Shown: positions 1 to 37,693, numbered from the stretch's first letter. The stretch is DNA of 37,693 nt from Nitrosopumilales archaeon (GCA_016276965.1 JADNRU010000006.1:8850-46542), one strand, 5' to 3'. The notes: generated by a model not told the origin, from the letters alone. Numbers and translations are program-made.

Positions 1-84
1 TTCAGTAGACGGTGTCTGGGTTTCAGTAGACGGTGTCTGGGTTTCAGTAGACGGTGTCTGGGTTTCAGTAGACGGTGTCTGGGT
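1..84. repeat. 21-bp perfect tandem repeat, four copies
   Basis: Four identical, directly abutting 21-bp units start at position 1. A fifth, diverging partial unit runs to about 96. The period is a multiple of three and, read on the minus strand, each unit encodes the heptapeptide TQTPSTE, so this is a coding minisatellite inside the protein that starts at 114. Perfect nucleotide identity implies recent expansion or homogenisation. The array continues off the left edge, so the copy number is unknown. Confidence 0.95.
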
Positions 85-114
85 TTCAGTAGACGGTGGG
101 TTTTCTGTCGACAT
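1..114 (-). CDS. N-terminus of Thr/Pro/Ser-rich repeat protein (partial)
   Basis: A minus-strand frame opens at the ATG at 114 and runs off the left edge without a stop. The first ten residues are MSTENPPSTE, followed by four copies of TQTPSTE. There is no signal peptide or membrane segment in the visible 38 residues. The composition (Thr, Pro, Ser, Glu, Gln) suggests a disordered tail or linker. A TATA-like box lies 25-30 nt upstream, which fits leaderless transcription from this ATG and supports the frame being real. The function cannot be told from the fragment, because any folded domain lies outside the window. Confidence 0.65.
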   Translation of the reverse strand, partial: MSTENPPSTETQTPSTETQTPSTETQTPSTETQTPSTE

Positions 115-136
115 GCGACTTATAGTGATTCGGGAT

Positions 137-145
137 AATTTAAAT
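137..145 (-). promoter_or_regulatory. TATA box for the repeat protein at 114
   Basis: The AT-only palindrome AATTTAAAT is centred about 27 nt upstream of the minus-strand ATG at 114. That is the distance expected between an archaeal TATA box and a transcript that starts at the initiation codon. Because the box is palindromic it could also serve the plus strand, but the distance to the HEAT gene start (212/227) fits less well. Confidence 0.5.
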
Positions 146-211
146 CTAAGATTGAGTAATTGTTTCAAAATATGGATTTACTGAAAATTTTTCCTTTCAA
201 ATTAAGCTATA

Positions 212-772
212 ATGGAAGAATTGAACATGTCATCAGATGATATTGATAAAATCTTAGAGTCTGGTTCTAAGGAAGAAAAAATCAAAAAATTAGAATCTTT
301 AGCAAATTCAAATGATCCGAAAATAATTCTTAAAGTAATTTCAAAACTAGATGATCCTGACATTGAAGTAAGAGGAGAGGCTTTTAGCTCATTGGTGTTA
401 AATGATAACAACATTTCAAATCATTTGATTGAAGCTCTAAAATCAGAAAGTAAAAACATCAGGGCTTTTTCAGCTCTAGTCCTTTCAAATAGGAGAAATG
501 CTGAAGCAATTCCATCAATTATCAATCTAATAAAAGATCAAAGTTCAATGGTAAGAGCCTGCGCATTGGGCGCTTTAGGATTTTTGAGAGCACAGCAAGC
601 TAGTAAAGCAATCCATAGTTGTTTTGCAGATTCTGATTTAGAAGTAAAAAAGAGTGCCCTAAAAGCTGCTATAGATATTGGAGATAAGTTGTCTGCAGAT
701 ACACTAAAAGAATTTAAAAAAGAAAATGATCCGGAGTTAGAAAATTTAATTGTTCAAGCAGAACAAAATTAA
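212..772 (+). CDS. HEAT-repeat protein
   Basis: 186 aa, made of repeated helix pairs with the HEAT/PBS-lyase-like signature (DDPDIEVRGEAFSSL, then KDQSSMVRACALGALG, then ADSDLEVKKSALKAA), about four units of 30-40 residues. HEAT repeats form scaffolding solenoids that bind proteins; no catalytic motif is visible. An in-frame ATG at 227 gives MSSDDIDK and may be the true start, as the five residues before it add nothing conserved. The gene ends two bases before the stop of the convergent flavoreductase, and its last codons fall in a 60-bp block repeated at 3743-3802. The partner is unknown. Confidence 0.8.
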   Translation: MEELNMSSDDIDKILESGSKEEKIKKLESLANSNDPKIILKVISKLDDPDIEVRGEAFSSLVLNDNNISNHLIEALKSESKNIRAFSALVLSNRRNAEAIPSIINLIKDQSSMVRACALGALGFLRAQQASKAIHSCFADSDLEVKKSALKAAIDIGDKLSADTLKEFKKENDPELENLIVQAEQN

Positions 773-824
773 GTTTAACCGTATGATTCGAATTTCACTT
801 CAAAACTTCCGTCTTCACGTTTAT
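765..824. repeat. 60-bp block identical to 3743-3802
   Basis: Positions 765-824 match 3743-3802 base for base, in the same orientation, with mismatches at both flanks (764 and 825). The block covers the last 15-16 codons and the stop codon of each flavoreductase paralogue, plus 10 bp beyond the stop. In this copy those 10 bp are the end of the HEAT gene. Identity at synonymous and non-coding sites contrasts with clear divergence over the rest of the two genes. Confidence 0.9.
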
Positions 825-1620
825 CCTGCATTGTGACAAAGCCTTGTGGTGTCATAAAGTCCATTACTCCATCAATGGTTCCTTGCCAACCGCAGATGTA
901 AAACATTGTATTGTCTTTTGTGATTTTTTCGCCAACCATTTCTTCTAATGTGGATATTCCTCCCGCTTTTGGTTTTAGGAAACTCTCAACTCGTCCTTTA
1001 TTACCGCTCCAAGATCGGTTAAACCATTCTTTTGGCCTACTAATAGACGCTCGATAAGTAAAATTCCACTTGTCCTTTCCTCTATCAATACTCTCAGTAT
1101 CGAATGCCGTAAGCTCTTTCTGGTAACTGAGCTCATCCATATAGCTTGAACCATGTAGGCATATAATTTCTCTTTTATCACCCACATCATGCAGATGTCG
1201 AGTAAAGCTTACAAATGGGGCAATTCCTGTACCACCACTAACCATTACGATTCTTCTTTCGTCTTTTCTACCATCATGTAATTTATCATTAATTGTTAAA
1301 GCATCTCCCACTGGGTTTGTCCAAAATATGGGATCTCCTTCACTTAAATAAAATAACTCTGTAGTAACACGACCCGGTAAAGGCTTTCGAACCCATCTTA
1401 CTACAAATTCAAAATACTTTTTGTTCTCTGGATGGGAGGCAATAGAATATGCTCTGCGAATAAGCCTATGATTTTCAGCTACTATTGGTAAACCAAGAGT
1501 AAGGAATTGACCAGCTTCGTATTCTGGTATAATACCATCATTTGGAACAAATCTGAAAATGATAAGATCTTCTTTGAGTAACTCAATATATGAAATGGCT
1601 GCTTTGTGATCAACTACCAT
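775..1620 (-). CDS. FNR-type ferredoxin/flavodoxin-NADP+ reductase-like flavoprotein, paralogue 1
   Basis: 281 aa, soluble. The N-terminal FAD-binding beta-barrel (about 1-110) carries the flavin motif RRAYS at 55-59. The C-terminal Rossmann domain carries the pyridine-nucleotide motif GGTGIAPF at 129-136 and the cysteine-containing CGWQGTID at 243-250, as in the ferredoxin-NADP+ reductase superfamily. It probably moves electrons between NAD(P)H and a one-electron carrier; the abundant-type ferredoxin at 15421-15954 is an obvious candidate partner, by inference. It is collinear, without gaps, with the second copy at 3753-4598 and about 60% identical by eye. ATG at 1620 aligns with the start of the paralogue. 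It ends two bases from the convergent HEAT gene. The substrate is not decided by sequence. Confidence 0.85.
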   Translation of the reverse strand: MVVDHKAAISYIELLKEDLIIFRFVPNDGIIPEYEAGQFLTLGLPIVAENHRLIRRAYSIASHPENKKYFEFVVRWVRKPLPGRVTTELFYLSEGDPIFWTNPVGDALTINDKLHDGRKDERRIVMVSGGTGIAPFVSFTRHLHDVGDKREIICLHGSSYMDELSYQKELTAFDTESIDRGKDKWNFTYRASISRPKEWFNRSWSGNKGRVESFLKPKAGGISTLEEMVGEKITKDNTMFYICGWQGTIDGVMDFMTPQGFVTMQDKREDGSFEVKFESYG

Positions 1621-1858
1621 GCAAGATATTTGTTCGCTACTTTAGTAAAAATATTTCCGTTTGATTCTAATCACAGAAAATTCGTTTTAGAACGTGCTTA
1701 TATTATCCTAAAAATCTCGAAACTCTACTAGCCAATTTCATTTTTGTGAACTTTTCCTATCATCAGTTAACAAAAACCAACAAATTTTAAAGATCTTACA
1801 AAAAGTTTTCATGATCTCAATTTAAGCACAAACATATCTTAAAACCTTAAAATTTAAC

Positions 1859-2542
1859 ATGATTCAGGTAATGATATTGGTTAAGGAAAGTACCGGGAAA
1901 AAACCCAAAAAGAAACAGGGAAGACCAAAAGCTGCAAAGAGCAAGCCTAAGGTAAAAGCTCCAAAAGAAAAACCAACACAAACTTCATTTTCTAAAGCCT
2001 CTTTAACATCAGCAGAAAAAGATGTTGCAGCAAAATTAAAAACGCTAAGAGCAGCTGCAGAAGAAGCAGCAGAAAAAGAATACAAAGCAGCAGAAGCAGA
2101 AGCAGTAACACCTGAAGCAACTCAATCATTTACAAATAAACGCGGACTAGACCTGATTTTTAGACGAGAAATGGGAGAACCTGAATTTTGGCTAGAAAAA
2201 AATAACCGAGGTCCACTATCAGTTGTACTTTCACCCGCTGAAGAAGCAGCGATTTCAAGAAAAGTAGAGATTCCAGCAGATCAGACTCCGAAATACAGAC
2301 CAGAACATATACTTAGTGCTGAATTTGGTGGAACTTCAAGTTATGAAATAGGAATTAAAAATCAAAGAGAGGAAATAGAACAAAGACTGATACGATTAAA
2401 AAATGATCCAAATGCTAGTGCTCAGGAAATTAATTTAGCAGAAGAAGATCTAAAAACTCTTGATTATCTATATGAGAATTTTTATGTTGGCATGAATGTT
2501 TTCCGTACAGCAAAAGGTGGTAGAGCCAAACTTCGGGTTTAA
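1859..2542 (+). CDS. Lys/Ala-rich protein with AT-hook-like N-terminus, conserved hypothetical
   Basis: 227 aa. Residues 1-50 are strongly basic and include QGRPKAAKSKPK, reminiscent of an AT-hook (GRPK core). Residues 60-105 are Ala/Glu-rich and probably helical, and 105-227 looks like a small folded domain ending in basic GGRAKLRV. No enzyme motif is visible. Alternative starts are the ATG at 1871, with AGGT just before it, or the TTG at 1876. It ends 13 bp before the GluTR-like gene and is probably co-transcribed with it. Nucleic-acid binding is a guess from charge only. Confidence 0.65.
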   Translation: MIQVMILVKESTGKKPKKKQGRPKAAKSKPKVKAPKEKPTQTSFSKASLTSAEKDVAAKLKTLRAAAEEAAEKEYKAAEAEAVTPEATQSFTNKRGLDLIFRREMGEPEFWLEKNNRGPLSVVLSPAEEAAISRKVEIPADQTPKYRPEHILSAEFGGTSSYEIGIKNQREEIEQRLIRLKNDPNASAQEINLAEEDLKTLDYLYENFYVGMNVFRTAKGGRAKLRV

Positions 2543-2555
2543 ATGGTGATATCAA

Positions 2556-3641
2556 ATGAGTAATAAGAATTTTGAAATAATTAATGCAAGAGTTACATTC
2601 AAAAATATGCCAATTCATAAGATAGAAAAATTTTCTTTCAAAGATATCACATTAGCATATGAAGCTTTTAAGAAAATTTCTAATGTTTCAGAATGTTTAA
2701 TCATTCAAAATGCTTTCAGGGTTGAAGTCTTTTTTGTGGTTAATCTTGAAACAGGAGAAATACCAGATGTAAGGAGGACTGAAGGAAAAACCCTTACTTT
2801 AAATAAAATTGAAGAAACTTGGGAATCATTAACAGAACTAGGAGTACATGACGTAGACCATTTTGACCAAACTCTTGAGGTGTATAAGAATACTGATGTT
2901 TACCTTCATCTGTTAAGACTAGCTACAGGTTTGGACTCAATTATTGTAGGAAGAAAAGAAATTCTTGATGAAATAAAAGATTCAATTTCAAGTGCTAAAC
3001 AAGCCCAAGTATTTGGTAAAATATTGGATAAATTGTTTGAAAGTTCTATACGAATTGGAACTAAAATTAGAGATTCTACTGGAATTGGTAAAGAAATAAT
3101 ATCAATTGGTGATATTGCTATCAAAACAACTGAGGAAAAAACAGGAATTGGTGGAAAACATGTTCTCCTAATAGGCACAGGTGAAACCGCAGCAATGGTT
3201 GCTAAATCTCTTAATCAAAAAAACTATGCATTTGATGTTACCAGTAGAATCATTGAACGAGCCACTAGTTTTTCTAAACTATTGGGGGGAACACCATTAA
3301 AATTTGAAGATGTTTTAGCAGGATTCGACAAATTTGACATAATATTTGTTGCAACTACGGCAGATTATTTCGTAATTAATTATGACATACTAAGAATAAT
3401 TATGGAAAATAAAAAGAAAGGGACATTATTAATAGATGTATCAGATCCCAGAGCAGTTGATGAGAAAGTCTCAAAGTTTCCTGGCATGAAATTAATGTTT
3501 AGAGATCAAATTTCTGAGTTGGTTGAAGAAAATGAGCAAACTAGAATGAATAAGATTCCTGATGTAGAAAAAATGATTAGTAAAGAAGTTCCAATTATTG
3601 AGGCATTAATGAAACGGCTTGATCCAGAACTTATAGCTTAA
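2556..3641 (+). CDS. Glutamyl-tRNA reductase-like protein lacking the catalytic Cys
   Basis: 361 aa with the GluTR (HemA) domain order: N-terminal catalytic-type domain (about 1-165), NADPH Rossmann domain with LLIGTGET at 204-211, and a short C-terminal helical part. True GluTR reduces Glu-tRNA to glutamate semialdehyde for tetrapyrroles using the Cys of the (S/Q)TCNR motif. Here the aligned stretch is QNAFR at 51-55, so the Cys is Ala53, while the family His is kept (His118 in LHLLRLATGLDS). The next conserved stretch GExQILGQ reads GRKEILDE (132-139), also altered. The protein is shorter than classical GluTR (about 400-430 aa). No hem genes are adjacent. It may be a non-catalytic or repurposed paralogue, so I withhold the symbol hemA. 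Confidence 0.75.
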   Translation: MSNKNFEIINARVTFKNMPIHKIEKFSFKDITLAYEAFKKISNVSECLIIQNAFRVEVFFVVNLETGEIPDVRRTEGKTLTLNKIEETWESLTELGVHDVDHFDQTLEVYKNTDVYLHLLRLATGLDSIIVGRKEILDEIKDSISSAKQAQVFGKILDKLFESSIRIGTKIRDSTGIGKEIISIGDIAIKTTEEKTGIGGKHVLLIGTGETAAMVAKSLNQKNYAFDVTSRIIERATSFSKLLGGTPLKFEDVLAGFDKFDIIFVATTADYFVINYDILRIIMENKKKGTLLIDVSDPRAVDEKVSKFPGMKLMFRDQISELVEENEQTRMNKIPDVEKMISKEVPIIEALMKRLDPELIA

Positions 3642-3742
3642 GATGGATTTGCCATCGTAAATTCCTTAAGAAAAAAAATTTCAGAATAAAATAACTTGAA
3701 TTGTTTTATTTTTGAATGATTTAGTATGATTTTAAATCTTTA

Positions 3743-3802
3743 AAAATTAAGTTTAACCGTATGATTCGAATTTCACTTCAAAACTTCCGTCTTCACGTTT
3801 AT
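3743..3802. repeat. 60-bp block identical to 765-824
   Basis: Second copy of the block described at 765-824. It covers the 3' end of flavoreductase paralogue 2 and 10 bp past its stop, which here is intergenic sequence between two convergent genes. Confidence 0.9.
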
Positions 3803-4598
3803 TCTGTTGTGTGAGAAAGCCTTTTGGTTTTAAGAAGTCAAGAACTCCATCAATTGTTCCTTGCCAACCGCAGACATAAAACATTGTGTTTTCTTTGGTA
3901 ACTTTATCTCCTATTAGTTCCTCTAAGGGTGACTTTTCCCCTTCTTTAGGTCTCAAAAATGTCTCAACTCTTCCTAATTGTTCTCCCCAAGACCTGTTAA
4001 ACCATTCTTGTGGACGACTAATTGAAGCTCTGTATTTAAAGTTCCATTTGTCTTTTCCTCCATCAAGGCTTTCATATTCTAAACCTGTTAAGACGTCTCT
4101 GTAACTGAGCTCATCTACATAACTTGCACCATGAAGAACTAAAATTTCTCTTTTATCTCCAACATCATGAAGGTGTTGAGCAAAGCTAACAAATGGCGCA
4201 AGTCCTGTACCACCACCTATACATACAATTCTTCTTTTGTCTGGAGAACCATCGGGTAGTTTTTCATTTATAGAAAGAGCTGAACCGGCTGGTTTTATCC
4301 AACTAATCTCATCACCAACTTTTGCATTGAAGAGTAGTGTTGTTAAACGACCAGGAATAGGTTTTCGCACCCATCTGAGTAACAATTCTATATATTTTCT
4401 ATTTTCTGGTTGTGATGCAATTGAATACGCTCTTCTGACAATCTTGTTATCTTCAATTGGGTTTGGCATTCCAATTGTTATGAATTGACCGGCTTTGTAT
4501 TCTGGTACTTGGCCATCATTAGGAACTAATCGCATGATTAGAAGATCTTCTTTCATCAATTGGAGATAAGTAATAGTAGCTTTGTTATCTTCAACCAC
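3753..4598 (-). CDS. FNR-type ferredoxin/flavodoxin-NADP+ reductase-like flavoprotein, paralogue 2
   Basis: 281 aa, the same length as paralogue 1 at 775-1620. It shares RRAYSIAS (55-62), the nucleotide-binding GGGTGLAPF (128-136) and CGWQGTID (243-250). The start is a GTG at 4598, supported by alignment with the sister gene and by a TATA-like box 27 nt upstream. The two copies are in the same orientation about 3 kb apart, separated by a divergent gene pair, so they are not one operon. Differences cluster on surface-type positions; both keep all recognisable cofactor motifs, so both are probably active, perhaps with different carriers or expression. Confidence 0.85.
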   Translation of the reverse strand: MVEDNKATITYLQLMKEDLLIMRLVPNDGQVPEYKAGQFITIGMPNPIEDNKIVRRAYSIASQPENRKYIELLLRWVRKPIPGRLTTLLFNAKVGDEISWIKPAGSALSINEKLPDGSPDKRRIVCIGGGTGLAPFVSFAQHLHDVGDKREILVLHGASYVDELSYRDVLTGLEYESLDGGKDKWNFKYRASISRPQEWFNRSWGEQLGRVETFLRPKEGEKSPLEELIGDKVTKENTMFYVCGWQGTIDGVLDFLKPKGFLTQQNKREDGSFEVKFESYG

Positions 4599-4620
4599 TC
4601 AATTAGTGTTACTAAAAGTG

Positions 4621-4629
4621 GTTAAATAT
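4621..4629 (-). promoter_or_regulatory. TATA box for flavoreductase paralogue 2
   Basis: Reads ATATTTAAC on the minus strand, centred 27 nt upstream of the GTG at 4598. The spacing fits a leaderless transcript and supports the GTG as initiation codon. Confidence 0.5.
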
Positions 4630-4729
4630 CTTCTGTTAATTTCTCGCCAAATAATTTCATAACGCAGCTAAACGTTAATAACCAATCGTAAAAATCAAAA
4701 GCGGTCAGATTTTTTTTGTCTGATAAATT

Positions 4730-4803
4730 GGGCCGGTCGTCTAGACTGGTAGGATACGCCCTTGGCATGGGTGAGATCGAGGGTTCAAATCCCTCCCGGT
4801 CCA
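4730..4803 (+). tRNA. tRNA-Ala (GGC)
   Basis: 74 nt. The acceptor GGGCCGG pairs with CCGGTCC and includes a G3-U70 wobble, the alanine identity element. Anticodon stem CGCCC/GGGTG encloses a 7-nt loop with anticodon GGC (codon GCC). The T arm is GAGGG-TTCAAAT-CCCTC. Discriminator A at 4803; CCA is not encoded. No intron. A minus-strand frame through this gene is spurious. Confidence 0.95.
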
Positions 4804-4809
4804 TTACTA

Positions 4810-4816
4810 TTTTTTT
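4810..4816 (+). terminator. T-tract terminator after tRNA-Ala
   Basis: A run of seven T starts 7 nt after the tRNA 3' end, followed by an A-run. This is the oligo-T type of signal used by archaeal RNA polymerase. Confidence 0.5.
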
Positions 4817-4852
4817 CTAAAAAAATAATACTGAATTCAATTTCCATAGTTC

Positions 4853-4926
4853 GGGGACGTAGGTCAGCTTGGTGGACTGCCAGCCTCGGGCGCTGGATGT
4901 CATGGGTTCAAGTCCCATCGTCCCCA
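4853..4926 (+). tRNA. tRNA-Pro (CGG)
   Basis: 74 nt. Acceptor GGGGACG/CGTCCCC; anticodon stem CCAGC/GCTGG with loop CTCGGGC, anticodon CGG (codon CCG). The T arm is CATGGGTTCAAGTCCCATC. Discriminator A at 4926, CCA not encoded, no intron. It lies 49 nt after tRNA-Ala on the same strand. Confidence 0.95.
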
Positions 4927-4980
4927 CATTAAATTAATTCAAACGTTCATTGAAATAGCCCAGCTGATTACATATCTCAA

Positions 4981-5583
4981 TTGACAACTGGTATCTTTCT
5001 TGCACATCTCAATCCTGTAACAAATGCTCATGTAGAAATAATTGAAGAATTAAAAAAGGAATCAAAAGTAAAAGTAATGCCAGTTATTTTTTTAAAAAAT
5101 AGAACTGAGGTAAATAGTCAAAGTTTTCCGTTTAGTTTTGAAATTAGAAAAAAAATGCTCCAAGCTATGTTTGGTGATTCAATTTCAGTATCAAAAAATT
5201 ATGCATTTTATGCACCATTTTTTAGGTATCTCCCCCCTGTACTATCCCCAATATCTTGGAAATTAAAAAAACAAATTCTAGAGGGAATAGATGAAGATTA
5301 TTTTACATACACTGGTGATAAAGTAGAAGGATATATGCTCAAAATTTATGGGCTTAAACCAAAAATTGGTAATAGAAGGTTACTATCTGCCGCCTCTGTA
5401 AAAAATAGAATGTATGATGCCGCTAAGGGCAAAAATACCAATTGGCAGGAGGATGTACCAGAAAAAGTTGTTGAGATCATTAATCAAAATTGGGATATAA
5501 TTGAAAAATATGCTAACATGGAGGACAAAACAACAAAAGTTGCTGGAATGAAATTCCCACAGGATGGATACTGGTCCAAATAG
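4981..5583 (+). CDS. Nucleotidylyltransferase (NadM/cytidylyltransferase-like)
   Basis: 200 aa. The N-terminal GIFLAHLNPVTNAHVEII (4-21) is the HIGH-superfamily nucleotide-binding loop. Residues 135-144 (LSAASVKNRM) occupy the place of the second ISGTxIR-type motif. The family transfers AMP or CMP to a phosphorylated acceptor (for example NMN in NAD synthesis). The usual (H/T)xGH reads TNAH here (14-17), with Ala for Gly, so substrate and activity are uncertain. The start is TTG at 4981, the first possible codon after the stop-containing leader. The 3' end overlaps a possible upstream ATG (5564) of the aminotransferase. NMN adenylyltransferase is the first guess, not a firm one. Confidence 0.65.
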   Translation: MTTGIFLAHLNPVTNAHVEIIEELKKESKVKVMPVIFLKNRTEVNSQSFPFSFEIRKKMLQAMFGDSISVSKNYAFYAPFFRYLPPVLSPISWKLKKQILEGIDEDYFTYTGDKVEGYMLKIYGLKPKIGNRRLLSAASVKNRMYDAAKGKNTNWQEDVPEKVVEIINQNWDIIEKYANMEDKTTKVAGMKFPQDGYWSK

Positions 5584-5614
5584 ATTAATTATAGATGGTT
5601 TCTCATGTTTTTTT

Positions 5615-6532
5615 GTGAAATTTTCTCTGTCAAAATTTGTATGGTTTGATGGAAAATTTGTTCCATCAAGTAAAGCCCAAGTTCCTGTAACTACTCATGC
5701 GATTCATTACGGAACATCAATTTTTGAAGGAATTCGTGCTTATTGGGATTCAAAGAATCTTTTTGTTTTCAGATTAGATGATCATATCAAAAGGTTCAGA
5801 AATTCCGGAAAATATTATTCCATCTCTCTGAATTTTTCCAATAAACAGGTAGCAAATGCAATTATCAACCTTTGCAAAAAAAATAAAATGAAACGCTCGT
5901 GCTATATCAGACCCTTCTACTTTGTTGGCCAATATGGAATTAATTTACACGTAACTGAAAAAGCCCCAACTAATCTTGCAATCTTCATGTTTCCTTTTGG
6001 AGATTTATTTGATAAAAAAGGAATTACTGCAGGGATTTCTTCATGGAGAAAATTTAGTGGTTCTTCCACTCCAACTCAAGCAAAAATGGGCGGAAATTAT
6101 CTAAACTCAATTATTGCAACTCAAGAATCAAAGCGGAATGGTTACGATGAAGCAATTCTCTTAGATAAAAAAGGAAACCTAAGTGAAGCTCCTGGAGAAA
6201 ACATCTTTTTAGTAAAAAATGAAGAACTAATCACTCCACCACTTAGTTCATCTGCACTCAAAGGAATAACTAGAGATACAGTTTTCGAATTAGCTAAAGA
6301 TAGTGGTTATGAAGTTTCAATTAGAGAAATTTCAAGAAGTGAATTGTATGTAGCTGATGAAGTTTTCCTCTCAGGAACTGCTGCTGAGATTACTCCGATA
6401 ATTCGAGTTGATCGTCAAAAGGTTGGAACTGGAAAGATGGGAAAAATAACAAAGGAGTTAATGTCTGACTATACAGATGTAGTAATGAACAGAAATGAAA
6501 AATATTCCCATTGGTTAAGTGCGGTGTATTAA
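5615..6532 (+). CDS. ilvE: Branched-chain amino acid aminotransferase (class IV PLP)
   Basis: 305 aa from the GTG at 5615. The fold-type IV aminotransferase makes or degrades Val/Leu/Ile using 2-oxoglutarate/glutamate. Visible motifs are HAIHYGTSIFEGIRAY near the N-terminus, the PLP-lysine region AKMGGNYLNS (Lys157), the phosphate-binding LSEAPGENIF, SSALKGITRDTV, and VFLSGTAAEITPI near the C-terminus. An ATG at 5564 would add 17 residues that overlap the upstream gene by 20 nt and do not resemble the family. The GTG gives the usual short lead into FVWFDGKF, so I prefer it. A branched-chain substrate is inferred from overall similarity; D-amino acid or aminodeoxychorismate relatives share the fold. 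Confidence 0.85.
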   Translation: MKFSLSKFVWFDGKFVPSSKAQVPVTTHAIHYGTSIFEGIRAYWDSKNLFVFRLDDHIKRFRNSGKYYSISLNFSNKQVANAIINLCKKNKMKRSCYIRPFYFVGQYGINLHVTEKAPTNLAIFMFPFGDLFDKKGITAGISSWRKFSGSSTPTQAKMGGNYLNSIIATQESKRNGYDEAILLDKKGNLSEAPGENIFLVKNEELITPPLSSSALKGITRDTVFELAKDSGYEVSIREISRSELYVADEVFLSGTAAEITPIIRVDRQKVGTGKMGKITKELMSDYTDVVMNRNEKYSHWLSAVY

Positions 6533-6533
6533 A

Positions 6534-7469
6534 TTGAAAGTTGTACAAATAGGAACAGGGGGGTGGGGGAAAAACCATACAAGAATTCTTTCACAGTTAG
6601 GTGTACTTGGTGCAGTATGTGATGCAAACAAAGAAAGAGCAAAAGAATATGGTGAAAAATATTCTGTAAATTATTATGAATCAATTGATAATTTACTAAC
6701 TTCTGAGGATTTTGATGTTGCTTTTATCTGTACACCAACATCAACACATTCCAAAATTGCAACTCAACTATTAGAAGAAAAAAAGAATGTATTCGTCGAA
6801 AAACCAATGACATATCTTTCTGAAGAAGGCGATGATCTTCTTCAACTTGCAGAGAAAAACAAGGTACTTTTAACTTGTGGATATATTGAACGATTCAATC
6901 CAGCTGTGGATTTAGTAAAAGATTTTGTTAAATCAAAAAAATATGGCGATCTTGTTATGCTTGAATTTCATCGTGAAAACAGGATGCCGCTTCACATCAA
7001 AGATGTGGGAATAATTTATGATACTTCCGTTCACGACATAGATACTGCCATGTGGTTGTTTGATGATACACCTGATGTAGTATTTGCTAGATCAGGAAAA
7101 ATAAAACATGAACATGAAGATTTTGCAACAATTATGCTAGGATTTAAAGAAAACAAAGTGGCTATAATCTCATCTAATTGGATTACTCCCACACGTGTAC
7201 GAAATTTTAATGCAGTTTGCACCGAAGGAATAATTTCATCAGATTTCATCTCCCAAGAAGTAAAAATTGAAACCCATGATGATACAGAAATTCCAAGAAA
7301 AGAAAAACAAGAACCATTGCTCTTAGAGATAAAGAATTTTCTAGGTGCAGTAGAAGGAAAAAATGAATTAACAGTAAAACCTCAACAAGCCGTCAATGTT
7401 ACAAAAGTTGCCGAAGCATCACTTTTATCTAGCCAAAAAGGTACTCCAATTTATCTAGATTTAAAATGA
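6534..7469 (+). CDS. Gfo/Idh/MocA-family NAD(P)-dependent sugar oxidoreductase
   Basis: 311 aa from the TTG at 6534, one base after the aminotransferase stop; a GTG at 6519 would overlap it. Rossmann motif GTGGWGKNH at 7-15, conserved EKP at 89-91, and a HDIDTAMW stretch typical of the C-terminal alpha/beta domain. These enzymes oxidise a sugar or nucleotide-sugar hydroxyl with NAD(P). Next to a hexapeptide acyltransferase it resembles the WbpB/WbpD pairing that makes diacetamido-uronic acids for surface glycans (family knowledge plus inference). The stop overlaps the next start (ATGA at 7466-7469). Confidence 0.8.
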   Translation: MKVVQIGTGGWGKNHTRILSQLGVLGAVCDANKERAKEYGEKYSVNYYESIDNLLTSEDFDVAFICTPTSTHSKIATQLLEEKKNVFVEKPMTYLSEEGDDLLQLAEKNKVLLTCGYIERFNPAVDLVKDFVKSKKYGDLVMLEFHRENRMPLHIKDVGIIYDTSVHDIDTAMWLFDDTPDVVFARSGKIKHEHEDFATIMLGFKENKVAIISSNWITPTRVRNFNAVCTEGIISSDFISQEVKIETHDDTEIPRKEKQEPLLLEIKNFLGAVEGKNELTVKPQQAVNVTKVAEASLLSSQKGTPIYLDLK

Positions 7470-7735
7470 ATAAAAAAATGTTGGATATACTTGCCTGCCC
7501 AATAGACAAGCATCACCCACTTGAAATTTTTGAATCAAAAACTAAAGACGATTTAGTGGTAGAGGGAGCCCTCTATTGCACTGATTGTTCTAGATTTTTC
7601 CCAATAATAGAGGAAATTCCCATAATGTTACCTGATGAACTAAGAGACAAAAAGCAAGAGATGGATTTTTTAAAAAACAATCAAGAAAGCTTGCCTGAAA
7701 AAATAATCAAACAAGCATCACCTTGGCATTTGTGA
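7466..7735 (+). CDS. Trm112/UPF0434-like small zinc-binding-type protein
   Basis: 89 aa. N-terminal MLDILACPIDKHHPLEIFE, central ALYCTDCSRFFPI and EEIPIMLPDELR match the Trm112/YcaR fold, a small beta domain that in archaea and eukaryotes activates class I methyltransferases. Only one CxxC (CTDC) plus a CP is present, so zinc coordination is incomplete relative to four-Cys members. It is translationally coupled by ATGA overlap to the sugar oxidoreductase and sits inside the sugar gene group. Its methyltransferase partner, if any, is not in this window. Confidence 0.75.
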   Translation: MNKKMLDILACPIDKHHPLEIFESKTKDDLVVEGALYCTDCSRFFPIIEEIPIMLPDELRDKKQEMDFLKNNQESLPEKIIKQASPWHL

Positions 7736-7741
7736 TTTCTT

Positions 7742-8218
7742 TTGGTTACTAATTTCATTTCAGAAAAAGCAAAGATTGGAAAAAATGTAAAAATTTGGCA
7801 TTTTACTTATGTCGGAGATAATACTGAAATAGCTGACAACGTGAAAATTGGATCTCTAGTTCACATTGATTATAACGTTAAGATTGGCGAGAACTCTATG
7901 ATTGAAGGTGCAGTTTACATTCCTCCGTTATCAAGAATAGGTAAAAATGTCTTCATTGGTCCCGCTGCAGCATTAACTAACGATCCTTATCCACCCAGTA
8001 TCAAAATGATTGGGGTAACTATTGAGGATGGAGCAATAATTGGTTCCCGAGCCGTAATTAAAGCAGGCGTAACAGTTGGAAAAAACAGTGTAGTAGCTAT
8101 GGGAGCAGTAGTTACAAAGAATGTTCCTGATAACACTGTAGTAGTAGGAGTTCCAGCAAAGGAAAAATATTCACGAGAAGAGTATGATAAAAAAAGAAAG
8201 AATTGGATCGATAGCTAA
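7742..8218 (+). CDS. Left-handed beta-helix (hexapeptide) N-acetyltransferase, WbpD-like
   Basis: 158 aa from a TTG at 7742, the first start after the in-frame Trm112-like stop. It is built of hexapeptide repeats ([LIV]Gxxxx), for example VKIGENSMI, RIGKNVFIG and GAIIGSRAVIKAGVTVGKNSVV, and ends with the VPDNTVVVGVPAK closure common to sugar acetyltransferases. The NDPYPPS loop resembles the WbpD/WlbB branch that acetylates UDP-2-acetamido-3-amino-uronate. This suggests a step of nucleotide-sugar synthesis together with the oxidoreductase upstream. The last four bases overlap the convergent small membrane gene. Confidence 0.8.
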   Translation: MVTNFISEKAKIGKNVKIWHFTYVGDNTEIADNVKIGSLVHIDYNVKIGENSMIEGAVYIPPLSRIGKNVFIGPAAALTNDPYPPSIKMIGVTIEDGAIIGSRAVIKAGVTVGKNSVVAMGAVVTKNVPDNTVVVGVPAKEKYSREEYDKKRKNWIDS

Positions 8219-8448
8219 TCTTTTAGCTCAGTTTCAAAGATCCAGTTTTTGATTTTTGTAAGAATAAAAATCCAAGCTACTACTAATCCAAACGCAACAA
8301 TTGCTTTAATCCCCGAAGAAAGAATCTGGTCAAATTCTCCATATCCAGAAATTGAAATAGGGGCCAAAATTAAAATTGAAATTCCACCTCCTAGAATAAT
8401 CAAAATCCACATGACAAAGATGAATGTATAAACTGATGATCCTTTCAT
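8215..8448 (-). CDS. Small membrane protein, two predicted TM helices
   Basis: 77 aa. Hydrophobic segments are at about 7-32 and 46-66, with a short charged tail ending in ETELKD, giving a hairpin topology. There is no known motif. It is the last gene of the gins23-mcm-hel308-GPT operon; its ATG overlaps the GPT stop by 4 bp, which favours a real, co-translated gene. It may work with the GlcNAc-1-P transferase in the membrane, but this is only positional inference. Confidence 0.7.
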   Translation of the reverse strand: MKGSSVYTFIFVMWILIILGGGISILILAPISISGYGEFDQILSSGIKAIVAFGLVVAWIFILTKIKNWIFETELKD

Positions 8449-9443
8449 AAAGAAACACCCATCAAAAATGCTGTAAGTATTGCAAGAAATCCTGAAAATA
8501 CTGTTAGCTTAAAGATTACAGAACCTATCTCTTTTTCAGTCAGTGGACCTCCAGCAAGAATTAATCTTACCAAAGTTACACTGGCATCCTTATCAGCTGT
8601 TGCTTTTAACTTGTAGTCGTCTGTGAGTACAACAGGTTTTGATTTTATTTCTCTGTGCTCTACGATTCTTTTCATACTTGATAAAAACAAAAATGAATTG
8701 ATGATTGCAGGTCCCAAAGCAACTGCTGCAATAACTTCAACTTCCCCTACAATCGCAATTGCACCATACATGGCTCCAAGAGTTAACGCTCCGGAATCAC
8801 CTGGAAATATCTTACAGGGAAATTTATGATATTTGTAAAAAGCTAGCGAGACAAATACTAGCGAAAGAGATGCAATTGCAATTTCATAATTTTCTAAAAT
8901 AATTAATGAAATTGTTAATGCAGAACTTGCAATAACCATAAATCCACTGGCTACACCATTTAGCACATCAATTGAATTGATAGTGTTTCCAGTAATTGGA
9001 ATCATAAAAATTGCAACAACTATATACAATAATGGAATTTTTACTGCGCCAAAAAGTGGAAAGGCAAGATCAGTATCATAAGCACCAAGTAAAATTATTG
9101 GAACAACAGTTAGGGCAAGAGCTAATGGTTTGAACCAGCCGCCCATAACTTTTTTGTCATCGACAAGTCCCACAAAGAATGCTAAAATTGTTGTAATCAC
9201 AATTGCAGAAATTTCTACCCGGACAATTGGCATTAAAACGTAAAGTGCCATTTCTGATGCGACAATCCCAGAAATAATGGCAGGTCCTCCGGGTCTTGCA
9301 ACCATTGCTCCACCCTTTCGATGATAATCTTTGACCGTTAGATTTCGTTTTTCTAGAAATTTAATCAATAAAGGTGTGAAAAAATAAACTGTAAAAAACG
9401 CAATAGCTGAAACAAGTACTGCTGCTATGATTTGATCTTGCAA
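8445..9443 (-). CDS. Polyprenyl/dolichyl-phosphate GlcNAc-1-phosphate transferase (GPT/AglH/WecA family)
   Basis: 332 aa with about ten hydrophobic segments. Catalytic features of the MraY/WecA/DPAGT1 superfamily are visible: GLVDDKK with the Asp pair at 95-96, the GNTINSIDVLNGVASG loop at 152-167, and FPGDSGAL with Asp216 at 213-220. The family transfers a sugar-1-phosphate from a UDP-HexNAc to a lipid phosphate at the cytoplasmic membrane face, the first step of N-glycan or surface-glycan assembly. The ATG abuts the Hel308 stop with no gap. The start lies at the beginning of the first membrane segment. Donor sugar is not determined. Confidence 0.85.
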   Translation of the reverse strand: MQDQIIAAVLVSAIAFFTVYFFTPLLIKFLEKRNLTVKDYHRKGGAMVARPGGPAIISGIVASEMALYVLMPIVRVEISAIVITTILAFFVGLVDDKKVMGGWFKPLALALTVVPIILLGAYDTDLAFPLFGAVKIPLLYIVVAIFMIPITGNTINSIDVLNGVASGFMVIASSALTISLIILENYEIAIASLSLVFVSLAFYKYHKFPCKIFPGDSGALTLGAMYGAIAIVGEVEVIAAVALGPAIINSFLFLSSMKRIVEHREIKSKPVVLTDDYKLKATADKDASVTLVRLILAGGPLTEKEIGSVIFKLTVFSGFLAILTAFLMGVSL

Positions 9444-11570
9444 TTATCTACCTTTTCGTAGTTGGGACTTTATGTTATCTGCCAGTGTCGAACCAATTTT
9501 ATCAATTTCTGCTAATTTTTTAACTGGAATTTTTGAGAGGTCTTCAAGATTCTTTACCCCATTTTTGTACAATATTCGGGCACGAATTCGTCCAATTCCT
9601 TTGATTTTTACCAGATCAACTAATTCTTCTCTTATACCATAAATTATTCTTCTTCGCAGAATGTCAAGTTCTTCGAGTAAATCAACACGATTGCTTTGCT
9701 TTGTTAATTCCCGAAGGCAATGAACAAGCCAATCTGCAGTTTCTACCATTCTGTGCATATCGCCAGATTGCATATTGAGATTATCTGAAAGTGAGATTTC
9801 TGATGATTCTGTGATCCATGATTGAAGTGCAAGTAAACTTCTGGAACAATCGTATTCGGAGATTGGTTCAATTAATTCTGATGAATAGTTTTCAAGTAAA
9901 AGACTCACCTTTTCATAATCTTTGTTTCGAAGTGAAAACTTGGGGAAAAATTCTTCGCAACTTGTAATTACATGCAAAAACCCAAGTGTATGTTTTCTTT
10001 CCTTTGAGACTTGTTCAATTGAATCTCTGAAAAAAGTTGCAGTAAGTGGATCAATGTATAATTTTGAAACTTTTTTTCCAAATTCTGTAGCAGCAAATCG
10101 TTCTTCTTTTTTTATGATCAGCTCTTCAGATAAAAGAAATTTTATTGCTATATCTATTCCAAATTTGATAGTTGGTTTTCTTGTTTGTAATCCACCTAGA
10201 GTTTGTAAAAAGAAATCTATTATCTGATCTTTTTTGATTCCAGGATTAGTTGCTATAAGACTCAAAATATGAGTTCGAAGTGACTTGTCATCTGTAATCT
10301 TTGATTCTATAGGTTCTGGTTCACCATTAATGTAATAATCAATTAATTCAGAACGGTTAGAATTACCAATTATTATAGCTTCACCAAAATCATCATATTG
10401 AGGTCTTCCTGCTCTTCCGCAAAGCTGTTTGTATTCAAGAATACTAATTGGCATGTTTATTCCAACACGTGAATTATATCTGTTTAAGCTTGAAATTACA
10501 ACTCGTCTGGCAGGAAGATTAACACCTGCCCCCAGAGTTGGAGTTGCTGCAATTAATTTTATTTTCCCATTTCTAAATTCAGATTCAACTGTTTCTCTAC
10601 AATTTTGATTAAGCCCTGCATGATGGAATGCAACTCCTTTTTTTACCAAAGTAGCAAGAGTTTTGATTAAATCTGTATGTTCATTGTTTGCGAGAATTTT
10701 TCTTGAAATTTTTTCAAGTTCTTTTATTTCTGATTTATCTAATGAAGTGGAAATTGCGTCAGCTGCCTTGGTAGCAAGTGAAGATGATCTAGTTCTGGTT
10801 TCAGCAAATAGTAAAGATTGTCCACCGTTTTTTACTGATTCTATGCCTAAATCTACAGGTTTTCCTCTAATGCTTGATTCAATTTCAAATTCTCTACCGT
10901 CATTCATGACTACAGAACCTGCATCATAGACTCCTTCAAAAAGAGGGACTGGTCGCCATTTATTTTCTACAAGTTTACACCCTAACCATTCTGATATCTC
11001 ATCTGAGTTACTAATAGTAGCACTAAGCCCAAGAATTTGTGGTTTATTTTCTAGAAGTTTTAATTTTGTTAAAATGATCTCAAGAGTTGGTCCTCTGTCA
11101 TCATCACCAATTAGATGAATCTCATCAGCTATTACCAAGCCAACATCGTCAACCCATTCAGAACCATGACGGATAATTGAATCCATTTTTTCATTTGTAA
11201 GAATTATGACATCACTGTTAACAAGATCCTTATCAACTGCTTCAAAATCTCCTGTTGAAATTTTAACTTTAATTTTTCTTTTAAAATCAATGGATTCTAA
11301 TTTTTTGAATTCTGAAAATTTTTCTGCTGCCAAAGCTCTTAATGGACAGAGATAGACAATCTTGCCTTTGCTTTTTGAAAGATAATTTATCATCGAAAGA
11401 ATTGCAATTAGTGTTTTTCCACTAGCTGTTGGAGCAGAAATTAAAAGACTTTTTCCGTGAAGTAAACCAGCTTTGATACTATCTTCTTGTGGAGGATAAA
11501 GTTCTGTATAACCTTCTTTTTTTAAAAAGTCAATTGCTGCTTTAAATAGATTTAGCTCAGATATTTTCAT
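9444..11570 (-). CDS. Hel308/Ski2-like superfamily 2 DNA helicase
   Basis: 708 aa, the expected size for archaeal Hel308, a 3'-5' helicase acting at stalled forks. The Q-motif region is YPPQ (25-28), Walker A APTASGKT (46-53), DEIH box (149-152), motif VI CGRAGRP in the second RecA domain, then winged-helix and ratchet domains. A C-terminal helix-hairpin-helix (LVKIKGIGRIRARILY, then EIDKIGSTLADNI) is the usual DNA-binding tail. The ATG overlaps the MCM stop by 4 bp, so translation is coupled with the replicative helicase. Confidence 0.9.
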   Translation of the reverse strand: MKISELNLFKAAIDFLKKEGYTELYPPQEDSIKAGLLHGKSLLISAPTASGKTLIAILSMINYLSKSKGKIVYLCPLRALAAEKFSEFKKLESIDFKRKIKVKISTGDFEAVDKDLVNSDVIILTNEKMDSIIRHGSEWVDDVGLVIADEIHLIGDDDRGPTLEIILTKLKLLENKPQILGLSATISNSDEISEWLGCKLVENKWRPVPLFEGVYDAGSVVMNDGREFEIESSIRGKPVDLGIESVKNGGQSLLFAETRTRSSSLATKAADAISTSLDKSEIKELEKISRKILANNEHTDLIKTLATLVKKGVAFHHAGLNQNCRETVESEFRNGKIKLIAATPTLGAGVNLPARRVVISSLNRYNSRVGINMPISILEYKQLCGRAGRPQYDDFGEAIIIGNSNRSELIDYYINGEPEPIESKITDDKSLRTHILSLIATNPGIKKDQIIDFFLQTLGGLQTRKPTIKFGIDIAIKFLLSEELIIKKEERFAATEFGKKVSKLYIDPLTATFFRDSIEQVSKERKHTLGFLHVITSCEEFFPKFSLRNKDYEKVSLLLENYSSELIEPISEYDCSRSLLALQSWITESSEISLSDNLNMQSGDMHRMVETADWLVHCLRELTKQSNRVDLLEELDILRRRIIYGIREELVDLVKIKGIGRIRARILYKNGVKNLEDLSKIPVKKLAEIDKIGSTLADNIKSQLRKGR

Positions 11571-13645
11571 ACTCGGTTATAATGACCGGGTTTAGATTCA
11601 TAAATAGATGCCTCACGAAGCATCTTTCTAATGTAGTTTCTAGCTTCCTCTTCTGTGAATTTACCTGTTTTCATAAGTTCCTGTGTGAACAGCTTTTCCT
11701 CTACGGCGGTTTTATTTTCACCTTCAAGTGATTTTAGTACATCCATAAAGAGCTGCATTTTTGAAATTTCACTGTGTGCTCTGCCCTGTAAAACACCTAG
11801 GTCTACTTTTCCGGTATTGACATCAACACCTGCATCCTGTAACATACTTTGGATTAGAAAAATTGCCCTTTCTGCATCTTCGGCTTCTACTTGGTTTTTC
11901 ATTAAGAGTCGTGCTCGAGCAGTTGCGAGTCTAATCAATCCTTCTAATTGTCTAGGAGTAACCGTAATCATGTCTTCAGAATCAACGTTTCTCATTTTCA
12001 TGTAGTATTCGAGAATTTTTTCTTCAGCTTCTTTTGTAAGGACCGGTTTGAGTCTCTTTGAATATGCTAAATATTTTGTTAAAATATCTGCATCAATTAA
12101 TGAACGAGTCGCTGCTCCAGTTGGAGAATGTAAATTAATAATATGTTTTGCAATCTTTGTGTCTTTTTCTCTTGATGGTATGTCTCGTACAACGAAAATT
12201 AAATCAAATCTTGTTAATAGTGGTATTGGGAGATTGACATTTTCTGTTATGTTTTTGAAAGGATCATACTTTCCATACATTGGGTTTGCTGCAGCAAGAA
12301 TGGATGTTCTTGCATTAAGAGTCGCCACTATTCCACCTTTTGCAATACTAGCTGTTTGTTGCTCCATTACTTCATGAAGTGCACTTCTGTCTTCAGGTTT
12401 CATTTTATCAAATTCATCTATACAGACTAGTCCTTGGTCCCCTAGAACCACTGCGCCTGCTTCTAACATCATTATTCCAGTTTTGTCACGAATTACTGCT
12501 GCAGTAAGACCAGCAGCTGTGGAACCACGACCAGATGTGTATAGCCCTCTTGGTGCAATCCTTGCACAAAACTTTAACATTTCACTTTTTGCAGTACCTG
12601 GATCTCCTACCAAAAAGATGTTAATATCACCTCTAATCTTTGTTCCATCCTGAAGAACTCTTTGAGTAGAACCTGTAATTAACAAAAGAATTGCTTCTTT
12701 GATTAAAGTATGACCTTGAATGTGTGGTGCAAAAGAATCTATCAATCGTTGATAAATTTCCGGGTTTTTTGCTAATGATTTGATTATTTTTTCTTCTTCT
12801 GATGAGACTTCTTCTCTTTCAGTATTTCTAGAAATTTTTGATCCTCGTCCACCAAGAAATTCAATATTGTTTCCATCAATTCTAAGCCTGTAAAGACCAC
12901 TAGTAGCCTTCCCACCTGCAATATATTCTTGCTCGATTCTAACAAGACCTGTTAGAATGATTCTATCTCCAGGTCTTGCATTGTCTACTAGATCTTGTTT
13001 TATGGATACATCAACATAATGAGGAAGTTGCCCAGGTGGTAGATCCTCAGGTAATTCCTGTAATCTTAAAATTTGAAAATCGATAAAGCTACTTAATTCT
13101 GGTTCAATTTTTAGATCTCTGTGTGTACATTTTGGGAGTGAACATTTAGTTGGCGGAGTTATGTTTAGTCCTTTTTGGTGAATAATTTGGGTAACATGAT
13201 TTTCTGGACATTTGTAAATAATTTCTCGAGCAAGTGGTTTTACCTCAGATGATCTTACTACCATTCCAGATACGCTAGTCATTTTGTTGATAATTTCTGC
13301 GTTAATTTGTCTAAGACTGCGTTGGACTGGATAGTTAACTATTCTTGCCCTTATCTCATCTTTGATTTTTGCAGCATATTGAGGAAATCTTTCTTGTAAG
13401 ATGTCTTTAATTGCCTTTGCAAAAGCCTCTAAAATCTCGTCTGGATTTTCATTGAATCTAGTTTCTATTTGTGAAATTGTTACTAAATCATTGTAATCTA
13501 TTACAATAAAACTATCCCTTTTAGGCATCATTTGGTCGATTTGCTCGACGTATTTGAAAGAACCATCTTTGTCTTTGAACTGCTTAAGAAATTCCTTAAC
13601 TTTATCAGATAAAGCAGATAATGTTTGGGTTTCTAATGCAGTCAT
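11567..13645 (-). CDS. mcm: MCM replicative DNA helicase
   Basis: 692 aa, full length, no intein. The N-terminal domain has a zinc site (Cys146, His150, Cys168, Cys173). The AAA+ core shows Walker A GDPGTAKS (347-354), Walker B CIDEFDKM (408-415) and an arginine-finger region LLTRF (Arg479). The C-terminus is a winged helix. It forms the hexameric helicase of the CMG-like complex. Its ATG overlaps the gins23 stop by 4 bp, and its stop overlaps the hel308 ATG by 4 bp. Confidence 0.97.
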   Translation of the reverse strand: MTALETQTLSALSDKVKEFLKQFKDKDGSFKYVEQIDQMMPKRDSFIVIDYNDLVTISQIETRFNENPDEILEAFAKAIKDILQERFPQYAAKIKDEIRARIVNYPVQRSLRQINAEIINKMTSVSGMVVRSSEVKPLAREIIYKCPENHVTQIIHQKGLNITPPTKCSLPKCTHRDLKIEPELSSFIDFQILRLQELPEDLPPGQLPHYVDVSIKQDLVDNARPGDRIILTGLVRIEQEYIAGGKATSGLYRLRIDGNNIEFLGGRGSKISRNTEREEVSSEEEKIIKSLAKNPEIYQRLIDSFAPHIQGHTLIKEAILLLITGSTQRVLQDGTKIRGDINIFLVGDPGTAKSEMLKFCARIAPRGLYTSGRGSTAAGLTAAVIRDKTGIMMLEAGAVVLGDQGLVCIDEFDKMKPEDRSALHEVMEQQTASIAKGGIVATLNARTSILAAANPMYGKYDPFKNITENVNLPIPLLTRFDLIFVVRDIPSREKDTKIAKHIINLHSPTGAATRSLIDADILTKYLAYSKRLKPVLTKEAEEKILEYYMKMRNVDSEDMITVTPRQLEGLIRLATARARLLMKNQVEAEDAERAIFLIQSMLQDAGVDVNTGKVDLGVLQGRAHSEISKMQLFMDVLKSLEGENKTAVEEKLFTQELMKTGKFTEEEARNYIRKMLREASIYESKPGHYNRV

Positions 13646-14160
13646 TTAGTATTACCCAAAATCTGTTTTTTAAAGTCTAAAGAAGTATTGTAAACGTTTT
13701 CATAGAATGAACGCTCCTCCGTAGTCAACTTTTGACTCAAGTTAGTACTTAATTTGGAAGAATCTGCAAGCTGGATGATTTTTCCTTGTCTTTTTCTTAC
13801 AAGTGAATTAAGCATACTTTGGACTTTGTCAAAATCGTCTTTTGGTAATTTTTTCATGTAAGAATTTAATCTAATGTAAAAGTGTAGATCTAAAGTTGCA
13901 AGCTCAAACTCTCCTTGAACATTTTCTTTAACTATTGCTTGTTTTAATTCCACTACCATATCGGTTTCTTCAATGGTAACATGTTTTTCTGATTCGAGGA
14001 CATTTGCTATCCATCTTGGAAAGTTTAAAATTTCACCTTGTTTCCCGTCAACATTTACTCCAGAAACGTTAACTTTTACATCGTGAAGAAAAGTTACTTT
14101 AACTTCCTCTAGGTCAAATCCTGTAGCATGTACCCTTGCAAGCTCAGCTATGTTTACCAT
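13642..14160 (-). CDS. gins23: GINS complex subunit Gins23
   Basis: 172 aa. It begins with a small beta-rich B domain (LEEVKVTFLHDVKVNV, then GEILNFPRWIANVLE), followed by the helical A domain. The B-then-A order and the FPRWIANVL motif are those of Sld5-group-opposite Psf2/Psf3-type Gins23. GINS links MCM with the Cdc45/RecJ-like component and polymerases. It is the first gene of the replication operon and is adjacent to mcm as in many archaea. The upstream spacer is the GATC-rich region described below. Confidence 0.85.
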   Translation of the reverse strand: MVNIAELARVHATGFDLEEVKVTFLHDVKVNVSGVNVDGKQGEILNFPRWIANVLESEKHVTIEETDMVVELKQAIVKENVQGEFELATLDLHFYIRLNSYMKKLPKDDFDKVQSMLNSLVRKRQGKIIQLADSSKLSTNLSQKLTTEERSFYENVYNTSLDFKKQILGNTK

Positions 14161-14165
14161 TGTAA

Positions 14166-14241
14166 GATCAATACTCGCAGGAAGGATCGAGATGAATCAG
14201 ATCGATCAAGTTTGTTAACCATTTGGTGAGATCAATTGATC
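14166..14241. promoter_or_regulatory. GATC-rich divergent spacer between gins23 and rfcS
   Basis: Six GATC tetramers occur in 76 bp (starting at 14166, 14185, 14200, 14204, 14230 and 14238), including the palindromes GATCGATC (14200-14207) and GATCAATTGATC (14230-14241). At about one-third G+C fewer than one would be expected. The block sits in the shared promoter region of the gins23-mcm operon and rfcS. It could be an operator for coordinated replication-gene control, a methylation-sensitive element or part of an origin; nothing in the window decides. A possible TATA (ACTATTTA) for rfcS lies at 14255-14262. Confidence 0.45.
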
Positions 14242-14289
14242 CTCTAAAAAGTCAACTATTTACTGGAGACTAAGCATTGGTGATTGGAA

Positions 14290-15246
14290 ATGTCCATTTC
14301 TAATTTAATGTGGGTAGAAAAATATCGTCCACACAAGATCACAGAACTAGTTAATCAGAAAGAAATTGTGGGCAGCATAAAATCACTATTGAAGAATCAA
14401 CCTGAAATGCCTCACTTGCTTTTTTCAGGTTCAGCAGGCGTTGGAAAAACCACATTGGCTTTGTGTATCTCTGAAGAAATTTTAGGAAAACATTGGAAGG
14501 GTTTTACGCTTGAGCTCAATGCATCCGATGAGCGAGGAATCAACATGGTTAGGGAGCGAGTAAAGAAATTTTCCCGCTTTGCTGGACTAGATACCGAAAT
14601 TCCTTTTAAATTAATTATTCTTGATGAGGCCGATGAGATGACAGCTGATGCACAAACTGCATTGCGAAGGATTATTGAGGATACTGCAAAATTTTGCAGA
14701 TTTATTCTGATCGCAAATAACATCTCAAAGATAATAGACCCAATTCAGAGCCGCTGTGCAGTTTTCAAATTTACTACAATTCCACAAAAAGATGTAGTAA
14801 CTCAACTAAAAAACATTGCAAAAAAAGAAAAGATTAAAGCTGATGAAAAAGGTCTTGCAGCAATTTATGATTATACTGAGGGGGACTTGAGACATGCAAT
14901 TAATCTGTTGCAGGCCTCAGCAAGTTTAGGAAATGTTTCAGAAGCAAATGTCAAGGCTTCAGCTGGACTTACCAAAACCAAAGACGTAGATGATGTTTTG
15001 AAGATTGCCCTTGATGGAAAAATAACAAATGCAAGAAACAAAATGATAGAGCTTATCAAAGTTTATGGAATGTCTGAATCTGATTTTCTAAAATATATCA
15101 ATGCAGCTTTGTTTAGATCAAAGAACAAACATTTGAGTGAAATTTCAGAGGTAATTGCAAAGTATGATTTTAGAATATTGAGTGGAGCTAATCCAGAAAT
15201 TCAATTGTCTGCTTTATTAGCTGAGCTCGGAAAGTTTGGAAAATAA
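14290..15246 (+). CDS. rfcS: Replication factor C small subunit
   Basis: 318 aa. AAA+ clamp loader subunit that, with RfcL, loads PCNA. RFC boxes: WVEKYRP (8-14), Walker A GSAGVGKT (47-54), DEAD Walker B (112-115), the arginine-finger SRC motif (154-156), and a C-terminal collar domain. I start at the ATG at 14290 (MSISNLMWVEKYRP); a TTG at 14284 would add two residues. The stop codon ends at 15246, directly against the tRNA-Ser gene on the opposite strand. It is divergent from gins23-mcm, so replication genes surround one spacer. Confidence 0.95.
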   Translation: MSISNLMWVEKYRPHKITELVNQKEIVGSIKSLLKNQPEMPHLLFSGSAGVGKTTLALCISEEILGKHWKGFTLELNASDERGINMVRERVKKFSRFAGLDTEIPFKLIILDEADEMTADAQTALRRIIEDTAKFCRFILIANNISKIIDPIQSRCAVFKFTTIPQKDVVTQLKNIAKKEKIKADEKGLAAIYDYTEGDLRHAINLLQASASLGNVSEANVKASAGLTKTKDVDDVLKIALDGKITNARNKMIELIKVYGMSESDFLKYINAALFRSKNKHLSEISEVIAKYDFRILSGANPEIQLSALLAELGKFGK

Positions 15247-15330
15247 CGCAGAGAGAGGGATTCGAACCCTCGTGTTCTTGCGAACACAGGCTCTCAAGGC
15301 CCGCGCCCTACCAGGCTAGGCGACCTCTGC
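15247..15330 (-). tRNA. tRNA-Ser (TGA)
   Basis: 84 nt, class II with a long variable arm (TGTTC-GCAA-GAACA). Acceptor GCAGAGG/TCTCTGC, anticodon stem CGGGC/GCCTG with loop CTTGAGA, anticodon TGA (codon TCA), T arm GAGGG-TTCGAAT-CCCTC. Discriminator G as usual for serine. CCA not encoded, no intron. The 3' end touches the rfcS stop with no spacer. Confidence 0.95.
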
Positions 15331-15394
15331 GGGATTCGTTGATACTCTCTGACTAAAATTTGTTTTAGAAGATATTTTTCAATAAAGTATTACA

Positions 15395-15419
15395 TAAAAA
15401 ATAAAGAAAGGAAAAAAGG
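15395..15419 (-). terminator. T-rich terminator after ferredoxin
   Basis: Reading the minus strand, the two bases after the ferredoxin stop run into CCCTTTTTTCCTTTCTTTAT, followed by more T. This pyrimidine-rich tract without a hairpin is typical of archaeal termination. Confidence 0.45.
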
Positions 15420-15420
15420 G

Positions 15421-15954
15421 CTAATGTTCTGCGTGTGGATTAGCTGATCCAGATTCCATTTTTTGGAATGTTCCAGCTGCTTTTTCGTGCCACTCCTGGT
15501 TTCCTTGGTCAACAAGAACAGCTTGTGGTGGACATACTGAAACACAGGCCATGCACCAGATACAATCGTGTTCTCTGATTGGATCTGCATTGTCAGAATA
15601 ATCTTTTCGTTCTTCTTTGACAGCACTTCCAGTTCCTTCAAAGGTTTCATTTATTGCCTTTATAGCAGGAATGTCCTTTTCAGTTCTGTACCACTGGAAT
15701 ACTTGAACAGGACATGCCTCAATGCATGCACCATCTGCTACACAAGAGTCCCAGTCAACAGCTACCATTGTTCCGCTGACACCAAGCTTTTCCATCTTCT
15801 CCTTGTGGGTTTTGTATGCTGCTACGACTTGCTCGTCCTTTGAGGCCTCTACCAAACCCTGAGATGGCCAAACCCAATGGAAGTATTCACCGCCAGCGAG
15901 TGAGATCTTTCCAACCGGTTTTTTATCATGACAAAAATCTTCCTTAATTGGCAT
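15421..15954 (-). CDS. Zinc-type dicluster ferredoxin (seven-iron, Sulfolobus-like)
   Basis: 177 aa. The N-terminal extension (His/Trp-rich, about 20-65) precedes a dicluster core, as in Sulfolobus zinc-containing ferredoxin. The first cluster is CVADGACIEACP with Cys71, Cys77, Cys81 and Asp74 in place of the second Cys, so it is probably [3Fe-4S] or Asp-ligated. The second is CIWCMACVSVCP with Cys131, 134, 137 and 141, a classical [4Fe-4S] site. It carries low-potential electrons, for example for 2-oxoacid oxidoreductases, and may partner the two FNR-type flavoproteins. A near-consensus TATA box 27 nt upstream suggests strong leaderless expression. Confidence 0.9.
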   Translation of the reverse strand: MPIKEDFCHDKKPVGKISLAGGEYFHWVWPSQGLVEASKDEQVVAAYKTHKEKMEKLGVSGTMVAVDWDSCVADGACIEACPVQVFQWYRTEKDIPAIKAINETFEGTGSAVKEERKDYSDNADPIREHDCIWCMACVSVCPPQAVLVDQGNQEWHEKAAGTFQKMESGSANPHAEH

Positions 15955-15976
15955 CAGAAATATTTCATCCCAGATG

Positions 15977-15985
15977 TTATTTAAA
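15977..15985 (-). promoter_or_regulatory. TATA box for ferredoxin gene
   Basis: Reads TTTAAATAA on the minus strand, close to the archaeal consensus, centred 27 nt upstream of the ATG at 15954. This is the clearest promoter in the window and supports a leaderless, highly expressed transcript. Confidence 0.6.
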
Positions 15986-16099
15986 CTTAGACAAAATTAG
16001 TCATAACTAAAAAAGTATTCCTGATTTTTAATTCCATATAACACCGTTTTGATTTGATCTTCCTTACGTTCATATCGTTTTGGTATTGATCGGTTTTCG

Positions 16100-16765
16100 T
16101 TGGATATTATCAAGTATGATGTGTATAGAGGACCAAACATTGGACTATACACTGCAGTAAATGACAAACATGTTTTTGTTCCAAATGGGTTTGCAAAAAC
16201 AAAGGCAAAAAAACTTGCTGAATATCTGAAAAACGATTACGTCTTTGCGTCGATGGCAAATACACGCCTCTTAGGAGCTTTAATGATTGTAAACAATCAT
16301 GGTATATTGGTCCCAAGTACCTGTCAACAATGGGAATACGATCATCTAAAGAAATCCACTGACTTGAATGTTGAAGTTTTAGATACAAAGTTTAATGCAT
16401 TAGGGAATTTGATTTGTGTAAATGACAAAGGTGGAATAGTATCACCTGCATTTTCAAAAGATGAAGTAAAAAAAATAGGAGACGTAATGGGGATTGAGGT
16501 AATACAAAAGAGAGTAGCAGGCTTCCATCAGGTTGGTGTTGTGGTAAGAGCAACATCACATGGTGGAGTCATTCATCCAGAAACTGATGATAATGATATC
16601 AAAACAATATCAAATGTATTGGGAGTTGAACTAGAGCCTGCCACAATAAATGGAGGGATTCCCTATGTTTCTTCTGGGATTTTGGCAAATAATAATAGCA
16701 TAGTGGTTGGGACACTCACTAGTGGTCCTGAGATAATGATGTTAACTCGTGCGTTTTCTAACTAA
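16100..16765 (+). CDS. eif6: Translation initiation factor 6 (aIF6)
   Basis: 221 aa, the family's normal length (about 220). aIF6 binds the large ribosomal subunit and prevents premature subunit joining. It is built of repeated alpha-beta pentein units; family stretches include NANTRLLGAL-type MANTRLLGALMIVNNHGILVP, TKFNALGNLICVNDKGG and VGVVVRATSHGGVIHP. The start is TTG at 16100 (MDIIKYDVYRG), as no ATG fits. The 3' end overlaps the convergent hisS by 8 bp. Confidence 0.92.
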   Translation: MDIIKYDVYRGPNIGLYTAVNDKHVFVPNGFAKTKAKKLAEYLKNDYVFASMANTRLLGALMIVNNHGILVPSTCQQWEYDHLKKSTDLNVEVLDTKFNALGNLICVNDKGGIVSPAFSKDEVKKIGDVMGIEVIQKRVAGFHQVGVVVRATSHGGVIHPETDDNDIKTISNVLGVELEPATINGGIPYVSSGILANNNSIVVGTLTSGPEIMMLTRAFSN

Positions 16766-18029
16766 GAATGGATTTAGAGTGAGCAAGCAGCTCATCAATT
16801 GAGATTTGTTTTTCTGTTCTGTCCTGCATGTTTCGTAAAACGACTTTGTTATCTGAAAATTCTTTAGAGCCAACAATTATTGCATATTTTGAGCAAGTAG
16901 CAGACTCGAATTGTTTTTTGAGTGTCCTTCCAACCAAATCAATTTCAATAGGGATTCCATTTGATCTTAGCTCAGATGCCAAGTTCGAAGCTTCCTCTTG
17001 CATTTCGTCTGTGGCATACAAAACAGAGATGGCTTGAACTCGTCTTGGAGGAATGACTTGTTGTTTGTCAAGTGAGAAAATGATTCTCTCTACTCCACCA
17101 GCAACTCCTGTTGCTCCTAAATCATTACGCCCAAATGCTTTTGGCAAGGTATCATATCTTCCTCCACCAACTAAGGCGCCAATATCAGAACTTGAATCAA
17201 AGGCCTCAAAGACAAAACCAGAATAATAGTCAAGCCCTCTAACTACACCAAAGTTAATTCTGATGTTTTTGATATCCCTCTCCTCTAAGGAAAAGTACAA
17301 TTCTTTTAGCTCTTCCCAATCTTTAAAGTCTGATACATCGAAGCTTTGTTCTATTTCATGCGGGGTTCCTTTAATTTCTGAAAATTGTAGAATTTTTTCG
17401 AGTTTTTCTTTGTCAATTCCCTTTTCTTGGTATTCTTTTAGAATATCGTCTTTTCTTTTCTTTTGGATTTTATCCATTGCACGAAAAGCTTCGCTGACAA
17501 GTTTTGGATCCTCTGATTGGAAAACATTGGTAATATAGGATTCTACAAGTTTTCTGTGTGAGATATCTATAGTAATATTTTCTAAATTGAGATTTTCAAA
17601 AAATCTTGATGTGAATTCTACAAGTTCTGCATCAGCTGCCAAGCTTGGCTTTCCAAAAATTTCAATATTCCATTGATGAAAAAACCTGTATCTGCCTTTT
17701 TGTGGTTCGTCATAACGGAATACTCCCCCAAATGAGGCCAATTTTGCTGGGAGTTTGAGGGATTTTTGTGAAGCTACATATCTTGTAAGCCCCATGGTAA
17801 AATCAAATCTTAGTCCAACTTCTCTGTCATGCTTGTCTTTGAAATAGTAAATATCGTCTTTGATAGCGGGTCCGCTTTTTGTCTCTAGTGTGGACAATAG
17901 CTCAATTGGAGAAGGGTCCATGAAGCGGTATCCAAAAAGCTTTGCAGTTTGAATAAATTTTTCTCGGATGTATTCAATTTTGAAAAGCTCATCATCATCA
18001 AAGTCCTTCATACCCCTTGGAAGATCCAA
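16758..18029 (-). CDS. hisS: Histidyl-tRNA synthetase
   Basis: 423 aa class II synthetase charging tRNA-His. The N-terminal LPRGMKDF leads to motif 2 (FGGVFRYDEPQKGRYRFFHQ), the histidine-specific GLDYYSGFVFE loop, GGGRYDTL, and motif 3 GATGVAGGVERI. The C-terminal anticodon-binding domain spans about 330-423. The start is TTG at 18029, placing the conserved LPRG at residues 3-6. No ATG lies close upstream. Confidence 0.95.
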   Translation of the reverse strand: MDLPRGMKDFDDDELFKIEYIREKFIQTAKLFGYRFMDPSPIELLSTLETKSGPAIKDDIYYFKDKHDREVGLRFDFTMGLTRYVASQKSLKLPAKLASFGGVFRYDEPQKGRYRFFHQWNIEIFGKPSLAADAELVEFTSRFFENLNLENITIDISHRKLVESYITNVFQSEDPKLVSEAFRAMDKIQKKRKDDILKEYQEKGIDKEKLEKILQFSEIKGTPHEIEQSFDVSDFKDWEELKELYFSLEERDIKNIRINFGVVRGLDYYSGFVFEAFDSSSDIGALVGGGRYDTLPKAFGRNDLGATGVAGGVERIIFSLDKQQVIPPRRVQAISVLYATDEMQEEASNLASELRSNGIPIEIDLVGRTLKKQFESATCSKYAIIVGSKEFSDNKVVLRNMQDRTEKQISIDELLAHSKSILS

Positions 18030-18147
18030 ATCACTGTGTGATTACGATCTTGTGATTTAGGCTTTACGATTATCTTAGAATTTCATTTTGTGAAAATTTA
18101 CTTTTGCTTTATGTAGGCTCGATTTATTTCCAAAAACATTGACCTAG

Positions 18148-18261
18148 ATGAATAGAGCTAGAATTTTTTTTGCTATTGCAATAACTGCTGTAGCAGTAGC
18201 AGTATATGCTACTGGGGAACAGGTTTGGTTTCTGATATGGCCCCAAAAAATGAGAAAGTGA
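18148..18261 (+). CDS. Tiny single-TM protein (37 aa), putative
   Basis: ATG at 18148, TGA at 18259-18261. A basic start MNRARIFF is followed by an Ala/Val-rich hydrophobic helix (about 6-22), then a short Trp-containing tail ending in KMRK. It could be a membrane microprotein or a secreted leader. It lies in the 316-bp gap between hisS and the next gene, which otherwise shows no feature. Support is only ORF integrity and the membrane-like pattern. Confidence 0.4.
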   Translation: MNRARIFFAIAITAVAVAVYATGEQVWFLIWPQKMRK

Positions 18262-18345
18262 CGCAAATGAGCTGACTCCTGAAATTCCTCAGTGTGCTTA
18301 TGATTTCTTCTATATCTTTTTTAATTATTCAATTATGCAAAATAC

Positions 18346-18723
18346 ATGACAAGAGTACGCACAATTACATTTTCTGTGAATAAAAAAACAGGTGATGTAT
18401 TTGATGCAATTTTGAATATTCCACCAAAAATGATGCCAGATGCTAAAAAAAATAATGATGGTTGGTGGTCGTTTACTACTCCTTGGGGTCCAGGTAAATT
18501 GAAATTTAATGAAAACAAACAGTTTGGAATACTAGATCATCAATTTGTAGAAGACGAAGCAAAATGGAATGTGCCAATGAGGGTGGTTTCTCATGGAGAA
18601 GAATCTGAAGTGATGATTACACTCATCAAACCTGATACCATCAGCGATCAGTTATTTGATGAACGCATGAATGAAATGGAAAAAATGATGCTAGATATGA
18701 AAAAAATCTTAGAGCAAAATTAG
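18346..18723 (+). CDS. SRPBCC/START-like small protein
   Basis: 125 aa. The N-terminal TRVRTITFSVNKKTGDVFDAI, then DGWWSFTTPWGPGKLKF and PMRVVSHGEESEVMITL, read like the polyketide-cyclase/START fold, a beta-helix grip that binds hydrophobic ligands. A C-terminal helix is rich in Met (NEMEKMMLDMKKI). No catalytic residues are recognisable. ATG at 18346 has a TATA-like T/A run about 25 nt upstream. The ligand is unknown. Confidence 0.65.
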   Translation: MTRVRTITFSVNKKTGDVFDAILNIPPKMMPDAKKNNDGWWSFTTPWGPGKLKFNENKQFGILDHQFVEDEAKWNVPMRVVSHGEESEVMITLIKPDTISDQLFDERMNEMEKMMLDMKKILEQN

Positions 18724-18725
18724 AA

Positions 18726-18733
18726 TTTTTTTT
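18726..18733 (+). terminator. T8 terminator
   Basis: A run of eight T begins three bases after the stop codon of the START-like gene. Confidence 0.4.
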
Positions 18734-18808
18734 GATACCATCATCTAAACCCCGTCCCTAAATGCAATGAAAGCAAAGTATATTTTTACTTTTAATCTAA
18801 ATTAAGAA

Positions 18809-18970
18809 ATGAATCTTGAAGTTGAAAATGAAATAAAGGCAGAGATTGAAAAAGTAATTACTAGTGAAGACAGCCCTGTAGGGATTGACGCAAAAAAAAC
18901 TCACATAATTATCATCAACAAGCTTGTTGAAATAGAAAAACGATTAGATAATCTTGAAAAAATGCACTAG
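18809..18970 (+). CDS. Small helical protein (53 aa), hypothetical
   Basis: ATG at 18809, TAG at 18968-18970. Two charged helices rich in Glu, Lys and Ile are separated by a SPVGIDAKKT turn, and the second (LVEIEKRLDNLEKM) has coiled-coil spacing, so it may dimerise. TATATTTTT about 26 nt upstream of the ATG supports leaderless transcription. No family is recognised. Confidence 0.5.
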   Translation: MNLEVENEIKAEIEKVITSEDSPVGIDAKKTHIIIINKLVEIEKRLDNLEKMH

Positions 18971-19002
18971 TGTATTTTCAAACTAGGGAATTTGGATATT
19001 AC

Positions 19003-19009
19003 TTTAAAT
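19003..19009 (+). promoter_or_regulatory. TATA box for DUF1059-like gene
   Basis: TTTAAAT centred 26 nt before the ATG at 19032, the leaderless spacing seen elsewhere in this window. Confidence 0.5.
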
Positions 19010-19031
19010 CATTTTTCCGTTAATAGACATT

Positions 19032-19196
19032 ATGGCCAGACTTCGATGCCAAGACTATGGCTTTGAATGCAAATTCGTAGCAGAAGGAACTGTAACTGCC
19101 CAAGTTCTAGATGAATTTAGAAAACATACTGAAGATGAGCATGGAATAGAATATTCAAAAGAAGCCCTGATGCAGTTCATTATAAGACAAGGATAG
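19032..19196 (+). CDS. DUF1059-like small protein (54 aa)
   Basis: 54 aa. It starts MARLRCQDYGFECKFVAEG and continues into a helix with HTEDEHG and a closing QFIIRQG. The pair of Cys before a VAEG strand and the H-x4-H in the helix match the DUF1059 pattern found in archaea and actinobacteria. The role is unknown, but the Cys2-His2 arrangement could bind zinc. A clean TATA box lies upstream. Confidence 0.7.
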   Translation: MARLRCQDYGFECKFVAEGTVTAQVLDEFRKHTEDEHGIEYSKEALMQFIIRQG

Positions 19197-19257
19197 AAAT
19201 TTTAATTTTTGATTATTTTTAAAGAATAAAAATAAAAAAGAAGAGCATTTTTTATGC

Positions 19258-19524
19258 TCATCTAGCTCTTCTCAGAGCTGCGCTATAAGCTGCCTTTCTT
19301 TTTCCGGCAGATCTTGTAGCTATTCTCAGGGCTCTTTTTGCACTTCTTACTTTGTTTGTTGCTCTTTTTAGATCACTTTTTCTTTTGTTAGCAACAACTT
19401 GTGCTCTTCGTTTGGCTTTGCCGCCGCCAGAAGATCTTCGTGAACCGCCCCGTCTTCGAGAACTACCTCGTCTTCGAGAACTACCTCGTCTTCGAGAACC
19501 GCCTCGTCTTCTTCTTGATGCCAT
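19258..19524 (-). CDS. Very basic Arg/Lys/Ser repeat protein, histone-H1-tail-like
   Basis: 88 aa. Residues 3-33 consist of SRRRG(S/G) hexads, and residues 34-88 form an Ala/Lys/Arg-rich, probably helical tail (SDLKRATNKVRSAKRAL and similar). It contains almost no acidic residues, so it should bind DNA or RNA non-specifically, like H1 or HC1-type nucleoid proteins. The ATG at 19524 has an AT box about 28 nt upstream. The plus-strand frame over it is a Leu/Arg/Pro shadow of the repeats. A nucleoid role is inference; ribosome association is an alternative. Confidence 0.7.
   Translation of the reverse strand: MASRRRRGGSRRRGSSRRRGSSRRRGGSRRSSGGGKAKRRAQVVANKRKSDLKRATNKVRSAKRALRIATRSAGKRKAAYSAALRRAR
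19451..19504. repeat. 18-bp tandem repeat, three copies
   Basis: Two identical and one two-mismatch copy of an 18-bp unit lie within the basic protein gene, each encoding one SRRRGS-type hexad. The flanks are more diverged copies of the same unit. Confidence 0.85.
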
Positions 19525-19757
19525 GATTGGTGCCAGCTATGCAAACGATAAAAATAGTATTTGTGTAGAAAAATTGATATGAAATAATTTTTTTGTGTAT
19601 TAGTTTTTTCTATTTAGCTGTTCAAACAATGATAAAACAAGATTTCAGACATTATCTGCTGAGTTTTGATAAAATCAGTAGTGAAGCTTATTAATTAGTA
19701 GAAAAAAATGCCTCAAAATGTTTAACGATCAATTGGATTTTTGTAAAATTGGAAAAA

Positions 19758-19901
19758 TTAGTCATTAGAATTATTGTTCTTTACTTCATCTAATTTTTTG
19801 TCAATATCTTCCCCGTTTTCTTTTTTTGTATTTCTAAAAAATGTAAGGGAAGAATGGCAAATGCCGTTAGAACGGGAGTTTAACGTCTGGATTTTAAGCA
19901 T
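19758..19901 (-). CDS. Small ORF (47 aa), putative
   Basis: ATG at 19901, TAA at 19758-19760 on the minus strand. An N-terminal half with Ser, Arg and a single Cys/His pair (NGICHSS) is followed by a charged tail (KKENGEDIDKKLDEVK). The amino-acid composition looks protein-like, but there is no motif and no strong promoter, so it may be non-coding. The flank 19525-19757 holds nothing else I can support. Confidence 0.3.
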   Translation of the reverse strand: MLKIQTLNSRSNGICHSSLTFFRNTKKENGEDIDKKLDEVKNNNSND

Positions 19902-19980
19902 ATTGCCCCTTACAGAGGTATTCAAGAGTTAATCCAATATATTTAATGCGGAAAAAACTAAACTCAGAAAGAGGATAATT

Positions 19981-20079
19981 TTGGATTCAAGTCTTCATAT
20001 GATAATAGACGTTGGAGCAATGATTGGATTAGGGGTTGGTGTTTTTTTGATTATCCAGTCAAGGAAGGAAAAAACATGA
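19981..20079 (+). CDS. Tiny single-TM protein (32 aa), putative
   Basis: TTG at 19981, TGA at 20077-20079. A hydrophobic helix with glycines (VGAMIGLGVGVFLII) is followed by a basic tail QSRKEKT, the classic shape of a membrane microprotein with a cytoplasmic positive end. AGAGGAT just upstream could serve as a ribosome binding site. An internal ATG at 19999 is also possible. Confidence 0.4.
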   Translation: MDSSLHMIIDVGAMIGLGVGVFLIIQSRKEKT

Positions 20080-20125
20080 CTAACATTTTTTCTACCTATT
20101 AATATCAGGAATGATATAATATTAC

Positions 20126-20230
20126 ATGAGTCACCAATGCTATTATTGCGACCAAATTTTTGACTCTAAAGAAAAATTATATGATCATTTAGAAGTTCAC
20201 GCAGAACCTGAAAAAAAATCAAAATCTTAA
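20126..20230 (+). CDS. C2H2 zinc-finger microprotein (34 aa), IF-type
   Basis: ATG at 20126, TAA at 20228-20230. It is one canonical C2H2 finger: Cys5-x2-Cys8-x12-His21-x3-His25, with Ile-Phe two residues after the second Cys, followed by a short Lys-rich tail. The same CxxCxxIFx8H core occurs in the microproteins at 25703-25819 and 27045-27152. A single finger could bind nucleic acid weakly or mediate protein contact; the function is unknown. Confidence 0.65.
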   Translation: MSHQCYYCDQIFDSKEKLYDHLEVHAEPEKKSKS

Positions 20231-20297
20231 TTTCAGGCAGTGTTGGTCATATCTAACAAACACATTACTAAATGATATTTTGACGTAGTATACTGTT

Positions 20298-20450
20298 ATG
20301 CCTTTTGAGGTAAGGGTATTTTGCCACAAATGTCATAGAGAAGGAAAACTAGCTTTAAAGAGGCCTCTGACTAGAATAGAAGTGGAGAGATCATGCAAAT
20401 GTCTCCATTGTCAACAACCTGGAGCACTACAATTTCTCCGATCTGGTTAG
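20298..20450 (+). CDS. Cys-rich zinc-ribbon-like microprotein (50 aa)
   Basis: ATG at 20298, TAG at 20448-20450. A CHKC knuckle at 9-12 pairs with a second knuckle CKCLHC about 24 residues later, with His at two nearby places. The segment between is basic (KRPLTRIEVERS). It looks like a treble-clef or zinc-ribbon mini-domain. No known family. Confidence 0.5.
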   Translation: MPFEVRVFCHKCHREGKLALKRPLTRIEVERSCKCLHCQQPGALQFLRSG

Positions 20451-20462
20451 AGGCCTTTTCAG

Positions 20463-20470
20463 TTTTTTTT
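20463..20470 (+). terminator. T8 terminator
   Basis: A run of eight T, 13 nt after the stop of the Cys-rich microprotein gene. Confidence 0.35.
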
Positions 20471-20568
20471 GTGTGATTTTGAATGAGAATAAAGGAAAGA
20501 TAGAGTTTCATTTGAGAAACACGCCGCCTTTTATTGTAATTGTCGTAAATTACTAATGGAATTGAGAT

Positions 20569-20841
20569 ATGTTCAAGAAGAAAGATTCTTCTCAAGAATC
20601 TGTAATGATTGATGAAGCTAGATTAATTGAAGCTGAAGAAAATCAACCAGAAGCCGAAGAAGAATATGTTCCTGCAAAATATGTTGAAGAATTTATTACT
20701 AGACACCACTTGGATATGTTATGGGAGGAGTTTGTTTATGAAAAAAACCATCCCAAAATTCCTTTAAGTGCAACTGAAGTACTGGCAATGATAAATTTGT
20801 CACCTGAAGAACAAGAAAAAATTCTAAAAGATCATGAATAA
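20569..20841 (+). CDS. Acidic conserved hypothetical protein (90 aa)
   Basis: 90 aa. The N-terminal third is acidic and probably disordered (EAEENQPEAEEEY). It is followed by a compact helical part with FITRHHLDMLWEEFVYEKNHPKIP and a C-terminal LSATEVLAMINLSPEEQEKIL. There is no Cys and no catalytic motif. The pattern suggests an interaction module. I do not recognise the family. Confidence 0.6.
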   Translation: MFKKKDSSQESVMIDEARLIEAEENQPEAEEEYVPAKYVEEFITRHHLDMLWEEFVYEKNHPKIPLSATEVLAMINLSPEEQEKILKDHE

Positions 20842-21006
20842 TTTTAGAATGCAATTTTCAAAATAACCTTTTGAAATTATCTTAAACCTTTGTGGGACTG
20901 TAATCTTTTTTATGTAGTTTTTTTGGATATTAGTTCGAAGATTTAGATTGCCTACAAATGAATCTTGATTACCGTATTAATATCAGAAACACTTACTCAG
21001 AATCAC

Positions 21007-21423
21007 TTGAGTATTAGATATCTGGAACACGCAACTGATGCATTCATTGAGGTTAGAGGTTCTAATCTGCAGGAGGCCTTTATCAAAGCTGGTGAATCTG
21101 TAGTTGATACTACGCTTGAACGCTCCACAGTTTCAGAAAAAGAGCAAAGGACTCTCAAAGTTTCCGGTCGTAAGCTTCATCATATTTTGTTTAATTGGCT
21201 CGAAGAGGTTAACTTTCAGCTGGTTACGGAAGGATTTGCAATTGCTAGATTTGAGCTAGAATTGAGGAAAAATTCTGAATATAGTATTGAAGCTACAGCA
21301 TTTGGGGAGCCGATTGATTTGAAGAAGCATCACTTCAAGGTCGAAATCAAGGCGCCAACGTTTCACTTGATGGAGATAACAGAGAATGACGGGGTTTTAA
21401 TGCGGTTTTTGTTGGATTTGTAA
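21007..21423 (+). CDS. Archease (RtcB tRNA-ligase cofactor)
   Basis: 138 aa from TTG at 21007 (MSIRYLEHATDAF), which matches the family's start; a TTG at 20965 would add 14 residues. Conserved pieces are LEHATDAFIEV with the metal-site Asp, LQEAFIKAGESVVD, LHHILFNWLEEVNF, GEPIDLKKHHFKVEIKAPTFH and the C-terminal LLDL. Archease activates the RNA ligase RtcB in tRNA splicing and RNA repair. rtcB is not in the window. Confidence 0.9.
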   Translation: MSIRYLEHATDAFIEVRGSNLQEAFIKAGESVVDTTLERSTVSEKEQRTLKVSGRKLHHILFNWLEEVNFQLVTEGFAIARFELELRKNSEYSIEATAFGEPIDLKKHHFKVEIKAPTFHLMEITENDGVLMRFLLDL

Positions 21424-21540
21424 ATATGTAACTATGCAGAACTATGCAGTTTTTTCGTTAAGTATTCATTCTATATTAAAAAACCCGTAGTTTCAAATGA
21501 ATGCAAACTCTTCTTAAATAAAATAAATGTATAATATGTA

Positions 21541-21669
21541 TTGCAATTGGAAGTTGAAAAGGTCATTTGCTGGAACTGTCAAGATGAAATAGTTCAGTAT
21601 CATAATGAGCATTATCGGGGTAAAAGGGGAATTTGCCAAAATTGTGGAGCAGATTTTCCACTGGAATGA
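21541..21669 (+). CDS. Zinc-ribbon microprotein (42 aa)
   Basis: TTG at 21541, TGA at 21667-21669. Two knuckles, CWNC and CQNCG, about 20 residues apart with a His/Tyr/Arg-rich loop between them, form a four-Cys zinc ribbon. CTTAAATAAAA at 21513-21523 is about 24 nt upstream and supports a leaderless TTG start. The spacing resembles zinc-ribbon domains of transcription or RNA-processing factors, here standing alone. Confidence 0.55.
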   Translation: MQLEVEKVICWNCQDEIVQYHNEHYRGKRGICQNCGADFPLE

Positions 21670-21687
21670 AATTCCAATTTTATGAAA

Positions 21688-21858
21688 TCACTTAATTTTA
21701 ACATACAATTCTGGTTCAGATAGCATTATTGCATGCTTTTCACATACGTGTAAAATAGCTCTTGCAAAGGGTTTTCTAGTGTGGTTGTTTTCAAAATAAT
21801 AAATCATTATTGGTATTTTTGCTTCTCCATTGCAATACGGGAATAGACAAATCGTCAT
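21688..21858 (-). CDS. Cys/His microprotein (56 aa), zinc-binding candidate
   Basis: ATG at 21858, TGA at 21688-21690. Cys4-x4-Cys9 near the N-terminus, and Cys39 with His37 and His42 at the other end (HVCEKH), could form a zinc site around an aromatic strand (IPIMIYYFENNH). It closes with LSEPELYVKIK. The uninterrupted, protein-like frame and an AT box about 29 nt upstream favour a real gene. No known family. Confidence 0.55.
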   Translation of the reverse strand: MTICLFPYCNGEAKIPIMIYYFENNHTRKPFARAILHVCEKHAIMLSEPELYVKIK

Positions 21859-21998
21859 AAAATGATGTTTTGATGCTCAATGATAAAACGGATCTGCTAA
21901 GCTTTGTTTTGAGAAAAAAAAGGGCACACTTGTTAATCTAGTATGTGAAAAAAAGCCAACAAAAATAGATAGTTAGTACAAGCAGTATTATTTTTTCG

Positions 21999-22562
21999 TT
22001 GATTCGTTCATCAACTGTCGCAGTAATTGGTATTGCTGCATTTATTGCAGGGACATTTACTGCAAATCTAAATGACGTTTTTCCAGAGCTTGGACCAATA
22101 GAGCTTGAAAATATTTCGGAGAAAACAAAACATTCAAGGATTTTGAAAAATGATCAATCAGCTGAATTCCAGTGGGATATACCAGCATTTTTCAAAAAAT
22201 CAGACTCGAAGAGTTTAGCTCAGTTCAGTCCTCTCCCAACAGCACAAAAATCTAGTATTTTACCATTTTCTGGATATGAGTCAAGTTGGATAGAATTTGA
22301 AAAATTGGAGTCCAAGCTAAGCCAGGCTGAAAGTGAAGAAGAATATAATCAAATTATAAAACGAGGAGTTGCCTCTAGGTCCTATCTAAATTCTTGTGCT
22401 AACTTGTTTTCAGAAATGCAACTGACAATGGATAAGCTTCGTTCATCAAGTGTTGAGGCAGATCCATTTACAGATCCCGAAGTCATGAAAGTAATGGAGC
22501 TCTCCTACATATTTTACAACAAATCATTTTGCGTCTACACAAAAGAGCTGTGGTTAGACTAG
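21999..22562 (+). CDS. Membrane-anchored or secreted hypothetical protein
   Basis: 187 aa from TTG at 21999. A hydrophobic N-terminal segment (about 6-23, AVIGIAAFIAGTF) acts as an uncleaved anchor or signal peptide. The rest is hydrophilic, with a Glu-rich helix (FEKLESKLSQAESEEEY) and two Cys in the C-terminal half (SCANLF, SFCVYT) that could form a disulfide outside the cell. The family is not recognised. Confidence 0.6.
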   Translation: MIRSSTVAVIGIAAFIAGTFTANLNDVFPELGPIELENISEKTKHSRILKNDQSAEFQWDIPAFFKKSDSKSLAQFSPLPTAQKSSILPFSGYESSWIEFEKLESKLSQAESEEEYNQIIKRGVASRSYLNSCANLFSEMQLTMDKLRSSSVEADPFTDPEVMKVMELSYIFYNKSFCVYTKELWLD

Positions 22563-22633
22563 GAACCTTGAATTAAAAAAAAGATTTCAATGAATTTAGG
22601 ATCATGCCTTTGCTTATTTTTTTTATGTTACAG

Positions 22634-22756
22634 TTAGTCTCTTTTCTCCATTATTCCCTTTCCACATTTTGGACACGTCATTCCCATAGTACACGGTTCA
22701 TCAGAATTGACATACCCGCATGCATTGCATTTAAGATGGAAGGGAGGTGAGGCCAT
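22634..22756 (-). CDS. Zinc-ribbon microprotein (40 aa)
   Basis: ATG at 22756, TAA at 22634-22636. CNACGY and CPKCGKG form a rubredoxin-like or zinc-ribbon four-Cys site 19 residues apart, with an extra Cys in the connecting loop (DEPCTMG). The 3' end is KGIMEKRD. The minus-strand AT box at about 22772-22785 fits leaderless expression. A rubredoxin-like iron site is a possible alternative, as knuckles followed by Gly-Tyr/Gly-Lys occur there too. Confidence 0.6.
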   Translation of the reverse strand: MASPPFHLKCNACGYVNSDEPCTMGMTCPKCGKGIMEKRD

Positions 22757-22810
22757 TTGTTAATTATGAAATATCATAAAAATCTCACACATTAACTTTT
22801 TTATTCAAAA

Positions 22811-22939
22811 CTAAGCTAGTCTAAGCATTAGATAGCTTTCTTCATCATATTTTGAATATCCATACGCACATTCTAAAGAACAAAATTTACTATTCTGACT
22901 TTGGAATGTTTTTCCACATTTTTTGCATTGCAATTTCAA
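22811..22939 (-). CDS. CKxCGK-type zinc-finger microprotein (42 aa)
   Basis: TTG at 22939, TAG at 22811-22813. The core is C-K-x-C-G-K-x9-C-S-x2-C-x-Y, followed by an aromatic, charged tail. The microprotein at 25913-26029 has exactly the same spacing. The box GTATAAAAG read on the plus strand at 22962-22970 lies 27 nt upstream of the TTG, which supports this start. The four Cys probably bind one zinc; the MYM/TRASH-like CSxxC ending is suggestive but not proof. Confidence 0.6.
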   Translation of the reverse strand: MKLQCKKCGKTFQSQNSKFCSLECAYGYSKYDEESYLMLRLA

Positions 22940-22992
22940 GCATTCTTTTATTGTAAAATTAGTATAAAAGCAAAAAAATCAAACTAGCTCAG

Positions 22993-23379
22993 TTAGGATT
23001 GATTGAAGGCAACTAATACGCCTTTGTTTACCTTGTCAATTGTATCTAAAACACTGCCAATTTCATATGGTTTGTAAATTACTGCAGTTGCATTTAGCTC
23101 TTGTAATTTTTTTTCAGTATCTGCTGTAAGGTCAGCAGTTACCATTATTACTTTGGCATCAGGATCAATTTCTCTAATTTTTTCTAGTGCATATAGTCCA
23201 TCATATTCTGGCATTAACACATCTAATAGAACGATATCGGGGCGGGAATTTATGAAAAGTTCAACTGCGGCTTTTCCATTACGAGCCTTTCCTATTACCT
23301 CAATTCCGCCTTGATCTAAAAAATCATCAAATAATTCCAAAGTTCCACGGTCATCATCCACTATTATAACACTAGGCAT
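22993..23379 (-). CDS. Single-domain response regulator (CheY-like receiver)
   Basis: 128 aa from the ATG at 23379 (MPSVIIVDDD). An upstream frame extension to 23460 is not family-like. Receiver hallmarks are the acidic triad Asp8-Asp9-Asp10, phospho-acceptor Asp53 in LLDVLMP, Thr81 in VTAD and Lys103 in YKPY. There is no output domain, so it acts by protein contact or in a phosphorelay. No histidine kinase is nearby, so it is an orphan. Confidence 0.9.
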   Translation of the reverse strand: MPSVIIVDDDRGTLELFDDFLDQGGIEVIGKARNGKAAVELFINSRPDIVLLDVLMPEYDGLYALEKIREIDPDAKVIMVTADLTADTEKKLQELNATAVIYKPYEIGSVLDTIDKVNKGVLVAFNQS

Positions 23380-23546
23380 GACTGTTTTGAAAAAAAATCT
23401 GATAATACCTCTTGTGTGTCCGTAATAGACAGCACCTATATGGTAATAAAGTAATTTCAAAAATTTGTTTAATTTCCATTTGAAATTAAACAGCTTAGAC
23501 GATGAATATAGATAGATTTATTTTTTCGAATTGATTATTACAACTT

Positions 23547-23933
23547 ATGGCACAAGAAATTGATTTGGAGGGCAAACTTTGTAGCATGATGATGGAGGGA
23601 AATAAAAACATCAGATATGTCGCAATCTGTGATATAGACGGAAAAATACTTTGGAATAGTCATCGTAACGATGTAAACAATATTCTTACTTTGGAAGAAA
23701 CAAAATCTTCCCTCAAAAGGGCAATTAAAAGTTGGAAGGAACGTGATGAACTTGCTTCAAAGATTGGAAAAGGAAGATATGCCATCGTTGGATATGATAA
23801 AATAAAAAGAATCACAATTCCATTGAAAAACAATCACATGCTTTTTTTGACTGTACAAGCTGATAAACCTGAATACATGGGAGACCTTCTAAATATTATA
23901 AAGTGGGTAGAAGAGCATCCATCGCAAATATAA
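23547..23933 (+). CDS. Thaumarchaeal conserved protein, roadblock/profilin-like
   Basis: 128 aa. IRYVAICDIDGKILWNSHR (about 21-40), a central helix region, GRYAIVGYDKIKRITIPL and a strand MLFLTVQADKP look like the beta-strand pattern of the roadblock/longin or small sensory folds. A C-terminal helix ends in KWVEEHP. I recall a thaumarchaeal DUF6659-type family of this look but cannot verify it. TATA-like GATTTATTTTTT is 27 nt upstream. It is divergent from the orphan response regulator, so a signalling link is possible. Confidence 0.6.
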   Translation: MAQEIDLEGKLCSMMMEGNKNIRYVAICDIDGKILWNSHRNDVNNILTLEETKSSLKRAIKSWKERDELASKIGKGRYAIVGYDKIKRITIPLKNNHMLFLTVQADKPEYMGDLLNIIKWVEEHPSQI

Positions 23934-23979
23934 TCAAAAATTTTCTTTTTTTTCCAAAATGAACTTGTATTATAGGGAC

Positions 23980-23997
23980 GTACAAAGCTTTTTGTAC
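23980..23997 (+). promoter_or_regulatory. Inverted repeat GTACAAA-n4-TTTGTAC, possible operator
   Basis: Perfect 7-bp arms (23980-23986 and 23991-23997) with a 4-bp spacer end 25 nt before the ATG at 24023, covering the position where the TATA box of a leaderless gene would sit. A dimeric repressor site is a reasonable reading; a terminator hairpin of the upstream gene is the alternative. Confidence 0.4.
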
Positions 23998-24022
23998 AAT
24001 TTTTACAATTAATTGGATTGAT

Positions 24023-24250
24023 ATGGCTAGTCTATTCTCTATGAAGTCCCTAAAGTTTGCAGAAAAGGATTGGATTCAAATCTCACATGAACCAGTAATT
24101 TATGAAAGTATAGTTGATAATGCCCCAATCACAATTTATGATACCAATGGCATGCCACATAGAATGACTTTTCGTAAGGGTGGAAAATTGCATTTAGAAA
24201 AAATCGAAGAAAAGTTTAGATTTCATTGGGAGAGTTCAGATTTAAAATAA
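24023..24250 (+). CDS. Small hypothetical protein (75 aa)
   Basis: 75 aa, beta-rich (IYESIVDNAPITIYDTNG, then MTFRKGGKLHLEKIEEKFRFHW). No Cys, no signal, no recognised family. It sits alone between a possible operator and a T-rich terminator. ATG at 24023 is the first start. Confidence 0.55.
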   Translation: MASLFSMKSLKFAEKDWIQISHEPVIYESIVDNAPITIYDTNGMPHRMTFRKGGKLHLEKIEEKFRFHWESSDLK

Positions 24251-24267
24251 TTTTTTTCTTTTTTTTT
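24251..24267 (+). terminator. T-rich terminator
   Basis: Seven T, a C, then nine T follow immediately after the stop codon at 24250. Confidence 0.5.
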
Positions 24268-24276
24268 ATTTAAAAG

Positions 24277-25623
24277 CTAAATTCGTATTATTCCATTTTC
24301 AATAAGGTACTGTATCCCATTTACAAAATCTTGATCTGTAATTTGTTTTTTTGCCCACCAACCTGCATTATCCTTTACCCAATTTGGAACAGGTGTTGAA
24401 TCCAAGTGTGCCAAGCCAGAATAATGTGGGACCCCCATCAGTCCTTGATTTATCAAATATTGAATTCCATAAACAAATTCCGCATCATCAATTAATCCCT
24501 TTGACCACCAATCTGCATTGATACGTATCCATTCAGGAAAACGATAATCATTTGCTCTTACAGGAGGCACCTCGGAATTTGTGTCTAAGAAAGTTCCCTT
24601 AACTTCAATTGTTTTTGATTTGTACAAATATGGAATTGTTAGTGTTCTTTCATTATGGTTTGCTTTTTCATAGTATCGAATTTTTTTTCCATTCACTAAA
24701 ACTTCAAAATTTTCATCAACTCCAGAATCTGCCTTTGCATCAATTAGCGTTCTTGGTAGCTCAACTGTTAGGTGTCCCCCACTTTTGCCGTCAATTGAAA
24801 ACTGTAAGGCATTGGATTTATAGACTGGTTTGACGATGTAAAGTTCTCCAAATGTTTTAGAATATTTTAAACTAATTGCAGTACCAAAAATTTCAATAGA
24901 ATTTTTTCTTGGAATCAAATCACTTTGTGCATTAAATGAAATTGCCGTTTCGCCAATAGAGTCTGTTCCATGCAAAGCTCTAATCAGATAATTTCCGGGT
25001 TCTTTTAACAAGAAATAATCTGTATCAATAATGGCATCGAATCTCTTATCAGAGGCTAAAACATATTCATTTTTGAGTATAATGACCCCATTTGGATCTA
25101 TGATAGTTAAAATCACAGGAAAGTTAGGATTTCCATTGGCTACTTTTCCAGATATCCGAATTATCTCACCATTTTCATAAGTTTTTTTGTCTGTAGTTAC
25201 AAGAACATTAGAATTTGAGAAACTCTTTTTTGTATGGATTTTTGCAAAATGAATGAACCCTGCATTAATTGCATAAACAGAATCTCCTTCCTGCACAATG
25301 AGAGAATCTTCAGAATCAATTGCAGATGTTATAGAAATTTTTCCGATAAAAATACCAGAATTATTCTCAGTTTCAATCAAAGCTAGACTTATTCCGTCTT
25401 TAAACGAATCAGAACTAACTGTGATGTAAATAACATCTGGATAATTAGAATAGAGTTTTTTTGTTGTTTCTTGAAGTGTTATAGTGGCCGATTCTCCAAT
25501 ATTATACGAGCTTTTATCCCATAATGGAAGTCCGGGGGAAGCGTAAGCAGTAGACACTGTTACAAATCCTATGATAGTAACCATTATTCCAAGGGATATC
25601 AGGGATTTTCCTATCCACAACAC
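24277..25623 (-). CDS. Secreted protein with Ig-like domains and two C-terminal WW-type repeats
   Basis: 448 aa. N-terminal signal peptide (hydrophobic 8-28, cleavage after TAYA). Middle beta-sandwich segments include DKKTYENGEIIRISGKV and NPNFPVILTIIDPNG, the macroglobulin-like pattern common in archaeal surface proteins. Two C-terminal repeats (362-396 and 412-448) share PxW[IV]xxxAxWW and FVxGIQYLI, a module common in thaumarchaeal exported proteins. It ends ENGIIRI, without a membrane anchor. GTG at 25623 is used; ATG at 25584 would lose the basic n-region, although the AT box at 25634-25644 sits nearer than usual. Confidence 0.75.
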   Translation of the reverse strand: MLWIGKSLISLGIMVTIIGFVTVSTAYASPGLPLWDKSSYNIGESATITLQETTKKLYSNYPDVIYITVSSDSFKDGISLALIETENNSGIFIGKISITSAIDSEDSLIVQEGDSVYAINAGFIHFAKIHTKKSFSNSNVLVTTDKKTYENGEIIRISGKVANGNPNFPVILTIIDPNGVIILKNEYVLASDKRFDAIIDTDYFLLKEPGNYLIRALHGTDSIGETAISFNAQSDLIPRKNSIEIFGTAISLKYSKTFGELYIVKPVYKSNALQFSIDGKSGGHLTVELPRTLIDAKADSGVDENFEVLVNGKKIRYYEKANHNERTLTIPYLYKSKTIEVKGTFLDTNSEVPPVRANDYRFPEWIRINADWWSKGLIDDAEFVYGIQYLINQGLMGVPHYSGLAHLDSTPVPNWVKDNAGWWAKKQITDQDFVNGIQYLIENGIIRI

Positions 25624-25702
25624 GATATTGTAGTATTATAAAAATCACATAACCATTTGGCTGTCCATTTTCTACCTACAAAACAATAGATTTTTTTTTA
25701 AT

Positions 25703-25819
25703 TTATGCCTCTACCATTTCTAATTCTCTTGAGCTATGGCCCGTTATAGTTTTGTGAATGTTTACTGTGTTTTCTGATTTAAAAATCAAATTGCATCTAT
25801 AACATTTCCAAGACTTCAT
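25703..25819 (-). CDS. C2H2 zinc-finger microprotein (38 aa), IF-type
   Basis: ATG at 25819, TAA at 25703-25705. Cys6-x2-Cys9 with Ile-Phe two residues later and His22-x5-His28, giving the same CxxCxxIFx8H core as at 20126 and 27045 but with a longer His-His spacer. An acidic tail ends EMVEA. The function is unknown. Confidence 0.6.
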   Translation of the reverse strand: MKSWKCYRCNLIFKSENTVNIHKTITGHSSRELEMVEA

Positions 25820-25912
25820 TTCTTAATTACTATGTGATTAATCGATAAGAATTGGTTTACGTGCAAAATGCACATAACCCTAGTATTATAACCTCAAATT
25901 AATGGTAGATTG

Positions 25913-26029
25913 ATGGAAATTAAATGCAAGATTTGCGGTAAACAATGTGGTACAATTTATAAAAATTATTGTTCCTTTGATTGTCTTTATAATGCCATGC
26001 AGCAAATGGGCCCTCCCTTACATAATTAA
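25913..26029 (+). CDS. CKxCGK-type zinc-finger microprotein (38 aa)
   Basis: ATG at 25913, TAA at 26027-26029; the earlier ATG at 25902 is closed by a TGA after three codons. The core C-K-x-C-G-K-x9-C-S-x2-C-x-Y is identical in spacing to 22811-22939, with one extra Cys inside the loop. The AGTATTATAAC box centred 27 nt upstream supports the start. Confidence 0.6.
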   Translation: MEIKCKICGKQCGTIYKNYCSFDCLYNAMQQMGPPLHN

Positions 26030-26114
26030 TTCTAACTTCATTCAAATTCATTCTAATTCTTCTAAATTCTATTAATTTAGTAAATAACAGAATCAAAATG
26101 AATTACAAAAAATT

Positions 26115-26127
26115 TTAAAAATTTTCT
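26115..26127 (+). repeat. 13-bp direct repeat, left copy (also promoter-like)
   Basis: TTAAAAATTTTCT at 26115-26127 recurs at 26215-26227, exactly 100 bp apart, bracketing a GC-rich structured island. The left copy also reads as a TATA element about 25 nt before the first G-run of the island, so it may be the promoter of a small RNA. Confidence 0.5.
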
Positions 26128-26137
26128 GAAATTTAGA

Positions 26138-26214
26138 GGGGGAAACCCGAACACTGAGAGTATTAGGAGATAAGAATCCCCTACCTGGGCGTGCAGGATT
26201 TCCCCCACGCCTAG
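26138..26214 (+). ncRNA. Candidate structured small RNA with hairpin and possible pseudoknot
   Basis: A GC-rich island in a 309-bp AT-rich gap with no ORF. The 9-bp stem 26185-26193 with 26206-26214 (CTGGGCGTG/CACGCCTAG, one G-U) closes a 12-nt loop. The loop's TTTCCCC is complementary to the 5' GGGGAAA (full 8-bp match 26138-26145 with 26199-26206, minus the base shared with the stem), giving an H-type pseudoknot. An alternative pairing of AGGGG (26137-26141) with CCCCT (26178-26182) would exclude it. It does not look like tRNA, SRP RNA, RNase P or 5S. The orientation is assumed from the upstream TATA-like repeat. Confidence 0.4.
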
Positions 26215-26227
26215 TTAAAAATTTTCT
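26215..26227 (+). repeat. 13-bp direct repeat, right copy
   Basis: Second copy of TTAAAAATTTTCT, starting directly after the 9-bp stem of the candidate RNA. The remaining sequence to 26338 shows only a weak 5-bp hairpin (GTTCT/AGAAC near 26250) and no ORF. Confidence 0.5.
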
Positions 26228-26338
26228 ATATAATGGCTACGTAGAAATCGTTCTTCTTTTAGAACAGAATTAAAGGAATTTGATTTGATGTAAAGCATTT
26301 TCTGTTTTGTTTGGAAGTGCAGATTTAGTCTAGTTTTT

Positions 26339-26665
26339 TCAAATTTTTGCGGACTTTATTTCTAGAGCTTTTTCTAATTTTTTATTATATGCAATTAATG
26401 TGGTAAGCTCATACATTACAAGAGCATACTTGTTTGTCAACCAAGCATAGGCTGTAATAGAGTAATCAGGAATGCCTTTTCCTTCCTCAGCAATCATTCT
26501 AAGTTCTTCTTCCATTTTTTTTGAATAATGCACGCTTTCTTTTACCTCCTTTTTTAATTCCTCAAGAGTCAAATCTTCGTAAATTTTTAAAAATTCCCAG
26601 ATTTTTTTCTCTTCATCATCTAACAAGGCTTTTAGTTCCCGATAATTCCCCATATCAGAATTCAT
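26339..26665 (-). CDS. Helical hypothetical protein (108 aa)
   Basis: 108 aa, nearly all helix by composition (EKKIWEFLKIYEDLTLEELKKEV, then KKMEEELRMIAEEG, then TNKYALVMYELTTLIAYNKKLEKAL). It has coiled-coil-like spacing and no Cys or catalytic motif. ATG at 26665; a second ATG (MGNYREL) four codons later is possible. Not recognised. Confidence 0.6.
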   Translation of the reverse strand: MNSDMGNYRELKALLDDEEKKIWEFLKIYEDLTLEELKKEVKESVHYSKKMEEELRMIAEEGKGIPDYSITAYAWLTNKYALVMYELTTLIAYNKKLEKALEIKSAKI

Positions 26666-26738
26666 ATTTTTTCTGATTAAGTTAAGTGATCAGAATTAGC
26701 TAGTCTATTTTTTGAAAAAAAGTAGAATTATTCTAAAA

Positions 26739-26843
26739 TTATCTAAAAACCAGGGCCCATTTTATACCATTTTCTGGGAGATTTACAAATGATATTGTTT
26801 TTTGTGCATCTCCTTTTTGTATCTTGAATAGGTATTGTCTCAT
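26739..26843 (-). CDS. Small ORF (34 aa), putative
   Basis: ATG at 26843, TAA at 26739-26741, minus strand. The composition is protein-like with strands RQYLFKIQKG and TISFVNLPENGIKWALVF, perhaps a small beta hairpin. No motif. The rest of the gap 26666-27044 shows nothing I can name. Confidence 0.3.
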   Translation of the reverse strand: MRQYLFKIQKGDAQKTISFVNLPENGIKWALVFR

Positions 26844-27044
26844 AAAGTAATAATCGCAAATTTGTTACTTAAGGGACGCGAAGAATTTGTTAGGGTATGA
26901 AAATGGACAAAATCACCCTTTTATACAACGATACATGAAATCCTGAATTTTTGTTCCTAAATCCATAATTTTGAAAATTTGTTGCAATTTTATTACAAAC
27001 AATGGGTTATTTCCTATTTTTTCCTAAATTCCTGTGAATCGGTG

Positions 27045-27152
27045 ATGGGTAAAGTAACCAAATGTGAGATATGCAGTATGATTTTTGAAAATGAGATAAT
27101 TTTAGAAAGGCATCAAAAAAATATTCATGAAAACAAAGGAGATAATACATAA
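27045..27152 (+). CDS. C2H2 zinc-finger microprotein (35 aa), IF-type
   Basis: ATG at 27045 directly follows GGTG in GGTGATG. TAA at 27150-27152. Cys7-x2-Cys10-x12-His23-x4-His28 with Ile-Phe after the second Cys, the same core as 20126 and 25703. The stop overlaps the next ATG by one base (TAATG), so it is translationally coupled to the coiled-coil gene, which argues strongly that it is expressed. Confidence 0.7.
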   Translation: MGKVTKCEICSMIFENEIILERHQKNIHENKGDNT

Positions 27153-27460
27153 TGGTTCGCGGATATATCAAGCGAGCAAGTTCTGAATTAGTAGATGGAA
27201 AACATAAAAAAATTGATCCATTATATGCCCCACACAGAAGCATAAGCTTTGGAAAGAAAAAACAAAAAATACTAACTAAAGAGGAGTCTTTACATGAAGA
27301 ACGTCGCTGGATTTTAGATCATGCAGGAAACACTGATCAATATTTAAAATATTTTAACATGAAATTAGAACAACAACAATCAAAAATTAATAAACTTATG
27401 AAGGCAAAAAAGAATTTTGAAGAAGAAATTGCAAGGTTAAAATCAAACACTAATGTTTGA
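27152..27460 (+). CDS. Basic coiled-coil hypothetical protein (102 aa)
   Basis: 102 aa. A basic N-terminal half (MVRGYIKRASSELVDGKHKK, then SISFGKKKQKI) and a C-terminal helix with heptads (YFNMKLEQQQSKINKLM, then KNFEEEIARLK). Coupled to the C2H2 microprotein upstream by TAATG and to a 26-aa ORF downstream by a 4-bp overlap. Charge suggests nucleic-acid or ribosome contact; no family is recognised. Confidence 0.6.
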   Translation: MVRGYIKRASSELVDGKHKKIDPLYAPHRSISFGKKKQKILTKEESLHEERRWILDHAGNTDQYLKYFNMKLEQQQSKINKLMKAKKNFEEEIARLKSNTNV

Positions 27461-27537
27461 ATAAAGATCATAAAGATATTCCTCCAGATGAGTTACTCAA
27501 AATGGGCAAAGAACACAAATGGAAATTAAGAAGTTAA
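27457..27537 (+). CDS. Small ORF (26 aa), putative
   Basis: TTG at 27457 overlapping the upstream stop (TTGA), TAA at 27535-27537. Hydrophilic: MNKDHKDIPPDELLKMGKEH and a basic end. It is supported only by the tight coupling; its stop lies inside the thioredoxin promoter box. Confidence 0.3.
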   Translation: MNKDHKDIPPDELLKMGKEHKWKLRS

Positions 27538-27542
27538 ATAAT
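27533..27542 (+). promoter_or_regulatory. TATA box for thioredoxin
   Basis: GTTAAATAAT centred about 26 nt before the ATG at 27563; fits leaderless transcription. Confidence 0.5.
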
Positions 27543-27562
27543 ACTCAAATATCATTTTGCAC

Positions 27563-27964
27563 ATGGCTGATGAAGAGCTTGAACGAATAAAGCAAAAAAA
27601 GTTAGATGAAATGCTAAAAAAACAACAAGAAAAGCAAGTCCTAGATGAAACTGGTGTAAATGAGCTAAATTCATCAAACTTTGAGCAAACCATTTCTAGT
27701 GAAATTCCAACATTGGTAGATTTTTGGGCAGAATGGTGCGGACCTTGCAGGGTAATGCATCCCGTATTTACAAGGCTTGCAAGAAAATTCAAAAAAATTC
27801 GTTTTGCTAGACTAAACATAGACGAAAATAGAGACATTGCAACAAAATTAGGAATTCAAGCAATTCCAATTTTTATAATGTTCAAAAATGGTAAACCAGT
27901 TGATAGATTAGTTGGTGCAGTGGGAGAACCAGGAATCAACCTAATTGCACAAAAGTTTTCTTGA
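27563..27964 (+). CDS. Thioredoxin with N-terminal helical extension
   Basis: 133 aa from the ATG at 27563 (a TTG at 27557 adds two residues). The thioredoxin fold has DFWAEWCGPCRVM with the redox WCGPC near residue 60, the cis-Pro in IQAIPIF, and FKNGKPVDRLVGA. The first 30 residues form a charged helix (MADEELERIKQKKLDEMLKK) that is absent from classical thioredoxins and resembles the start of PDCD5-type proteins. It reduces disulfides in the cytoplasm. Convergent with aIF5B, 2 bp between stops. Confidence 0.92.
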   Translation: MADEELERIKQKKLDEMLKKQQEKQVLDETGVNELNSSNFEQTISSEIPTLVDFWAEWCGPCRVMHPVFTRLARKFKKIRFARLNIDENRDIATKLGIQAIPIFIMFKNGKPVDRLVGAVGEPGINLIAQKFS

Positions 27965-27966
27965 AT

Positions 27967-29748
27967 CTAGTAACCGTAAACAGGGTTTTGTACACGAATA
28001 ATTTCTACAATTTTGTTTAGTACCTGTAGCTCTTCTGAGCTTAGCTTGTGCTTGAATTTTTTCAGATATTGTTTTGCGTCGTCGGGTGGCGGTAGAGTAT
28101 AAAAAACATCTTCTTCTTTGATCTGTCTACCTACAGTAACATTTTTGACAGAGCAAGCTACTTCTTGACCAGTTTTTGCTGAATCAATACTTTTTCCTTT
28201 ATCTTGTAGCTGATGAATTGTACCAATTTTATTACCAGATTTGTTCATGAATGCAATTTTTTGACGAAGCTTCCCAACATCTACCCGAATTCCAAAAACA
28301 GCAGGATTATTGTTTCTGAAAATGTATCCTTTAAGAAATGTAAATTTACCAATTGGAGTTAGCTCTGAAAATATAGAGTTTTCCAAGTCTGCACTGTCTT
28401 CGTCAACCCATTGAGTGTAATTGTCCATTAAACTGTAAATGACTTTGTCATGGAATAACTTAATGTGATAATTTTCTGCTTCAGTCTGTGCTTCAGGAGA
28501 AATCTTTACATTAAATGCTAAAATAACTCCCAAGTGTCTGTCGTTTTCTTTTACTGCTTTTGCCTCCATTACATCACGGCGTGTAACAGGACCAATGTCT
28601 GCCATGGAAATTGGAATCTGTTGACGCCTTAGCATTTCAGTTAATGCCTCAAGCGAGCCAATAGTATCACATTTTAGAAGAACACCTTTTGTTTCAGTCT
28701 TGATAAAGACTGATTTCATCTCAGACTCTAATGATTTTTTTAGCTGTTCGGCTTTGGCCTCGTCTTCTGTTGCATAAACTGTACTTCCAGGCAACACACC
28801 TTCAAGTTCAGGAGAGGCAATCTTGATTCCGGCAGCTGCTTGCACTTCATTGACTGGTTTGAATTTATCTCTAGGATCTCTCATCTCATCTAGTGGTTTT
28901 GGTAACAGCAGTGCTTTGGGTTTTGTTACTACCACAGAATCTCTTTTTGCAACAATGATGTTTTGATCCTTTTTGAGTTGTCCATCAATCAAAATGATGT
29001 TTGCAGTAGGTCCAAGACCAACTTCATCGTTTACCTCAAGCACAATACCACGTGTTGGTTTTTCTTTTTGTTCTAATCTTTTAGTAAGGAATTGCTGTGC
29101 CAATCCAACTAATACAGCAAGAAGCTCAGGAATTCCAACACCAGTTCTTGCACTTAATGGAACAATTGAAACTTCTTTTGAAAAGTCCTTGACACGGTAA
29201 AATGCTTCGGAATGATATCCCAATACCGACAAAGCTGTCACAACGTTGTAAATCTGCTCATCAAGAGTTGTTTGCACAAATTGGTCCTGTTCTTTGATTG
29301 CTTGTGAAATGTAGGCTGTATCAGAGTTTTTCCAGCCAGAAACCATATCTGTCTTGTTCAAAGCAACTACAAAAGGAACTTTTCTACTCTCTAGAATCTT
29401 CAGACTTTCGTTTGTTTGTGGTTGAAAACCTCGATTGACATCTACAACCAAAATTGCAATGTCAGCAGCTGATCCTCCGCGTGCTCTCAAGTTAGTAAAT
29501 ATTTCGTGGCCTGGCGTATCAATTACTAGCAATCCAGGAATTGTGTGTTCTCCTTTACTGAGTTTTTCATAAAGATGGCCAGTCATTTTTTTGATGGTTT
29601 CAGTTGGTAAAAAACTGGCACCGATGTGTTGAGTGATTCCACCAGCTTCTCTTCCTTGAACTCCAGTTCCTCTAATCTTATCGAGAATTGATGTTTTACC
29701 TGAATCTACGTGACCCAAGACGGCCACAATTGGTTGTCTTATGCGCAA
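27967..29748 (-). CDS. infB: Translation initiation factor aIF5B (IF2-like GTPase)
   Basis: 593 aa, the archaeal length without the long bacterial N-terminus. G1 GHVDSGKTS (12-20), G2 in GGITQHIGA, G3 DTPGHE, G4 NKTD, then domain II, III and the C-terminal tRNA-binding domain. It joins ribosomal subunits during initiation. The start is TTG at 29748 (MRIRQPIVAVLGHVDSGK) with GAGTGAT just upstream overlapping the ndk stop. Last gene of the ribosomal operon. Confidence 0.95.
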   Translation of the reverse strand: MRIRQPIVAVLGHVDSGKTSILDKIRGTGVQGREAGGITQHIGASFLPTETIKKMTGHLYEKLSKGEHTIPGLLVIDTPGHEIFTNLRARGGSAADIAILVVDVNRGFQPQTNESLKILESRKVPFVVALNKTDMVSGWKNSDTAYISQAIKEQDQFVQTTLDEQIYNVVTALSVLGYHSEAFYRVKDFSKEVSIVPLSARTGVGIPELLAVLVGLAQQFLTKRLEQKEKPTRGIVLEVNDEVGLGPTANIILIDGQLKKDQNIIVAKRDSVVVTKPKALLLPKPLDEMRDPRDKFKPVNEVQAAAGIKIASPELEGVLPGSTVYATEDEAKAEQLKKSLESEMKSVFIKTETKGVLLKCDTIGSLEALTEMLRRQQIPISMADIGPVTRRDVMEAKAVKENDRHLGVILAFNVKISPEAQTEAENYHIKLFHDKVIYSLMDNYTQWVDEDSADLENSIFSELTPIGKFTFLKGYIFRNNNPAVFGIRVDVGKLRQKIAFMNKSGNKIGTIHQLQDKGKSIDSAKTGQEVACSVKNVTVGRQIKEEDVFYTLPPPDDAKQYLKKFKHKLSSEELQVLNKIVEIIRVQNPVYGY

Positions 29749-29754
29749 CCCTAA

Positions 29755-30156
29755 TCACTCGAATACTACCTTCACTTCCTTTTCAAAGCTTTCCATGGAA
29801 TCTGAAGCGTGAATGGAGTTGTTAGTAATTCCTACTCCAAAGTCACCACGTATAGTTCCTGGTGCAGCTTCTGAAGGTTTTGTAGCGCCAATAATTGTTC
29901 TCGTCATAGCAACTACATTATCTCCTTCAATAACTGATGCAACTACTCTTTCTGATGTAATAAAAGAAACCAGTTCACCAAAAAACGGTTTTTCTTTGTG
30001 AGCTGAATAGAATTCTTCTGCCATATCTTTAGTAAATTTTAACATTTTTAGTTTCACAACTTTGAAACCTTTTTTTTCAAACCTAGAGATAATTTCGCCG
30101 ATTAGATTTCTCTCTACCGCATCTGGTTTAAGAACAATGAGGGTTTGTTCAGTCAA
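29755..30156 (-). CDS. ndk: Nucleoside diphosphate kinase
   Basis: 133 aa, normal family length. It transfers the gamma-phosphate between nucleotides through a phospho-histidine in [16 protein letters not shown] near the N-terminus and [17 protein letters not shown] line the nucleotide site. TTG start at 30156, one base after the L24e stop. The gene order L24e-ndk-aIF5B is an archaeal classic. Confidence 0.95.
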
Positions 30157-30157
30157 T

Positions 30158-30361
30158 TTATTTCTTGACTCGGATTCCGCCCTTAACGTATTTTTTGGTC
30201 CACTTTAATTTTCTAGGATCACGTTTTAGCTCTCTCATGTTTTTACGGCATTTTGAAGAGCAAAACCACATAACAGTTCCATCATTTTTTGCAAGCATTG
30301 TTCCAGATCCTTTTGCCACAGGTCCATCACAAAAGCTACATGGTTTAACTAAAAGGCTCAT
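30158..30361 (-). CDS. rpl24e: Ribosomal protein L24e
   Basis: 67 aa. Four-Cys zinc site: PCSFCDG (Cys8, Cys11) and WFCSSKC (Cys34, Cys38), followed by the basic [20 protein letters not shown]-type tail. Large-subunit protein. ATG at 30361 is preceded by the strong ribosome binding site AGGTGAT. Confidence 0.95.
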
Positions 30362-30367
30362 TTAGTA

Positions 30368-30374
30368 ATCACCT
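30368..30374 (-). promoter_or_regulatory. Shine-Dalgarno AGGTGAT before L24e, containing the S28e stop
   Basis: On the minus strand AGGTGAT lies 7 nt before the L24e ATG and matches the 16S rRNA tail. The TGA stop of S28e lies inside it, which ties termination to reinitiation. Confidence 0.6.
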
Positions 30375-30581
30375 AATCTTCTTTGCTTCTCTTTCTGTTT
30401 CTCGAAGTATCAAAATGTCAGACATTCTAACTGAACCTTTAACATTTCTTGTAAGAACTCTACCTTTGTCTTTACCTTCCAAAATTTTTACTCTGACTTG
30501 AATTACTTCGCCTGCAATACCTGTCCTGCCAACGATTTGAATGACTTCAGCAGGAGTCAGAGTTTCTGCTTTTGTACTCAT
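30369..30581 (-). CDS. rps28e: Ribosomal protein S28e
   Basis: 70 aa. OB-fold small-subunit protein with [21 protein letters not shown], then [18 protein letters not shown] and the conserved LRETEREA terminus. The ATG overlaps the L7Ae stop (ATGA). Confidence 0.96.
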
Positions 30582-30964
30582 TTGTCAGACTTACCACTCT
30601 TTATCTTAGAAATTTTTAAGTTTACTTCATCGACGATGTGTTGTGCATCACCGGGATCTAAAATTGCCGCTGCTGCTGAAGTTACTTCGATTCCAAGTGC
30701 TTTACCTAATTCTTGTTTGCTTGGAACAAAAGCATATGCTGCTCCTCGTTCTTCACAAATTATAGGAAGATGTGCTACAACCTCTGGAGGTTCAACATCC
30801 TCAGCAATTATAATTAATTTACTTGTACCACGCTCAATTGCCTTTGTTGCTTCATTGGTTCCTTTTTTGACCTTTCCACTTTGAGCAGCAACTCTAACTG
30901 CTTCTAGAATAGGTTGAACCAATTCCTGTGGTATCTCGAATTTTACGTAGTAACCTTTAGCCAT
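30578..30964 (-). CDS. rpl7ae: Ribosomal protein L7Ae (kink-turn binding)
   Basis: 128 aa. Core [33 protein letters not shown] (in parts) is the L7Ae kink-turn RNA-binding surface, followed by [18 protein letters not shown]. In archaea it serves the ribosome, C/D and H/ACA RNPs and RNase P. First gene of the operon; ATG at 30964 has AGGGTGAT 5-6 nt upstream. Confidence 0.96.
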
Positions 30965-30969
30965 TTTGT

Positions 30970-30977
30970 ATCACCCT
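30970..30977 (-). promoter_or_regulatory. Shine-Dalgarno AGGGTGAT before L7Ae
   Basis: Minus-strand AGGGTGAT five bases before the ATG at 30964 matches the anti-SD. It fixes the start and shows that this operon, unlike most genes here, has a leader. Confidence 0.6.
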
Positions 30978-31013
30978 GAGGGATCATTTCCATCTCAAGA
31001 TTGGATTAGATTC

Positions 31014-31023
31014 GTTTTAAAAG
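31014..31023 (-). promoter_or_regulatory. TATA box of the L7Ae operon
   Basis: CTTTTAAAAC on the minus strand, about 50 nt before the ATG, would place the start of transcription near 30990 and give a leader of about 25 nt holding the Shine-Dalgarno. Confidence 0.5.
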
Positions 31024-31025
31024 TG

Positions 31026-32375
31026 TTATCGGCCTAAAATTAATTTTATCTTCTGCAAATAATCAGACATTAGCTTGTCAAGTTTGTCTTGGGAATCTGC
31101 CTCTGCATAAATTCGAATTATGGGTTCTGTTCCACTTGGTCTAACCATTAACCAGTTTTGTTTATCAAAGATAATCTTGATACCGTCAGTGGTATCTACT
31201 TTAGCATGTTGTTCTTTTAGAATTTGGAGAACTTTTTTTGCTTCATCTTTTGAGCATTTTATCTTGTCCTTTGCTGTAAAAGATGAAGGTAGCTCATCAA
31301 CTAGTTGATTTAGTTTCTTGTCTGTTTTTGAAAGTAAATCAAGTAAAAGTGCCATAGTCATTGCACCATCTCTTACCTCATTATGTTTTCCATACATGAA
31401 TCCACCATTTTCCTCAAACCCGATTAATGCCCTAGTTGGCACCATCTTTCTTGAAACCTCAACGCTTCCAACCTTTGTTCTAATTACTTCTGAATTATTC
31501 TGAGCTGCAATTACTTCAATGCTAGAACCAGAGTTTAAACAAGTAATAATTTTGGAACCTGGATTTTTTTCTAAAATAAACTTTGATAGTAAAACAGCTG
31601 ATTTGTCGCCAGTGAGAATTTTTCCTTTGTTATCACAAAAAATACTTCGATCACCGTCTCCATCAAAAGCCACACCTAGATCAGCTCCAGTTTTTTTTAC
31701 AATAGTGGAAAGTTCTTGCAAGTTTTCTGGTGTAGGTTCTGATCCCCGACCAGGAAAAGTTCCATCAATTTTTTCATTAATAGTAATGATCTCACAATTT
31801 AATTCTTGACATAGTTTTGGTGCAGTTAAAGCTTGAACACCATTTCCAAGATCCAACACTACTTTGAGTTTTTTTGATTGAATTTTACGAGAATCTATTT
31901 GAGATTTAATTCCATCAAGATATGTCTTAATTATTTTATCTTCAAAGTCTGTTGTCCCCCATCTTGAAGTATTTTTTATCCATTTTTTGTTAAAGTAATT
32001 ATCTTCAATTACCAATTCGTCTTCTCTTGAAATTTCAACACCATCAGAAAAAACAGGTTTTATTCCATTGTATTGAGGAGGGTTATGAGAGGCAGTAATC
32101 ATTATTGCGCCATTGTAACCAAGAGTTTTTGTAGCAAATTCCAAACATGGTGTGGGAACTAAACCTGTGTTTTTGCAATCTAATCCTGCATAGTTTAGTG
32201 CAGAACAAACAACTTTTGCAATTACTGGACTAGAGTCTCTTCCATCATATCCAACAAGTATGGTTCCTTTTTGAAAAAAAGTTGCAATAGAAAGTGTAAT
32301 GTCATGTATAAATTCTAAAGTTAAATCATCACCAAAAACTCCACGAATTCCATTTGTTCCAAATAATTTTGCCAT
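31026..32375 (-). CDS. glmM: Phosphohexomutase (phosphoglucosamine/phosphomannomutase)
   Basis: 449 aa, standard four-domain alpha-D-phosphohexomutase. Active-site TASHNPP with phospho-Ser96, metal loop DGDGD (239-243), sugar-binding GFEENGG, and phosphate-binding RPSGTEPIIRIYAE near the C-terminus. It interconverts hexose 6- and 1-phosphates, probably GlcN-6-P to GlcN-1-P for UDP-GlcNAc, which would feed the GPT enzyme at 8445-9443. GlmM versus ManB cannot be decided by eye. The gene has no operon partner. Confidence 0.85.
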   Translation of the reverse strand: MAKLFGTNGIRGVFGDDLTLEFIHDITLSIATFFQKGTILVGYDGRDSSPVIAKVVCSALNYAGLDCKNTGLVPTPCLEFATKTLGYNGAIMITASHNPPQYNGIKPVFSDGVEISREDELVIEDNYFNKKWIKNTSRWGTTDFEDKIIKTYLDGIKSQIDSRKIQSKKLKVVLDLGNGVQALTAPKLCQELNCEIITINEKIDGTFPGRGSEPTPENLQELSTIVKKTGADLGVAFDGDGDRSIFCDNKGKILTGDKSAVLLSKFILEKNPGSKIITCLNSGSSIEVIAAQNNSEVIRTKVGSVEVSRKMVPTRALIGFEENGGFMYGKHNEVRDGAMTMALLLDLLSKTDKKLNQLVDELPSSFTAKDKIKCSKDEAKKVLQILKEQHAKVDTTDGIKIIFDKQNWLMVRPSGTEPIIRIYAEADSQDKLDKLMSDYLQKIKLILGR

Positions 32376-32424
32376 ACCACTATTTCCTAATAATAGATAA
32401 ATTTGTGTTTAATGGCAAGGGGGT

Positions 32425-32509
32425 GCGGGAGTTGCCAAGCCTGGTCAAAGGCGCAGGGCTTAGGACCCTGTCTCTTAGGGGTTCGTGGGTTCAAATCCCA
32501 CCTCCCGCA
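32425..32509 (+). tRNA. tRNA-Leu (TAG)
   Basis: 85 nt, class II. Acceptor GCGGGAG/CTCCCGC, anticodon stem CAGGG/CCCTG with loop CTTAGGA, anticodon TAG (codon CTA), long variable arm, T arm GTGGG-TTCAAAT-CCCAC. Discriminator A, CCA not encoded, no intron. Confidence 0.95.
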
Positions 32510-32548
32510 CTTTCTAAAAATTATAAGTATGCTGAATCAACAACGGTC

Positions 32549-33397
32549 GTGAAAAAAACCATCGTAGGCATTACAGTTGTAGGAAAGGACAAAGAAGGAA
32601 TTGTTGCAGCCTTTACTAATTTTGCTTTTCAACAGAAAGGAAATATCGAAAAAGTAAATCAAAATGTCATCAAAGGACTTTTTGGAATGTATATTGAAGT
32701 TTCTTTTACTAAGAAAATTGATATAAAAAAATTTGATAAAGACTTGCAAAAATTGGCAAAACAGCAAAAAATGGAGGTAAGTGCGCACCATGAAGTTAAT
32801 TCCAAGAAAAATATTGCAGTATTTGTCACAAAAGAAGATAATTCCTTAAAAGCACTTCTTGATGCACGTTCAAAACACGCTCTAAAAGGAAAACTTTGCT
32901 TAATTTTGGCAACTGAAAAAACATTATCCTCAATGGCAAAAAAGGGAAAGGTTCCTTTTGTTGTAATAAATGAAAAGGAGCAATCAAAGGCAGAGTCAAA
33001 AATTCTTTCTATTTGTAAAAAGTATAATGTTGATCTTATAGTTTTGGCTCGCTACATGAAAATTCTAACGCCAAACTTTGTATGGAGATATCCGAATAGA
33101 ATAATCAACATTCATCCATCTTTGTTACCTGCTTTTCCAGGTGCCCTAGCCTACGCACAAGCATATGAGAGAGGAACTAAAATTGTAGGTGTGACTGCTC
33201 ACTATGTCACCGAAGAGCTAGACCAAGGACCGATTATTTTCCAAGACTCATTTACTGTCAAGCCTGAAGACAGTCTAGAATCAATTAAAACAAAGGGTCA
33301 AAAATTAGAAGCACAAACCGTACTCAAAGCCGTAAAAATGCATCTAGATAACAAGTTAGAAGTACGCTGGAGAAAGGTTCACACCAGATCCAAGTGA
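32549..33397 (+). CDS. purU: Formyltetrahydrofolate deformylase-like protein (ACT + formyltransferase)
   Basis: 282 aa from GTG at 32549; a longer frame upstream runs through tRNA-Leu and is spurious. N-terminal ACT domain (IVGITVVGKDKEGIVAAFT) then a formyltransferase domain with LARYMKIL, the catalytic Asn/His in NIHPSLLPAFPG and the Asp in TEELDQGPI. PurU releases formate from 10-formyl-THF; PurN-like GAR transformylation is the alternative. The stop overlaps the next start (GTGA). Confidence 0.85.
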   Translation: MKKTIVGITVVGKDKEGIVAAFTNFAFQQKGNIEKVNQNVIKGLFGMYIEVSFTKKIDIKKFDKDLQKLAKQQKMEVSAHHEVNSKKNIAVFVTKEDNSLKALLDARSKHALKGKLCLILATEKTLSSMAKKGKVPFVVINEKEQSKAESKILSICKKYNVDLIVLARYMKILTPNFVWRYPNRIINIHPSLLPAFPGALAYAQAYERGTKIVGVTAHYVTEELDQGPIIFQDSFTVKPEDSLESIKTKGQKLEAQTVLKAVKMHLDNKLEVRWRKVHTRSK

Positions 33398-34134
33398 ATG
33401 TAATGGAATTAAGACATCAGTATGATCCCGAACTTCGAAAAATCATCAAAAAAAGCAAAAAGGCAGCACTAATTCCTGTAGGCTCACTTGAGCAACACGG
33501 CCCTCATTTACCAGTTTCTACTGATTCTGATATCGTAACTGAGATTGCAAAAAGTGTATCAGAAAAATGCAATTTTTTGTTATTTCCCACAATAAATTAT
33601 GGAGTTTCCTTCGAACACTCTCCATTTTTCAATCTAAGCCTCAAAAATTCCACTTTGCAGGCAATGTTAATTGATATTGGAAATTCGCTTGTAAGCAATA
33701 AAATTTACACACTTTTTATCCTTAATGGCCATCATGGAAATCAAAGTGCTCTTCGTAGTATCAGTAAGAAGATTGAACGTTCAACTAAGAAGAAAATCAA
33801 AGTTTTTGTGTTTTCATATTGGCATTTTATGAAAACTGAATTTGATCATGCTGGTTTTGTAGAAACTTCTTTAATGCTTGCAATTTCAAATAAGGTAAAA
33901 ATGAGCAAGGCTAGGAAGGGTTTTGTGACAAACAAACTCTCAAAAAAAGAAAAAATTCGATTAAGTAAACGTGCATCCAAATCCTTCATTACAGTGACTA
34001 AAAACGGAGTGTTAGGAGACCCCACTCATGCAAGTGCAAAAAATGGAAAGAAATTCTTATCTGAAATTGTTCATAATCTAATAAAAACGAGTCAAACATG
34101 CCTTACAGATAAAAAGCGAAAGTTACACCAATGA
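33394..34134 (+). CDS. Creatininase-family amidohydrolase, possibly ArfB deformylase
   Basis: 246 aa. Metal site VGSLEQHGPHLPVSTDSD (Glu, His, Asp), NGHHGN and HAGFVETSL, as in creatininase/ArfB enzymes. Archaeal ArfB removes formate from the early intermediate of riboflavin and F420 synthesis, and the neighbouring formyl-group gene fits a one-carbon theme (inference). GTG at 33394 overlaps the upstream stop; ATG at 33403 is an alternative. Confidence 0.8.
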   Translation: MNVMELRHQYDPELRKIIKKSKKAALIPVGSLEQHGPHLPVSTDSDIVTEIAKSVSEKCNFLLFPTINYGVSFEHSPFFNLSLKNSTLQAMLIDIGNSLVSNKIYTLFILNGHHGNQSALRSISKKIERSTKKKIKVFVFSYWHFMKTEFDHAGFVETSLMLAISNKVKMSKARKGFVTNKLSKKEKIRLSKRASKSFITVTKNGVLGDPTHASAKNGKKFLSEIVHNLIKTSQTCLTDKKRKLHQ

Positions 34135-34178
34135 TAATTTAAAATAATCCATCAAAATTATCTCTAATAAGTGATTTA

Positions 34179-34406
34179 ATGTCAGTCGACATGGCAGTAA
34201 AAGTATTGGATGAGAGTATCAACAAGATTGTCTTGATAAAGCTAAAAGGCAGCAAGACAATTCGAGGAAATTTACTCGGTTTTGACCAGCATATGAACCT
34301 GCTACTCGACCAATCAGAAGAGATCCCTTCTGAAGGCGATTCAAAGAGTCTTGGTACCATTGTTGTTCGAGGAGACAATGTGGTAATGATTTCACCACCT
34401 CCTTAA
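34179..34406 (+). CDS. LSm/Sm-like RNA-binding protein
   Basis: 75 aa. Sm1 region ([20 protein letters not shown], then LLLDQSEE) and Sm2 region ([15 protein letters not shown]) are complete. Archaeal Sm proteins form seven-member rings on oligo-U RNA. Followed by L37e after 10 bp, the order found in many archaea. Confidence 0.95.
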
Positions 34407-34416
34407 GTGATGAAAT

Positions 34417-34584
34417 ATGGTTAAAGGCACTACTTCTATGGGAGGATTTACCAAAAAGAAGGTCCACATTAGGTGTAGAAGATGCGGAAAAAATTCCTTT
34501 CACAAGCGTCACCAAAGGTGTGCAAGTTGTGGCCATCCAGACTCAAAAATTAGAAAGTACTCTTGGATCAAATGGTATACGTAG
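34417..34584 (+). CDS. rpl37e: Ribosomal protein L37e
   Basis: 55 aa. Zinc-ribbon [13 protein letters not shown] and CASCGH, with a basic start [15 protein letters not shown] and a KYSWIKW end. Full length for the family. It lies between LSm (10 bp) and the next gene (no gap: TAG then ATG). Confidence 0.95.
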
Positions 34585-35475
34585 ATGCAAGAAATTGTCC
34601 TTATTTTGAGCTCATTTGCAGGCGTAGCAACTGCTGCGGCACTCAGAAAAATGCCGAGGGGTAAAAAACCAATCTTAACTTTGGCTGCTAATTCTCAAAT
34701 TAAAAGTCAAATTAATTCCTTGAATATTGAAAAGGAGATCCTTAGTAGAACCATATCTAGATTATACCAAAACCAGTCTGGACTATCAAAAATTCAGCAG
34801 GATAGATTACTTATCAGGTACCAACATCAGCTTGGCATAGTTTTAGCTAAAATGGAAAAACTCCAAGAGGCAAGCAAACATCCTGACCTTGGTCCTGTAG
34901 GGGATGGATTAATCACCTTAATGGACCAAAAATTATCCCAGCTTGATAAGAGGTTATACGAACTATCATCAAAAATAAGCGTATCAAATACTGAGGTTCA
35001 TGAACAAAAACCAAAATCTCAAGATCAAATTAAGAAAGAAAAAATACCATCCACACCTCAAATACAAAAAGAAGTTTCAAAAGAAATTACAAAGCCTCAA
35101 GATACTTTTCTGACTCAATCCAAGTCTGTTGAAATAACAACTCTTACTGAGCTGCCAACAAAAATTTCTGAATTTCCATTTATTGAACAAAAACCTTCGA
35201 CAGTTGACTTTGTAAGAGAACAAATCGAAAAGCCTCAACCCAAAATAGATGAAAAAATTGAGATCCTCCAATCAAGTATGGGTACAGCAATTGACAAGCC
35301 TCTAGATGTTGATATACCAAAACAAGAAAGTATTTTGCCACCAGTACAAAAACCAAAACCCACAATAAAATTACCTGAAGAAGAAAAAATCGAAGATGAA
35401 GACGATGATCTTGACAAAATAAAAGGAGAGATTATGAAGACTCTCTCCAAATTAGAACAAGCTGAGGTAGAATAA
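34585..35475 (+). CDS. Membrane-anchored coiled-coil protein with disordered tail, hypothetical
   Basis: 296 aa. N-terminal hydrophobic segment (4-20), then basic KMPRGKKP, a coiled-coil region (about 35-130, with EKEILSRTISRLYQNQ and MDQKLSQLDKRLYELSSK), then a Pro/Lys/Gln/Glu-rich disordered stretch (135-270) and a closing acidic-basic helix (DDDLDKIKGEIMKTLSKLEQ). The start abuts the L37e stop and the end abuts rpiA. Not recognised; perhaps a thaumarchaeal-specific tether. Confidence 0.65.
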   Translation: MQEIVLILSSFAGVATAAALRKMPRGKKPILTLAANSQIKSQINSLNIEKEILSRTISRLYQNQSGLSKIQQDRLLIRYQHQLGIVLAKMEKLQEASKHPDLGPVGDGLITLMDQKLSQLDKRLYELSSKISVSNTEVHEQKPKSQDQIKKEKIPSTPQIQKEVSKEITKPQDTFLTQSKSVEITTLTELPTKISEFPFIEQKPSTVDFVREQIEKPQPKIDEKIEILQSSMGTAIDKPLDVDIPKQESILPPVQKPKPTIKLPEEEKIEDEDDDLDKIKGEIMKTLSKLEQAEVE

Positions 35476-36153
35476 TTGTCATTTGATGATGCCATTACGG
35501 CATTGTCATCAGATGCCTTAAAGTTCGTTAAAGATGGCTATATTCTTGGACTAGGAAGTGGAAGAGCAGCAACTGCATTTGTAAAATCTCTTTCATCATA
35601 TTTGCAAGAAAAAAATTTGAAAATTCGAGCAGTGCCTACATCTTTACAAATTAAATTAATTGCAGAAGAAGGAGAAATTCATCTTATTGAAGCAGATCAG
35701 ATAGAAAAAATTGATGTAGTTTTTGATGGGGCAGATCAAATTGATCACCAAAAATATTTGATTAAAGGTGGTGGAGGAGCATTACTAAGAGAAAATATTC
35801 TGATTAATGCCGCAAAAAAGGTTGTAATCATGGCAGACAAATCAAAGTTTGTAAAAAATTTCAACAGGCCAGTTCCTGTTGAAGTGCATCCTCTTGCAAG
35901 AAATACTGTTACAAAATCAATTCGAAAATTAGGTGGCAAGCCTAAGGTACGAACTATTGAACGTGGTTACCCTTTCATTACAGAAAATGGTAATGTAATT
36001 TTAGATTGTGATTTTGGAGTAATTAAAAAACCAAAAAGTCTTGCACAAAAAATAAAACAAATAGCTGGAGTAATGGAAGTTGGAATTTTTACAAGAAAAC
36101 CTGATGTGATTTACAAAGCAAAAACTGGCGGAAAATTTGAAATTATTACTTAG
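35476..36153 (+). CDS. rpiA: Ribose-5-phosphate isomerase A
   Basis: 225 aa. It interconverts ribose-5-P and ribulose-5-P. LGLGSGRAATAFV (phosphate loop), VFDGADQID with the catalytic-site Asp pair, KGGGGALLRE with Glu base, and ADKSKFV are all present. TTG start directly after the preceding TAA. Its last 4 bp overlap the convergent amidohydrolase. Confidence 0.95.
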   Translation: MSFDDAITALSSDALKFVKDGYILGLGSGRAATAFVKSLSSYLQEKNLKIRAVPTSLQIKLIAEEGEIHLIEADQIEKIDVVFDGADQIDHQKYLIKGGGGALLRENILINAAKKVVIMADKSKFVKNFNRPVPVEVHPLARNTVTKSIRKLGGKPKVRTIERGYPFITENGNVILDCDFGVIKKPKSLAQKIKQIAGVMEVGIFTRKPDVIYKAKTGGKFEIIT

Positions 36154-37544
36154 GCTTCTGTTTTTCTGATAACCATCTTTCCATATCCAGTTTTTCCTAT
36201 TACTTCAAAATCATCAGCTACAACTTGTCCACGAACGATTGTCTTAACAGGCCAGCCTTTTAGCTGCCAACCATCATATACAATATAATCAGAAAATCCG
36301 CCAAAAAGTTCAGTTGTAACTTTTTTTTCCTTTTTCAAATCAATTAAGGTAACATCTGCATCAGATTCCTTTTCAAAGGAGCCTTTCTTTGGATACATTC
36401 CAAATATCTTTGATGCATTTGTACTAGTAAGTTCTGTCAATCTTTGAAGGGAAATTTTGTTCTTGTTTACGCCTTCACTAAGTAAAATTGGTAAAAGTGT
36501 TCCAATTCCAGGAAAACCAGCTAGGGCATCCCACACCCTACTTCCACCAAGTTTTAGTTTTAATTGGTTTGCAACATGATCTGTTCCAATAGTATCAATT
36601 TGATTTTCTTCAATTGACTTCCATACTTGAGCTACGTCATTAGTAGATCTTATTGGTGGCATAACTTTTGCAAGGTATCCTTGTTGTTTTTCATATGATA
36701 ATGTAAGATAATGAGGACATGTTTCTACGTAAATTTTTGTTCCATTTTTTCTTTCTTCTTGTATTTGAGCTAAAGCCGATTGGGAACCAATATGAGCAAA
36801 GTATAATTTACAGCCATAATCTCTTGCAAATTTTGAAATTGTTTTAATTGCTTTTACTTCAGAGTCAGGTGATCTACTCTCTGACCATGCACCTAAACCA
36901 TCCTTTTTACTTTCTATTGCTTTTTTGATACCACATGCACAGGACTCGTAATCTTCGGCATGTACTAAAACAGGACAATGAAGAGACGCTGCTGTTTCAA
37001 CTACTTTCTTTACAATTTCTGAATTAACATCAACATGTGCTTCACGAAGTGAGTTTGTTCCTGGTTCCATATCCATGTAGACATGGTCTACATCTCCCCC
37101 TAAATTCATGTATAATTTGAAGGAGGTAACCCATTTTTCAATACAGAATTTCATCTCATCGATTTGTTGTTGGTTAAAAATTGATGCATGAATTGTATAG
37201 TCAATATAGTGAGCTCCTGAACTTGCAATCAATTGTGGAACCAAAGATGTTCTGTAAGAACCACCAAGCCGAAGCATTCGCATCATAGTTGTAACTCCTC
37301 CAATTGCTGCAGCATGTGACTCGCTAACAGCTGATTTTTCAATTGGAGAATAAACTCCATAATGAACGTGAGTATCTATTACTCCTGGAATTGAAACTAA
37401 TCCATTTGCGTTAATTTTTTTATCACAAGAAGGAATTTCATTTGTAAGACCAACAATCTTTCCTTCATCTATAATGATGTTCTTATCAACAAGTCCCTGA
37501 GGTAATACCACGTGAGAATCAACAATTACAGTATCATACGTCAT
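36150..37544 (-). CDS. Cyclic amidohydrolase (dihydroorotase/dihydropyrimidinase type)
   Basis: 464 aa TIM-barrel amidohydrolase. Metal ligands: His59 and His61 in DTHVHYG, carbamylated-type Lys143 in SFKLYMN, His195 in HAED, His251 in AHIGS, Asp322 in GTDHV. The ETCPHYL segment at 274-280 is shared by dihydropyrimidinases, allantoinases and class I dihydroorotases. Dihydroorotase (pyrC, pyrimidine synthesis) is likeliest for an autotroph, but sequence alone does not settle it and no pyr genes are adjacent. ATG at 37544. Confidence 0.8.
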   Translation of the reverse strand: MTYDTVIVDSHVVLPQGLVDKNIIIDEGKIVGLTNEIPSCDKKINANGLVSIPGVIDTHVHYGVYSPIEKSAVSESHAAAIGGVTTMMRMLRLGGSYRTSLVPQLIASSGAHYIDYTIHASIFNQQQIDEMKFCIEKWVTSFKLYMNLGGDVDHVYMDMEPGTNSLREAHVDVNSEIVKKVVETAASLHCPVLVHAEDYESCACGIKKAIESKKDGLGAWSESRSPDSEVKAIKTISKFARDYGCKLYFAHIGSQSALAQIQEERKNGTKIYVETCPHYLTLSYEKQQGYLAKVMPPIRSTNDVAQVWKSIEENQIDTIGTDHVANQLKLKLGGSRVWDALAGFPGIGTLLPILLSEGVNKNKISLQRLTELTSTNASKIFGMYPKKGSFEKESDADVTLIDLKKEKKVTTELFGGFSDYIVYDGWQLKGWPVKTIVRGQVVADDFEVIGKTGYGKMVIRKTEA

Positions 37545-37620
37545 CTAAGTTTCAAAACTGATTTCTGGCTATTATTCGTTGAGTAAATGAATAAAAACAG
37601 ATTGTATTTTGGTAACAAGA

Positions 37621-37692
37621 GGGCCGGTGGTTTAGTGGTATAATGCCGCGTTCGCAACGCGGATGTCGAGGGTTCAATTCCCTCCCGGTCCA
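37621..37692 (+). tRNA. tRNA-Ala (CGC)
   Basis: 72 nt at the right edge. Acceptor GGGCCGG/CCGGTCC with the alanine G3-U70 pair, anticodon stem CCGCG/CGCGG with loop TTCGCAA, anticodon CGC (codon GCG), T arm GAGGG-TTCAATT-CCCTC, discriminator A. Its acceptor and T arm are almost the same as in tRNA-Ala(GGC) at 4730-4803. Confidence 0.93.
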
Positions 37693-37693
37693 C

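Follow-up and report, generated by a model that had tools for sequence, protein, structure and literature searches.

Nine zinc-finger microprotein genes grouped in a Nitrosopumilaceae genome, read as a local mosaic of otherwise scattered families

Introduction

The closest described counterparts of the proteins analyzed here are the C(P)XCG zinc-finger µ-proteins of haloarchaea, such as those of Haloferax volcanii and Brz of Halobacterium, which have fewer than 70 residues and a single putative zinc site. Deletion of zinc-finger µ-proteins in Haloferax produced phenotypes in 12 of 16 cases (PMC6562870), Brz regulates bop (PMC2253796), and zinc was bound by nine of the 14 Haloferax C(P)XCG proteins that were tested (PMC11241148). 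C2H2 microproteins are also known from archaeal viruses. One of them, AFV1p06, is a DNA-binding C2H2-like finger with an extra strand, for which a paper of 2013 found no homologue in Thaumarchaeota (PMC3541406).

The ammonia-oxidizing archaea considered here rank among Earth's most abundant microbes, are hard to manipulate, and have a poorly known gene regulation. We analyzed a 37,693-nt stretch of DNA (the window, G000:C6:8850-46542) from a MAG that we assign to Nitrosopumilaceae on its gene content and its named relatives, and whose assembly of 1.17 Mb in 83 contigs is 85% complete. Judged by their sequences, the nine microproteins encoded close together in this window are mostly products of genuine small genes in which the metal-ligand pattern is conserved. 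Their families are otherwise scattered over the genomes of the archaeal family, and the best reading of the window is that of a species-specific mosaic of accessory members.

Results

Nine small ORFs within 7 kb

The initial annotation had described nine Cys/His microproteins in about 7 kb, and an ORF check on the window confirmed all nine, with lengths of 34-56 aa. They are named z1 to z9 by order of position and are listed here together with two genes outside the set that serve as synteny anchors.

20126..20230, + strand: z1, 34 aa, single C2H2 finger, CxxC-x12-HxxxH
20298..20450, + strand: z2, 50 aa, C4-type, CxxC ... CxCxxC
20965..21423, + strand: archease-like gene, which we take from its sequence to be archease; synteny anchor with matches in 132 of 151 genomes
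21541..21669, + strand: z3, 42 aa from TTG, zinc ribbon, accessory paralogue of a core family
21688..21858, − strand: z4, 56 aa, Cx4C ... CxxH pattern
22634..22756, − strand: z5, 40 aa, zinc ribbon CxxCG ... CPxCG, orphan
22811..22939, − strand: z6, 42 aa, TTG start, CxxCG ... FCSxxC finger, treble-clef-like motif
25703..25819, − strand: z7, 38 aa, C2H2 finger to which a third beta strand is added, belonging to a core family as an accessory member
25913..26029, + strand: z8, 38 aa, CxxCGxxC ... YCSxxC finger, distantly related to z6
27045..27152, + strand: z9, 35 aa, C2H2 finger
27967..29748, − strand: IF2/aIF5B-like GTPase gene, a name that we give it from its sequence; synteny anchor present across 151 genomes

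Three of the proteins (z1, z7, and z9) thus have C2H2 sites, and the other six are C4-type or mixed. The ATG codons of z8 (25913) and z9 (27045) fall inside the ORFs listed at 25910 and 26979, respectively. For an RNA noticed at 26136-26218, Rfam gave no hint.

Dinucleotide shuffles of the 7.1 kb yielded a mean of 0.38 ORFs with a metal pattern (maximum 3 in 300 shuffles), and shuffles of the intergenic part of the region a mean of 0.12 (maximum 2), as against the nine real ones. The density that had been called striking is therefore far above shuffled sequence, but it is less singular than it first appeared. Sampled stretches of Nitrosopumilaceae genomes hold about 50-105 ORFs with any such pattern per Mb and 30-61 with two CxxC motifs, of which chance accounts, according to shuffles, for about one-tenth of the loosely matched ORFs and almost none of those with two CxxC; 150 kb of E. 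coli gave one and none, respectively, which is the chance level. A relative, G085, has eight in 7 kb elsewhere in its genome, near a TFB-like gene, and a further stretch holds five. At the background density in sampled stretches of the source genome and its relatives (0.87 per 10 kb in total, 5.65 per 10 kb when intergenic DNA alone is counted), the intergenic length of the region leads one to expect about 1.8. The Poisson probability of nine or more is then 1.2e-4, or 2e-8 on total length, both before correction for the choice of place genome-wide and with a metal pattern that was fixed after the nine had been seen. Because of this uncorrected choice of place and pattern, we regard the grouping as probably real, but not overwhelming.

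Families, ligands, and selection

Homologues were sought in 151 genomes of Nitrosopumilaceae, of which 96 were counted as good genomes. The z7 family is found in 133 of the 151 (88%), in 90 of the 96 good genomes, and in 21 of 22 genera, and the z3 family in 114 (75%), 85 good genomes, and 18 genera; the z4 family occurs in 27 of the 151. Paralogues of z3, z4, and z7 exist elsewhere in their own genome. Beyond the family, z7 matches four genomes of the same class and z3 one, and both are otherwise nearly family-confined. The remaining genes are distributed more narrowly: for z6, three genus g3 genomes carry close orthologues (E ~1e-15) in addition to a wider, diverse family, z2 has clear homologues only in the same-genus genomes G012 and G031, near archease in both, and z1 has a single homologue, 76% identical and near archease in G012, among the fetched syntenic loci to which its search was limited. 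The best relative of z9 is in G047 (59% over 27 aa, E 1e-6), its other C2H2 matches being mostly weak. No homologue of z5 was present among the 151 genomes, and a joint z6/z8 profile revealed no close homologue of z8, which resembles z6 only weakly (E 0.006-0.018).

None of the tested proteins of the nine scores above a curated Pfam or NCBIfam cut-off, which a neighboring DUF1059 protein passes. Pfam searches with z4 and z8 returned no family whatever. The scores of z1 are 21.8 for PF00096 (cut-off 25.2) and 25.5 for zf-C2H2_4, PF13894 (cut-off 27), and those of z7 and z9 are lower still, so that both stay below the cut-offs of zf-C2H2 (PF00096) and its relatives.

The putative ligands are well conserved. 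All four are invariant across 19 aligned sequences of z7, and the 12 invariant columns in 11 sequences of z3 include all four Cys. Window z3 carries the core-family motif C.NC ... Y.G.R ... C..C ... FPL, and its homologues favor an in-frame TTG at 21547 as the likely start, which would give 40 aa. In the z4 alignment, C4, C9, and C39 are invariant and H42 nearly so; the four Cys are also invariant in the z6/z8 set, a partly circular result given that the alignment comes from a profile containing these Cys. The conservation test (dN/dS) in relatives that the initial annotation had proposed bears out the genes, in that change in the tested families is mainly synonymous: median omega is 0.14 for z3, 0.28 for z7, 0.43 for z6, and 0.47 for z4, computed on pairs with dS < 1.5 and rough, many pairs being saturated at synonymous sites. 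Omega is about 0.1 for z3 against close homologues, 0.17-0.25 for z6 against its orthologues, and 0.28 for z4 against G031; single pairs gave ~0.2 for z1 and ~0.5 for z2.

These results bear directly on whether the nine might be chance ORFs in AT-rich intergenic DNA. The lack of a close homologue for z5 and z8 and the TTG starts of z3 and z6 would fit that explanation, but the shuffles yield far too few such ORFs, and for z1, z3, z4, z6, and z7 there are homologues in which the ligands are invariant and omega stays far under 1. Conservation refutes chance for at least z3, z4, z6, and z7, and for the set as a whole we consider it scarcely credible.

Upstream elements

Taken singly, the AT boxes noted upstream of the nine are not significant in this AT-rich genome, and a promoter matrix trained on sequences upstream of long ORFs failed to tell the starts of the nine from background. 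What stands is a TATA-like element ~24-31 nt upstream that is conserved across homologues of z7, z3, and z4. In 30 of 30 z7 loci, positions -28 to -26 consist of A and T only and lie inside a TTATA-like box, and homologues of z3 and z4 have a TTTAAATA-like box near -30 and a TTTTAGGCTCAA-like box near -31, respectively, although the loci are related and do not constitute independent samples. A motif resembling a Shine-Dalgarno sequence is found in none of the 30 z7 loci, three of 17 z3 loci, and none of 21 z4 loci. Because the TATA-like boxes are conserved and Shine-Dalgarno motifs mostly absent, the upstream sequences suggest that the genes are separately promoted and give rise to leaderless mRNAs.

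The cluster is not conserved

IF2 and archease lie 0.2 to 16 kb apart in most genomes that have both on one contig. At this locus, in the interval between the two genes and immediately ahead of them, relatives have zero to three zinc microproteins (mostly none or one), and usually different ones; in many genera the only one is a different ribbon of 48 aa, MGKLSRNLRICGDCG.... Two are found in each of the same-genus genomes, homologues of z1 and z2 in G012 and a homologue of z2 plus another in G031, all in changed positions. Seven of the nine are absent from the corresponding locus in both genomes where it is readable. In three g12 genomes, a copy of the z3 family lies within ~2.5 kb of archease, on its other side. 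An IF2 scan of genome contigs gave seven loci, and at the cut-off applied no homologue of any of the nine was present in them. The nine genes themselves lie on both strands, and their homologues are scattered over the genomes. The cluster is not supported as a conserved functional set; since the content of the locus varies and the homologues are dispersed, we read the window as a mosaic.

The nine could nonetheless form one co-regulated module serving a common process, for example translation via the nearby IF2 and archease. Their dense grouping on intergenic length agrees with this, as do two neighborhoods of z4: in G039, as in the window, a response-regulator gene is close by, and in G031 a homologue of the 23547-23933 protein. 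The two G031 genes sit on another contig, along with a homologue of the Arg-rich 19258-19524 protein. A module is, however, difficult to reconcile with genes on both strands that have separate conserved promoter-like boxes, with different zinc-site types that have separate distributions, and with a same-genus locus that shares just two of the nine, few or none being shared further out. We consider it improbable. The tie to translation was dropped, as both anchor genes keep their place in relatives whose microproteins differ, and the suggested role as ribosome adaptors found no backing, since nothing was found that links the nine to the ribosome.

Predicted fold and neighbors of z7

AlphaFold2 predicts z7 with a mean pLDDT of 92.9 as a beta-beta-alpha-beta fold, with strands at residues 2-6, 11-13, and 33-37 and a helix at 16-26. 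The best PDB match by Foldseek is AFV1p06 (2LVH), with TM scores of 0.78/0.68, an rmsd of 1.6, and a weak E of 0.39; sequence homology between the two is not significant (profile search E 0.075 to 2LVH, 17% identity). The corresponding z4 model, predicted from a single sequence, had a pLDDT of 50.5 and was set aside. Classical recognition position 6, immediately ahead of the first His, is occupied in z7 by a hydrophobic residue (I, L, M, or V) in at least 18 of 19 sequences by eye, which speaks against ordinary base-reading by this finger. Docking on a protein is therefore at least as likely a role as DNA binding. In about one-third to one-half of their loci, core z7 genes have as neighbors a membrane protein, an HD hydrolase, and an Ssb-like OB protein.

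The viral fold match raises the question of whether the nine are cargo of a mobile element or remnants of a decayed provirus, with which the species-specific composition of the window would also agree. Against this origin, no relative of z7 or z3 was confirmed in IMG/VR and none of z7 in a phage collection, no transposase or integrase was recognized by eye among the window ORFs, and both z3 and z7 belong to families that are near-universal among Nitrosopumilaceae genomes. We judge it quite unlikely. The defined fold predicted for z7 also bears on the proposal that the nine are metallothionein-like peptides for metal storage or buffering. Small size and richness in Cys would suit such peptides, but each protein has only about one four-ligand site, with finger-like spacing, and residues other than ligands are conserved as well, for example in WKCYRC and YKGKRG. 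Metal storage, one of the roles first suggested, thus appears very unlikely.

Core z3 and class III cyclases

Detailed mapping of individual loci places core z3 ~10 nt ahead of a gene for a class III cyclase (PF00211) on the same strand. The cyclase is beside core z3 in 18 of 20 loci, which are the best-scoring matches and not a random sample, and core z3 also precedes it in the divergent genomes G023 and G049. The source genome has its own core z3 at G000:C9:8837, where a class III cyclase gene follows at once, whereas the window copy is not followed by one. Core z3 may thus be a partner of the cyclase, although we identified no known cyclase subunit that resembles it.

Discussion

We conclude, with a probability of roughly two in three (0.68), that the nine are for the most part genuine genes for microproteins with a single metal site, which are gathered locally and work alone as adaptors or regulators. 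In one species, members of zinc-microprotein families that pervade Nitrosopumilaceae would have been duplicated and rearranged, so that the nine came to lie together in the variable stretch that surrounds archease and precedes IF2. Each gene would probably have its own TATA-box promoter and produce a leaderless mRNA, and each protein would fold around one metal ion, presumably zinc. Each could then dock on its own onto a protein or nucleic acid partner as a small adaptor or regulator. In this scheme z7 would be a C2H2 finger that resembles AFV1p06 and carries an additional beta strand. The zinc ribbon z3 would be a second copy, and its core relative may partner the class III nucleotidyl cyclase. 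Of the roles that the initial annotation had considered, small regulators or adaptors remains the most plausible on our analysis, whereas a conserved working set is not what the two strands and the changed same-genus locus show.

A wider picture, which we put forward tentatively and consider rather less than probable, is that Nitrosopumilaceae possess a large layer of regulation by stand-alone zinc microproteins, including z7 and a cyclase-controlling z3, and that the window is a regulatory island of recruited duplicates. For these organisms, z7 and z3 provide specific, conserved, tiny genes that the curated Pfam and NCBIfam cut-offs miss, and a class III cyclase and the 40-aa zinc ribbon encoded next to it offer a concrete candidate partnership. 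The locus also teaches that a striking cluster can equal a local heap of genes that are scattered elsewhere.

Compared with known systems, the z7 model shares with AFV1p06 (ORF59a, 2LVH, from Acidianus filamentous virus 1) the finger fold and a third strand after the helix, but z7 is cellular, has 38 aa and C2H2 instead of C2HE ligands, and is hydrophobic at position 6. With respect to the class III adenylate/guanylate cyclases (PF00211), the core z3 gene is directly upstream in nearly all loci inspected, unlike window z3, which has no adjacent cyclase. The likeness to the haloarchaeal µ-proteins is one of size and motif: these too are stand-alone and number dozens per genome, and all nine window proteins stay below 70 aa. 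Zinc binding by just nine of 14 haloarchaeal proteins means that metal occupancy of the window proteins cannot be assumed. Unlike the haloarchaeal C4 proteins, three of the nine are C2H2 (z1, z7, and z9), and these together with the mixed-type z4 depart from the C(P)XCG Cys pattern. That pattern is present in z5 and nearly so in z2, z3, z6, and z8, and in z5, z3, and z6 the CxxC(G) spacing is closely similar to that of the haloarchaeal µ-proteins.

Candidate structured RNA

Window 26136-26218 (+): candidate structured RNA, two arms with a conserved core between them
L019 9974-10060: second copy, at the matching locus of the same-genus relative G031
L067 8776-8857: further copy, elsewhere in the own genome
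L083 11294-11360: fourth match, weak, in the same-genus relative G012

In this candidate RNA, the arms GGGGGAAAYCC and GGATTTCCCCC flank a conserved core with the elements CACTGAGAGT ... TGGGCGTGCAGG. The model was built from the window, L019 and L067 copies, and the weak match in G012 is therefore the only independent one. A search of Rfam with the candidate gave no credible match.

Zinc microproteins at other loci

At nearly all examined loci, the gene for the core 40-aa zinc ribbon is directly followed downstream by a class III nucleotidyl cyclase gene.

L199 1501-2437, also L202, L213 and others: zinc ribbon-cyclase pair
L228 8828-8965: zinc ribbon-cyclase locus, own genome
L033, L034, L037 and L245-L264: conserved zinc ribbon of ~48 aa, archease-IF2 interval
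L218 5183-7218 and L222 1790-3860: divergent pairs of z6-family genes

The ~48-aa ribbon (MGKLSRNLRICGDCGIAYTSVSFTKYIDQCPICKSRRFEA), found between the archease and IF2 genes in many genomes of other genera, is absent from the window. Copies of the z6 family, a further microprotein of the cluster, form divergent pairs with ~1.9 kb between the members (matches in G081, G087 and G105), and at both of the loci that were read the two copies are separated by an MsrA-like gene. A second dense group, with eight zinc microproteins in 7 kb, occurs in G085 (L277 9904-19883), where it is adjoined by a TFB-like gene (L277 18012-18941).

Other proteins of the window

19258-19524 (-): basic Arg/Ser-rich protein, tandem repeats of the GSRRRGSSRRRG type
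24277-25623 (-): protein of 448 aa that carries two repeats in its C-terminal part (WIRINADWWSKG..., WVKDNAGWWAKK...)
775-1620 and 3753-4598 (-): pair of oxidoreductase-like ORFs, 281 aa each and similar to one another
30158-30361 (-): 67-aa C4 protein

A relative of the Arg/Ser-rich protein lies close to the homologue of the zinc microprotein z4 in G031, and DNA matching the 448-aa protein gene recurs at several other sites of the own genome. The 281-aa ORFs, on the same strand and ~2 kb apart, resemble ferredoxin-NADP reductase as judged by eye. The C4 protein, which is similar to ribosomal protein eL24, is kept next to IF2 in both G012 and G031.
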